From contig CAJNDT010000133.1 of assembly GCA_905221615.1 (NCBI GenBank), forward strand, positions 1 through 64,000: DNA of 64,000 nucleotides, given 5' to 3'. Below are positions 1 to 64,000 of this stretch, piece by piece. The notes beneath the pieces are model-generated. The model was not told the DNA's origin, ran no database searches, and saw only the letters and a list, made by a program, of their open reading frames with translations. The translations under genes were made by a program, and so were the position numbers. The first letter of the stretch is position 1. Every line of letters starts with the position of its first letter. Source of the stretch: Symbiodinium sp. CCMP2592 (lineage: Eukaryota > Sar > Dinophyceae > Suessiales > Symbiodiniaceae).

Positions 1-65
1 CAGTCAGCAGTAGCAGTAGCAGCAGCGGCAGCAGCAGTAGCACTAGCAGTAGCAGTAGCAGTGGC

Positions 66-123
<58 letters not shown>

Positions 124-141
124 CGCGTACGCGTACGCGCG
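1..141. repeat. AGC/AGT trinucleotide tract
   Basis: The window opens inside a trinucleotide tract of mixed AGC, AGT and GGC units that becomes pure AGT from about position 66. It ends in a short CGTACG-type alternation. There is no non-repetitive reading frame here. Confidence 0.95.
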
Positions 142-304
142 TAGTGCATATTTGACGCTGCGTTGTCGTGCACGTCGCCTGCATAAAACACTGTGTTTTC
201 CGATGTACGCAGGACATGGCTTGTCTCAGTCAGGGGGGCGTTGAATTTTGGATCAGGATAGTTGTCAGCAGTTGACTCAGCAGTGTCGGATCATGTGTTT
301 TGTC

Positions 305-409
305 AGCACCCAGTTCCCTGCCCACCCCCCTGCCAACCCCCCCAACCCCGAACCCCCCAACCCCCACCCCCACCCCCCAAGCCAAGCCAAGCCAAGCCAA
401 GCCAAGCCA
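305..409. repeat. C-rich tract followed by GCCAA pentamer array
   Basis: A run of CCCCAA/CCCCACC-like units leads into five to six tandem copies of GCCAA at about 380-408. The strong strand asymmetry opens overlapping low-complexity frames on both strands, and neither is credible as protein. Confidence 0.85.
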
Positions 410-434
410 AAAATAAGTACTGAAAATTTGTTCC

Positions 435-560
435 AAGGCCCTCACAGGAAAAGCAAGGCCCTCATAGGAAAAGCAAGGCCCTCATCGGAAAAGCAAGGCC
501 CTTACACGAAATCCATAGACCTGATACGAACACCAGGGCCCTCGTACGAAATCCAAGGTC
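435..560. repeat. 20-bp minisatellite (AAGGCCCTCATAGGAAAAGC)
   Basis: At least three close copies of a 20-bp unit are followed by two or three diverged copies sharing the core AAGGCCCT...CGAAA. Copies differ by single substitutions. No gene is recognised. Confidence 0.85.
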
Positions 561-662
561 TCGTCAAACCCAAAGCACGAAGACATCCCCGCTCTCAAGC
601 TGAAACCCAAATCCCACAGATAGAATTCCTAAGTCAAGGTTTTCAGAATTCAACGCCCCCCA

Positions 663-1276
663 GAGAGTTGCAGTAGTAGCAGTAGTAGCAGTAGTAGCAG
701 TAGTAGCAGTAGCCGTAGCAGCAAAACTCGTACTCGTACTAGTATTAGTAAGTGTGCTGGTACTACTACCACCACTTCTACTATCACTACTACTACCACT
801 ACCACTACCACTACCACTACCACTACCACTACCACTACCACAACCACTACCACTACCACTACCACTACCACTACCACTACCACTACCACTACCACTACCA
901 CTACCACTCCCACTCCCACTCCCACTCCCACTCCCACTCCCACTCCCACTCCCACTCCCACTCCCACTACCACTACCACTACCACTACCACTACCGCCTA
1001 CATTACAATACCACTACCACTAACACTTACCACCACCACCACGACCACTACTACTAACTATACTAAATAACTACTAATAATACTTACAATACTACTTACA
1101 CTACCACTACCACTACCATAACACTCCCACTACCATACAAATACCACTTACCACTACCCACTCCACTACCACTTACCCCACCACCACCACCACTACCACT
1201 ACCAATACCACTACCACTACCACTACCACTACCACTACCACTACCACTACCACTACCACTACCACTACCACTACCA

Positions 1277-1346
<70 letters not shown>

Positions 1347-1369
1347 TCTACTACTTCTACTTCTACTGC

Positions 1370-1433
<64 letters not shown>

Positions 1434-1530
1434 TTCTACTTCTACTTCTACTTCTACTTCTACTTCTACTTCTACTTCTACTTCTACTTCTACTTCTACT
1501 TCTACTTCTACTTCTACTTCTACTTCTACT
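663..1530. repeat. Long hexamer/trinucleotide array (CCACTA, CCCACT, CTA, CTTCTA)
   Basis: A nearly continuous array begins with AGC/AGT at 663-720 and passes to CCACTA hexamers at about 783-1010, with a homogeneous CCCACT block at about 906-966. It becomes CCACTA again (about 1190-1284), CTA trimers (about 1284-1425) and CTTCTA (about 1425-1530). The block homogeneity suggests successive local expansions. Translations give poly-Tyr-His, poly-Leu-Pro or poly-Val and are not genes. Confidence 0.95.
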
Positions 1531-2168
1531 GCTGAGACGGCTGCTCCTTCTGCCGCTGCGGATACTCCTACTCTACTCCTACTCCTAGCTCTGCTGTTTC
1601 TAGTTGCACGTCTCACAATATGGACCTACTGCTATCGCTGCTCCACATACTCCCACAACTACCGCTGCTCGTATCTCGACATCAGCGTCCCTTGTAAAGT
1701 CGAAACTTTCGCTGTATCAGTGGCACAAGTCGCAGTAGTCATGTTGCCTGCTGCTAATGCCAACTGCAATCTGCCTGCGCCCCATGCTTGCCATCGTTGA
1801 TCACCACACGGTAACCTGCTGTGGATGCGGGTATGTGTGAAGCTCTGGGGCCTATTTACACTCAGCGCCCTAAGCGGACCAGGTCCCAGCAATGATCATG
1901 ACCGTAATGGAAGCAAGAGGGCAAACTGCAACATGTAGTGGTGATGATGACACCCGAAACCTGAACCACTGCGAGACCACATTCCCCGACTCATGATGGA
2001 AGGGATGGCGTAGCAGTCTACGACACGAGAAATCCCTAAACCTCAAACCACAAAGGCCAGCACTCCAAGCCCCTATGCCTAAAACATGAACCCAAAAAAC
2101 TCCTCGGCCCGAGACCTTAGACCATCAAGCCTACACCTTAAATTCGAACAGAGAGGCCTTGCCTTCAT

Positions 2169-2277
2169 CATGTGGGTAGTTGTTAAAATTATGGTCCCCT
2201 CTTGGGTACCCTAAATATTAGGTGCCGTATTATATCAGGGACCCAAAAAGAGATCCTAATTTTGACAACCACCCATG
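2169..2277. mobile_element. Short palindromic (MITE-like) element, single copy here
   Basis: The ends pair as imperfect inverted repeats: CATGTGGGTAGTTGTTAAAA on the left against the reverse complement of TTTTGACAACCACCCATG on the right. They enclose GGTCCCCT...GGGACC inner arms. The length of about 109 bp, absence of an ORF and arm pairing fit a non-autonomous inverted-repeat element. Its family is not known. Confidence 0.55.
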
Positions 2278-2312
2278 TATATCATGGTACTGCTAGACTG
2301 ATGAGGAATACG

Positions 2313-2409
2313 GTTGATGATATGAATCCTGCATTGCCCATAATAAGGAGTATACCATAATTCCCATAGTTTAGGGTCCTTAAGGTACTGCAGGATTTAT
2401 ATCATCAGC
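2313..2409. mobile_element. Second palindromic element next to the first
   Basis: The left arm GTTGATGATATGAATCCTGC pairs with the right arm GCAGGATTTATATCATCAGC across about 97 bp. It lies 35 bp beyond the previous palindrome but has different ends. It has no coding capacity. Confidence 0.55.
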
Positions 2410-4214
2410 AGTATCTCTGGAATATCTATTGGTAGTTTTTCAGGCAGAGGAAAGGAGGCCTTCAGTTCAAAGGCCTCTCTAAAGTGAGGGACGCAGCTCA
2501 GCTGAGGGCTTGGGGCTTGTAAGGTCACAAGGGCTTGTGAGCGAAGAAGGATGTTTGGGGTTTTAGGGATTGAAGAGTTTGGGGCCTAGAGTGTAGGATT
2601 CAGTATCGAGATTTCAAGGAAGGCTTTCTTTCGCATCTGCGGTGCTGTTGCGAACAGATCGGCTTTGTCCTACAAGCCCATGGAAGCCGGAGACTCCGAA
2701 ACATGAGCAAACCAACCGGAATGGCGCCTCCATAAGCCTGAACCGTGCAGGGCGCCTACAGAATCTACTGAGGAGGTGGCATAGCCAAAAGAGGTTGCAA
2801 ATTTCGAAGCTAATTCTATAGGCTACAAGCCTTCCAAGTCGGATTTATGCCCGGAAGTCCGTTTTGCTTGATTTGTGCCATCGGCAGACAGTTGTAATGA
2901 CTATCTGTCTACCATAACTTATCTTCATATGCCATACCAAAAGTAAAAACCTTTCCTTCGCACGACTAAGAGCAAATATGGTCAATCGCAGCCATAAAGC
3001 TAGCCTTCAAAACAAGAGACCAGTATCCATCGCGGTCGCCTAGCGCCGGCTCTCGTAGATTTGGGTTTAAGGGGAACCCTAAAATCCAAAGCCTGAACCT
3101 TACACCCCAAACCCTAAGACAAGAATCGCTGACCTCGCCTTCTGGGCATTCCTCCTTGCCCACACGGCTTGCCACAAAGAGCAAGTGCCCAAGCAGAGCC
3201 TCTCGAAAGAGCGGATAGGGTTTAGGGTTTATGGTGGGGAATAAGGGGCTCCGAGATGAAGGCTTCAGAGAAAGTTCATGTCTGCTCTGATGGGTTTTTT
3301 GGGGGTTCAGGGACGTTTTTTCAAGGCTGAGGGTGGGAGGTCTGCGATGTCGGACTCCAAGTTGTAGGCTCATGGAGCGGGTAGGGTTCAGGATTTGGGT
3401 TACCATTTTGGGATAATATGGGCGTCTGATGGCTAGGGTGCTGGATCAACCCCACTGACGATTCGAGGCCAGAAACCTTCGTGGCCAGTGCGGCACTCCA
3501 TAAACGGCAAGGATGCGAAGCCCGTCAAAAACGACTGGTCTTCTTTTCGCGGCTCTTGCACAGGTTGCGCGGCACTTCTGTAGCCGGTAAAGGTACTCTA
3601 ATGAGGGCCAGGCCCTAGATGCTGTTGAACTATGATGGCCCGCGCGACGGCGAAAGCAGCCTGGGTGGGTTCTGATCAAGAACGTGTGTTCTCCAGCAAT
3701 TGCTTTATTGCAAGTAGGCTTTGGCAGTAACATGCAAGTCTGGATGCTCTACGCGGGGCAACATCACGACATCCACCCATGTGGCTGCCGACAAGGCTGT
3801 TCGCTTGTCAGATACCCAATCGTCGCGCTGCGCATAGTGACTCCTCACACTGGCCACTGTATCCGCCAAGTTTATGGACACGGAAGCACATTGCGCTGCC
3901 GGTGTTGCAGGGCCGACCACCATGTCACGTGCAATACTACATCTCGTCACAGCCAGGTGTTCTTGAACACCCGCCCCTGTGCTGCGACCAGAAAGGAAAC
4001 TGCCTATCAAAAGTTGGCTCTTCCCTGGGCCAACGAGCTCGAGGACTCATGACGGTTGCCATGGTCAGAATGGGATAGAGGTAGTGTATTATAGGATGTC
4101 GTTGCAACATGAATAGAAATGCCTGACGGCAACACGGACTGCCACAACTCAACAACGCCTAGACCGCAGATCGCCCCGCTTTCCACCCAGGCTACTCCAA
4201 AGACAAACGTACTT

Positions 4215-4282
4215 GCATGCATGCAAGCATACATACATACATACATACATACATACAGACAGACACACATACACACATGCAT
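4215..4282. repeat. CATA tetramer microsatellite
   Basis: Tandem CATA units grade into CAGA/CACA and CATG units. Confidence 0.9.
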
Positions 4283-6244
4283 GCATGCGTGAACGTAGGG
4301 TATCAGTATATAGGTCCTCCGTGCCGAAATGCCTGCCCCAGGAAGACTTGACCCTAGTGGGCTGCATCTACAAAACCTACCATCTCACGTCGCTCCCGGC
4401 AGCGGCATGGCGACTGCTTGAGGTCCTGCGGATCTAAGACACTCTCCAACCGAGGCTTCGAGGACAAAGTGTGGCGGCTATAGTCATCTACAGTCCATCT
4501 TTTTCATCTTCGGGCTGATATGAAGGGTTACAAACGTTTGCGTGCAGGCACCAGTGTTTCTTATATGGCGAATCTACTGTGCAGCACAGCGCAGCAGGAA
4601 GTCCGGCCACAAGTGCACCACCAAGCAGCAGAGCCTGTGCGTACCAGGATTAAAGATTCCCAAAACGGAAGGCTTCATCAGTTTTTGCTTTAGAGCTCTG
4701 GATTTGGCCCACCTCCGCGCGAGTGTCAAGCACAAGCTCAAGAACTCCCATATCTTTCCATGATATGCTCTCTTCATGCTGTGGCTAAACGTGCTAGGAG
4801 CAACAATAGCAGGAGGCACGGGGACTCCGCAGCCCAAGTATTTCCACCGCCAAGTTCTGCTGTTATTGATCAGATGTGCCTTGCATTCGATAGTGCAGCA
4901 CCGTCGGGCCTGAACTGGCACAGCCTTTTGTTTTCATTGGGCTTTTGCTCCACTCTCCTCCCTCACTCCTCCCCGACGTTTGCATCTAGCAGCAACGGGA
5001 CGTGGATAACACCAGACTGTGTAAGTCACAGGTCATGAGGCTTGGCTTAGCTAAGAGAAGCAGTTCTCACAAACCCCATTGATGTTTACAGCCACCGGCA
5101 GCAGAAAATGAGTCCGAGGTTCGGCTACAGCAGCCCATGCATTGCATTCTACAGCACGAATAGCAGAAGCATGTTGAATGAAACATAACCGATTTCCACA
5201 CATCACGTCATCTTGCAACATATCAACATACCTATCGTTCAGGATTGTGGATTTAGTCGACCTCAACATACTGCTGCCTTCAGCACAAGTCAGCCCCGAA
5301 GCTGCAATTCAAACTGCAAATTTGCCGTGCGTTGCTGCTGACTTCTGCTTTCGCCAGGAGGAGGATGGGTAGGTAGCAGGAGCAGGAGCAGTAGAAGTAG
5401 CAGCAGTCGTCGTAGTGGCACTAGCATATCAGCTGTCCATGAAGGCCCCCAAAGTCCCGCCCCCCGCTGCAACTCTGCAAGCCAAGGTGCAGAACGCTCA
5501 CGAGGAAAGCCAGGGGCACGACCGCCTTCACCACCTTCCTCTGGAGCCTAGGGAGGATCGGAGGGGCATGCCATGAAATCTACATCCCGAATCTATAAGC
5601 AAGCAGCTGTCCATGCCCTACAGCCTGAAGCCCTAGACCCTGAACCCCTAGCCGCTACCCGAAAAACCTTCCGAAACTCTCAGGACCAAGCCTCTGCGTT
5701 CGACGCTGGGCCTCGGCGCGCTTCGACAAAGCTGCCGCCGCGCCTCCCAGGCTTGGGCTCCGGATGAGTGTTCAGAGCATCGAGGCCCTGAACCCTGAAC
5801 CCTAAGCCATGTGTCGGAATTTACAATGTCTGGCATTCCGGAGGACACGGCCCTGTGCGGGAGCCGCCTTTCCTGGAACCTTTCGGTGCGCTGTACCGTT
5901 GAAGTTAGAACTCCATATAGTGTGTGCCGCATGCATGGCCAAGTAGCGAAACTCAATAGCGAACCTTGCCTTTATGTATGCATGCATGCACGTATAGGTG
6001 TACCGACGGAGTCATGAACTTGTTCGTATACATATACGTCTATACTCACCCTCATTGCGACTCGGCAACTACGAAGGTAATCAGAACGACCTGCACCTTG
6101 AATCCCCATCCCCGAAAACCCTACACTCCCAGAACTCCTTACGCCTGAAGACCTGAGCATGAAATCCCTACAACCTCATGAGCCTGGTCAAGCCTTATCC
6201 GAATGAAGCCAACAAGTAGGATTCTGATTCTCGGGGCCAAATTA

Positions 6245-6660
6245 CGGACCCATACTTGTTAATGAATATCTAACCTCCAATCCCTAAACCTAGACCCTAC
6301 GCCCTAAATTAAATCCTAAACCCTAAAACCCTCAAATCCCTCAACCCTAAACCCATGCAAACGCGTAAATCCCAAACCCCAAACCCTAAACCCCAAATCC
6401 CAAACCCTAAATCCCTCAACCCCTACCCCGAAAGTCCTAAGCGAGACTGGAGGAGGGCTGCCTCGCCCCTGCTTCTGATTTCCAGCACTGCTCCGAATCC
6501 TGGGGAGCTGGGGTCAGTCCGTAGGTTTGGGGTTATGGGGTCTGGGTTTAATCAATTAGGGTTTAGGGTTCATTGGGGGTTACGGGGTTTGGGTTAAGTT
6601 GCACTTAGGGTTTAGGGATTAGGAGGGTTAAGGATTTAGGGAGGTTTTAGTTTAGTTTTC
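6245..6660. repeat. Convergent interstitial telomere-like arrays
   Basis: CCCTAAA-type units, many degenerate (CCCCAAA, TCCCTAAA, CCCTCAA), fill about 6281-6430 on the plus strand. After about 110 bp of unrelated sequence, TTTAGGG-type units fill about 6530-6655. The two blocks are therefore inverted relative to each other. TTTAGGG is the plant, dinoflagellate and chromerid telomere unit. Confidence 0.75.
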
Positions 6661-7825
6661 GGACGTTGGAGGTTCAGCGGTGGATTCGAACCTTTGGGCT
6701 GTGCGGGTTCTAAGGGGCGTGTTCGAACTTGGGGCCGTCAGGATTTTTGATGACCTTTGGTTGCAGTTAGGCTGTTCTCAGTTCGATCTGCTGTAATTTG
6801 TAATGGAAGCTAGATTAAGAGAAGGCCCTTTTGAAGCCAATGTGGAGCGCCTGACCTGCTTGAAGAGGCTCTGAAGGTGGAGTCTCCCACATGTTGCGAA
6901 GCCTTGGAAGCTCTTGGCACTATCGAAAAACCTTGAGCACCACAGTATGGATCCATCAGCCTGCCAACTGCCCGGAAAACCCTAAACCCCGAGTGCTGCG
7001 TGCAGTCTCGGTTCCTGTGGACACATCAACCCTCTGAACTCTAAACTCCTAAACCTTGAACCTGAAACCCGACCGGAACCCCGAAACCCCTGGACAATGA
7101 ATCTCTAAGCATCGCAATCCCCGACCGCTATATAAACACTAGCAATAAAATTTGTTGTTAGGGTTTGTATTATCAATAAATCCTAGCTCCTTTTAGCCAA
7201 ACCGCTGACCACCAAACCCCTGAAATAGTCAACTTGCATATATGGCCATAGTAGTATATACATTATACTCTATACCTCATAAACCTATTTCAACGGTTAG
7301 AGCCCGCTGCATGAAGCGCTGGAGACTGAGTCTTGCGCCGGGAGAGCAGGGAGGATGCAGCCGCACGGTAGCGACTGAAGGGAGCTTTCACTCGGTTTCA
7401 TGATTTCGTATTTGAGAGTTCCATCTCCGGCCCAGGCGCCTTATCGCCTGGTTACGCCTACAACAGCCTGTAAGCTATACCTTCCTGGCCTTTGAACTGG
7501 GCCAACCCTTAATTTTACAACCTGAACTTCAGGCCTAACTCATCATTCGCTCCTCATTTCTCCGTCCAGCCATGCAGCTACCGGAACCCTCAGTCGCCGC
7601 AGCCCTCAACCCGCGCCTGAAGCCCTCAAGCAGACAACCCTCATGGCTTCAGCCCTAGTTTTCGGAAGCCCTAAACCCTTATAGTACCCTTAAAACCCTA
7701 AACCCTTATAGAGCCCTTTAGAGGAAGTCTTATAGTACCCTGATAGTAACCCGTTAAAGGCTTCAGCACTCTCGGCGCAGCCTCTCCGGACTCCAATGGC
7801 GAGCCGGCGAGGCCTCGTCTGCAGT

Positions 7826-8030
7826 TATGTAGGAACCTGATTAAGAAACCTTGGACCTTTTATTCGGGTTCCTTTTGAAGGGGTCTACAAGAGTTACTAT
7901 AAGGGATCTATACGGGTACTATAATAAGGAACCTGATTAAGAAACCTTGCACCTTTATGAGGGCTCCTTATATGAATCCTAGTATTTTGGGGTCATAGGC
8001 CCAGGGCTTCTGAATCAGGTTCCTACATTA
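7826..8030. mobile_element. About 205-bp inverted-repeat element with internal duplication
   Basis: The ends TATGTAGGAACCTGATTAAG and CTGAATCAGGTTCCTACATTA are inverted copies of each other. The same AACCTGATTAAGAAACCTT segment recurs in direct orientation near 7928. The interior carries AAGGGGTCTA/AAGGGATCTATA units shared with the flanks of the commonest MITE family in the window. No ORF is present. Confidence 0.55.
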
Positions 8031-8466
8031 GGTTGTTTAGGGCAGCTTAGGAGCTTGGGTACCTTTGATCTTGCGATGTCAGGGCTTCGCAAGACGGAAG
8101 GCTCCGTGGGATTGAGGTCCGTCGAAACGGCCCCGAGACGCGAAGAGGGGGCTGGGTGCCTGCAGTTTCGGGAAACTTGGGGTGCGCGGAGAAAGTGCGA
8201 TCTCCAGGCGCCGATCTGAAAGTTAAGTCAGTCAGCACTGTAGCTTTCACTTCCCCACACACAAGCTCCAGTACCCTGGATCCTGTCTCCCCAAAAGTCC
8301 ACACAAACTTCAGTACCACGAGCTGCCGGCAGAAGCGTCTTCGCTATTCCACAAAGGCTGTGCTCGAGCGCCCGCGGTCTTCAAAGCCTGTAGGAGAGCA
8401 AGGGGCCGAGAAACGGAAACGAGCCAGCAGGGTAGCGGGTTGGGACAGTAGAGAAGAGTAGCTAGC

Positions 8467-8490
8467 AGTTTAGGGTTTAGGGTTTAGGAT
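8467..8490. repeat. Short TTTAGGG array
   Basis: Three TTTAGGG units in tandem in otherwise unique sequence. Confidence 0.9.
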
Positions 8491-9107
8491 GCCAGCATTC
8501 CCAAACCCTGAGCTGAAGCATAGGTTTGAGCTTCGGAGCTGCGTGGCTACACTCGGCTTGTCTGCCTCAGCTGGATGAGACAAGCAGCAGCACACAGGGA
8601 CAGTGCTGCACCAGAAACACAAGCAGAGAAGTGTCAACTTGTGTGCATTTTAGAGCTGTATATTGGGTTAGAACCTACTATCTTATAGTACATTGTATCA
8701 TGTTGTAGGGGCCGCTGCCAAAACGACCGAGCCCCCCTGGGAGTGACGATTACAACTTGCTGTCACTTGCTGTTTTTAATTAGGTGGTGACCCCCAACCC
8801 TCGCACTATATCTTCAAACCCTAAACCCGAGACCTTCAAACTCGGCCTTTGCAGCAGTTAATGCCCCAAATCCGCACTGTGCAACCGTTTGAACGGTTGA
8901 TGTGGTTGGAATACCATCCCTTGTTGACAAAGTTAAGACCGTAGCACCTGGAATCAGAAAACTATGCTCAGGACATGACAGCAAGTTGTCGAATATTGCA
9001 TCGGATGCAAAGGGATGCAAACATGCTCCAGTAGATGCTGGATGTCAGCAAAAGTGTACCATGGTTGTAGCAGACAGATTCAGACAGTATCCTTCATGGT
9101 AAGCTAC

Positions 9108-9350
9108 CCGAAACCCTAACCCTAAACCCTAGACCCAATCAATAACTTCATGTTTGCCCTACCCTCAACCCTAACCCTAAACCCTACAACCAATTCATAA
9201 CTTCAATGTTTGCCCTACCCTAGACCCAAACCCTGCACCCTACAACCAATCAATAACTTCATGTTTGCCCTACCCTAAACCCAAACCCTAAAACCCTACG
9301 ACCAATTAATAACTTCAATCTTTGCCCTACCCTAAACCCAAACCCTACAC
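9108..9350. repeat. 56-bp minisatellite with telomere-like core
   Basis: Four tandem copies start near 9141, 9196, 9252 and 9308. Each contains AATAACTTCA...TTTGCCCTACC followed by CCCTAAACCC-type heptamers. The unit therefore fuses a unique 30-bp segment to degenerate telomere repeat, and it was amplified as a whole. Confidence 0.85.
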
Positions 9351-9464
9351 CCCGTATCTGCAAGACTGCCGGAAAGCCCGAAAGGGGCGGGGGCCTCACA
9401 TCCCCGAAGGTCGAGCAGGCACAGGCACAGCAGAGCTCCCAGGGCCTCCAAAGCCCAAGACCAT

Positions 9465-9558
9465 ATTTAAAGGGATCTATATGGGGTTCCTTAAAGGGAT
9501 CTATGGGGTTCCTGGAAGGGATCTATGGGGTTCCTGAAAGGGATCTATGGGGTTTAGG
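9465..9558. repeat. 22-bp minisatellite (AAAGGGATCTATGGGGTTCC)
   Basis: Four tandem units end directly in a TTTAGGG pair. Similar AAGGGATCTATAAGGG phrases occur alone in the flanks of several MITE copies. Confidence 0.85.
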
Positions 9559-9567
9559 GTTTAGGGC

Positions 9568-9698
9568 TTACTTGGAGGGGCAGGGGATTTAGTAAGTCGT
9601 TTATAAGTAGGGTTATAATTGGGGTAACTCCCTTTAGGGGTACTTATTGCTCTACTTATAACCTCTTACTATTACTAAGTCCCCTGCCACTTCAAGTC
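9568..9698. mobile_element. MITE family B, copy 1
   Basis: The termini TACTTGGAGG...GGGATTTAGTAAG and CTTACT...ACTAAGTCCCC...CAAGT form an inverted repeat. The inner arms carry TTATAAGTA/TACTTATAA. The closest relatives are at 10012 and 40993. Confidence 0.7.
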
Positions 9699-9777
9699 GG
9701 GGCGTTGATAATTAGAATAGGGCTCCTTTCAAGGGCTTAGTATAGGGGATACGACAAGGGATCTATAAGGGAGGTCT

Positions 9778-9883
9778 AATATAGGGGCCGATAGTTAGAA
9801 CGGGGTTTTGGGGCCCATTGTACTATACTTATGGTAAGGAACCGCCGAAATTGGAATTGGTAAACATTTATGCCCTTATATTA
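9778..9883. mobile_element. MITE family A, copy
   Basis: The left end is TAATATAGGGGCC and the right end is GCCCTTATATTA. The core GGGGTTTTGGGGCCCATT...ACTATAC is the family signature. TA-rich flanks suggest a target duplication containing TA. Confidence 0.7.
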
Positions 9884-10011
9884 ATGTCACGGAAAGCAGT
9901 GCGTTCGATGCTGCGGGCGGGGCTTCGGGCTTTGGGTACAAGGTGATCTCGAAGCTTTGAGCTGAAGGATCAAGACTCCAGAGGCCTCGTATGGCCGAGG
10001 GGTGTTTTGCT

Positions 10012-10139
10012 CTACTTAAAGGATCATGGGACTTAGTAACAGGGGGGTTATAAATAAGGTAACTATACTTATAATTCCTTATAGCCCCAATTAAGGTGCT
10101 CATAACCTTACTTACTAAGTCCCACGATCCTCCAAGTAG
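10012..10139. mobile_element. MITE family B, copy 2
   Basis: The left arm reads CTACTTAAAGGATCATGGGA followed by CTTAGTAA. The right arm is TTACTTACTAAGTCCCACGA then TCCTCCAAGTAG. The arms are nearly perfect inverted copies and the element is not coding. Confidence 0.75.
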
Positions 10140-11797
10140 GGGGACAAAGACTGGGAGGGTAGAGCAAAGGCTGCAAGTGAAGCTGAAACCTCAAACATCC
10201 TCAAACTCTCTGCCTAGCCTGAAGCCAGTGCAAGTCTCAAATTCCTGGCTGTGTGAAGATACTGGGGAACGCAGGAAGCCGACGAAACTTGTAGAAAACA
10301 TAGGCAGTCTCCAGGTTCGGTGGTCAGGGACCGTTCTCAAGCACTCAGTGCCTTGCAAGTCTGCAACATGCTGCTGGCTTCCTCGGCTTTGGGTCCGGCA
10401 GGGCATTTCGTTGAGGGGCTAGGAAGAGGAGGGGGGGGCCGTTGGAGCGTGACAGTTTCGGATTTCATTTCGGACTTGGGGCTAGGGTTCAGTAGGCTTC
10501 TGACTGTCTGTCGACGGATCCAATCAACTGACGCTTCGCATCAAGCAGTAACGGGGTGTTTCAACATCTTCTTATATAATCGGCCTGGCACACGCAGCCA
10601 AGGCAAGTCTGCAAATGCAGCACCACGAAAGTTGCAGCAGGCCCCACCGAGCGAATGTGCTGCATTGGCGTGCCAGCATCGTGTTGTCATTCACATTCTT
10701 TGACCAAACATGCATGATTTTGATGATGGCATCCAAATCGTTGAGGTTCAGCTGTGACCGGTGTTTGTGCTCGCTTTCCCTGATGAGTCTGGCAATTGCT
10801 TCGTGACCTGCGGGTCAAGGCTGTCCTTCTCCCCCACAGCAGGCTTTTAATGAAACCAGAGCAGAAGGTTACTGTAATGCCTAGAAAAAGGACTTACCCC
10901 GTTGATCCAGGGAAAGATCCGCCAGCAGTGCACTACTTGGCCCTTACAAGTGCAGCTCGAGTTCACCTGCTGGCCCTGAATCACCAAGGTGTTGGGCAGC
11001 CCCACGAAAGAAACGAAAAAGTTTAATATCCGGCTCATCGGGGTACGAATCTACGGGAGTTCGGCACACTGCAGCTTCGCTGCTGCTCTTGAACCTGAAG
11101 CCAAAGATCTTCACTTCTGCCTTTCTCCTGTTCACCACGTTTTTTGGAAGTTGTCCTTTCGGAGAACTGCGGCGTCAGAACCAGCAACTCGGTTGTCTGA
11201 GCTGCACTCCCTGAAAGTCACTGTGGCAATGGAAACCCTCTAGCAAAGAGGCACCGGAGCCAGTGCAGTCTCGTGGCCGCAGCAGTCGCAAGCTGCCCGT
11301 TTCACAACGTTCGAGCCAGGAAGCTGCACAAAGCCGTCAAGGTTTAGGCAAGACTCGGTCTAGAACAAATAGAACAGTGAGCGTAACACGTCATTCATAC
11401 ATGTGTACTGACCGGTAAAAGTAGCGAACAGCATAGCAGCATAGCCGTAGAACAAGCACGAACACTGCGACAAAGTTAGACGGCGACCTGCAGACTTGAC
11501 TAGCGGCAACAACAGAACCATTGTCGTCATCATCATGGTCGTGATTGTTGCCTGCAGTAACTCTATACCACAACGCTCTGCGCCACGACGCTCAATAATG
11601 CAACTACGACTCATAAGACATGAAACCATTCACTCGTGAATCTCAAACCCTGCACCATTTCCGAAGCCGCAGCCGAGAACTTTGTCAATCCCTATGAACC
11701 CGAAAGTCCTAGGCCCCAAGGCAAAAGAAAACAAAACACTAATGCCGAATCCGAAGACCTCGAAGCCTACATCTCAGGAGCCCGACATCCGAAGCAC

Positions 11798-11907
11798 TAA
11801 TATAGGGGCCATAATTATTAGAATAGGGTTGGGGGGGGTATATTATACTATATAAGGAGCCGAGCCAAACAAAAACCACACCCTACTTAAGTTATTAAGC
11901 CCCTTAC
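11798..11907. mobile_element. MITE family A, copy
   Basis: TAATATAGGGGCC on the left, an AATAGGGTTGGGGGGGTATATTATACTATA core, and a decayed right end GTTATTAAGCCCCTTAC. Confidence 0.6.
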
Positions 11908-13528
11908 CCTAAACCCCTAAACCCCCAGACCCTAATCTCTTACATTAAACCCCAAAACCGCGAAACCATCCTTGGCCCCGGCACCTCCTGGTCCTCTCGC
12001 GCATTCTGAAGCTGCGTGAGACCTCGCTGGGCCCCCTACAACATCATCGTATTGCCCTTGCTGCCTTTATTGTTAATGTTGCTATGATTAAGTTCTTATG
12101 GTTACTATTCTTCTTTATCATGTTTGTTGCTAACTATTGTTATGATTCTTCGCACGGGAATCTGGCACGAACAGGATTTCCGCCCCAAAGCATACCGAAA
12201 TACACACGGCACTGCGGCTGCAGCGCGATTCACTCCAAAGCTTTGGATTCCACGGCCCCGGAGGGCGGGGCCGAGCAGACTGTGACGACAATCGTGTACT
12301 GCAACATGGCGGGAGCTGTGAAGGCTGCCCACTGCGGGCGCTGAGCACCATCACTGACTAATGGCCTTGACCCGAAGCTTGGAAGCATCAAAGCTGTTAG
12401 GCTGAGGAAGCGTCCGTCCCGAACCTTCGGGATAACGAGGACGTGCACGGGGGCCTCTGTCGGGCCAAAACTGATGGATGAAAGAGGGAGGGAGGGGTTG
12501 AGCAGTTACTAGTAATGGCTCTGACAACACTATGAATAGTACTGTTATACGTATACGCTTGAGGCGAAACCTAAAACTCAAAGCCTTAGGCTCTGCCTGC
12601 GGGCTCACGTCCCTGAAGGCCAGAGCGCGGTCATCCTGCCGGAATCGGCTGGAATTGCAGTGATGATGATCACCGCTTTGATACTACTGCTTCTACCTAG
12701 TTTTACTTCCACTTCTGCTACTGACCAGCACCACTTCCGTGACTCACCGCTGCTGCTTCTGCTGCTGTTGCTTTGTTGCTAGACAATGACCATCATACTG
12801 CTCTTCGCCTTCATCACCTTGATCAGCGATGGGAGTGCAACTGCTGTTGTTGCTTTTGCACCCCCATCGCTGCTACTCAGCCAGTACAGTCTGGGTCGGA
12901 GTCATGGCAGAAATGCCGCAAGCACGATACATGTATATAGCACGTACCAGCACTAACACCAATCGAACCGCCACAGCAGTGGCAATAACAGAAAATGCAG
13001 ATCTAAAACCACAGACGCAGCATAACGAAGCAGCATAACAGCATTACCAAAGAAAACAACAACGACGACAAGCAAAGCAAGCACGACATAAGAGATCTTC
13101 TTTGTAGCCATGACTCCAGGATACCAGAGCTCCGAGGCCAAACGTAGGAGCCTGAATCGTTGGACTGGATCTATAATACTATAATATAGTTAGAGTTCTA
13201 ACTTGGAGCCCTCGGAAATACTGTTGGTAAGTAATCATTCGGTTTCCATACTCTTAAACCTAGAGCTCGACACCCCTCATCGGCAAACGCCCATGTCCTC
13301 GAACACGATTTTCGAAGGAATCTCCTCACAGATGATGGTACCCGCAACTAGGGGCTCGCAGACTCCGATGCTTGGAATGGTTTGTCAATCCACAGCCTGA
13401 GACGGCTCGCGCTTCAGCAGGCCGAGGCCTTTCGAATGATCTTGTCGAAGATCGTCTCGGGGGCTGTGTCCTTGGTCCTGCGGCACTCGACTGTCCACGT
13501 TGTTTACGCTGTCCACCTTGGGTTTTGG

Positions 13529-13529
<1 letters not shown>

Positions 13530-13567
<38 letters not shown>
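13530..13567. repeat. GA dinucleotide microsatellite
   Basis: Sixteen or more GA units run without interruption. Confidence 0.95.
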
Positions 13568-13571
<4 letters not shown>

Positions 13572-15065
13572 TAAGTGTCAGCAAGCTCCAAAAGGTGCAA
13601 GTGGGTACGTATGTACGTCTTGCCGACATTCATGTGCATGTGGGGCGATTAGTCCTACCATTATTACTGTTATCATGTTCGTTATTAGTAGTATGATTGT
13701 TGTTATCATTACCACTATCAGTTCTCAAAAAGAATGCCAGAGCGGGGCGGTCCTCCCCTCTGCAGCCTCCTTGGCGAGCTCCACCTGCTATGGGGCGCAA
13801 GCTTGCGGCTAAACACTCGGAGCTTAAATGCAGGGTTCAGGGCCTCGGGTTAAGGAGCTGAAGTTTAAAAAAATCGGGACATATGCGTTGGGGCTAGTTT
13901 TGCCTGTAACACGACTCACAGCCTGAACCTCTCACTACCCACGCGAGAACCACAAAGTCAAGACACAACAACCTTTTGGACCTGCCGGAACCCTAAGACC
14001 CTATCTGAGCAACGCCGAACTCCAGGCTCCAAAGCTTTGAAGCTAGCATCGGTAGGCAACGACACAGACCAGCCGTGGCAACAACATGTCCCCGACAAGC
14101 CGATGCCCACCTGAGCCCTCCGCCCCCACCCCAACGCTCGGAGTCTTCATCTTAATTGCTTTAACCCCTTATGCCTGAACCTACATCCCTTCTCACGGGT
14201 CCATAATCCCTGCACCTACATACAAACCTCTGAGCCCCAACACGAGAACCTTAGCATCGCACGAAGGGCATGAAGCCCCGCTCCAGTCCGGGGTCTAGAG
14301 GAGGGTGTAGGATTTAGGGTGTTCGGGCTTCGGGTTTAAGTAAAGCCTTCCGCTTTGAGTTTCCAGGAGATTAAGACTCTTTTGTTTTGGGTCTAGGTTT
14401 TCGTGGCTAGCGACTACTCACAGTAGTTATAACATCAAGCGTGAGAGGTCTAGAGCCCACGATTTCATTGCATCACATGTAACGCGCTTTGAATCTCTAA
14501 CGACACAGAACCTCGGAGCCCAAGCGAGGGCATCGCAGCTCGGGCTTTCGACGAACCGACCCAGGTTGCAACAAGCGTAATTACATCAAAACTTTGGCAG
14601 TTCTTGGGGTTTCGGTTTTTGGAGTCTCACCAGGATTTGCGGAACAATCCTAACCTCCACTAAAAAGTGCCCTCTCTAGCCTGCGCACGAACCACCGTGA
14701 CATGCGCACCTCGTCCTTGGCACAGGCGTCCCCACCACCTGGCTCCGGACAAGGACATTGGCCGCTTAGGGGCTTGTAGGGTTTTGCCTGCCTAACTTGG
14801 TCTGCGGGGCTCACCCAAGTAAAGAGGACAGGGACGATGGACAAATCATGGACACTTAAACTGAACTTCAGATCTCCCGTAGCTACTTCAACATAGCTAT
14901 GGGGGTGTTGCTTCGGTCTTGGTGCTTGGGCCTGTATTGAGTTTAAGTTTGGGACTAGCAGAACAACATCCTTATGGCTGGAGCTTGTTCGTAGGATGGT
15001 GAAACTACATGAACTTACATCGAGCATGGTCTTCAGCTCATGCATCCCAAGGAAGTTGCTAAATC

Positions 15066-15212
15066 CCAAACCCTAAACCCTAAACTCTGAAACCCTAAAA
15101 CCTAAAACCCTGAGCCCTAAACCCTAAAACCCGAAACCCTAAGCTCTAAACCCTAAAACCCGAAACCCTAAGCTCTAAACCGTAAAACCCGAAACCCTAA
15201 GCTCTAAGTCTC
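15066..15212. repeat. Degenerate telomere-like minisatellite
   Basis: CCCTAAACCC units grade into three tandem copies of a 29-31-bp higher-order unit made of CCCTAAAACCCGAAA plus CCCTAAGCTCTAAA. This shows local amplification of mutated heptamers. Confidence 0.8.
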
Positions 15213-15302
15213 CGGCTCATTGCACCGAGCCGGGGGAAGTCGCTTCCCAGCTACGCGCTCTGCTCTCGAACCGAAACGTCCGAACCACCGCTACTTGTAC
15301 TT

Positions 15303-15531
15303 GGAGGTTCATGGGATCCAGGGTTTAGGGTTTAGGGTTAGTTGGGGATCTATAGGCACAGTAATTATAAATATTAATACAGTAACCATGGGAGGTTCAT
15401 GGGATTTATTTGGGGATATGTAGGTAATTATAAATATAACCATTACCACCATGGTCCAAAAGGAGGTTCATGGGATTTAATTGGGGATATAGGTAACTGT
15501 AAGTATGGTTACCATGGTCCTTTAGGAAAAT
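15303..15531. repeat. 70-90-bp tandem repeat, three units
   Basis: Units start at about 15303, 15391 and 15462 with GGAGGTTCATGGGAT. They continue through TTGGGGATAT, AATTATAAATAT and ACCATGGTCC-like segments. The starting phrase resembles the family B end GGAGGATCATGGGA, so the array may derive from a family B element. Confidence 0.7.
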
Positions 15532-18097
15532 CTGTACCAAATGCACACATCTTGAATACGTACTCAGTGGCAAGCACAAGTGGGGGAGGTTGAGACGAAG
15601 GCATATCGTTCGTAGTCACGGCAAGATGCGCAAGCAGTTCCGAGAAAAGTTTCTATACTTGGCCCCCAGTTCTGGACCAGAACTTCAGCAGCAGCAAGAT
15701 TGGGAACGAGCATCCATAGCGATGTCAACATGCTCAGCGACACACATAAAGATAGGGCTTGTTGTGGCAATGCCGATGATAGCGGCTCATGGTGCCGTTG
15801 GCAGAAGCAGCATTATACGTCGCCATCGTGCTGGTTGCACTGCCGCTGTTGTTGCGGTGGTTTGTTGGATGCGGTCGCCGTCGTGATGCAGGTGGCAAAG
15901 GAGCACCAAGGGCAGCAGAGGGACTGGAACGGCTGCATTATGGCTTGCTCTGATGCTAAGCCATGCAAGGCTTACCGGTGCTTAAAGAAGAGTCAGTGAA
16001 GGAAGGAATACAAGAACTACTACAAGGGATCATAGGGGTACTACTATGGGGATCCACTCTCCCGCTCTCCCTTCAGCACCAGTAAGAGAAGGAACGCGTC
16101 GCACTTTGGAAACTACTTTGGCATGTCTGCAGCCGGCAGCCGGGTGTTCATGCGCAGTTGATAAGAATTAGAATAGCAAATGATCGTAAACAAATAGCCA
16201 TCGCCATCATCATCATCATCATGATAACAAAATAGTAACAGTAATGCGAAGAAAAGTATGAATATGTTTGGCTCGTCAAACGATCATGTTGTCCGTGGCA
16301 CTCCCCGGCCCTGGCCTATCTTGCGTTCGTACACCCCTTCACACCCCATGAAACAAACCTTCCACATCATGATGACTATCAATTTCTAGCACTGCTACTA
16401 TCACTATCACGGTTATCATTACGATTACTGTTAGAAACCACTAAACTATACCTATTACTATTACTATCCATTCTTATTGAAATATCCAGCGGATCTTTCC
16501 CGAAACCTGCCAAAGGCCACCTGATGCACACCTGGCCACCGTCATCGAAGCCTGAGGGAAGCATGTCTCCCGGGAAGGGGCACCCGTCTATTGCTCAAAG
16601 CAAAAGAAGTGCTACCGTTCCTACCATGATCAGTACCCAAGCAATAGTAAGGATCCTGATTGAAGCACCGGACCTTCGCCGACGTGTCTAGAGACGTGCC
16701 GACAAGAATGGGCGCCGATATGACTTGAGAGGGGCGCTCCTGTCTCAAATGAAGCTTTGAGATTTGGGGTTTACGGTGTTTAGCATTACGGCAGACGATT
16801 CAGTGTGCACCAACCAAGCTGTATGCCACGATCGAAAAGAAGAGGGGGGACTATCCTGGAATACCCCGGAACACGACGTCGGTGGCGATGAGTTTGCACC
16901 GAGTCCCCACAACACGGTGGGGTTCTGCAGTACCCACTATGCCCTTTGCCCATTTCAGGCCAAACCCTGCCCTAAGAGACGATAGCTTGGGCCTCAAAAC
17001 GCTTCACCCTACATAAGGGTAGTTGAACTCCAAGGCCCATCATAGACTTCTACACCACTGAGTCCCGAAGCCCTTACAAGAACTCGTGAACCCTAAACCC
17101 TAAGCCCAGCGGAACCAAGTACGTCAGCAAACATAAAGAAACGTGGCAACGGTATATTCTGCCAAGGTCAACCCTAAATTCCAAAGCACTAGACCCTCAA
17201 CCTAGTCAACGCCCTGCACCCCAGAAAACCACAACCTCCAAACCCTAAACGTCCAAATAACCCTAGAAGCAGTGGGTACCCAAACCGCTTTGCTAAAGTT
17301 TGAATCCGCAACAAGAGCCCTTATGACACCCCTTCATCAAGCACGAGAACCCCTGTAAACCTCTCCCTCAAAGCCACATCTCAAGCCCAGATGCTGCGGA
17401 GATGCGCGGCAACAGCGAGGATCCTGTCCACCTGAAAAAGCGGGGTCTAGAGGATTTAGGCTTTTAGGATTCGAGGCTTTAGGGTAGGTCGAAACGAGTT
17501 CAGAGAGGTGCCCAGTATTGTGTATAGTCAGCTTTCTTCCAGACCTTTTGACCTTCCCTATGACTTAGCTTGGAAGATTTTTGAACCATGTTTTCCTGGC
17601 CTTCTTGTGACACAAGGATCCCAACTACCGCTTGCTTATATTCACAGAAACTTTTCATTCTCGGAAGCTCCAATATGAGAGCTCGCCCGGCTACTATCTC
17701 GACTCTATTAGGGAGTATAAGGTCTTCTCCACAAGTCGAGGCTTTTATGGCAGACCCGAAACCCTTCAAAAACCCCAGACTCTGAACCTTGTACTCTAAT
17801 CCCATAGCTTTTAGGATGTGGGTGCCTTGTGCTGCTGAATGCTTTGAGGGTTCTTTAGGTGCCCACTTCACCGAAAGCGACCGACGGAGGCAGCGATCAG
17901 GTGGTGTAGGGTCCTGAATGATTAAAATCTGGCTTGGGGTTCGAAGCCCCAAACCCCTAAAACATAAACCCTAAAGTAAGCCCTTAAAACCCGGGCCGTC
18001 TTCTCGCTTGCACCCTAAACCGACAGGCTCTGCTTCTCAGGCGGAGACAAGTAGCCGGCGGTGGTGAAGGGGGCCAGGACCTGGTGGTTTCGTATAT

Positions 18098-18165
18098 TTA
18101 GGGTTTAGGGTTCAGGGCTATTTAGGTTATTTAGGGATTAGGGCTTAGGGTTTAGGGCCAGGGTC
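18098..18165. repeat. Telomere-like TTTAGGG patch
   Basis: About seven degenerate TTTAGGG-like units (GTTTAGGGTTCAGGG, TTTAGGTTATTTAGGG and similar). Confidence 0.75.
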
Positions 18166-19872
18166 AAGATCCTGTCCAGCAGCCCTCCTTTCATATGAAC
18201 CTCAGTACACGGTAAGAGGCCGTTTAAAAAGAAGTTGAATGGAAGACATGGAGGCTCCGAGTTGTGGCTAGATTGCGGCTACAGTTCGTCTTCAAGACCC
18301 ATGGCTTGCCGACGGTCCCCTCATCTAGATTGCAGTTCAGGGCGAACGTGACATTGAAAGCCATCCCTTGCAATGCTCCCGTAGAACAGGGCGCCCGCCA
18401 GTCTTCTCCAACCACCCAGTGCAAGGTTGACACGTGTGCCAAACACGTTCTGGCACCAGTCATCACACCATTGCCACCACAGCTACCAGCAGCTGCCCTC
18501 CCCACAGCACTGATCGCAGGAGTAGGAGTAGTGAGTAGTGCGTAGGAGTAGGAGTCGTGCTCTTTGTCGTCGCAGTGGCAGAGATATGGCAGTTGTAGCA
18601 AGAAGAAATCACCGTTGTTAAGAAGTAGTACAGATCAGAAAACCAGTGATGATAGAAGTTAAAACAGCGGAGCCAATAAACAACTATCATGCCTTTATCA
18701 GGGCGTTGAGCCAGGCGGCCAAGGAAGGCACCACGGCTCGAGCTAGAACCTGGCATTGCCCACAAGATGTTTTCAAGGCAAGCCTGGGTTCCGAACACGC
18801 ATCCCAGAAGGCTAGGCCTCAACACCACACGGTTACTGCTACTGTTATTGTTTTTTATTACTATTGTTATTACCACTATTATTATTCATATATGGTTATA
18901 ATGATCACGAATATAGCTTGAAACCCCAACCCGAGACGATGAGCCTCCCGAAGCCTGTACCCTGAGCCTCCTTAGCCTCCGAAATCCCACTTGACAAGCA
19001 TCTCGCTGTGACTGCTGTGGTCTCTATACCAGCAGTAGCAGCATTTGTCTCTATTAGCAATATGCTGCTTTCATTCCTTCTGACTTCTGCTTTTTCGAGT
19101 GGTGGTGGTGTTGGAGGTGCTCGGAGCAACAGCAGCAGCAGTCGTCGTCGTTGCCAGTAGCAGGCGGCGGGAGAGGCGTTGAGGGCGGGATGCAATGGCA
19201 TGGACGCGAGTGTTGCTCCAGCTAGTGGGACCGGAACCTGGCATCGCTCAGGCCATCAAGTCTGTAAAAGCTGGGATATCGGTCAAGGGTTTAGGGTTTA
19301 CATATACGGGACTGAAACCTACACCCTGAGCTCCAAATCTCATTGTCCGAGCCAGGACGGGAGTGCCTGAATGCGCCTGGCTGCAAGGCACAATTGAAAA
19401 GCAGTGCTTACTACTTGCCACTTCTGAAGGTCTAGTGCAGCAATTTGAACACCTGGCGATCTCTGAATAGTGACGTGTAATTAGATGGACTAAACGGATG
19501 CACTTACCACGCATGTGGCTACACCGGAAGAGGAAGGTTTGCAGCCTGTTGTCTCATTGCTGGGACACCGCACCAATGCCCATGGCCGGTCATGATTTTC
19601 CGCATCATCCAAGTCGGTCCGACCGCGAAACTCCGACATCTTGGAGGCACTCAGTGCTAAGACACGTGGGTGCGTCGCAAATCACTGCGCAAAACATGGT
19701 ACACATTCCCCTGAATTCTTCGTCCACAAGCTTCAGACCCCGGAATTGAAACGCCCCCTTGCCAAAGGCTCCTTCGAGCCCAGTTTTTAAATCACTGCAG
19801 AGAGTGCTCTATCTCAGCTTACCACGAACGTCACCGAGGAACTCTGCCCTGGGCGACATAAAGCTTCTAAAT

Positions 19873-19977
19873 TTATAGGGGCCTTAATACTTAGGAATAT
19901 AGGGTTTTGGGGCCCATTATACTATGGCTCTTGTACGAAACCACCAGAATTTAATAGGTAATTGAGGCCCCTATATT
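19873..19977. mobile_element. MITE family A, copy
   Basis: The ends TTATAGGGGCCTTAATACTTA and TAATTGAGGCCCCTATATTG are inverted copies. The core ATAGGGTTTTGGGGCCCATT followed by ATACTAT matches the family exactly. Confidence 0.75.
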
Positions 19978-20192
19978 GGTGTGTGACTCGACAATGATCT
20001 CGCAGAGGGGCGTGAACCATGGCCTCTGCTCACCCAGCCACATAGTAGGAGTAGTCATGAATACTAATCAGCTCCGGCGTCACGTGGATTCGAGCTTTGG
20101 CAGACGCCACAGAGGAGATATCTTTCCAGTCCTCACAGGCTCACAGCTCTTGAAGACTTAGGGTCAAACAAGGCCAGGTTTCAAAAGCAATC

Positions 20193-20302
20193 TACTTTAG
20201 GGGCCTTAATAATGAATTACCTACATTACCGGGGGCTCTTTATTCTTATTGAACTACAGCTTACACCAAAAGCCTATTCTACTACTATTTAGGCCTCTAC
20301 AT
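20193..20302. mobile_element. Diverged MITE family A copy at a gene end
   Basis: The left end CTTTAGGGGCCTTAATAATG and right end CTATTTAGGCCTCTAC resemble family A termini, but the central part is diverged (AAAGCCTATTCTA survives). The right end overlaps the stop codon of the minus-strand reading frame that begins at 20286. Confidence 0.4.
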
Positions 20303-21027
20303 CTGCATCCTCAACCCAGCAATAAAGCAAGAAGCCCCCGAAGATCCAAGAGTCATACTCGGCGCTCTTTTCACAGACGAAGGTGTCGGCGCCGTCCGCA
20401 GGTTCCGCGGTGGCCCCGTTAACATCCCAGCGCTTGCCTCCATTGAACTCACTATCGAAGAGAGCCCCAATGATGAAGCGAGCCAAGTTGGCCGTTTCCA
20501 ACTTACCGTCAGCATACTCAACCAGGGCTCGGTGCATTCCCTTGAGCTGCAAGAGGTTAAAAGCCTCCAGCTTCCTTTTGTCGTCGTACCTGGAGCTCCG
20601 CACCGCTCTTGGCAACACCCTGCTGCCTTCCAATTGGCGGGCAGGAGCACCTCGTGCAGGACTTGGGCCACTGCCGGGCTTGGTTGAGCTCATGCTCGTT
20701 CTGCCAGAGGGTGCCGCTGCGCAGATTGGTTTAGGTGCCTTGTCGGCGGTTCTGATTCCCGCTTGCAAATGGCGCGAGCCGCTGGTGGGCCTGGTTGAGC
20801 TCGGGCTCGTCTTGCCAGTGGGCGGTGGCGCGCCGAGAAGCCTATTGGATGCCTTCCCAGCTCCAGTCGCCACTTGTGAACGACTTGGACCACTGGCCCT
20901 GAGCATGGCTGAGCTCTGCTTTGCACCGGCCTCGCTGGCCGGCACCGGGCTGGCGGCTTCGTTTGCTGGTGTCTCCATCAGGAAACTGGCTTGAGCCAAA
21001 CTCTGGCCTCCGAAAACCGAGCTTCAC
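20286..21027 (-). CDS. Ser/Pro-rich protein with C-terminal domain, partial (exon or frameshifted gene)
   Basis: The open frame runs about 245 codons and has no internal ATG start at its upstream edge, so it is probably an exon or a broken gene. The N-terminal half is rich in Ser, Pro, Ala and Gly and repeats a 40-residue block twice (PTGKTSPSSTRPTSGSR, then PSGRTSMSSTKPGSG). The C-terminal 100 residues look globular: KLEAFNLLQLKGMHRALVEY, then LETANLARFIIGALFDSEF, then an acidic aromatic tail ending CWVEDADVEA. No family is recognised. Another minus-strand frame just upstream (about 21190-20980) is also Ser-rich (SSGSSMSSVRS, INLSSSSMVP) and overlaps this one by about 50 bp, as if a single-base shift had split one gene. 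The last codons and stop fall in a sequence resembling a family A MITE end. The opposite strand is open but looks like a shadow. Confidence 0.45.
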
Positions 21028-21192
21028 CGTCCTTGATCATAGGAACCATGCTTGAGCTGCTCAGGTTGATCGTGGTTTCCTGGTCTCTTCTACTACCTCC
21101 TATGGTCCAACTGCGCACACTGCTCATGCTCGAGCCACTGCTCTTGACCTGGCTCGTCGCGTGGAAAAAGAGCCCGGGCCTGCAAAAAAGGT
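21028..21192 (-). pseudogene. Ser-rich upstream segment in a different frame
   Basis: On the minus strand this frame gives FFHATSQVKSSGSSMSSVRS, then WTIGGSRRDQETTINLSSSS, then MVPMIKDGEARFS. It then runs into a stop inside the next frame. Its Ser-rich SSxxSS style matches the protein at 20286-21027. There is no room for an intron between the two frames, so a frameshift in the gene or in the assembly is the simplest reading. It could equally be chance. Confidence 0.3.
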
Positions 21193-21259
21193 TAGAATAA
21201 GTCTTTGGGGATCCACTGTAGCGTAATTGTAGAGGGTTTTGGTGTACATGATGGTACAA

Positions 21260-22600
21260 CCGTGCAAAATTTGGTAGTGTCTACAAGGGGATGCTATGCT
21301 ATTGCTAAACCTGTCCGGAACCGGCCTCATCTCCGCGCCCGTCCTGCCCGAGGTCTTGCTACTGATGCAGGGACCTACTCGGGCTGTTCTTCCATGCTTT
21401 CGAGCTTGAGCCAGTCTTGAAGGGCATTCTTGATAGATGTGCGAATCAAAGACTCCGAAGATCTACAACCTGAATCCTTCAATCCATAGAGCCACAAACG
21501 AACGGACAATTTATACATCAGGTCTCCATTGAGCTTGCCTGCCAGATAAACTTAAGTACTCATCTATGATACTACCACTAGAACATAAACTAAGCACATG
21601 GGGGCCTGCACACTCCGAACTCCTGCATTTGCAACGAAGCGCTGAGCTTGGGTGCGCGGCCTACCTCTATAATCGATTGCCACACAGACACAGATCTATA
21701 CATCTCATCTATATGTGTGTATATGTATACATTTACAGATAACAATACTACTTGCTAATAAACAATAATAGTAGCAAGAATAATGATAAAACGCCTAACC
21801 GGAGCTCTTCCCTGGTACAAACCCTGATCGGGAGAAAGATACAGAGACAAAGACCGAGAGGGAGAGGGAGAGAGAAATAGCGGGAGAGAGAGAGAGAGAG
21901 AGCGCGACAGGGAGAGGGAGGCAAATGGAGACACATACAAACAGAGACCGACCGACCAGCCAACCAACATACATACAATCAAGCAGACCAGAGGAGAGCG
22001 GGAGAGAGAGGGAGGGACAGAAGGAAAAGCGCAGCGTGGCAAGAACAGTATGCTGAAGTTACAGGTACAGCCCAACATAGCATAGCGGGCGTAGTGCGAA
22101 CACATCGACAGCAATGCCGCGCCTCCTGCTGGGCATGGAGCACCGGGAGGGACAGCACTTCCGGACTTGAACCCCGATCTCAGCTCTGAAGGCCCTCTAC
22201 GTCTCGAAGTGACCATGGAAGATACCGTCTCTATGTGATCCGCATCCCGCGTCTAAGTTGTACCGAAAGATCTGCGTATGTTGAGCCAGCTCCGAGCCAA
22301 TGTAGGAGAATCGAATGCTCCAGCTGTGAACGGTTTGCAGTGTAGGATACCTACATATCCGGAATCAGGGCGCTGAAGAACAAGGATCTCCCTCCACAGG
22401 CTGATGCTGCATAGCAAAATCCTCTCTGCTTGCACCGTGGAGTACCATAGAGGCCAAAGCAGATGATCCCCCGACGATGGCATTGTTATGCCGACAGTTG
22501 ATCCTCTGGGAGTGAAATGCCTGATAAATAAAATTTCCGGCAGACTGAATCCAAAACTGGCTGAAGAAGGCCTTCCGAAACAGTGCCTCAACAATTTCAT
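21260..22600. other. Non-coding stretch with GA-rich tract
   Basis: No gene is seen. A GA/GGGA-rich block occupies about 21856-21925 and 21990-22025. The arginine- and serine-type frames through it are artefacts. Confidence 0.55.
21856..21925. repeat. GA-rich purine tract
   Basis: GAGAGGGAGA-type units with a pure GA run at about 21888-21903. Confidence 0.85.
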
Positions 22601-22607
22601 GGGAAGC

Positions 22608-22823
22608 CTAAGGAATAGTACTGATGGCTTCCATATTACTTCCTTCTACAAATCCCCTGTACCATTCAAGTTCCCGTCTTTGTCTTTGCAACTTGCATTC
22701 AACAAGTTCTTTGATCCGTGACTTCTGAAGCACTTGCTGCCGAAACTGTACTGCCTTATATACAATCGTCAGAAGGATGCCTGTAAATAAACCTGCAACT
22801 TGCCCTGGGTCCACAAGCAAGGT
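22608..22823 (-). CDS. Candidate exon: membrane segment with basic helical tail
   Basis: The minus-strand frame of 71 codons opens immediately after GTAG (a possible acceptor) and ends at a stop. It encodes one hydrophobic stretch suited to a membrane helix (VAGLFTGILLTIVYKAV), followed by a long charged helix (QQVLQKSRIKELVECKLQRQ, then RRELEWYRGFVEGSN). This order, membrane helix then basic amphipathic helix, is unlike random translation. No upstream exon with matching style was found and no family is recognised. Confidence 0.3.
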   Translation of the reverse strand, partial: TLLVDPGQVAGLFTGILLTIVYKAVQFRQQVLQKSRIKELVECKLQRQRRELEWYRGFVEGSNMEAISTIP

Positions 22824-24542
22824 CTACCACATCCGTCTGGCCTGAACTTTGGGCCTAACTATCTTTCTGTCTCTCGCCTTGCCTTCGGCCGTCAATCCAT
22901 CTGCCTCCCTTTCTCTGTCATGTAACATGTACAACACACATACTCGAAGAAGCATTGAACATAGACCATTCAAGGTATACCGACACACGGCCTCCAGCCA
23001 CAATAGCCGAAGCCTTGTACAGCTGATAGCCCTGCACTACAAGTAGTAGAAGACAATTGTTCACTGGATGGCTCTAGTGGCACTGTTACACATCAGAACC
23101 GTGCCTTCTACGTTGACCGCCTCGTTCAGCCCAAAACGGAACTACTATGTCTAAACTCCTGACCCATCCGAAAACCCTGGGTGCGAAGGCGTTTTGGCGC
23201 CAACTTGCCGAGTGCATGTCATTGCGAGCCGCTCACCCCTGGTCTCTGTGGAGCCGTGGTAATGCCATACTTGCAGTCGTGCAGCACATAGTGTTTGAAT
23301 GCTTGGGGTTGGGGCTTCTAAAGTTTGATGGGCTTTAATCACCAGCAGCTGTACTTGCAGCCGTAGAGAAGTTAACGGCTTTAACAATACGGTTGACGGT
23401 TTAGACGTATAGCCCGAAACCACACTTGCAGTAAAAGGGTTTAGCGCTTAGACGTTGGAGGTTGGGGGTTCCGATAGCCTTGTAGCAGGTCAGGAACATA
23501 ACAAACCTTCGCCGCAAAATGCTGGTAGGCAAAAGACGAAGAAGCCACTCGTGACGTGACCAAAAGTATGGTTTCCGAGATCCCCACCTGAATTGATAAA
23601 CCTCGCGCCTACAGACAAACCTACACCGTAGATGCAAAAGAAATCTCGCCGAAGTGATGGCCCAGCCATCCGTTCAGCCAACATGCCAACTTAGTTCATC
23701 TCGGGCTATCGTGGACCCATGTGTGGCTGTACGCGTAAGGTACCCTTCAAAGGCCTGTCAGTGAGCCCCTCACCCATAACATATCGAGATCTCTCTCATG
23801 TCCCAGATTTCTCGTCTATCCAAAACCGCAAAAAAACACTAGAAAATCACAGAAGGCCACACAGAGCTCAGGAAGTGTCAAGACCAAACTGTGGTTCCCG
23901 AGTGCACGGTCATTGCGTGCGCCTTTTGCGCTCCTCGTCATAAGCCATTCACCGGACCAGCTTCCGCGGCTCAGTCGGCGGCCTAAGGCCCTTCAGAACA
24001 TCCGATGACCTCTTAGTACAGAACCTGACTAGCAGGGCCCTTCTTCGCAAGACCTCTAAGCAAAGAACCCTTAGTATTGAAAACCCTCAAGCAGGAAGGC
24101 CCGGAAACTGGACGCGACTTTCGACCTTCTCTTGGCCGTTGGCGAGAGGATTCCTTTGGCTTCGGCTGCCCTCGGCCCTCAATGTAGCCTTTCTTTTTCC
24201 GTTTTGTGGTACATAGGTACAGATGAGAGCTTCTCGAGCTTCAAGGGGTCTAAGGGGTCAGGGGTTTCGGATTTGGGGATGAAAGACCTACGGCTTGGGG
24301 ATTGGTGGGGTTTCGGAGTTCAATGTCCATTGGGTCTTAGGGGTTTGGGCCTTGGGCGTTACCGCTTCGCAGTGCCTGGGAGTTTCAGTGTTGTGGGTGA
24401 TCCAGTCTGGCATGGTGACACAGGGCAGCCAAATCAAAGGTATCCTCCCTTATCGTGCGGACCTCCTAGAACCTGAATTGTGTGGCAGGATCTCCACACG
24501 GCGGAACCGGGAGAGAAATGGCTCTATGCTACCCTCACATGC

Positions 24543-25061
24543 TCAGTATGGCCCATGTCTGGCAGGAGGCGCAGGAGGCCACTTCGCATAGCCCGGCTGT
24601 CCCGGTGCTGGCGGCGGGGCTGGAGGGTGCGGAGGTGCACAAGCGCCTGGAGGGCCATAGTGCCCTGTGTGCATCGGTGGGGGCGGTGGCTGCAGAGGAG
24701 GCGGGGGTGTGGGAGGCGGTAGGGCCGTAAAGGGAGGAGTCGCTGGCGGAGGACCCGACATCTTGGAGACAACTCCTGGCTGCGCAGACTCCAGTGGTCG
24801 TGGAGGAGCTGCCTTCATGGATCCACCTTGAACCTCAGACACCCCATTCGGGTACGTACCCTGCAGCGGCTGGCTTGGCACGGACTGGCCGACACCCAAC
24901 AGGGGGTCGGGAGACCCCAGCGCTGGTGCCGGCGCTGTGGGAGCCGGAGCTGGCGCGCCATTGACACCTGCAGTCAGAGAGATTGCGACTGACTCTCTCT
25001 GCCTCTTACTTCCGTGCGTGGGGTGAGCCCAGTCCTCTCCGTCTTTCTCTCCGATACATGG
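24543..25061 (-). CDS. Candidate terminal exon: proline-rich protein
   Basis: An open minus-strand frame of about 172 codons ends in TGA. It begins with a hydrophilic segment (EKDGEDWAHPTHGSKRQRES) containing a basic KRQR patch. An Ala/Pro linker follows (NGAPAPTAPAPALGSPDPLL), then a very proline-rich tail (PPPTPPPPLQPPPPP) with aromatic punctuation (HTGHYGPPG, QPGYAKWPPAPP). Such Pro/Gly/Tyr/Trp tails are typical of RNA-binding and splicing-associated proteins, but no RNA-binding domain is visible in this exon. Immediately upstream on the coding strand lies a CT-rich microsatellite that could act as the polypyrimidine tract of a 3' splice site. The exact start is unknown. Confidence 0.45.
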   Translation of the reverse strand, partial: PCIGEKDGEDWAHPTHGSKRQRESVAISLTAGVNGAPAPAPTAPAPALGSPDPLLGVGQSVPSQPLQGTYPNGVSEVQGGSMKAAPPRPLESAQPGVVSKMSGPPPATPPFTALPPPTPPPPLQPPPPPMHTGHYGPPGACAPPHPPAPPPAPGQPGYAKWPPAPPARHGPY

Positions 25062-25062
25062 T

Positions 25063-25112
25063 CAGAGAGAGCGAGAGAGAGAGAGCGAGAGCGAGAGCGA
25101 GAGCGAGAGATA
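25063..25112. repeat. GA microsatellite
   Basis: GA and GAGC units. Read on the minus strand it is a CT tract directly before the proline-rich exon. Confidence 0.9.
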
Positions 25113-27183
25113 GATAAACCCTAAACTCTAAACCCTATACATACAACATGCTGCTCCACATGCAGGGACATACAGAAATGCGCTCATCCTTGCATGTATG
25201 ATTGCACATCTCATTCTTCGACCTCCTGCCCTGCACCTACGCCCCATGCCTGCCAAACAGTCACTGGGCCGACCTACAGCCGATGGCTTGGGATGTGAGA
25301 CTACTGAGACCCTCAACTCGGGTTCAACAGGGCTGCAAAAGGCCTGCGGCTGTCAGCGCAGCTGCCAGGCTGGGATCCGCTGCCGCAGCTGCGGCAAGTG
25401 CGTCCTATGAGCAGCACACATGCGACCCATGGCTGAGGGACGGGTAGCCCCTCCATCTCATCTTTATCTTCATGACTTGGGTATCAATCTTTGCTGTATG
25501 CAGTGTTGATCAGCTTCAGCATTGTCGTCATCTTCACCACAGAGTCTACCACCAGCACCACGAAAATGTCTGACCCCATCATGCTCGCATCGTCAAAGGC
25601 CCCCGGGACAACAAAAAGGAGGATTCACCACAATACCGTTCGCTTGTTTACGGGATCTCCGTCTGGAGGTTCAAGGTGGCCGGGGCCCAAATTCGGAAGA
25701 TGCAAACCCATTCAGCCTCAAGTCTGCATGTCGCAGGCGCTATGTCGCAGTCGTTCCAGCATCGGTGGAAATAACCATAGTGGTAATATGGGGTGCTTTC
25801 GGAACATAAGGGGTCCTCATGTTAAGATCGAGCCTAAGAAAAGGGATCCTTAAAGTAAGACGCGACCCTGGACCCCGGGTTCAGGCATTAGGGGCTTTAG
25901 GGTATAAGCTGAAGGCTTTTGCAGGTGGCTGAGGGTTTAGATTTCTTCGGTTTGGCTTTTCGGTCTTAGGGTAGGTCTCAATTACAGTCCGGGGTCGCTC
26001 GTACAGGAGTGACCCTTCCCCAGCTTGAGAATACACCCAGCATGCGGCAGATATGCCAAAAAAGGACACAGTGACTCAATCGACCTTCAACATAGGCTGT
26101 ACAGTAGAGCCTGTGTCCCTCGGAAGGAAAGAACATCCGAAGATCAACGCCCAAATATTGCGAACGAACATCATCGTTGAAAGCCCGCAACTCCCAAACA
26201 GATCCTAACACGAGGAAGGATGCCGAGGTGCCGCTGTCTGACCTGCCGCCGGATCTGCCTTAAACCAGAAAGTGTCACAGAAACAGGGGGCAGCAGTAGA
26301 AGTGGTACAGAGTGACTAACTCATCAGACCGCCCCCTCTCAACCCACCACAGGCCCGGCAGGGTACGACAGGGTCCCAAACAGACAGTTGGCAGGTGTGT
26401 ATCAGGGCAGTTCTTGCTTGCATTGCATATTGGGGTACACCACATCATTTTAAAGCCATTATTGTAATACGGCAGGAATACTGTAATGTTGGCTTCTACA
26501 CTTGCGGGCTCGGGTGCTGGAAGTCCGGCTGCTGCCAGCTGTGCTGCAGCAAGCTGCTGTGCAGCGACCTGACCCGAGCGTTTCTCGGAGTTCAGGGAAA
26601 GGGGTTTAGGGGTTTGAGTAGGGGTTTAGGGGTTTCCTTAACCCTGAATAACCTAACTTTTTAGGGCTCCTTATTATGATTTCCTTATATAAGTCCTTAG
26701 AAAGGTAGGTTTTTCAGGGTTAAGGTTAGGTTTATTTAGGGGTTTAAGGGGCTTTGGTTCCGATTCAGGGCGCTGCGCTTCACTTGGGAGCTTTAGGAGT
26801 TCAGGGCTTAGTGGGCTTTGGGCGTTGCAGCTCCCTGAAGCAACGAGTGTGCTGAGCATAGTCCCAAAGACAAAGAGACGGCGCAAGTCTGCATCTCGAC
26901 AGGCTCATGTATACTTAGAGACAGAGGCAGAGAGACAGAGAGAGAGAGACCCGTCAGCGGCAGTGAGATGCTTGCAGTCTAAACCCTGCTTCTAGATCCA
27001 AGGCCACAGGTTCTATCCACTTGTCAAGTTGTAGCTATATACTGACTGCACAGATCCTCAAGAATAGAATACGCGGTCAGTGTAGGTTGCAGAGATGCCA
27101 GGGGATCCCAAAGAGAAGAACTGTATCCTTCTTGCAAGACTCCTGGCCCGCTGCAACCCCTTGAAAACGATCGAACAACCGTA
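25113..27183. other. Non-coding stretch
   Basis: No gene is recognised. A plus-strand frame near 25310-25410 gives a Cys-rich run (CGCQRSCQAGIRCRSCGKC), which lacks neighbours and was not called. Degenerate TTTAGGG-like units occur at 25890-25945 and 26595-26760. Confidence 0.5.
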
Positions 27184-27284
27184 CTACTTGGAGGATCAAG
27201 CGACTCAGTAACTCGGGTTAGAACAGAGCACCTATATGTAGAATCCTTTTCTTTACTGACTAAGTCCCACGACCATTCAAGCAG
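27184..27284. mobile_element. MITE family B, copy 3 with diverged centre
   Basis: The left end is CTACTTGGAGGATCAAGCGA then CTCAGTAA. The right end is TTTACTGACTAAGTCCCACGA with CATTCAAGCAG. The ends pair, but the usual TTATAAGTA centre is absent. Confidence 0.6.
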
Positions 27285-27414
27285 TACCAGCTTCAGAGAA
27301 GGCAAGCCACCTGCTGTGCTGCCAGCCTGGGTGGCATGTGCGGTAATAAATAGTTAGATTCCTTTAAACGGCTCTATATAAGGGCGACTATAAGGGATCT
27401 ATAAGGGTATAGTA

Positions 27415-27521
27415 TAATATAGGGGCCTTAATAATTAGAAAAGGGTTCGGGGGCATATTATACTATAATGGTAATAAGGAGCCCCAAAACCCTATTCTAA
27501 TTATTACGGCCCCTGCATTAA
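27415..27521. mobile_element. MITE family A, best-preserved palindrome
   Basis: The left arm AATATAGGGGCCTTAATAAT then TAGAAAAGGGTTCGGGGGC pairs with the right arm GAGCCCCAAAACCCTATTCT then AATTATTACGGCCCC along almost its whole length. The unpaired centre is ATATTATACTATAATGGTAA. A transcript would fold into a near-perfect hairpin. Confidence 0.8.
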
Positions 27522-27578
27522 AGTCGCTGCGAGTGCTTTGCTGTTTCATGCTGCTGGGTTGTGAAATCGAGCGGAACC

Positions 27579-27661
27579 TAATATAGGGGCCTGAATGATT
27601 TGAATAGGGTTCAGGGGCCCGTTATACTATAATTTCAAAAATCATTTGGGCCCCTATAGTA
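27579..27661. mobile_element. MITE family A, short copy
   Basis: TAATATAGGGGCCTGAATGA on the left and ATTTGGGCCCCTATAGTA on the right. The right arm is shortened by about 25 bp relative to the family. Confidence 0.7.
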
Positions 27662-27779
27662 GGCCCTATAGTAAAAGAGCAGGCATGAGATTCGCAATGC
27701 AGAAGATCCTTGCTTACCAATCACAAGGATATGCATGATTGTCAGTCACTGCCGACTGCCGTCCTCACCGGCATCATGC

Positions 27780-27880
27780 CCTTCACCATCACCATCACCA
27801 TCAGGAATCATCATCGTCTTCTTCATCATAATCATCACCATCATCATCACCACAGCCACCGCCACCACTGCCACCCGTCA
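27780..27880. repeat. CAT/CAC microsatellite
   Basis: Imperfect CAT, CAC and ATC trimers. The poly-His frames are artefacts. Confidence 0.85.
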
Positions 27881-28168
27881 TCACCATCCTTGTCATCATC
27901 ACAGCTACGTTACAACAGTGAATGGAAGCAGAGCCTCCCGGAAATCAAAAGAGGTGTTGGTCCGGTGCTGGTGAGTTGGGCCAAAAACTTTGTCACCCTC
28001 CATGCCTTCAATTCGAGCAGCAATTTAACCGTATCCGGAGCCAACATCAACTCTTCTATGTTATGCACCTCACGACAACAACCAAGTCCGCTTCTGCAGT
28101 TCTCCGTTCTAAGATGCTGGCGAGTCGCCCCTAAACCCTAAACCTTCTGATCCCGATGAACCACCTGA

Positions 28169-28281
28169 ATAATAGAGGGGCTTAACATAATTACCTGTAC
28201 TATTTTGGGGGATGCCTTATTGTAAATATATTGTAGTGGGCCCCAAAACCCTATTCTCATTATTAAGGCAATCAAGGCCCA
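28169..28281. mobile_element. MITE family A, copy in the opposite orientation
   Basis: The signature is read on the minus strand: GGGCCCCAAAACCCTATTCT then CATTATTAAGGC lies on the right. AATAGAGGGGCTTAACATAA lies on the left. Confidence 0.6.
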
Positions 28282-28411
28282 TCTAAACCCTAACCCACAC
28301 TTTAAAGCTTCACTTCCGGAGGCAAAGCTTGTTACACTCACTCTTCAAAAATGTAGGCGTGCCGTATTTAGGAGTCCTTAGACGCAGGTTTTTCTACTTG
28401 GGGCAACCCTA

Positions 28412-28507
28412 AACAGGAAACCCTAAACCCTAACACCCTAAACCCTAATCCCTAAAACCCTAAAATCCTGAAACTCTAAAACCCTAAAACCCTAAACCCC
28501 CTAAACC
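28412..28507. repeat. CCCTAAA telomere-like array
   Basis: About twelve CCCTAAA, CCCTAAAA and CCCTAATC units in tandem, degenerate at both sides. Confidence 0.85.
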
Positions 28508-28689
28508 ATCCCGACCGCCAAGGCGCTGCTGGTAGTACAGCTGGACAGCCAGCTGCTGTTGTTGCTGTGCTGCCGCCAGCCTCGCTGGAATCGAACCCCA
28601 GGCTGAACCCTGAAACAACGGGACCGAAGCATTCTTAGGGTTCCTTTAAAAGGGTTCCTATAAGGGGTCTATAAGGGTACTATAGTAAT

Positions 28690-28755
28690 ATTGCCCTCGC
28701 CGAGAAGTACGACAAACTGGCGCAGATCAAGGGACACTTGGAAACAGGCTCGGTG
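28690..28755 (+). CDS. Candidate short internal exon
   Basis: The frame reads ALAEKYDKLAQIKGHLETGS followed by V, then meets GTGAGT, a canonical donor. The composition (Lys, Glu, Leu, Gln helix former) is strikingly protein-like in a region otherwise devoid of it. The exon starts right after an AAGGGGTCTATAAGGGTACT phrase that accompanies family A elements, so an upstream acceptor could lie in that sequence (TATAG at 28681-28685). The opposite strand at 28755-28860 also has an open Gly/Tyr frame (RGGYGGYGVAPADPTSQ), and only one of the two is likely to be real. No family is assigned. Confidence 0.3.
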
Positions 28756-30340
28756 GTGAGTAAACGTGCATCTGCTTTCCCAGCCACTGTGCAGCTGCGG
28801 CTATCTGTGATGTAGGGTCGGCGGGCGCCACGCCATAGCCTCCGTAGCCACCTCGCCACAGCTGGGTTTACGCTTCGAGGAGCTGGGGTCCCCTAAGAAA
28901 CTACTACTGCCCTGGCCTTAAACCCTAAGCCCTGAACCCTGTCACAACGAAAGCCCTACTGCAATCGAAGCCCCAAGCCTAAACCGCAGAAGCTGTTGCT
29001 TTCTGGACCGTGACGATGCGTCAGGTTTTAGGGTTTTGGGGCGCAGTATACTATAAGTACCAAAAAGAACCCCCAAAACACTGTGGGTAATTATTCAGGC
29101 CCCGAAAGTACCCGGCTCTTCCAAAGAACCTTCAAGCATCCCTCAGCCAAGTCTTTCAGATTCCCATTTCGGCACTCTGCCCGCATACTTCATCGCAGAG
29201 CCGCTTCCTTTGCTCTGATTCTTGGCCATGATCTTTGCCTGACCGCACAGCAGTGGGAGGAAATAATGAGTCGGAGGAGCTCGAGGGCTTGGACTTCCAG
29301 CCTGATCCATTATTTTAAAAAGGGCCCCAAAAAAGCGCAAAAGCAAAAAGAAGCATAGGGAAATCCCATATAAACCCCTTTAAAAGGAAGGCCAATATTG
29401 AAAACCTGGTCGATTCAGGCCGAAAGCTTGCGACAGCCTGGCCATGCCTCCCCAAACCGCCTAGCCCGATTGAAGCGCAGCGTGCTTGTGCAAGATGAAC
29501 ATACAGAGGCCTTAACAACTAGAACAGGGTTTCGAGGCATATTACACTAGCAGTACATTAAGCAACCCGAAGGAATAAAATCAGGACCGACTTGTCCAGA
29601 ACGTGGAACATGGCAGTTTGGGAACGGAGCCTTAGGCAATTGGACAGGGGCCCTAATAATTGGATTTTGCTGTTTTTTGGAAGGGGCTGGGGGGGGGTTC
29701 TTATGCTAGAGGGGCTACCGGGGGACATTAGGACAACGTCCTCCGGCTGCTATGGTAGCAATCTCCTCGGTGGCACTTTGAGGACCCGACCCAGATCTCC
29801 TCGGGCGTCCCCTGCATATCCTTCGTGGAGAGGCCCGCGGTGTTGGCGACATCTGGGCGCTTCGCGTGCTTTGAGGGTTTGGGCGGGGGGTGAAGACCTT
29901 AGTTGATTAGGGCTGAGGGAAGGAAAGACGTCTAGCACCGCGCGAACTTAAGAAGAGAAGAGGACTCACAATGCTTTGTCGAGTCGAAACAACTGATGTC
30001 TGATGAACCGATCATTATCGATTGGAGCGAGGTGTTGAAGCACGGGACATCTTAGGCGTGACTCTTCGGCGTGACTACGTTCTGCGGTTCCGCAAGTGAG
30101 ACGAATAACTAGGTGATGACCACGGTGGTTGCGATGGGGGCCGGCCATGAAGATCAAGAAGAACACGGCTGCAGCGGTGAATGATGGTGGAGATGACAAC
30201 GATAATGCTGCGTGTGACGAAATCGATATCACCCGCAGCAGCTCCGCCACCACCATCAGTGCCATCAATATCAGCATCATGACTCGGTAGGTCTGACACC
30301 TCAGCATGGTCCTGGCCTTCGCGTGCTTTTTTATAATATC
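28756..30340. other. Non-coding stretch with MITE remnants
   Basis: Right-hand family A remnants occur at 29023-29110 and 29503-29575. Several overlapping frames on both strands at 29590-29940 look like shadows of GC-rich DNA. No gene is called. Confidence 0.5.
29023..29110. mobile_element. MITE family A, left-truncated copy
   Basis: The core TAGGGTTTTGGGGCGCAGTA then TACTATAA and the right arm AATTATTCAGGCCCC are present. The left AATATAGGGGCC terminus is missing. Confidence 0.6.
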
Positions 30341-30455
30341 TGTATATATATATATATATATATAGATATAGATATAGACATAGATAAAGATATAGATGTA
30401 GATATAGATATAGATGTAGATGTAGATGTAGATGTATATGTACATGTACATGTAC

Positions 30456-30497
<42 letters not shown>

Positions 30498-30622
30498 GTA
30501 CATACATACATACATACATATACATATATATATATATATATATACACATATGTATATATGTATGTATACGTATATGTACATGTATGTGTATATATGTATA
30601 TGTCTATGTCTATGTCTATGTC

Positions 30623-30657
<35 letters not shown>

Positions 30658-30890
30658 TTATGTATGTGTACATGGATATGTGTATATGTATACATATATG
30701 TATCATGTATCTGTATGTGTGTATGTGTATGTATGTGTGTACGTATAAGTGTATGTATATTCATGTGTATGTACGTGTGTATGTACATATGCATATATGT
30801 GCAAATAGATCGGTTGATACATAGAGAGATAGATACGTAGGTAGGTATATAGGTAGAGAGGTAGACAGGTAGATAGATAGATTATTATCT
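30340..30890. repeat. TA/TATG/GATA microsatellite complex, about 550 bp
   Basis: TA dinucleotides pass into TAGATA, GTATAT, GTACAT, GTCTAT and finally TAGATAGG units. Several internal blocks are homogeneous (for example TATGTC at about 30599-30626). Open frames on both strands give Tyr/Ile/His/Met repeats and are not genes. Confidence 0.95.
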
Positions 30891-31106
30891 ATTTGTTGAT
30901 TTATTTCTTCAAATGTTGATGCTCATGTTTATACCTATGTCTATGTTTATATTTAGTTTCATACCTATACTTCGAATTATATCTATGTTTCTGTGTTAAC
31001 AACTTAAAGTCTTAACATGAAATGCTCCCCAATAGCCTTCAATGTCTTGGGGCTCTCAGCACCCTTAACTCTAGTCAGGACCCTCATCTCGCAAGCCTTG
31101 GGCCTG

Positions 31107-31214
31107 ATATAGGGGCCTCAATAATTGGAGTGGGGTTTGGGGGCCCAAACTATTATAATTATAATAAGGAACCCCAGAAATAGTATTGGTAATTATTGCA
31201 AGGCCCCTATAGTA
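31107..31214. mobile_element. MITE family A, copy
   Basis: ATATAGGGGCCTCAATAATT on the left, TAATTATTGCAAGGCCCCTA with TAGTAA on the right, and centre TATTATAATTATAATAAGGA. Confidence 0.75.
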
Positions 31215-31436
31215 AATCACCTCCGATAAGTCTTTCCAAGCAACTCCCGGCAGAGCCGTTTATACGCACCATCAGGGCGGCAGATGGGTTCCTCATGGGC
31301 TCGGGATTGAAGGTTTAGGGTTTAGGGGATTGGGTTTTTGGGGATTGTGGTTTAGGGTTTAGGGGATTGGATGTGAAGCGTCTCTATGAAGACCCCAGGT
31401 CTCCTCGCATTCCGCTGAGGTTCTGTGTGTACGTTT

Positions 31437-31546
31437 AATGTATGGGCCTGAATAATTAGAATAGGGTTTTGGGGCCCACTATACTATAATCATAATAAGG
31501 AGCCCCCAAAATAATATTCTGGTAATTCTTTAGGCCCCTATAGTAC
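31437..31546. mobile_element. MITE family A, copy
   Basis: TGTATGGGCCTGAATAATTA on the left, GGTAATTCTTTAGGCCCCTA with TAGTAC on the right, and a family core identical to the copy at 19873 (TAGGGTTTTGGGGCCCA). Confidence 0.75.
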
Positions 31547-32639
31547 GTTTACGGACATTCGCAGGATGGAGCCTCTGGGCGGTTACCAGTCCCAGGACTA
31601 GCGCAGCCCTTCTGCTGCAAATCTCGCTGCCGTTGCCATTTCTGCTATGGCTGCTTGAACAGGGCAGGTCACTCTGCCCAACATGCATCAAACATAATCA
31701 TAAGCCTCGAACCCTACATAACCCTAAAGCCGTAAGCCGTACAACCTTATAACCCTAAACCCTAAAATCCTAAAGCTTACGACGTAAACCCTAAACCCTG
31801 TACTTCCTGGGCGTCGGGTGTGGGCCTTTCGAGGAGGCTGGGACATAACTTAAAGAGCCCAGGCCCGGAGAGCAATCGTTTTTAGGATTCAGGAGCCTTG
31901 TATTACAACATGGAACCCTGGGGAATCGCAGTGGTACTAGCTATATTATTTCAAGCTCCTATAGACCTCCACTTCTAGTCTCCAGAATAGGCATGTCGCG
32001 TAATAGGAAACGATTTTGAGTTTAGGGCCCAGGTCCCTGAGACTAGGGGTTTAGGGGGTTGGGGGTTTAGGGTTTAAGGGTACAGTAAAGTTAGGCCAAG
32101 TTTCTTGTACCCTAGCGCGAAGAACGACAAACATTCGGGTCAGGGCATCTCCAGGTCAGGCCAAGTCACTTGCAGTCGGCCAGGCTTCCACGCTCCATGG
32201 CCTGGTTTTAGCTTTGGGGCGGGCGACTGAACGACACTGCCGCAAAATGCAAAGGTCTGAGAAGAAGCACCGTGCGTCGTCGGAGGGGTCACACTTATCT
32301 GGACCTTATCTGGACACCTCCTACTTGACCATGTCAAGGTGGACCATTGCCCGTACCCACTACACACTCCTGTGCAGCAGGATATCAGCTAGCCCAATCC
32401 AAAAGTTATTGATCAGGCTAGAACTCTGCGAAAGGCTTCGACGAGTAGAAAGTCTGGAATCCTACAGTTCAAGCCACTCTAAAATGGTGACGGATGTGGT
32501 GGTGATGCTGTCAATGACGCCGGTGGCTCTGTGATAGTCGAGGTGACGGCTGTGACCAAAAGCTTGATGAAGAAAACGAGGACGACACTGATTTGAGCAT
32601 TGAAGATGCAGAAAAGCAAACATAGAATACCAAGAAGAC

Positions 32640-32787
32640 ATGTGCATGATAAGTATGACGATGATGATGGTGAATATGGTGATGGTGATGGCGGTGATGG
32701 TGGCGATGATGGCGATGGTGATGACGAGGAGGATGACGATGATGAATATAATAATGGTGAAAATTGTGTTGACGATGATGATGGTCG

Positions 32788-32820
<33 letters not shown>

Positions 32821-33160
32821 CGGTGACGGTGACGGATGGTGGCCATAATGGTGATGATGATGATGCTGCTACATGGTGATGACGATGATGATGGTGGTGG
32901 TGGTGGCTGATGGTGATGATGGTGATGTTGATGATGCCGACGGTGATGATGGTGCACACGATGACGGTAATGTTGAGGATGGGGTTGCTGCCGATGCTGA
33001 CGCTGATGATGGTGCACACGATGATGATAATGCTGAGGATGACCCCGCTGAACTTGCCGATGTGGATCTGTGGATGGTGATGATGATAACGATGATGATG
33101 GCGATGATAATGATGATGATGATCATGATGATGATGATGGCGATGACGATGACGGTCCGC
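32640..33160. repeat. GAT-rich microsatellite, about 520 bp
   Basis: GAT/GGT/GAC trimers carry two tandem 60-63-bp higher-order units near 32930-33040 (GGTGATGATGGTGCACACGA occurs twice in close form). All three plus frames and the minus frames stay open and give Asp-, Met- or His-rich peptides. This is repeat, not a gene. Confidence 0.85.
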
Positions 33161-33704
33161 CTGCGAAATCGCTAGAGCAACACACAACCCGAACTTCCCC
33201 AACCCCTCTTGAAAGCAGGTTCTGCGGTGGAAGTGCCTGGAGTTGGACGTCTGGGGCTGCATTGCGCAGGGCGGCAGCGGCCCTTTCCTGATGTGTGGCT
33301 CAAGAGCGAAGAGTTGAAGAGGACTACTCCAGGACGCGATGACCTGCGGGCGACTGTAAAAGATCCGAACACTCCGCGAGCTTCAGGCAAGCACTGGTAG
33401 GTGCTGCCATAGGTGCTAGCACAGCTTGATCTGGCCTGATACTCAGTCTCTTAGCATTGGTCTCCAGTAGGTTGGCTTTAGGATCGCCGTGAAGGTTTGG
33501 GGTAGTTGGCCCCGTTGTGCGAGCCGAGGCACATCAACCGGATTCTCAGCCAGAAACCTCAGCAAAACCAGAGGTTTGTCAATCCAACCGGTCCAACACG
33601 TCATGCCTTGACTGCAAAAGTTCTCGGCCCCCGAAGCCCAGAAGTCGTCCAATCCGACTTGATTACATGGGATTTCGGTGGCTCAGACTCAGCAAAAGGA
33701 CGCG

Positions 33705-33780
33705 CATGTATGTATGTATGCAACCATGCATGTATTCATGCATGAATATGTGCGTTGGATGTGTGGATGTACGCAGAGAA

Positions 33781-33856
<76 letters not shown>

Positions 33857-34085
33857 GTATGTATGTATGTATGTATACGCGGATATGTATATGTACGAAT
33901 GAATGAACACATGAAAGAATGGACGAAGGAACCAAGGAATGAAGAAATGAAGCAGTCACGGAATCCAGGAATGAATGAATGAATGAATGAATGAATGGAT
34001 GACTCAATGTGTATGTGTATATGTGTACACATGCGTATATATGTGTAAATCGTTATATACATATACATATATATATATGTGTGTA
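33705..34085. repeat. TG/TATG/GAAT microsatellite complex
   Basis: TATG units, GT dinucleotides, GTGTAT hexamers (about 33801-33858), TATG again, GAAT tetramers (about 33968-33996), then ATATGTGTA units. Confidence 0.9.
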
Positions 34086-36140
34086 TACTTGTCTCGAACC
34101 ACCAAGAGCGTCTGGAGAGGCATGAGCACATTAGCTGATCCCGTGCACTGCAGCATGACCACAAGGGCTGACAAGGGCCGAAGCAAGCATATGTGCATCT
34201 TAATCTGCCCGAGCGAAGGCCTCGATAATCTGGAAATACGGAAACGGCCAACAGCTCAATCGTACAGTGGTGCAAAACTGGAATCGGAGCTACGCAAAAA
34301 ATCAGCGTTACGCGTGACAGCTTCACCACCCCCTGACATGGGGGTCATGAGCCCGAAGGCAGACGACCTGTTAATGTCTTCGCCTCTGTGCAGTGGAGAC
34401 CTCGGCAGAAACCTGTAGCATCCTCGGCAATGAACCGCCTCTCTTGCCCTGACGAGGGGCTTCTCCACCGCCGCTGCGGCTGGCGACCCCATCGCCATCG
34501 GTGCGGTTTTGTTGTGGGACGGAGAGGGGTACGCCCCGATGCTCTGACACCTTTACAATTCTCAACGGACAGTGTGTGGCTGGAGGGATTTTTGCCGAGG
34601 CCTGGCAGCTTGACGTGTAGGGTGAGTTTGGTGTAGCACGGTTTCAGTTCAGGGGTTTCGCTGAGATCGCCATGAAGAGCGAAGACTGGTCTGAGGTGCC
34701 ATGTCGGTACGAGGTGCAATGTCGGTACTGCCTGGAAAACCATATGAATGTACAGCTGCTAACTGTGGGATCGAGTTGTCAAGTCATGTCCTGAGTAAGA
34801 TCATCGCTGCATATCGGCTAGTGGATGTGCATCGGTAGAAAACCGTGCCCCGGTGGTTTTCTGCGCCTCGTCTTTCGGATGACCAGTTCGAGCGGAACAC
34901 AGCAGAGGAAAATGAGTCATGACTCGAAACCGAACTGAGCGCCGGGCTACAAAGCAGCCTCGCACCTCCGACTTTCCACAGCCAGTCGGCTTGTATGAGT
35001 GACAAGCGCCCCGCTACCAGACAAATACGCGCTGGCAACATACACTACAAACCCGAGGTCGTCCCTACGACTCTCACTTTCGACTCGCAGCTGACGTTGT
35101 CAAAGCTAATGTGTATGTGCACAAGCAGGCTGCCAGGGAATCCCGTCTCCTCTCTGATGCATTCTGCACTGCTCCAGAAAGCTGGTCTTTAACGGCGCCT
35201 TGCATCTTTCAGGTTTTGCAAGTCATCTGCAGCTGCGGGATTCCTGTAGATGCAGCCTGCTATAGCATCCACAAAGCCTCACTTCTTGCTTGTCTTCGCG
35301 ATAGTCTTCCTGACGCCGGTTGAGGAGACTTTCGTCGCCGGCACCTTCATGACCTGACTTGAAAGCCCTTCAAACCTGCACCCTAAACCCTAGCGTTAAT
35401 ATGTAAACTCGGAGCCAACAAGGATCGAGGATGTCACTCCAAAGGCTTCCACAGAAACAAGAACTCAACTACGTACTTAGGCTGCTGAGGAACCTTCGGC
35501 TGGGATCCCAACACCCTGCGGCGCCACAAAGCTTTCTGTTAAACAAAGCTATGAAAACCCCAGAGGCAAAAGAAAAGCAGATACCTGCCTGCCACACAAG
35601 TTTAGCACGACAGGAAACTATGTAGGCTCGCCGAAGAGTCTTGACACATTGACGTGAATGTACTGCAAAACGCGAACCCCTAAGCACTAAAACCTGAGGC
35701 TCCTCTAACGACGAAAAAGCCAGAACACAAAAAACCCTAAATGTAATATTGATAGTTATTCGTTACTCAGAACAATAAGAAGAAGCCCTACAGCCCTCTT
35801 CGCTGCGCCGGGGAGCCGCTGGCTTCGGCGCAGCTGCATCCCTCTGCAAGGTGCGGGTCGCCCATAGTGCCTTCCTGTGTGCAATTACGAGTGCCAAGCA
35901 ATCAGCGGCCTTGTGTCAAAAATGGACGGGGGTAGACGGTGGGAGAGAGAGAGAGAGAGAGACAGACCTCTGTCTATCTATCCATCTGTCTTCCGCCATC
36001 ACCCACCTATGTACCTCTCCATCTATCTACCTATCTATCGACTTGACCCATGATAGGCAATCTTTTTGACATGTGAAGGGCTTACACAAGTGCTGCTGTC
36101 TCCATAGTGACCAGCGTCTTTGCATTTTCTGTTTAGAGCT
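34086..36140. other. Non-coding stretch
   Basis: Frames up to about 140 codons exist on both strands at 33990-34740 but have no domain-like content. A GA/TCTA microsatellite lies at 35943-36045. No gene is recognised. Confidence 0.5.
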
Positions 36141-36144
36141 AGGT

Positions 36145-36190
36145 TCTTAGGGTTTAGGGTTAGTTAGGGTTTAGGGTTTAGGTCTAGAGC
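36145..36190. repeat. Telomere-like TTTAGGG patch
   Basis: Five units, GGGTTTAGGGTTAGTTAGGG and the following repeats. Confidence 0.85.
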
Positions 36191-36324
36191 TCCGGGCACA
36201 CAGGGTGCCATCGAAGCCCTCGGTCTCGGACCTAAGAAAGCAAGGTCCTTGCAGTCGGGCATGATCTACCCCTTGACTCCAGAGTTTCGAACCCGCATAG
36301 GTTGAGAGCACAACTCTATAAGAA

Positions 36325-36615
36325 GCCTAAACGCTAAACCCCTAAAGGATTCCTAAACCCTGAACCCTTAAAGGATTCCTAAACCCCAAACCCTCACAAA
36401 GGATTCATTCCTAAACCCTAAACCCTTAAAAGATTCCTAAACCCCAAACCCTTAAAGGCTTCCTAAACCCTAAACCCTAAAAGCAAGCTTCCTAAACCCC
36501 AAACCCGTAAAGGCTTCCTAAACCCCAAACCCCTAAAGGCTTCCTACACCCTAAACCCTTCAAGGTTTCTTAAACCATACTGTAAACCCTTAAAAAAGCT
36601 TCCTAAACCCTAAAC
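36325..36615. repeat. 26-30-bp minisatellite built from telomere heptamers
   Basis: About ten tandem units have the plan TTCCTAAACCC(T/C)AAACCC followed by TTAAAGGA or TAAAGGC. Two CCCTAAA heptamers are fused to a short AAAGG spacer, and the composite was amplified. Confidence 0.85.
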
Positions 36616-36712
36616 TTCTCACACACTCCGCAGAAAGACGGCCGAGCTTCGCAACGGCGTCGCCCGTCCAGGGGGCCCCGAGCTCCAGGGCCTTCTGCTG
36701 CACCTGCAGCTA

Positions 36713-36772
36713 CGGCTTAGGGTTTAGGGTTTAGGGTTTAGGGTTTAGGGTTTAGGGGTTTAGGGTTTAGGC
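36713..36772. repeat. Interstitial TTTAGGG array
   Basis: Seven to eight almost perfect TTTAGGG units, the cleanest telomere-like array in the window. It faces opposite to the CCCTAAA minisatellite 100 bp upstream. Confidence 0.95.
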
Positions 36773-36794
36773 TTCTTTGTTTGTTTAAAGGGCC

Positions 36795-36960
36795 TCTTGT
36801 AAGGGGACTATATAGAGGCTTTCGGGTTTAGGGTTTATATAGAGGGTTCGATAAGGCTTTCTGGAAATTCACAGGTTCCATAAAGGCTTAAGGGTTTAGG
36901 GCTTATGTAAAGGGCTCGATAAGGCTTTCTAGGTGATGCTTCTATAAGAATCTTTCTATG
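36795..36960. repeat. About 75-bp imperfect duplication
   Basis: Two copies share GGGTTTAGGGTTTATATAGA then GGGTTCGATAAGGCTTTCT (second copy: TTTAGGGCTTATGTAAAGGG then CTCGATAAGGCTTTCT). Confidence 0.6.
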
Positions 36961-38270
36961 AGGTTTCTACAAGCGTGGATAGGAGCTTCATAAGCTTCTC
37001 GGGGGGGGTCCGAGAAGGCTCTGTGCTGAGTAACCCTGTGGTCACTCTTGGGGAGGGCAAGCTACACCCAGAACTCAAGGACCTTCTCGAGGATTGTGCT
37101 TGGAACGGCAAGGCGCAAAGAGTGTCTCCGGAAAGGCAGCTAGGGATGCAAACACTGAATTCTTGTGTACAGGGACCAGCGGAGGCACAAGCCTGTCTTC
37201 AAAACTCCGCCCGCCTACCTCCAACAGCTCCAAGCCTTGGACCCTAAACCTGTACCCAATCCGCCATGATCCGAAACACCTTTTCCCCCATCTTCGGAGA
37301 GAAGATCACGCTGAGATGCCTAAGACAAGCAACGAAACTGCAGTTTTACCTCCCACATGTTCACATGTACAATTTTCACATGCAAGCATCTTCTGGACCG
37401 CTGCAGAAGAAGAGGGCTTAGAGTTTTTGGGCTATGATGTAAGGAAGACTCCACTGAGCTCCAGCACTGTCTCGTTGAATCTTGCGAAAGTCTTCAGGTC
37501 GTACTTGATCTCCGAGGCTTTGCTAAAGAGGCCGCACCCCAGCATCGCCTGAAAGTGCCGAATGCAGCGATGGCGAAGGTCAAGGTGTGACCAGGTTTAG
37601 GGTTTAGGGTTTAGGGTTTGGGGTTTAGGGTCTACCGAGGAAGACTTCTCGCTTATGAAACTCATGAAACAATTTCTGGACGTAGACGTAGCCAATCACT
37701 CAATGCTTTTCTCCGCCAGCGCCTCATCAGACATGAAGGCGACTTTCTTCGGGAAAGCGCGGCATAACCTCTCTGTGGCTTGAGGCGGCTTCGAGATGCA
37801 ACTCCAAAACCCGGCCACGCTACCAGGACCTGCCCTTTGTTTCGGTATGGGTCATTCCCTTCGATTTGGGCGAAACAAGTTGAAAGGCCTGCAGCTTAAA
37901 ACGCAAGACCCCAAAAAACAAAAGTCGATAGCCCTGGAAAAATGAACCCGAACATTGAACGCCCAGCCAATCGCAAATCACCCAACCTTGCAGCAGGCAA
38001 GCACCAAAACCTCAAAACGCTGAGGCACCACCAAGAACCCCAAACCCAAACTAACCGAAACTCCTAAAGCCTCAACCCAAAACAACAGCACGTGCCCGTG
38101 AAGCGGTAGAGCCACAGGACCTAAAGCCCAGACCCTGAAACACCAAACCCAAGAGCCCCAATGCCCTAATGCCCCAAAACCCTAAAAACCCTCCGACCCT
38201 TGAGGCCTCAAACCAGGCCAAAAGCTTCCACAGCTGCAAAGAAGAGCATCTACAAAAAAGAGCTTCTAAA
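36961..38270. other. Stretch without a confident gene
   Basis: A plus-strand frame at 37094-37552 (152 codons) is open but has no recognisable feature. A five-unit TTTAGGG array lies at 37592-37632. At 37870-38200 the sequence is rich in AAACCC/AACCCC phrases resembling decayed CCCTAAA repeats. Confidence 0.45.
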
Positions 38271-38275
38271 ATAGT

Positions 38276-38457
38276 GAGAATAGGGTTTTCGGGGCCTTGA
38301 AAGGGCTCTATCCAGGGGTTGCTATAAGGGTTATATAAGGGTAGTATAGGTATAGGGGCTTAATATTTAAAATAGGGTTTTCGGGGCCCATTATACTATA
38401 GTTCTAAAAAGGAACGCCCAAAAAAGTACGGGGGATTATGAAGGCCCCTATATTACC
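38276..38457. mobile_element. MITE family A copy with a partial copy upstream
   Basis: A complete copy occupies 38349-38457 (GTATAGGGGCTTAATATTTA at left, GAAGGCCCCTATATTACC at right). Just before it, 38276-38300 repeats the core GAGAATAGGGTTTTCGGGGC. An AAGGG/TATAAGGG phrase lies between, as at 27370 and 28660. This suggests nested or tandem insertion. Confidence 0.65.
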
Positions 38458-38907
38458 GGGCCCCAATGACCGATCTTCTGACGCGGGGCACCGCCGACGC
38501 GGTGGCCGGGCCAACTCCAGCCAGGGCGGCGTCCAAGGCCTCTTGAAATGCTTTGGGCTTTAGGGCCCTCAGGGTCCAGGGTTCAGGGTTCAGGGCCTTT
38601 AGGGTCTAAGGTGAAGGCCTTTAGGCCGAGGGTTGAGATGGAAGGACGAAGTTGATGGCAGTTCAGGGTTCCGGGTTTAGGGACGTAACGAAGGTCGCAA
38701 AATGTGAAGTATTCACTGGCTTGGTCGAATGATTTTTTCAAAAACAACAAGTTTTGCTATAAACCCCGGTAGTCATGACAGTTCGGAAGTACAAACTTAT
38801 GGTGCGGTGGGTGAAATCAGGAGCGAGCGGAACAAGGATGAAACAGGTCATGCATTTCAGAGATGTGGCGGACAATGAAAGTATGCTACGTGTAGACAAA
38901 CAGACCA

Positions 38908-38991
38908 GGGTTTGGGGTATATCATACTACCATAAAATAGTAAGGAGCCCCGCCCAAAATAGTAGCGGCAATTATTTAGGCCCCTCTCTTA
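38908..38991. mobile_element. MITE family A, left-truncated copy
   Basis: The core GGTTTGGGGTATATCATACT and right end CAATTATTTAGGCCCCTCTC are present. The left terminus is missing. Confidence 0.6.
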
Positions 38992-40992
38992 CCGCCTGCC
39001 TTCAGGGCCTTTGCCGGATCCTCTTCGATGCTCTCTGAAGCAGCCCTGAGCCAGCGGTCTGAAGCAGATTGCAGGCTCAAGGACAAGGGACCACAACAGC
39101 ACCAACTGGAGCGATTGCAGCCTTCGCGCCGAAGTAACATGTAGGCAACGAACTCACGTGCCCAAATAAAATAGATCGGCGACCTTCGGCAAAAGCCAAA
39201 GCCCTATTAACAGCGTGTTAAGACAAAGTGGCCTAACAATGCCGGGTTTGCGATGATCCTGGGGACGGATTCGGCTCGACTACCTCCGAAAACCCTTTCG
39301 TTCATCAGAGCTTAGAACTCTGCGGGCTGAGGCTCGCAAAAGCTTTCTTCACAGCTTGCTCAGAGTTCGACTGCACCTCGCGACGGGTCTCAGGGAGAGC
39401 GGGAGATCCAGAACCGGAACATCTGAACTCAGCAGACCACGGCGGAGGTGATTTCAGTGGCGATCACGACAGGAGGAAAAACAGGATGAGGACAAGGATG
39501 ACCATGTGGATGGTGACGACGATTGCATCAGACACGAGTATCACGATGACAGCGATGACGAGAAGCAGCAGGATGAGGCGGGTGAGGGCCAATGCAAAAG
39601 TGCCAGATCTCCGGTAAGCTGTGTCGACTTAGTGCCGGAAGTAGAATCTTGGAGCATTTGTGCCAAGGGGTTGGCTTGAGTCGTACTCGTCCGAAAATTA
39701 CCAGCTGTGGCTACTTGAACATCAACTAAGCATTTAAGATGTTCATGCCAGCAGCACAATAGTTATGCAGACTGGACCCACGACAATTAGTAAACATCAC
39801 GACTGAAATCAGAAATGTCGTCGCAATCATTGATCGAGTAGTACACATGATCGTACGGATACATTGCACTGGCTCTAAGACAGCAGCAGTTCTCTTCCCA
39901 TGTCCCTGCCTTTTGCAGGAGGCCTGGTCTGAAAGTTCCACGCGACAGCTTCCACTCCGCCACTTTGCAGACATAGGCCTTTCCGCGATTCCCGGAGCTT
40001 ATCATCTCTGGGTCCCAAACCGCGAGTCCACAGCACATGGCAATGCCTCAATCCCGAACCCCTGAAGCCCTGAGCCACCAAATCGCTTAAACCCCAAATC
40101 ATTGCAACCCTAGCACTGCTAATAACCTGAAGCAGATCCTCAAACGTTGGCGAATGTTCGGACGTGCATCTCTGTCTCTCTCTCACTTTGGCTTGTTCCC
40201 GTGGTCTCTATGAAGCTTCTTTCGCAAGGATGGTTTGGGCTTCGATGTTCTGGTTTCCGCGGGTTAGGATTTACTATACTGAACTTAGAACCCTAGCAAC
40301 AATTAAAATTTTAGCTGTTTCTTAGGGATTATAATAACCAAAAATTAAAAGCTATTTCTAAGTACCCCTAAGTTTAGGGTTTAGGGCCACAGTGTGCATA
40401 CATGGACGCAGCTTCCGACTGCGAACTCTGCCGGAGCGGAGGCGAGAACACGACTCTGCGCCGGCATCAACTTTCCTTGCCGACGGCGACTATCAAAACG
40501 CTTCATGGCATGCCAACTTTCGATTCAGTGGCCACCCCACTTGGGCATTGGGCGAGCAGAGTGTTCGGGTTGATGCATTCGCGGGGTGTTAAGATAGAAA
40601 AAGCTACACTCGAAACGAAGAACCCTTATAACTTATTCTCTCGCTGGCAGTCTTGCTGATTTTCTAGACTTCCACCACATGCAAAGTGAAAGCTTGCGTG
40701 ACATGGCATACAGGCTCTGCGATTGTACCCGTCGGCCTTGTCAACTTCAGCGCCTTTTGCTTCCTCCGGGCCGTTGTTTTGCAATGGCTTGTTGTGGTTG
40801 GGACTTCGAGTTACGAATTTCGAAGCAACGGAGTAACGTAGGAATACGGCCAGTTGGTATGTTCTAGTGACTCGTATAGTTCTCGTCATAAGGCTCCCCG
40901 ATACGGGTAATCGCTCGGGCTTTACATTGCCTGGGATGGACACAAGCAACGAGCGCGTGCATGGGTTGAATCTTCGAATTTTGAGGATGACC
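38992..40992. other. Non-coding stretch before the retroelement
   Basis: No gene is recognised. Frames near 39787-40186 (minus) and 40402-40659 (plus) have no distinctive content. Confidence 0.5.
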
Positions 40993-41116
40993 CAACTTGG
41001 AGGGGCAAGGGACTTAGTAAGTAGGTTATAAGTAGAGTTATAAGTACCCTAAATGGAGTTACCCCAATGATAACCCGACTTATACACGACTTACTAAGTC
41101 CCCTGTCCCTCCAAGA
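40993..41116. mobile_element. MITE family B, copy 4
   Basis: AACTTGGAGGGGCAAGGGAC then TTAGTAAGT at left pairs with ACTTACTAAGTCCCCTGTCC then CTCCAAG at right. It lies 88 bp from the left edge of the retroelement. Confidence 0.75.
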
Positions 41117-41204
41117 AGGACGCAGAATCCTGCTCCGAAAGTTTCAGTGCGCAGTTTTGGTCCTTAAAGTTCCACCCTCCCCACCAATCCCCCAACAAAA
41201 ACAC

Positions 41205-41523
41205 ACACACTTCGGAATCACCCTGTTGGGGAAGGCAGATCGATACACACGGATAGCACTCAAATTTTTAAGGATTGCCAGCTGCTACGCCGAGCCCAGG
41301 CACATCCTCATGCGAACCCCCAGCTGCCACACTGAGCCCAGGAGCATCCGCATGACAGAATGAAGATACAGGTACGTTTACAGCACCACACCGCCAGGCT
41401 CTTCGTTGGCTGCCCCCTGACGGTGGGTGGAGCAGCCCCCTGCACTCTTCTACAATTTCAATCACACGCAGATGCAACTTCACAGAAAACCCGTGGACCA
41501 ACAGGGCTTGTGCCCACACACAC
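41205..41523 (-). repeat. Left (3') pseudo-LTR, 319 bp
   Basis: It matches 47237-47555 at a constant offset of 6032 without mismatch. It starts ACACACTTCGGAATCACC and ends in CCCACACACAC. It includes two 42-bp imperfect tandem units from 41278 (CCAGCTGCTACGCCGAGCCC and CCAGCTGCCACACTGAGCCC). Its left edge abuts an AC run preceded by CAACAAAA. Confidence 0.95.
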
Positions 41524-41677
41524 CACCCGGCCCTTCCAGGACCAGGATGGCAGTCAACACGAGTAGATTTGTAACGACCTGCACTGCACGCAAATACTGT
41601 CCCGCTCATGTTTTTCCCGACGCCTGCTCCACGACACTGCTGAAATTGAAACTCCCGAGCCTGCTGTTTTGACTTGC

Positions 41678-44416
41678 TCACACAACTGACCGAAACCTTT
41701 TGGCCTTTGCTGGAAGAGCCCGGTGCAATTCGTGACGGCTAAACCCCAGTTCCAAATATTTGTGGGAAAGTGCACGAATTTGAGCTGGCACATCCTGTTT
41801 TGGATACACCTGCGCTGCCACGATTAACACCCTTGCACGATATGACGCAAGATTTGCATTTGCAGACCCTGCGCTTTGCGGAACTCTGTACTGCCAGTTT
41901 TCTTCAGGAATGTCAAACGTTACACGGCGATCATGCACAGACACCCGACACCCCAACAACTCCTCCACGTTACATGCTTCGAGCATTACCGGAGGCCCAT
42001 AGAAGGTAGGCATCACCAACTTTTGAAAAGCATCGCCTTTCAAGCACGTTCGAGGAAACAGCAGAAAGCGATTGTCGACATACCGGAGAAACCAACAAGC
42101 CAAGCGATCAGAAGCCCAGCATTGCCTCAACCCCCGGACCCAACAATCTTCCTCCATGCAGACCGCGATGTTGCACAAACTTGGTGACAGCTGATTGCCT
42201 ATTGGGCTGCCTCTCCTCTGGGCAAAGCATCGGCCAAGCACTGTGAAAGATGCAAACGAAAAGGAGAGCTCGATGATCCTCAACACGTCACCCGCAAAAA
42301 CTTTTCGACAAGCCGATGCTCTGTTTTTCATAGGCTTTCCACGTAGGACACGTCCATATGAAGAAGCTGACTTTTCATCGACGGTGAACCAAAACTCTCC
42401 TCGGTTTTTCCCGCCTGACTGCTTGTTGTCAAAAAACCTGTCCAACGCGAGTTCGCAAGCACGCTTTAAGCGTGACACTGGGATAGAAGTGAAAAATCCA
42501 GCGAGATCGTCATTGACCGTCACATACTCTTGCGCTTTAGCATGAGACAAGCGGTCGAGAAAGCCATGAAGCGAAGACCACAACTCGTGCAGCTTCAGTT
42601 TGCCAAAGTTCGCAGGGAAAGCAACATGACAGACTTCATTCAGCACGCAAGCCACAATCTTGCACAACCGACTCAAACACGACCCGCGAAAGTTGATGAT
42701 TGACCGAGCCTGCTTGAAATCTTTTTTCTTTTTCAAAAACACATAGGCCTTGGGTAGCACATACGTCTCTTTGATACCCCACGCGTACCGAGATTTCAAC
42801 TGACAAGGTATGGCATCAAAAGCAGACTTCGCAATGGAATAAGGATGACCTGCAAGTTCACAGTACACGTCCTTGTCCTCAAACGTACTCAACACTGCGG
42901 AACGGTACAACTGCGGACAGAAAACCATGATTTGGTTGTAAGCGTGGTCTCGAGAGTGAACAACCAGGTCCTCCATCTCTTGGGCCGCCCTGAGAACGTC
43001 AGACACGGAGAATCGTCCAGACACAGCTTTGACATGTGCACGAAACTCAACGCTCAGAAATTGCAACCACTGCTGTACGACCTCGTTGACTGGTAAATGG
43101 TGGTGCTCAGCCCACTTGCCAACCTCTTGCACAGAAATGTCCTTGTACCTTTGGTAGCGAGGGAAAAAACAACAGCCTGCAGACGACCCGAGAAGACGTC
43201 GCAAATGTCTTGATACCGACAACCGCGAGGCTGGTGATGCAACGTGGCCGTCTATGCACTCAAGCTCCGGATGTTTTTGCAGCACGGACTGGCAACGACA
43301 CAGCTCCTCACCTGGGCACTGCGAAAACTTTTTTAGCCACAGTCGAAATGTAAAGAGTTTTTCGCCCACCGATCCATGCCTTTTTTCAATAACATCCTTC
43401 GTCGGCAGATGAAACGGCAACGCCTTGTGTGCAAACGTTTTCCGAACGTGCACAACCCATTTTTTCACATTTTGTTTGAAAAACTTGTTCGCAAGCAACG
43501 GAATTGCTAAAGATTTGGCGAATCGTGGGACTGCCAGCCCCTTGTACACAAGGACAGCACGCAACCGTTTTTTTGCAACACCTCGGTATGGCTCCTCCAA
43601 GGCGCTTGCCAGTCTGTCCAATGCATACAAGTTTAGACTGTTCGTCTGAGCTGCGAGTAACTTCTGCATTTGCCATCCTTGCCCGTCCAACTGAGATAGA
43701 AGAAACAAGATTGACCACGCCGATGATCTGGAGAGAATTTTACCACCCTGTGAACCAAATTCAGTCACAACCTTTTGGATTGTTTTTGACCGCCTTCTCA
43801 ACTTCAAGAACAACCTCTTACCGCACCTTTGGGCAGCAGCTGCATGCTTCTTCGCTACTTTCTGGACGGTAACGTGGTCTCCTTTAAAGACCAGTTTGTT
43901 TGAAAACGGATAGTTTAAAGGTGGACGCCAGTTCTGTACAAAGAGATGTTCCAATGTCCACGCTTGCGCGTAGGAGCTTCCAGCGGCCAAGACAATCGGG
44001 ACGAAATCGAAAAAGTTTTGGCGACAAAACCACCACTTCACAGCAGGCTCAGCTTGAACAAAAGAGGATTGAAACAATTGGTCGTGTTTTCGGACTCGAG
44101 CATACTCGCGTTCGAACATCCCGACTTTCGTGGATCCAATGTAGAACATGTGAGAGCTAAGAGAAAACCGGCGCCTGGAGCAACTCTCAGTAACACCAGG
44201 CACGCGAATGTAGACAACGAGACTCTGATTGAAAAACTGCCAACTATAGCTTCGAGGTGAGACATTTTGACGCAGCAACCTTCGCTTCCACTCAGCGGCC
44301 TTGAAAGACAACCTTTCGGCAGAAAACAACACAGTTAGCCACACAAAGCCGGCTACGTACAAGGCAGCCCGCTTGATGGCTTTGTTTGGAAAAAGCAAGG
44401 CACACTGTAGCACCAT
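41678..44416 (-). CDS. GIY-YIG endonuclease-reverse transcriptase of a Penelope-like element
   Basis: This 912-aa protein would nick the target and copy the element RNA into the genome. Residues about 65-170 form a GIY-YIG nuclease: VVY at 67-69, YIGST at 92-96, arginines at 107 and 109, catalytic-type Glu156 in LEHLFVQNW, and PPLN at 165-168. The linker has the CxC motif (LCRC, Cys373 and Cys375). The RT shows a KKKKDFKQARSIINFRGS fingers motif (562-579), motif A DDLAGFFTSI (636-645), motif B QRRGSPIGNQLSP (733-745) and motif C RYVDNRFLL (778-786). About 85 residues separate motifs A and B, which resembles the insertion-in-fingers domain of telomerase-like RTs. Motif C has Asn782 where most RTs have the second Asp. 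The frame continues upstream without a stop to TGA 44462-44464, so the true start may differ from the ATG used. All internal codons are open and the stop is TGA. Confidence 0.9.
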   Translation of the reverse strand: MVLQCALLFPNKAIKRAALYVAGFVWLTVLFSAERLSFKAAEWKRRLLRQNVSPRSYSWQFFNQSLVVYIRVPGVTESCSRRRFSLSSHMFYIGSTKVGMFEREYARVRKHDQLFQSSFVQAEPAVKWWFCRQNFFDFVPIVLAAGSSYAQAWTLEHLFVQNWRPPLNYPFSNKLVFKGDHVTVQKVAKKHAAAAQRCGKRLFLKLRRRSKTIQKVVTEFGSQGGKILSRSSAWSILFLLSQLDGQGWQMQKLLAAQTNSLNLYALDRLASALEEPYRGVAKKRLRAVLVYKGLAVPRFAKSLAIPLLANKFFKQNVKKWVVHVRKTFAHKALPFHLPTKDVIEKRHGSVGEKLFTFRLWLKKFSQCPGEELCRCQSVLQKHPELECIDGHVASPASRLSVSRHLRRLLGSSAGCCFFPRYQRYKDISVQEVGKWAEHHHLPVNEVVQQWLQFLSVEFRAHVKAVSGRFSVSDVLRAAQEMEDLVVHSRDHAYNQIMVFCPQLYRSAVLSTFEDKDVYCELAGHPYSIAKSAFDAIPCQLKSRYAWGIKETYVLPKAYVFLKKKKDFKQARSIINFRGSCLSRLCKIVACVLNEVCHVAFPANFGKLKLHELWSSLHGFLDRLSHAKAQEYVTVNDDLAGFFTSIPVSRLKRACELALDRFFDNKQSGGKNRGEFWFTVDEKSASSYGRVLRGKPMKNRASACRKVFAGDVLRIIELSFSFASFTVLGRCFAQRRGSPIGNQLSPSLCNIAVCMEEDCWVRGLRQCWASDRLACWFLRYVDNRFLLFPRTCLKGDAFQKLVMPTFYGPPVMLEACNVEELLGCRVSVHDRRVTFDIPEENWQYRVPQSAGSANANLASYRARVLIVAAQVYPKQDVPAQIRALSHKYLELGFSRHELHRALPAKAKRFRSVV

Positions 44417-44461
44417 GCAAAGTGTGGTTAAAAGAGAAAAACACCGGTACGAAGCGGGACA

Positions 44462-44464
44462 TCA
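44462..44464 (-). other. In-frame TGA between the SR-rich ORF and the RT ORF
   Basis: The sequence reads GCT AGC TGA TGT CCC GCT on the minus strand. Downstream the same frame stays open for the next 15 codons and then through the whole RT ORF. Reading through would give a 1260-codon fusion. TGATG here also overlaps the stop with an ATG, but that ATG is out of the RT frame. Every ORF of the element ends in TGA, so a general reassignment of TGA is unlikely. Confidence 0.9.
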
Positions 44465-45460
44465 GCTAGCGAGAACATGCGCTGCCGCAATGATGCGGAT
44501 CAACTCCTTGTCCTTTGCAGAAGAAGCTTGCTTTACACTCAAACCCCACTCAGCAGCAACGTCCGGGAGGCTTGCCAACTGCGGTTCCGACAACTGTTTG
44601 AAAACTTGCTCCGCGTCTTTGATGGCCGTTTTGATGGACGCTTCTTTCTTCTTGGGCAACTTCCGGATCCAAGCATTGACGCCCTGGGCGGTGACGGTGG
44701 CGGGGTAGTTTTCTCTCAAAGGCTTGACTCCCGAGTCGTTCTTCACAAGGGGTGACGAAGTCACGTGCTCAACGGGCAAGTTGTTACCACCTCGGCGAAG
44801 ACGCTTGCTGGTCGGCGGGGCAGGCGAGCGCGAGGGAGACGACTTTCGAGAAGCAGCCTTTTCTGCTTCAAGCTCTTTCACCCTTTTTCGGAGCTCTGCA
44901 ACTTCATGAGCATCAGACGATGAACACGGCGGGGCATGAAATTTTCGGATAACACTCAACGCTTCTGTAGCCAATTCCTGCACTGCTTTGTTCTTGCCGT
45001 CCTTGTCGATTGGATTGTCTCCGTACTTTTGGAACCACCGGTTGAAAGCGGCACTCTCGATGTCCAAATGTTCAGTGCGACACAACCGCAACAAACTGTC
45101 TGCCAGCTGAGCTTCACGAACTGAACGAGCGAAGACAACACTCACGAAAGCCCCTGCTGACAAGGCTCTCAAGTTGTGGTTCTCCCAGCCCAAATAGCAC
45201 AGTTCATGAACTTTGACACTATCCACAGGACGATTGGCAAGACCAACTTGTTGAGACCACGGTGTTGAGCAAACGTTCCGGTAGAACTGGCGACCAAAAC
45301 ACGAATTTTTGTCGATGTACTTCTGGTCGTGCTGGAAAGAAGCAGGAAGGTCCAACTTGTGCTCTTTGCGCCCATGACCGTGCGGACTTTCAAACTCCAC
45401 ACGGCTTGTGCGACGACGTGCCACTGGAGATCGAGACCGAGAGGAATCACGCCTAACCAT
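44462..45460 (-). CDS. SR-rich coiled-coil protein, second ORF of the retroelement
   Basis: This protein of 332 aa is probably a nucleic-acid-binding partner of the RT. It starts with an Arg/Ser domain (RRDSSRSRSPVARRRTSR, residues 3-20). A possibly globular region follows (about 45-175), then a predicted coiled coil (HEVAELRKRVKELEAEKAAS, 185-204). A second Ser/Pro/Arg linker contains a nuclear-localisation-like SKRLRRG (218-224). The C-terminal part is helical and basic (WIRKLPKKKEASIKTAIKDA, 264-283). The ATG lies 30 bp after an in-frame TAG. Its stop TGA is in the same frame as the RT ORF, with 15 open codons before the RT ATG. No homologous family is recognised. The role is inferred from composition and position, by analogy with ORF1 proteins of other non-LTR elements. 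Confidence 0.75.
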   Translation of the reverse strand: MVRRDSSRSRSPVARRRTSRVEFESPHGHGRKEHKLDLPASFQHDQKYIDKNSCFGRQFYRNVCSTPWSQQVGLANRPVDSVKVHELCYLGWENHNLRALSAGAFVSVVFARSVREAQLADSLLRLCRTEHLDIESAAFNRWFQKYGDNPIDKDGKNKAVQELATEALSVIRKFHAPPCSSSDAHEVAELRKRVKELEAEKAASRKSSPSRSPAPPTSKRLRRGGNNLPVEHVTSSPLVKNDSGVKPLRENYPATVTAQGVNAWIRKLPKKKEASIKTAIKDAEQVFKQLSEPQLASLPDVAAEWGLSVKQASSAKDKELIRIIAAAHVLAS

Positions 45461-45619
45461 GCTTTCGACAGCGCGGCGAAGGGGACAACACTACACTACG
45501 AACCACACTACAGGAAAAGGTCACGTCGAGACGCGATGTGCAACATGTGCATTCTGCAGACAATGCATGCAAGAAACCGCGGTGCAGACTTGTTTGACGA
45601 GGACAGCACCGTAAACGAC

Positions 45620-46672
45620 TCAATAAACATTGTCACCAGCTGTACCCAATTTCAAGGCAAAGCCGGAGAGCTGGTAAAAATCCCGATTTACGCACAACCG
45701 TTGGACCAACTGACTTTGTACAGAATGGCAGGTCTTGTGGTGTGCATCGGTAGGAAAGGTTGATGATTCTGTTGTCTCGCACCATGCATGCTCTGAGCAC
45801 GAACCAAAAATCAAACAACACGACTTGTTCCTCAGATCATGGGCGGCACACGCCAAAACTTCGGCAATCGGTGGTTGATGCGAAGGCCTCACATTACTGC
45901 CCCAAACTAGACACTGCGAGGACTGAATCTCACCTTCGTTGACAATGTCGCAAAACTCCCGCATGTTGACAGGAACCACGAATGTACTGGGCGATCTCCA
46001 AGATTTAGCCATGGTTTGTCGTCCACATCTGCACTGCAAAAGACTCGATTCCATCACCATGAACTGGACCATCTTGGCGTCACCATTCGAACGAGCAGAG
46101 AGCAGACTGAAAGGTCCCAAATCAGCAATACCCACACCGCATGCATGTAGCAGTTGTGCACATTCGCTAAGCGCTGCTGAACACGCCGGTTTTCCACGGT
46201 ACAACGAGAAACTTGCCAATTTTGCCATCAGGAACTGACGCAAGGACTCGGCCTCAGGAACCCACAATTGGGAATTGCTGTCGTTTTGAGTCGAGGGCAA
46301 GCGAATCTGCTGCACGACATCTTGGTCAGTTTTCATGACTTTGGGCTGTAAAGGACCTGCAGGCCGATACTGAACCTTGCGCTTCTGGTGCACCGGCACA
46401 TGAACTTTACAGTCGTTGGCATCAACGAACGGGGTAGACGTAGTTTCAGAACTATCCCGAATCTCGTCACGGCCAACCACACGAGCTGGTGGACAATTTA
46501 GCTTTGGAATCCACTTCGGTCTAGGGGCACCATCGCCCAAAACTCGGAAGCTTGCGCCAGGCATCTGGATGTTTCCGACCACAGACTCGCCACTTCTCCC
46601 ACCACTTCGATGCTGGTTCGTTTGACTGCTGCTAGAAACATGCCATATTCCAGGTGGAAAATCCAAGCTCAT
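45620..46672 (-). CDS. First ORF of the retroelement, 350 aa, function unknown
   Basis: It is the promoter-proximal ORF of the element. The first in-frame ATG is at 46672, and the frame stays open 37 codons further upstream to a TGA. The N-terminal 140 residues are polar and look disordered (SSSSQTNQHRSGGRSGESVV). From about 138 a compact domain begins (LWVPEAESLRQFLMAKLASF) with several cysteines, including CRCG (214-217). The C-terminal region is Cys/His-rich (SCCLIFGSCSEHAWC, then DAHHKTCH), a possible metal-binding site. It shares no motif that I recognise, so protease, capsid-like or zinc-binding roles are all open. After its TGA the same frame has two more stops (TGA 45521, TAG 45491) before the SR-rich ORF. 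Confidence 0.7.
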   Translation of the reverse strand: MSLDFPPGIWHVSSSSQTNQHRSGGRSGESVVGNIQMPGASFRVLGDGAPRPKWIPKLNCPPARVVGRDEIRDSSETTSTPFVDANDCKVHVPVHQKRKVQYRPAGPLQPKVMKTDQDVVQQIRLPSTQNDSNSQLWVPEAESLRQFLMAKLASFSLYRGKPACSAALSECAQLLHACGVGIADLGPFSLLSARSNGDAKMVQFMVMESSLLQCRCGRQTMAKSWRSPSTFVVPVNMREFCDIVNEGEIQSSQCLVWGSNVRPSHQPPIAEVLACAAHDLRNKSCCLIFGSCSEHAWCETTESSTFPTDAHHKTCHSVQSQLVQRLCVNRDFYQLSGFALKLGTAGDNVY

Positions 46673-46983
46673 GATGCCTCTGCTCTGGAGTGCTGCAACA
46701 ACGGTATCCAACTTTGAAGGCCTCAAGGGCAACCAACTAAGTGAAGCTTTCAAACGATTGTCGTGCAGTATGTCGACATGTCACAACAAGAAGACACCTT
46801 TAGACCGAAAAAAGCTGCAAGCGGCGAGCGGCTCCTTGCATGGACACGCGAACCATGCAAGAATTTTAACATGCATTGTCAATATTTGACGGTGCCACCA
46901 ATGTTGCGTACTGTCCAAATCCACCACACTGGTTGCACGAAGTAGATCTGGAAGCATACGAAGACATGTAACTCGAAGCGAAG

Positions 46984-47083
46984 TGGTTGCTCACGGCATC
47001 AACTGGTTGCTCAAGGCAAGAACTAGTTGCTCAGGGCAAGAACTGGTAGCTCAAGGCAAAAACTGGTTGCTCAAGGCAAGAAA
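46984..47083 (-). repeat. Five 20-bp tandem repeats in the retroelement leader
   Basis: Units TGGTTGCTCAAGGCAAGAAC start at 46984, 47004, 47024, 47044 and 47064 with one to four differences each. They lie between the right pseudo-LTR and the first ORF, in what would be the 5' leader. Confidence 0.9.
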
Positions 47084-47236
47084 TCGTGTTTACTGCACAA
47101 GCATGTCGGCCGAGGTCACAACATCAACGCTCCCACACTGTATTCGTCTCCACAACACCGTGTACTTGTGGTTCACATCACACTTGGCGCCCTCCAAGGG
47201 ATCACGACAATGACCGAATACGGAAGCATTGCCGAA

Positions 47237-47555
47237 ACACACTTCGGAATCACCCTGTTGGGGAAGGCAGATCGATACACACGGATAGCACTCAAATTTT
47301 TAAGGATTGCCAGCTGCTACGCCGAGCCCAGGCACATCCTCATGCGAACCCCCAGCTGCCACACTGAGCCCAGGAGCATCCGCATGACAGAATGAAGATA
47401 CAGGTACGTTTACAGCACCACACCGCCAGGCTCTTCGTTGGCTGCCCCCTGACGGTGGGTGGAGCAGCCCCCTGCACTCTTCTACAATTTCAATCACACG
47501 CAGATGCAACTTCACAGAAAACCCGTGGACCAACAGGGCTTGTGCCCACACACAC
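47237..47555 (-). repeat. Right (5') pseudo-LTR, 319 bp
   Basis: Same sequence as 41205-41523, including the internal 42-bp tandem pair at 47310-47393. Its right edge continues into a longer CA run (to about 47567), consistent with insertion in a pre-existing microsatellite. Confidence 0.95.
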
Positions 47556-47567
47556 ACACACACACAC

Positions 47568-48775
47568 TCAAGGAGCTGTGAACTCGCAGTCGTAACGCAG
47601 TATGGACCTGAAGCCATCGCCCTAAGCAGCAGGCTCTGTTCTTTCCTTGAGAGTCTGAGGGTTCAGGTTTCCGGTGGAGGGAGTGTAAGGTTTTGGTTTG
47701 AGCTTAGACATTATAAAGTTTTATAGGTTTGGGGACATGTTTCTTCAGGGCTTAGGGCTGATACGCTCCGACTGCTAGCTGAGCAAAGCCGAGTTGTCCT
47801 TTAAGCCCTGAGAAAATCATTAAATTTACTATTATGGTTCTCTACAAAACCCTAAACCCTAAACCCCTAAACCCTATAGTAGGGGAAATTAAAAAGGATC
47901 CCAAAGAAAACCCAGAAAGCCAAGATCTTCAAATCATGGCGAAGTGCCGGCCTTGGCGCTGTAAAACCACTTGTCCAGCGCTTGCAGCTTGCTGGGGTCC
48001 TGGCAGCTTCAGGGTTTTCGGGTTTCGGGATTGAGGGGTTTAGGGGTTTAGGGGTTTAGGGGTTATAGGGGTTTTCGGGGTTAGGGATTTAGGGGTTTAT
48101 GGATTTAGGGTTTAGGGTTTCGGGGTTTAGGGTTTCAGGGGTTCGGGTTTGCTTTTCTACAAGTATGGGTCCGTTATTTGGGTCCTGAGAATCAGAGTCC
48201 TACTTGTTGGCCTCATGCGGATAAGGCTTGAGGGGTTCAGGATATGGGGGTTTAGAGTGATCATGTTTAGGTCTTTAGGCGTAAGGGGCTCTGGGAGGGG
48301 AGGGTTTTGGGGATGGGCTTTAGGGTGCAGGACATTCTGATTACCTTCGTAGTTGCCGTTTAGGGGTTTAGGTGTTAGGGCGTAGTGTGTAGGGCCATGA
48401 AATTCAGTTTTTTTACTTTCAAGCTTAGTGGCTTAGTCTCTGCTGCTACCGGCAGGTCAAACTGGCTCGACTTACACCTTGAACCTTGGGTAAACCCTGA
48501 ACCCAAAGCTCAAAACCATACACCCTAAACCCTGAACCCTAAACCATGCATCCCCTACAGAAGAACCTCAAGCTGCTCAGAAGCCCAAAGAAGCAGCTCT
48601 CGGCCGCTCCTTCTTTCGGTCAGCCACTCGCTGTAGCGCCTGCTCAACTCGAGGTCTCAATTCGCAAACGTTCCTATCACGTCTAGTCTGAGCAGTCCTT
48701 GTGTTGTCTTTGCCGTACTCAGTTTTCGCCTTCGCACTGTTGTACAAACATCACCAGCCCGACTTATCGTGGAAG
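47568..48775. other. Non-coding stretch with telomere-like patches
   Basis: Three CCCTAAA units lie at 47849-47873. Dense TTTAGGGG/TTTCGGGG degenerate units follow at 48010-48145 in opposite orientation. No gene is recognised. Confidence 0.55.
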
Positions 48776-48969
48776 CAGCATCAGAAGCCGCAGCGGTGAG
48801 AGTAGGACCAAGAGTAGGAGTAGTCGCAGTCGTCGCCGTCGCCTTCACCGTCGCCGTCGTAAGAGTCTTCGTCGTCTCATCGTCTCGGCGGTAGTCGTAG
48901 CAGTAGCAATAGTAGCGGAAGTAGAACAAGTAGTAGTAGCAGTAGCAGCAGAAGCAGCAGCAGCAGCAG

Positions 48970-49026
<57 letters not shown>

Positions 49027-49490
49027 CAGTAGCAGTAGTAGTGGTGATTGTGGTGGTAGTGGTATTGGTAGTAGTCGTAGTCGTAGTCGTAGTCGTGCTC
49101 GAGGTCGAGGTCGAGGTCGTATCGTCGTAGTAGTCGTCGTCGTCGTAGTAGTAGCAATAGCATCAGCAGTCGTAGTAGAAGTAGTAGCAGTAGTACCAGT
49201 AGTGATGTCAGTGGCAGTGGCAGTGGCAGTGGCATTGGCAGCTGCAGTAGCAGTAGCAGGAGCACGCGCAGCAGTAAAGTAGCGGGAGCAGGAGCAGTAC
49301 CAGTAGCAGTAGTAGTAGCAGTAGAAGTAGCCGTAGTAGTAGTGGTGGTAGTAGTAGTAGTAGCAGTAGTAGTAGTAGTAGTAGTAGCAGCAGTAGTAGT
49401 AGTAGTAGCAGTAGTAGCAGCAGTAGGGGGTAGTAGTAGCAGCAGCAGCTGTCATCGTCTTCGCCGCCCTCGTCGTCGTAGTAGTACAAA
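48776..49490. repeat. AGT/CGT/AGC trinucleotide tract
   Basis: About 700 bp of imperfect AGT, CGT and AGC trimers, with a pure AGT block at about 48970-49025 and CGAGGT hexamers near 49100. All frames are open and low in complexity. Confidence 0.95.
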
Positions 49491-49529
49491 CCCTGACCCC
49501 AAACTCCAAGTTCTGTAGCATGGCACCTC

Positions 49530-49605
49530 ATCGTATTATACAGCAATAATTCTTATGATAAATAAGCCCCTAAATAGTATAGGTCATTATTAAGGCCCCT
49601 ATGGA
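49530..49605. mobile_element. MITE family A, right-hand remnant
   Basis: A TATTATAC core remnant and the right arm AGGTCATTATTAAGGCCCCT. The left arm is lost. Confidence 0.5.
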
Positions 49606-49620
49606 AATGTAAGTTAAACC

Positions 49621-49738
49621 CTACTTGGAGGATCATGGGACTTAGTAAGTCAGGTTATAAGTACCTGAATCGGGGTTATAAGTAATTATAAGTATAGTTA
49701 CCTTACTTATAACCTAAATCCCATGATCCTTTAAGTAA
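49621..49738. mobile_element. MITE family B, copy 5
   Basis: CTACTTGGAGGATCATGGGA then CTTAGTAAG at left. ACCTAAATCCCATGATCCTT then TAAGTA at right. The inner arms are TTATAAGTA and TACTTATAA. Confidence 0.75.
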
Positions 49739-50952
49739 ACCCTAAACCACCGCCCGGCACCTCATCGTAGAGAGCTAGGGCCTCCTTCCAGCGCTGGGCG
49801 TCTGCAGAATCGAAGAGAGCCATGGCCGCTGCTGGGCGGTGGTTTAGGGTTTAGGGTTTAGGGTTTAAGTTACATTATGATAGGGGCCCTACTAGTTACC
49901 TATACTACTGGGCCTGGTGGTCTGTATGAACCCCGAAAAGGAACTGCTACGGAGCATCTAGGTAAACCAATGAAGTCACAACTCCCTGGTGCTTAGGGAA
50001 TGGGAAGTGGATCCTTATAGTAGCCCTGTACAATCCCCAATAACAGTCTCCATAGTCCATTCCCCCATTCCCTACCAACGAATGTTGTGGTGGCTGTTGT
50101 TGCTATCGCAGATGCTGTACCTGCTGTAGCTGCTGAGATGTAGCGTAGTTGCTGTTGTTGCTGCCGCTGTGGCATTCATTCTGCGGTGGTACGACTCGGA
50201 TGAGAGTTACTATCTCTGTGATTGATTAGCGAGGTATCACTAGTGTTTTGCTGATTGTATAGCTGTCGTCAGTAGCAGTAAGGCTGTTGCTGTGGAATAC
50301 AATGCCGTGGATGCTCGTTGCTTGGTGGGAATATGGTGCCTACGTTGGTTAAAGGCCCTACGCCTCAGCTAGTTCCTGGGTCTAAGGCGTCTGGCGCTCA
50401 GAGCTTCATAGCAACCCGGCACCAGCCTCACAGGACGAAGGAAAGTACCAATGTTAAGGAATCTGCCTTCCTAAGATCAGCTTTCAAGAGCATCTCTTAA
50501 CTATGCCATTAGTGAATAGCAGCTATTTGCTTTCTTGTTATGGGGCGTGACCTGGCAGTCTTCTCGCGATGGTCGAGGATTTCTTGAGGAAACCTTTGGT
50601 GGCCGGTGACTCCTGAGCTGATGCACCGACTTGGATTTCCCAGGCCCTTTGTCTCGCGGGCCCCAAGCGTTTATGGAACGCCCCTGCAAAGCCTCCATAT
50701 CAAACTCCTCATTGCCGATCCTGACAAGGAAAGCTATCTAACCCGCCCTGACAATTCTTCTGACACAATTTCCCCCAGACCATATCTCATGTGTTAAGGC
50801 TGTCACTCTTTTGCTTCCTTCATCATCTGTCGCCTCGGCAGGTGCCTCTGACTAAAACGCAACTGCGTAGCGCCCCTGCCTGAGAGGTTCGGCACAAAAA
50901 TCCCAAGCACAACCCCTGCCACCATTAGTTTTATCACTACGAACACTGTTAC

Positions 50953-50956
<4 letters not shown>

Positions 50957-51006
<50 letters not shown>
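50957..51006. repeat. CT dinucleotide microsatellite
   Basis: About 24 uninterrupted CT units. Confidence 0.95.
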
Positions 51007-51009
<3 letters not shown>

Positions 51010-51274
51010 CTATGACAATAATTAGCATCCATGCATTACCCCTCTTGAGTCCCATCAGTGCCAATTGAATTTGCTGGGGCTCAAAAACACAAAAGCTCGG
51101 TTCAGGAACATATTCTGCCCAAGGAACTGGTGGTTTTTTCTTCTTACCTAATCGTCATCCTGGAACACCTTATGATTGATGCCTAGGAATGTTCTCGTAC
51201 AGGAGCATTCCAGATTTCCTCCCCGTGCTGGGCCGAATGCACTTTACAGCTATGACAACTCGAGGGCATCTGAC

Positions 51275-51380
51275 AGGGGAGTGTTCAAAAACGGGGGTAC
51301 CTTATATTGGGGTCCTTATACTAAGGATCCTACTTTTTAGGGTACTATATTAGGGTCCCCTATATTCGGAAACTCCCATA
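51275..51380. mobile_element. MITE family C, copy 1
   Basis: The left end GGGGAGTGTTCAAAAACGGG is an imperfect inverse of the right end CCCCTATATTCGGAAACTCC. The centre TAAGGATCCTACTTTTTAGG matches the copy at 59642. Confidence 0.6.
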
Positions 51381-53337
51381 TGATGGGCTTCGAAGTCTAG
51401 TCTGACGATGCCGATCCTGGTTACAGCATCGGAACCAATGATCTGATTGAGCAAACCATGTCCCAACTTGGGGATAGGGGCTGGATTTGGGCTCTTAGTC
51501 GGCGTTGAAAGGTTTCCGACCATGGACCCTGAGTCCTACTTGATTTCTGAAGCGCTGGTTTACGGCTCAATCTGGCAACACAGCAATGGAACAACGACCA
51601 TAACACAAATTATCTTACTAGCAACAGTCATACCAAGACCCCAGTCTACTACCCTTGACTGAAACTCGCAGTGGGCACTAAGCACTGTACAGAGGGCCGA
51701 CTGGATGCCATCGGCTGAAAAGAACCTAATATCGGAGCCAAACAAACAGAATGGGCTTGAGGGTTACATCTTGTTTTAATATAGGGAACACAATCGTGGC
51801 TGGCTATTCTTTAGGCCCCTGAATTATTGCAAGCTGCAGCCTTCCCGGAACCTGGAGATCCGAGAGGATCTCAAAAAGGCACAGAAGAAGAGGATCCCTA
51901 GTTAGGGAGATGTTGTACACCAATTATGGCAGTGACCGCAGTGACCCTAAGAAATACTAGTGGTCATTATTCAAACTTCCAGATTACTCAAGCACTAAAG
52001 AAACACGTTCATGATCGCTTGGGGCATGTTATTGCTACTTCTTGACCCCTATATTGCACGGTAAACTGCTGGAGCACGAAAATCTCGGGTAACTAGGCCT
52101 TTGCTTCTGTGCAGAGTGCATCTCCACTATCGAGCTGGTCCAGAACTACGCCTTCGGCGGTAGCTCATCTCTCCAGGGATGTAAACAACCGCCGGCTCTG
52201 CGTTCTCAACACTCCCGGCAGCCTCAGCTTGGTTGCCTGGAGGTTCAGGGTTTAGGGTTTAGGGTTTAGGGTTCAATAACAAAAAGCAATCTCAAGGTGT
52301 CGTGGGAGCATGAAGCCGTGAAGAAGGCGACGGTGAAGCCTGTGCAAAACCACAAAACAGCAACCAATACCATCTGTGTGAATCATTGAAACCCTTGTTT
52401 TAAGCCCTCAACTTCTAAGCCTCTTTCACTGCCCCGAGGTCATGAAACGAAGAATGCTTGGGGGTTCTCGAACGATGTACGGCCCTGAATAACCGGAATA
52501 CGGGCTATGGGGAATATTAGCATAATATGGTCATATAAGGACCATAAGAGATACTTTACATAATATTCAAGCTCTGATGATTGTTAAAAGTTATAGTGGC
52601 GAGGAGATGCGTTCACGAAGTAGCTCACTTCGGGCCTCGGGGCGTTTAATGGCCCTTGTGTTGTGGGTTTGGGCTGACAGAGGTCCTACTTTGTCGAGTT
52701 GATGATGGGAGTCCGGTGGAAGAGCTGTTGAAACTTACATCTGGAGGTAGCTGCTGAAGACATCCCTAAACCCTAAAACCCTAGCCCTCAACCCTAAACC
52801 CCAAACCCAGAGATTCCGGCCTGCGGCAGCTGTGCCCAGAAAGTCATGCCCTGGCAGTTCGGCTCAGTTTTCCGGTTTAGGGCTTATTATGGGCTTAGGG
52901 CTCTGAAATATGGGTGTAGGGTTTTAGGGTTCACGGGTTTAGGCGGTTTAGGGTTTCGGGTTTGGGGGTTTAGGGTTTAGGGGTTTAGTTTAGGGGTTAG
53001 GGTGTAAGGTGTTTTATCTGATTAGACTATTATGTTAGTAGTGCTGCTATTCTTTTCTTGTCATTGTAGCTACAGTAGGGATTGGCATGGGCTTAGCTCT
53101 AAACGAAGCTAGACCATGACAGGGGCGACCGCAAAGCTACACATTGAAACTGGCAGGGTTCTGCAGCGGGCCTGCCACTCAGAACAACATGTACTGAACA
53201 GAGGTCCTTTCACCGCTGAAGCCGCTAAGGCCCGAGCTGGGGCAGATGGCTCCGCAAGGCCTTCGCAGCCTCACGCGACCCATAGGTCTCAGACATCCAG
53301 GAGGTTTAGGGCTTAGGAGACGTAGCCTGCAATTAGA

Positions 53338-53430
53338 TTTGGGTTTTGGGGTATACTTTTATAATTAGAATAGGGTTTTGGGGTATACCATTATGATGGA
53401 ATAGGGTTTTAGTGTATACTATTATAGTGC
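53338..53430. repeat. Tandem copies of the family A core
   Basis: AATAGGGTTTTGGGGTATAC and close variants occur two to three times at about 35-40-bp spacing, without the usual element ends. Confidence 0.6.
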
Positions 53431-53923
53431 ACAGACGATCGCACCTGGGCTAGCAGGTGTTACTAGTCGTAACAATTCCTACTTCAATAACTTCGGCTTG
53501 GATTAGCTTCAAGACTGCCCCGAGATCGCTGCAGAAGCATGTAATCGATTCCCAAGTATTCAGAATCAAAATGCAGGCGCTGCACGCCGCACCGATGGAT
53601 TAAGATTTGCATGGACAACCGGCGGCACTGCTTGCTTTGCTTGGCTCAGCCTCTCTTACAGACTTGTTGCATTTTAGGCCCTGAAGTAAACCGTTCATCC
53701 AAGCCCGAAACTCGGCCAAGTATGCTCGATGCCTCACTGATCCGAACAAAGAAGGCTTCGTCGTAGCACAGTCACAGGCTGCAGCACGCTTCTTACAGCT
53801 GACACGGCGAAGACGTCTCCACATTCGAGCAGAGCCCTTCTAAGGAACGCCGACATGAAAGTGTGTGAGTACGTTGCCGGACTGGCTGGTGCTGTACACT
53901 GTACAGGTCCCGCACACAACTTC

Positions 53924-55442
53924 TCATTTGCAAAGCGTGAAATCAAACTCAGTCTGTTTCCAACCATTGTTGGATTTTGACCTACAGGGGCGCTTCGGTG
54001 CCTGCACTGGAGATGCTGCATCAACATCTTGCTTCCTGTGAGCCTTTGTCGAGGCATTCCGCCGTCTGCGACAAGCTCTCTGCTTCTGCAAATCACGCTT
54101 TCGGGAGTGAGCCTCCTTTGCAGTAGCTCTCTCTGAGAACGAGACCTCGGTGATTAAAGGGTCCTTGTGGGCAACCAGACCGGCCAGAAACTTGTCCATG
54201 CCATGGCGACACCTCAGGGCGACGTGCAGGAGCCGTTTGTCCCGGTTAAGCACCGCCTCCTGGAGCACGTTCCCGAATGCCTCGCGCCCACAGTGCCCTC
54301 GTCCGTGTTCCAAAAGTAGAACGAGGATCCTCTCGTACCTGGCACGAGTTCGGTCCGGAAACTCCCTTCGGATCAGCAAGGCCATGTCGAGTGCGGTCTG
54401 GCCGAGGCATGTCTGAGCCTTGATGTCCACGCGGCCATCTGTCAGGAGCTCCTAGTTCATGGTTGGGATAGGATTCGAAATATACGTTTTTATTCCTTAT
54501 TGGGTTTAAGTGCCCACAAGAATGTAAAATGTTACCCAACTATGACAAAGGCTCATCCACAATTTCCGGATTCCCTGCGAGCACGGCCAAGTGGAGAGCC
54601 GTCTGGCCTGCAGCATTCGCCGAAGCCACGGCGGTAAAGCGACTGTGATTCAGTAGGAGCCTACAGGTCTCCCATCTTCCCCATGCAGTTGCAGCATGAA
54701 GGGCTGTGCAAGACTGCTCAAAGTAGTTCAACTCGTATGTGTAAAAGATATTATAAGGCATGGCGACATCTGCCACTGCATCAGCCACGCGAAAAGCTGC
54801 AAGGTCAAGCAGCGCCTTGCAAATCCGAGTCTGGCCCCATACAGCTGCATAGTGCAAGGCCGTGCACCTGTCGTAGGTGTCACCATGGAACTCCGGGACT
54901 GCATCCCACCAGGCGTCCAAGGAGTTCACCTGGCTGCCATCCCTATCTGCCTCCATGATGTACTTTGCCATCCTGACATCTCGCCGCTCTGTTGCCATAA
55001 GATCCTTCTTCTGGCAGGTCGGCCACGTGTTGAACTCGTGCTCCCGTGACTCCTTCAGAAAATCTAGAAGTCTTGGCGGCTCCTTGCGTATGACATGCAG
55101 CTCGACATGTGGCGAGCGCGCAAAGGTGTGAAGAATGCGGTCAAAGTCGCTGAGCACCACACCGCCGCAGAGAAGCTCTAGGCACTCCAAGGGCGTCCTT
55201 GCGGGCGCCTCCAACATCTCCTTCAGCTCCCTCACCGTGGTTCCAGGATCTAGAATGAAGGTTCTAATCGGAGCTCCGGTCATGGCCCAGGAGACGTCTG
55301 CACAAACCCTGTCATCACGGCTCATGGCTCTGGCCAGGGAGTCTTGCGTCCCGTAGCTAAGCTCTGCACAACTGCGACGGAACAAAATCCACCGATAGAT
55401 ATCCGTTACCTCACTCAATGCGCTGGAGGCCCACAAGCCCAT
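53924..55442 (-). CDS. Ubiquitin-like/ankyrin-repeat protein, two exons
   Basis: Exon 1 (55442-54558, 295 codons) and exon 2 (54451-53924) join in phase to a 470-aa protein. Residues about 47-120 look like a ubiquitin-like fold (TGAPIRTFILDPGTTVRELK, then LECLELLCGGVVL, then ELHVIRKEPP). Ankyrin repeats follow: CTALHYAAVWGQTRICKALL near 193, CTALHAATAWGRWETCRLLL near 245, and GQTALHLAVLAGNPEIV near 279. The next repeat continues in exon 2 as ELLTDGRVDIKAQTCLGQTA. The C-terminal 80 residues are very basic (RKRDLQKQRACRRRRNAS, APKRPCRSKS) and may direct the protein to the nucleus. Such architectures scaffold protein-protein contacts. No catalytic domain is seen. An in-frame stop lies 24 bp upstream of the ATG, so either this is the start or a further 5' exon exists. 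Confidence 0.75.
54452..54557 (-). other. 106-bp intron in the ankyrin gene, non-canonical donor likely
   Basis: Removing GATGAG...AACTAG joins GTG to GAG and restores an ankyrin repeat (NPEIV-ELLTDGRVDI). The acceptor is followed by G. A GT donor three bases earlier (ATT|GTGGAT) would also keep the frame but deletes the consensus Val. GA donors and AG|G acceptors are known in dinoflagellates. Confidence 0.65.
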
Positions 55443-55721
55443 CTCATCATGTCTAATCTCTCAGGTATACACCCTGGGCGCCTGACACCCGGCCTCTGCG
55501 GGTAATAGCACAACACAACAACAGAATCCCCAAATACTGGAAGCCTGAGGCCTTAGCCCATTTACTCTCCTTCCCCAAACCCTAAGCCCTGAAACCCTAA
55601 AACCCTAGACTAGACCCAGAAACCTAAACCCTAAAACCTAAACCCTAAATCGGCAAGACGGCCTCCGCCTGAGAGGACGTTGAGTAGCACTTGGCGCTCC
55701 TTGCGACATCCACGGCTTCGA
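55443..55721. other. Upstream region of the ankyrin gene
   Basis: No TATA-like element is evident. A CCCTAAA-type patch occupies about 55575-55650. Confidence 0.5.
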
Positions 55722-55821
55722 AGAGACTCCAATATCCCTTCATTAAGGAATATACCTTAAATCATATTAGGGATCCTACAGTTTAGGGTATATTCCTTAA
55801 TTTAGGGATATTGGAGTCTCT
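55722..55821. mobile_element. Near-perfect 100-bp palindromic element (family C-like)
   Basis: AGAGACTCCAATATCCC at the left end and GGGATATTGGAGTCTCT at the right end pair perfectly. AAGGAATATACC and GGTATATTCCTT extend the stem. The centre TTAGGGATCCTACAGTTTAG resembles that of family C. Confidence 0.75.
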
Positions 55822-56655
55822 GGGTTCGGAGGTGTAGTAGGACTCACGGGAGTGAAAGCTCTCAGGGCGCAGACACTTATGCATGGATATGTATACTCAT
55901 ATAAATATGTATAAATGTATATATACAGCACATTGTAGACACTCGTACAGAAAAACATATACATATACGTATGCATATGCAAAGGCACAAGCGTATACAT
56001 ATACATATACATATATGTATATAATAGAAATGTACTAATGTACGACCATTTGGGCTGCAGAGATAGATGGTGGCTTTGCGCTCGAGTCAGACAGACTGCA
56101 ATACTAAAATAGTAGGATGGTTCATAATGGGTCTCGCAATTTTTTGGACGAGTCCTAATTCAGGACTGAGTGCTTCTGAGCACCGGAGATGCACTTCTCA
56201 AGAATGCAAAGACACAGAGCCTGAGGTCTGCATTCCTGTTGCCGGTGACGTGTTTGAGGCGCTCACCAGTTCGTGGATCAAGGCCTGTCAAACCCATGGC
56301 AGAGAAACCCTGAACCCTGAACAGGTCCCTCAAAAACTAAACCCTCCTGTTCCAAGTCCTGATTCTACTACGTGGCAAACGAGAGCATCTAGCAGTCACA
56401 TGTGCTATCGGGAATGGGATTGCTGATACTGTTCCGAGGACGCACTACCAAACTATCCTCTTCGAACTCGATACAATATCATGCAATGAAATATGATATA
56501 TCCCAGGTACTATGACACACATATGAATAGAACGATTATGTAAACCTCTCCGCCTCGTTCCTGCATCGACAACCCTGCTGCGCCTGAACACCGAGTTGTC
56601 CAAGAACACCTCCAAGTGCTGCAAAGGTTTGCTGAAACGCTTTAGGAATTGTCGC

Positions 56656-56764
56656 TAATATAGGGGCCTTACTTATTACCTATACTATTTGGGGGTTCCT
56701 TGTTATAGTTCTGGGCTAATATACCCCAACACCCTCGTCTAATTTTTAAGGCCCCTATATTATT
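56656..56764. mobile_element. MITE family A, copy in the opposite orientation
   Basis: TAATATAGGGGCCTTACTTA at left and TCTAATTTTTAAGGCCCCTA with TATTA at right. The diagnostic core is read on the minus strand. Confidence 0.7.
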
Positions 56765-57752
56765 CTTTCGATCCGGATCTTTGAAGAACCACGATCTGAT
56801 CGACCCGGTCTGCACTTTTCAAAGGCTGTGGGCGTCCGAAGCGCTCAAGGATTTTCATACAGCAACAGCAGCTGCCAAAGACTACGGCTGCCTCGGGGCA
56901 AGTTTAAGGGTTTCGGTACTCCGGTGGTTCGCATTGTTTTTGCTTGCGAGGTTTAGAAGGTGGACATGGGGATTTTAGAAAAGCAGCGCTGCTACGATCA
57001 CTGAAGGAGGACTTTTGGCACAAGAACCGACGAAACCTACTTGAAGCAATCTATTCTCTTCGGCATCCCTCGAGGATTCATTCTGTCGGGCAGTTTGGGG
57101 CTACACTGCACTTGATCCTGGACCGAAGGATGCCGATGATGACGCTGACCTTAGACTCTTGAAACCACGTTTCAACACGGGCCCATATCATACCCATATC
57201 CCACACCCGACGGATACTTTGAGCAGTGACCAAAGAAAGCACAGGGCCTCGATGCCGCCCTTGGCGGGCAGCAGCAGCGTCGGCCCCGCGTTTGTGAGCA
57301 CCGCGTTGCACTTACCTGAAAGCCGAAATCCATGTTCTGGGTTTGGTATTTGGGGTCGAGGGTTACCTGTTGTGGTCTAGGGGTTGGGATATTGGGTTCA
57401 GGGGTTTCAGGGATGGGAGCCGTGAGCTTGAACACAGCCTGCCCTTCGGTATGTCAGACTTGTCGTGTCTGCGCTTCACATGTAGGTTGTGGCGGGTGAA
57501 TGCCGGACAGTGACACTATTGGTAGGTAGCCTTCCCTTAAAGAGGTCTCTTTATCGGTTCCTAATACTGCCTAATATAGATAATAAGGATCTCTATACAC
57601 AGCCCCTTAAAGCAGAAAGCCTAAGTAAAGAGACCACCGACCTATGTAAGCCTTCCCCCAAAATTTGAAACGAAGTCTTACGGCAAAAATTGCGCTTCGA
57701 ACACCCAAGACAGAACCACAGTCGATCCCTAAGTCGCCCAAAATCTAACAAA

Positions 57753-57861
57753 GGCGTCTGAATAACTAAAAATAGGGTGTGGGGGGGTGCATTATACTAG
57801 AAGTATAATAAAGACCCCCCCCCCCAAAAAAAAAAGCATAGGTAATTACTAAGCCCCCCCA
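57753..57861. mobile_element. MITE family A, copy with homopolymer expansion
   Basis: GGCGTCTGAATAACTAAAAA then TAGGGTGTGGGGGGGTGCAT with right arm GGTAATTACTAAGCCCCCCC. Runs of 13 C and 10 A interrupt the right half. Confidence 0.55.
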
Positions 57862-57961
57862 AAACTAGACCCTCACAAGCCCGAACGGAGGTCGAGGGAC
57901 TTCGTAACTAGGCACTAGGCAGGCTCAGAAGCACCCGGACAGGGATCCGTACTGGGGATGA

Positions 57962-58069
57962 TGGGGGCCCTGAATCACTAGAAGAGGGGTTCGGGGTACG
58001 TCATAAGCAGTGTATCATGACAATAAGGAGCTTTCGGGACTGTGTGGTATTTATTCAGGCCCCTGTCAC
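57962..58069. mobile_element. MITE family A, diverged copy
   Basis: GGGGGCCCTGAATCACTAGA at left, GACAATAAGGAGC in the middle and ATTTATTCAGGCCCCTGTCA at right. Confidence 0.55.
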
Positions 58070-58348
58070 CTGTGTTCTCCTACTTCAGTGCCAAATGGGC
58101 ACCTGATCCGAAGTCCGGCAGCTCCCTCTTGGAGGAGTTGTTGATGCCCAGCATAATGTCGCCTCGGGCAGGGCATCTTCGGGTGTTGCGGTTTTAAAAG
58201 CACAAAGCAAAAATGAGGGTAGCTATTAGGATTCGAGCTTGTCCGTGCTCTTCCGATAGATATAATGCTTATATGTATATACCAATAACAACTATGCACA
58301 ACTATACCTATGCCCATATCTCTATCTGCATTTTGTCTCCATCTCTCG

Positions 58349-58419
<71 letters not shown>
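58349..58419. repeat. CT dinucleotide microsatellite
   Basis: About 35 CT units, followed by TCTATC units to about 58490. Confidence 0.95.
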
Positions 58420-58425
<6 letters not shown>

Positions 58426-59641
58426 TATCTCTGTCTCTATCTTTATCTTTGCCTGTATCTATATCATAATCTCTATCTATATCTATGAAAGGCAGCTTGG
58501 TTACGATTTTGCCCCAGTGCACAGACTACCTGCGACCTTTTGCGGACCCCACGTCATGCGAGGTCTATGTGCTTGCGACAATCACGAAAACTTACAAGTA
58601 GTCCCAGCACTCAGAGGTGTGAGCATGCTTACGTCCACACCTCCTTCGTCCCTGAAAGAAAAGAACTTCGGGCTGCCCTATCGCCCTCATTCGCCCTAAT
58701 TCCTTATTCGGGAACTAGCAGTCGCGACAGTACGTCCTACAAGTATGGCAGTTTCATGAATGAAGAGCTGTTGATATGCACCCTACGTAAAAATACCTCA
58801 GCTTGTTAGGCCCGAGATAAGAAGATCTTTGCTGGCCCCATGTAGCTCCATGCAACACAGCGCAACTCACGCATTCCCGCTCTCCGGAAGACGCCTTTCA
58901 TGTTGTTCTCTTCCTGCGTGGGATTCAGGGCTTACGGCCTATACGACAGTAGGGTATTGATTGGAGTTTAAGTTTTAGGTTCGGGGCTACTGCGTTTCGG
59001 GACTTGAGTTAAGGGTTTAAGGGTGTATGGTTCAGAGTTTCGGGGCCGGGGTGTAGGTTTTCCACCGAGATATGGCGGTATGCCCCGCAACGACATCAAT
59101 CGATGCTCGGCGTAAACCCAAGACCGCAAGTCCAATCCGTGAGTTTCCCAAACTGTATCAAACCTCGACAACACTTGCACATAACCTGAACCTCCGAGGT
59201 AGGTAAATTCCAAGACTGCCTGGCTCTGACTTGAAGGCTTCGTCACGAAACAGTGCTAAAGTTTATGGAGTTGACGCCGTGATATGCACTGTACCCGAAA
59301 CAGAAGCCTCCTTCCCCAACCCTGTGAAGCCCGCCCAAACCTAGAGCAGTTTGGAAACTTGCCGAAACCAGTCATCCATCGGGAGACGGAGGTATGAAAT
59401 CTTCCGAACACGGAGACAACCCTGCCTTGCAGGATCCGTTTCATACGGGACACCACAACAGCATGACAGAAAAACATGATAGTATGGTATAGAATAGTAG
59501 TATTGCATGATAATGTTATACCATATTAACCATACCATGTTGAACAAACCCGACAGGAACGACCCCTGCTTGTAAGATACCCCGGTGTAGGCATCGATCC
59601 GTCTCTGACCTGGAAGACGTCGAAGTGCATCCTGCTCAACA

Positions 59642-59745
59642 TGGGAGCTTCCGAAAATGAGGGGTACCTTCTTTTGGGGTCCTTGTAATAAGGATCCTAC
59701 TATTTAGGGTCTATATTCGGTTCCCCTATTTTCGGAAACTCCCAC
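59642..59745. mobile_element. MITE family C, copy 2
   Basis: TGGGAGCTTCCGAAAATGAG at left is the inverse of CTATTTTCGGAAACTCCCA at right. The centre GGTCCTTGTAATAAGGATCC then TACTATTTAGGGT matches copy 1. Confidence 0.7.
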
Positions 59746-60467
59746 ATTGCACACTTTCGGGTTGGATGGCTTCAAGACATCAGCGCTTGAACCTAGACTG
59801 TCTATAAACCCTGAAACACCGGAGCTGCTACCGTGAGTCTGAAACAAGCATAGCAAGATGCTGCAGAGCTGGGCCAAGTTTGGCGTGTCGATGTTTGGAC
59901 ATGGTTCTGCTGAGAACTCACCTTTGCCAAAAAAACCAGAGTCTGAGGTTTAGGGTTCAGCGATTGAGATTTGCGGCTTTGTCTTCACATGATAATCTTT
60001 AGATGATCCTGTCGTCAAACCTGGGTGATGACAGGGTTCGAAACTCGCAGCGAATGATATTGAAAGTGAGAGGCAGCGCAGTGCTTTGGTATCTACAGGT
60101 ACGACATGCCTTCCTCCTACCCTCCTGCTGCCCCTTCCAACACTACAAACTAAAACTACGACCAGGACCACGACGACGAGACGACGACGACAGCAGGGAC
60201 AGCTCCGACCCCGACTGAGACTGCGACTGCGACTACCACGATTGCTACAATGAATATTCTTGCTTTGTCAGCTACTAGTCTTACTACTTTGATGAAGGTG
60301 ATGTTGTTTATCGATCGAACACCATTTATGAAACTTGTTACGAGTTCTTGCTTCTCACCCGCCAGCTCCCGGAAGCATGGCGGCGCAACTTCCGCTCAGA
60401 GGCGCCCAACAGCAGCCGCCATTTCTTGTTCCTTGGAACGAACGCTGGGGTTTAAGGACAATTTGGT

Positions 60468-60689
60468 TTGGGGATGCAAAAAATCGTCCGACAGCTCGAG
60501 TTTGCTCTCCTACTCTTTCTGTCCCTGTTCGCACTCAGAACACTGCGAAGGTTCGTTTGTGCAGGCTCTGTTGCAACTGCTTGGGTCATCACTGAGAGTC
60601 GGAAATGGTTTAGGAAGCGTGGGGTGTCGGGTTGCGAGATCTGGGAAGAAGTGCACATTCTGCGAGAAGCATTGCAATCTCTGAGCTGA
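60468..60689 (+). CDS. Candidate exon: short membrane protein segment
   Basis: The 73-codon frame starts at an ATG and ends at TGA. It encodes QKIVRQLEFALLLFLSLFAL, a plausible membrane helix flanked by positive charges, then TLRRFVCAGSVATAWVITES and a charged helical tail (EIWEEVHILREALQSLS). Overlapping plus-strand frames (60250-60684 and 60335-60595) lack this order and look like shadows. No family is recognised. Confidence 0.25.
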   Translation: MGMQKIVRQLEFALLLFLSLFALRTLRRFVCAGSVATAWVITESRKWFRKRGVSGCEIWEEVHILREALQSLS

Positions 60690-61425
60690 AGAGAAGGCTC
60701 TGTGTCTCCGTTTGCAAAGAAATGGCCTGATTGGTCATTCCAGCTGCTGGACCACAGAAGATCCAAAGTGCACCGACGTTCGTTGCTGCCCTCTCCTGAT
60801 ACTCCAGGCCCTATAAGCAGGCAACCTCCAAGGCGAGCTTGTTCCCCGAGACCCTACAACCCTAAAATCCGCAAGGCCCCAGTGCAGTAAACACTAAGCC
60901 ACAAAACCCTTAAACCCCAAACCACCTAAAATCTACGCTGCAAGACCCCCAAAAACGTCAAGAAGGACCCTAAACCCGAAAAAATTCGAGATGTCCAGGT
61001 CCCGCGCTGCGTGTCCTTGGAGCCTTCTTTGTACTGCATGGCCTGCACTCTTCGGCGGAAAAGGCTATCGGCTTAAATGCTAGGATCTCATGTCGAGCCG
61101 AAGCCTAAGCCACCTAGCACCATGAAGCTAGCACGGGGTTTAGGGTCTAGGGGATAGGATTGATCGCTATCGCTGCTATCCTTTCACAAGGCCCTTGACT
61201 GATGGGTTTGCGGGCTAGATTTAGCAGCCTTCACAAACCCACTATAGGGTAGTGAAATGGTTCTATGTGGGCTTCTATAGCGGTTGCTACAACGGTGGTG
61301 TCTGTGAAGATTTCCACTAGAAACGCTGAAGCGTAATAGTAAATCCCAGATGCTGTTCGGAATGGTGGCGCTAGCCGGAACGAAGGCAGGCGCCTGTCTT
61401 TTTCCAGGAGTATTGGAGAGTACTA
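60690..61425. other. Non-coding stretch
   Basis: Decayed CCCTAAA units at 60850-60980. No gene is seen. Confidence 0.5.
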
Positions 61426-61565
61426 TGTCCAGCAGCAGCAGCAGCAGCAGTAGCAGTAGCAGTAGCAGTAGCAGTAGCAGTAGCAGTAGCAGCAGCAGCA
61501 GCAGCAGCAGGAGCAGGAGCAGGAGCAGGAGCAGCAGGAGCAGGAGCAGGAGCAGGAGCAGCAGC

Positions 61566-61654
<89 letters not shown>

Positions 61655-61834
61655 TAGCAGTAGCAGTAGCAGTAGTAGCAGCAGCAGCAGCAGTAGCAGT
61701 AGCAGTAGCAGCAGCAGCAGCAGTAGCAATCCGCTAGGAAGTTTGCGTGCCCTGTTCGTGTCGGAGTTGTGCTAGCACAGGCCGCTTTTGTACTACTCGT
61801 TGGAGAGATGCTCAGTAGCAGCAGTAGCAGAATT

Positions 61835-61871
<37 letters not shown>

Positions 61872-62155
61872 GCAGCAGCAGCAGCAGCAGCACAGTAGCA
61901 GTAGTAGCAGCAGTAGCAGCAGTAGCAGCAGTAGCAGAAGCAGCAGCAGCAGCAGTAGCAGTAGTAGCAGAAGTAGCAGCATTAGGAGCAGTCGGAGCAG
62001 CAGGAGCAGTAGCAGCAGTAGCAGCAGCAGCAATAGTAGCAGCAGTAGTAGCAGTAGCAGTAGCGGTAGCGGTAGCGGGAGCAGTAGCAGTAGTAGCAGG
62101 AGCAGTAGCAGGAGCAGTAGCAGTAGCAGTAGTTGTCGTGGTTGTGGTCGTAATC

Positions 62156-62228
<73 letters not shown>

Positions 62229-62330
62229 TAGTGGTAGTAGTAGTAGTGACAGTGATAGTGATGGTGATAGTAACAGTGAGAGTGATGGTGACAGTGAGAG
62301 TCGTAGCTGTAGTCGCGACCGAATTTGGAG
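61426..62330. repeat. AGC/AGT/AGG trinucleotide tract, about 900 bp
   Basis: AGC, AGT and AGG trimers, including a homogeneous AGGAGC hexamer block (about 61568-61652) and a pure AGT block (about 62157-62221). A 66-bp non-repeat island at about 61729-61808 interrupts it. All resulting frames are single-amino-acid runs. Confidence 0.95.
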
Positions 62331-63429
62331 TAGTAATCGCAGTCCCACCAGTCCTACCAGTACAAGTACAGGTACTAACGGTACAGCAGCAGGTGCAGAC
62401 ACAAGCCATACAGCCCTCGTTTCTCAGCCACAAGCTACAAGCTTTAGCCCCTTAGCCGAAGCCTCGTGGATGGAGGTGGCAACTTCCGCCCTGAGGAGCA
62501 CAACAGCGACTAAGTGCGCCTGGTGCAAAACCCCATGCAGACACCCCATCAGGAGTGGGCCGCGAAAACAGCAGCAACGCTCACCGAAGCTGCTGCGAGG
62601 GTCACGAGATGGAAGAGAGTCACTCGCAGAAAAGGAGGACAACGACGAAGCGGAGGAGGAGCAGAAGCAGCAGCAATGCCGCGTGACAAGTTTGCTTCGG
62701 AGCAGCCAGGCCGAAAGCGGGACCAGCTGAAGCAATGCCACCGTAGCTGCCAACTCCGAGCACCACAAACACCGCCAACATGACCCACTGCAGCTTCATC
62801 GATGAGCGTGAACATTCTCTACACCTCAGTTTATCATGGACATCATCATAAACGTCAGGATAGTCCTGTTGTTCATTGCATTGCCGTCCCCATAACTCCA
62901 TGATCATCAGCACGATTACGATTGACAGAACCATAGATGATGAGGACGACGATGGCGACGAGGACCAGGACGAGGACGACAACGACCACTACCTCATTGT
63001 CGACATGTTCAACTTGCACCAGCATCGTAGTCATCAAGAACATCATCATACTAGGCGTCTGAATCCGAACCATGCGGACCATGCCCAATCAGCAGTTCCA
63101 TCAATCATCGTCGCGGGAGTGACTCACGCTCTTTCAGGCTTGTAGCTGGAGCGATGTTGCGAATGCTGTGTCTATGGCTTGCTGGCTTCAGGGCTCTTGT
63201 GGTCCGGGCCTAACTATGGACTTTCGGCATGAGGCTTGGAGTGTAGAGCTACACATAGCCCAAAAGACAACCAGCCGGGCTTAACCTGAGAAATCAAACA
63301 GGGACAGCCGGTGATGCTATTTGGCTGAAAAGGGGTCTACTACAACACTAAGGGCTCCTGACAAGGACCCTGATTTAGCACAGCTGAGGACGCCGACAAT
63401 GTGGCAGTGAGCAGATTTGGCACCTGCTC

Positions 63430-63476
<47 letters not shown>

Positions 63477-64000
63477 CGACAACATCGGTAGAGGTAGTAA
63501 AAAATGAACGAACACAAGTCGCGTTCTGACCTGTAACTTTTTCGGGGCCGATAAGCGTCTAGAACCCCGCAGAACCCAAAGAGTCTCCGACCCCTTCTGT
63601 GATGTTCTCCTCGGTGCATTTCACAAATGTTCTTAAGCATAGACCTCGGTATGAACGCAACCTCACTCTCGTCGCAGCTACTAGACTCAGACTAAGACGA
63701 AAGCCAACACCAAGGACTCAGAGCAAAACCAAGAACTGACGACAGCGACGACGACGACGACGAATGCTACTGCTAAGAGCGTAGTGCGTAATGGACGCCA
63801 TGCTTTTCCTGAATTCACAAGCCCAAAACTCGAATTGTAAGTGCATTTTACGAATTTTTTGGGGAGCGCCGACTTCTGGAAAACTTCAATTGGGTGTTCC
63901 GTCTTTGGGCTCTGGGCTTCAGGTTGAGAGTGGGGGTGTCTTTGGGCTTTGGGCTTCAAGTTGAGGGTGGGGGTGTCTGGGCTTGGGGGTTCAGGCTGAT
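62331..64000. other. Non-coding end of the window
   Basis: Frames at 62470-62815 on both strands are charged but have no recognisable motif. GAC-rich microsatellite occurs at about 62935-62985 and an AAC array at 63429-63480. The last 100 bp contain two copies of a 45-bp unit (TTTGGGCTCTGGGCTTCAGG and a near copy 45 bp later). Confidence 0.5.
63429..63480. repeat. AAC trinucleotide microsatellite
   Basis: About 17 AAC units. Confidence 0.95.

Follow-up and report, generated by a model that had tools for sequence, protein, structure and literature searches.

Structure of the element

The window, the entire 64,000-nucleotide stretch of Symbiodinium sp. CCMP2592 DNA analysed here, carries a 6351 bp unit on the reverse strand. 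It is bounded by two 319-bp direct repeats with no differences in pairwise comparison, as proposed in the initial annotation. The order along the element is pLTR-A-B-UGA-EN-RT-pLTR (Table 1). The host, predicted to be a dinoflagellate, could be confirmed from a gene model of Symbiodinium sp. CCMP2592, a member of the Dinophyceae: except at its end, this model (P0003) consists of exact pieces of the three ORFs in the window.

Table 1. Features of the element in the window.
Feature	Position	Strand	Basis
Whole element, pLTR to pLTR, 6351 bp	41205..47555	-	Identical 319-bp repeats; second full copy on other contig
5' pseudo-LTR (direct repeat)	47237..47555	-	Sequence identity; also at border of copy 2
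CA run over pLTR edge, element 5' border	47547..47567 (about)	.	Read in sequence; similar run in copy 2 at matching border
20-bp tandem repeat, 5.2 copies, in leader	46980..47082	-	Sequence
ORF A, 350 aa	45620..46672	-	Relatives P0013, P0017; ORFs at the A position, lineages II-V
ORF B, 332 aa, SR-rich N-terminus; middle and C-terminal parts conserved	44462..45460	-	Relatives; six-lineage alignment; upstream-of-RT tblastn matches
UGA codon between ORF B and RT frame	44462..44464	-	Sequence; genome census
15 sense codons, UGA to first in-frame ATG of RT ORF	44417..44461	-	Sequence
EN-RT ORF, 912 aa	41678..44416	-	ORF list; stop-free run; relatives
Hydrophobic helix, residues 12-32, before nuclease domain	44321..44383	-	Model helix; relatives similarly hydrophobic here
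GIY-YIG-like nuclease domain: VVY 67-69, YIG 92-94, R103, E156, N168	43913..44218	-	Residues, fold
CxC linker motif, C373 and C375	43292..43300	-	19/19 rows
TERT-like region, residues 345-912	41681..43384	-	Structural search
RT motif A, DDLxGFF	42491..42511	-	Alignment; HDLxGFF in lineage III rows
RT motif C, YVDN	42071..42082	-	19/19 rows
3' pseudo-LTR (direct repeat)	41205..41523	-	Sequence identity to other repeat

The repeat ends are CA-rich and do not have TG...CA termini. Insertion into a CA microsatellite, as originally described, holds for the right border, which is adjoined by a CA run, but not for the left flank, which is CA-rich only briefly. Among the elements inspected, copy 2 (see below) also has a CA run at one border, and lineage V has such runs where its pLTRs end. 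No hammerhead ribozyme was matched in 40900-47900 (E up to 5), and 10 relatives likewise gave no match (E up to 2).

Without a stop, the RT frame runs for 927 codons, that of A for 386 and that of B for 342. Across 500 first-order Markov simulations of the interval, the longest run reached 298 codons at the 99th percentile and 341 at most, and the run of B barely exceeds the latter.

The EN-RT protein

The RT ORF encodes a GIY-YIG-like domain, a CxC motif and an RT in that order, as previously noted, and the aligned rows that reach the EN-like domain show this order. In searches with the EN-RT model, telomerase RT occupied ranks 1-18 using Foldseek and ranks 1-16 using VIA-align, the latter over residues 345-912, though against TERT the TM-scores of whole chains are low, at 0.22-0.39. 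As judged from this model, the RT part is related to telomerase RT, with TERT the best structural match; families missing from the search results were not counted as excluded. RVT_1 falls short of its cut-off in the 912-aa protein, a profile of the RT ORF found no match among PDB sequences, and a scan of IMG/VR with the RT alignment found no relative. RT motifs A and B are separated by about 95 residues, counted without a reference alignment.

The N-terminal domain carries the residues of the GIY-YIG signature in their expected order. R103, E156 and N168 are conserved in 18/18 aligned rows that reach them and xVY in 17/17. A model of the EN domain alone retrieved I-TevI at ranks 1 and 2 and Hpy188I at rank 5, both GIY-YIG enzymes, with unrelated folds at ranks 3 and 4. 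I-TevI is matched only weakly (E 0.3, prob 0.75, TMt 0.63), and this match comes from one model with a pLDDT of 60, the other four having 31-38. Profile searches for GIY-YIG and an hhalign comparison of the EN with T4 SegB gave no match. Conserved residues and this weak best fold match suggest that the domain is likely a GIY-YIG endonuclease. Together with the TERT match, this supports the initial description of a permuted Penelope-like element (PLE).

Copies and lineages

The search for further copies with three ORFs between the same repeats, suggested in the initial annotation, identified copy 2 on another contig. It is 99% identical and has the same borders, a pLTR at each end and all three ORFs. 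Over the 6351 bp, 36 substitutions and 1 indel separate it from the window element, with no indel in the ORFs. Of the 30 ORF substitutions, 17 are at codon position 3. As 15 of the 30 change a residue, the pair by itself shows little constraint.

In five further lineages, a relative of ORF B lies directly upstream of RTs that are 27-42% identical to the window RT (lineage I). Direct repeats surround the A-B-RT unit in lineages I (319 bp, both copies), II (425 bp) and V (438 bp), while none were found around the unit in lineages III and IV inside the stretches examined.

The junction between ORF B and EN-RT

In all six lineages, including the single locus of lineage VI, a TGA terminates ORF B, and the RT frame is open beyond this codon in the same frame as B. 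Reading upstream from the RT frame, the first stop is the TGA that ends B in 26 of 30 RT loci. A 27th, the decayed locus L007, likewise has a B-ending TGA, and the remaining three represent fragments of a single decayed copy that has the TGA letters at the junction place. A genome census, recounted by script, gave 150 rows among the matches listed, of which 141 span the junction. Exactly one TGA is present in 134 of these, TGA with other stops in 5 and no stop in 2; two census rows carry a sense codon at the site. TAA or TAG alone occurs in none of the 141 listed spanning matches.

Downstream of the TGA, polymorphic sites in the lineage III spacer are distributed 5/5/17 by codon position (11 copies, p 0.0015), and restricting the count to the 7 copies in which B is intact gives 4/3/14 (p 0.0018). 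In those 7 copies, the last 60 codons of B give 4/2/25; the same codons across all 11 copies, unaligned and with some B frames broken, give 33/34/42. In lineage IV, sites past the TGA are not biased towards position 3 (2/2/3).

These observations point to a Penelope-type element with a likely GIY-YIG EN, a telomerase-like RT, A and B, in which the single in-frame UGA is probably read through to give some B-EN-RT fusion, much as may be envisaged by analogy with Gag-UGA-Pol in Tca2. Most ribosomes would halt at the UGA and release B, and a minority would pass it to produce the fusion. If B acts as a Gag/ORF1-like RNA-binding protein, fusion would tether the enzyme to element RNA coated by B. The nuclease would next nick CA-rich DNA, giving the RT a site from which to copy the RNA, and the terminal repeats would arise by tandem copying.

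The base 3' of the UGA varies among lineages, and no RNA structure is consistently predicted downstream (best z -2.5 in 1 of 18 folds; +0.3 for the same stretch of a sister copy). No usual readthrough signal was therefore found. The in-frame UGA had been overlooked when the locus was first read.

Alternatively, the UGA may be an ordinary stop for B, with EN-RT started independently at a downstream ATG, either by reinitiation or from a separate spliced-leader mRNA. In-frame ATGs lie close to the hydrophobic helix, 15, 18, 44, 28 and 8 codons past the TGA in lineages I to V, and database gene calls P0001, P0004 and P0007 begin there. Dinoflagellates also trans-splice a leader onto their mRNAs. 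Nonetheless, we consider this explanation unlikely, because six lineages keep both the frame and the stop codon despite a varying distance from TGA to GIY (81, 86, 92 and 92 codons in I-IV), stops other than TGA are never seen alone in the listed spanning matches, and the lineage III spacer varies in a coding-like manner. Between the TGA and the first in-frame ATG beyond it, an out-of-frame ATG also comes first (one locus each in lineages I-V). In lineage I this ATG overlaps the TGA, and the spacer contains no AG acceptor. Reinitiation at the lineage I TGATG overlap was rejected, as its ATG is out of the RT frame. A relict spliced leader was sought in the window using the DinoSL pattern, and no match was found with up to 3 mismatches allowed.

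Decoding of the junction UGA as selenocysteine would fit with UGA being the sole stop seen alone there among the listed matches, and Naiads from spiders and clams are said to encode selenocysteine. It is nevertheless very improbable here, as the site is the boundary of two proteins and not a cysteine site, the RT ORF itself ends in UGA in lineages I, II, III and VI, and no SECIS family in Rfam matched the element (E up to 5) or 10 relatives (E up to 2), although the model may miss protist SECIS.

ORFs A and B

The codon-usage signal of ORF B is clear (0.134 against a null maximum of 0.122). Neither ORF A nor ORF B matched Pfam or PDB sequences above cut-off, and B is proposed as a putative Gag/ORF1-like protein. 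The initial labels, coiled coil for B and Cys/His-rich for A, are likewise putative.

As listed, ORF A covers 45620-46753 on the reverse strand and has a TTG start. Translation likely starts at the ATG at 46672, as predicted from P0013 and P0017, which begin at or within 2 residues of that position. These relatives are 84% and 43% identical, respectively, and nearly retain both ends. The codon-usage signal of A is weak, as 0.039 exceeds the 99th percentile of 0.025 yet another frame reached 0.033. Long ORFs occupy the A position in lineages II to V and are joined by a weak chain of pairwise links (II-V, E about 5e-5; V-IV, about 6e-4; II-III, 0.018), but no pairwise similarity was detected between these and ORF A of lineage I.

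A and B are in the same frame in lineages I, II and V and in different frames in III and IV (in lineage IV, 1 of 2 pairs). The relation is therefore not general, unlike that of B and RT. The ORF A product would be translated separately from B, given that more than one stop parts them in the window lineage.

The weak codon signal of A and its isolation from the A-position ORFs of other lineages could suggest that both upstream ORFs are unrelated sequence trapped between the repeats, which by the initial annotation would be shown by other copies lacking them. Instead, both ORFs are present within the same borders in copy 2, 29 of 30 RT loci examined have a tblastn match to ORF B upstream of the RT, and the relatives of A and the links among A-position ORFs further argue that the ORFs belong to the element. 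Trapping is thus barely credible.

Relationship to known elements

LTR elements usually end in TG...CA, and Gag-Pol style expression is familiar from these elements and retroviruses. The long identical repeats and Gag-stop-Pol-like arrangement could thus be taken for an LTR retrotransposon with a degenerate pol, but the TERT-like RT fold, the CA-rich repeat ends and the lack of any Pfam match to integrase, RNase H or protease (E up to 1, three ORFs) leave next to no likelihood for this assignment.

Chlamys and Naiad are defined by an EN N-terminal to the RT and a CxC linker. They favour insertion into microsatellites, have an insertion in the RT fingers domain and are not known to carry a canonical hammerhead. 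These N-terminal EN+ PLEs, and the spider and clam Naiads with selenocysteine, were reportedly described by Craig et al. in 2021. By this definition the window element resembles Chlamys/Naiad; the RT tree built here covers the lineages of this analysis. The two share a GIY-YIG-like domain ahead of the RT, the CxC linker, pseudo-LTRs, no hammerhead match and what may be a CA-rich insertion site (for Chlamys in Ectocarpus, PMC12477816). The window element differs in having three ORFs, B and EN-RT in frame via a UGA, and a dinoflagellate host.

Compact PLEs were summarized in 2019 as having one ORF (RT and endonuclease) or two ORFs without endonuclease, and large Terminons as endonuclease-deficient (PMC6431247). 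Additional ORFs also occur in the Athena/Terminon PLEs of bdelloid rotifers, where some contain coiled coils and membrane segments and some a separate GIY-YIG-like nuclease, whereas the EN-like domain of the window element is inside the RT protein. Terminons further differ in having no RT-fused endonuclease, telomeric sites and hammerhead motifs (PMC6431247). Canonical Penelope/Poseidon elements share the telomerase-like RT, GIY-YIG and pseudo-LTRs but have a C-terminal EN and a single ORF, and the Anolis element targets AT-rich and not CA-rich sites (PMC11167929).

Tca2 of Candida albicans (gag-UGA-pol) is similar in that an in-frame UGA parts structural and enzyme ORFs, the structural role being a putative one for ORF B. 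It is an LTR element with a different RT. In Tca2, local sequence alone was insufficient for bypass, comparable with the lack of a local signal at the window junction, and the mechanism was left open (PMC2194720).

In the window element, a predicted PLE with an endonuclease-like domain has three ORFs, and its conserved in-frame UGA points to Gag-Pol style expression. The frame is maintained past this UGA in more than 100 copies of the junction within a single genome. UGA recoding in dinoflagellates has a candidate in this element, and the range of N-terminal EN PLEs would grow to include alveolates. With somewhat less assurance, it appears that dinoflagellates harbour an ancient PLE branch of multiple lineages that follows a retrovirus-like Gag-UGA-Pol logic, its conserved ORF1-like protein made alone or fused to EN-RT at a near-invariant UGA. 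If correct, this would be the first case known in telomerase-related retroelements of stop-codon recoding that yields a structural-enzyme fusion, and these would be the first PLEs described from alveolates.

In the part of the literature on dinoflagellates, Symbiodinium and alveolates that was covered, searches for Penelope, Chlamys and Naiad found no report of a dinoflagellate PLE. "Penelope" is absent from PMC8045281 and from PMC11453091, a review that mentions DinoSL upstream of genes; it occurs only as an abbreviation entry in PMC5963040 and as an author's name in PMC6722697. The published Chlamys/Naiad host range given initially (green algae, spike mosses, slime molds and invertebrates) is now dated, as Chlamys PLEs were reported in 2025 from the brown alga Ectocarpus, described there as the first PLEs in TSAR (PMC12477816).

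Organization of the element

The pseudo-LTRs (pLTRs) were located at both ends and have identical sequences, confirming the 319-bp bounding direct repeats of the initial annotation. ORFs A, B and EN-RT of the window element lie in a common reading frame. Three stops (TGA, TGA and TAG) separate A from B, and one TGA is the sole stop separating B from EN-RT. Just beyond the element's 3′ border lies an inverted repeat that resembles a small foldback element; degenerate repeats of the TTTAGGG type and long arrays of trinucleotides are dispersed over many places in the window.

Features of the element and its surroundings (window positions).
Feature	Position	Strand	Details
pLTR	41205-41523		319 bp; 0 differences from the other pLTR
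EN-RT ORF	44416-41678	minus	
RT motif C	42071-42082		
ORF B	45460-44462	minus	
ORF A	46672-45620	minus	ATG at 46672; stop ends at 45620
pLTR	47237-47555		319 bp
Inverted repeat	40996-41115		46-nt arms, 85% complementary, 28-nt spacing
TTTAGGG-type repeats and trinucleotide arrays	6282-6422, 36717-36771, 48011-48150		examples

Copies of the element and association of ORFs A and B

The RT protein found at least 53 matches in the host genome (1.098 Gb, 5383 contigs; 50 of 1198 candidates scored), and 30 RT loci were fetched for comparison. Copy 2, on contig C3902, differs from the window element by 36 substitutions and one indel, which sits in a pLTR. Thirty of the substitutions are in ORFs, and 15 of these alter a residue. 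The gene model P0003 (Symbiodinium sp. CCMP2592) consists of exact pieces of the window A, B and RT ORFs, which account for almost the whole of residues 1-925 of its 937; its sequence is not identical to copy 2. Another gene model, P0008 from eukprot, joins what by eye is an apparent cytosine methyltransferase start to this EN-RT, and is probably chimeric.

The initial annotation had assigned the two upstream ORFs to the element, a reading that copies lacking them would contradict. Copy 2 carries both pLTRs and all ORFs, and tblastn detects ORF B upstream of RT in 29 of the 30 fetched loci. The only locus without it, L008, is one fragment of a decayed copy, and B is present in that copy's two other fragments, L009 and L021. 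L019 carries B with its N-terminal part in inverted orientation. Among database proteins, the B relative P0016 and the RT relative P0004 are on contigs of equal length (1449229), and the S. necroappetens gene model P0018 combines a relative of B with pieces of RT.

Relatives of ORF A (P0013 and P0017) retain nearly both of its ends. Seven upstream stretches were read, including that of copy 2 and one more than half masked, and long runs are found at the A position in each of lineages II, III, IV and V, that of the lineage V copy being frameshifted. The A-position ORFs are linked by weak similarity in a chain (II-V, V-IV and II-III). Direct repeats surrounding the A-B-RT unit are also present in lineages II and V; within the stretches compared, lineage III has none around this unit, and lineage IV has just short repeats of 57-96 bp, none flanking it. 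By eye, ORF A of lineages II-V (L033, L034, L035 and L037) shares an H-[AGN]-[ST] stretch with a loose I-R-P-like motif after it, a pattern that recalls ADP-ribosyltransferase-like folds; a Pfam scan of the A ORFs of L033, L035 and L037 gave no match above the cut-off.

Conservation of the UGA between ORF B and EN-RT

When a script walked upstream from the RT frame, the TGA ending B was reached in 26 of the 30 loci, and L007 has the same TGA once its frameshift is allowed for. The remaining three are pieces of the decayed C5135 copy, two with the same TGA letters. Lineages I to V are represented by 2, 3 (identical in the stretches compared), 11, 10 and 1 loci, respectively, and VI was read from one locus.

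A junction-spanning query was also compared with the genome (150 of 151 matches listed; 150 of 245 candidates scored). Nine of the listed matches stop short of spanning the junction and 141 span it, of which 134 contain exactly one TGA, 5 a TGA with further stops and 2 no stop; TAA or TAG alone was found in 0/141. Of the two stop-free rows, one has CGA at the TGA site, and the other, which has a sense codon, comes from a decayed copy. Because rows of the same lineage are copies of each other, the independent evidence amounts to six lineages, not 141 rows. Unlike the junction, the stop ending the RT ORF varies (TGA in I, II, III and VI, TAA in IV, TAG in V); that ending ORF A is TGA, TAG or TAA.

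The lineage III spacer between the TGA and the first in-frame ATG is 44 codons long. Across 11 copies its polymorphic sites are distributed 5/5/17 over codon positions 1, 2 and 3 (4/3/14 in the 7 copies with intact B). The corresponding counts after the TGA in lineage IV are 2/2/3 (10 copies).

A sense codon replaces the junction TGA, fusing B and RT, in L039 (C646:865469-865879) and in the otherwise decayed L040 (C256:101310-101537). In the decayed lineage V copy (C297; L034 with L007), A and B also share a reading frame, the two open runs being separated by just one TGA, a possible second recoding site.

Proposed expression and comparison with known elements

ORF B, which is SR-rich and conserved, probably encodes an RNA-binding protein of Gag or ORF1-like type. 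We infer each functional step of the following working. Most ribosomes would halt at the UGA and a fraction would pass it to make a B-EN-RT fusion, which would carry nuclease and RT to the element RNA. The nuclease would nick CA-rich DNA, copying would run from the nick, and the pLTRs would derive from tandem copies, an origin outlined for Penelope-like elements (PLEs) in PMC11167929.

The element shows most of the features tested for N-terminal EN PLEs, some of them tentatively, and is a candidate member of that group. PMC6431247 describes PLEs with EN as having a single ORF and those lacking it as having two, and Terminons as larger EN-deficient PLEs with possible accessory ORFs. According to PMC12477816, PLEs were unreported in TSAR before Ectocarpus. 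In expression layout the nearest match is Tca2.

Divergence of the reverse transcriptase

RT identity between lineages I-V is 26-42%, and the lineage VI RT is 29-35% identical to those of I-IV. The common form of motif C in RTs is YxDD; in the element and its relatives the motif reads YVDN (19/19 rows).
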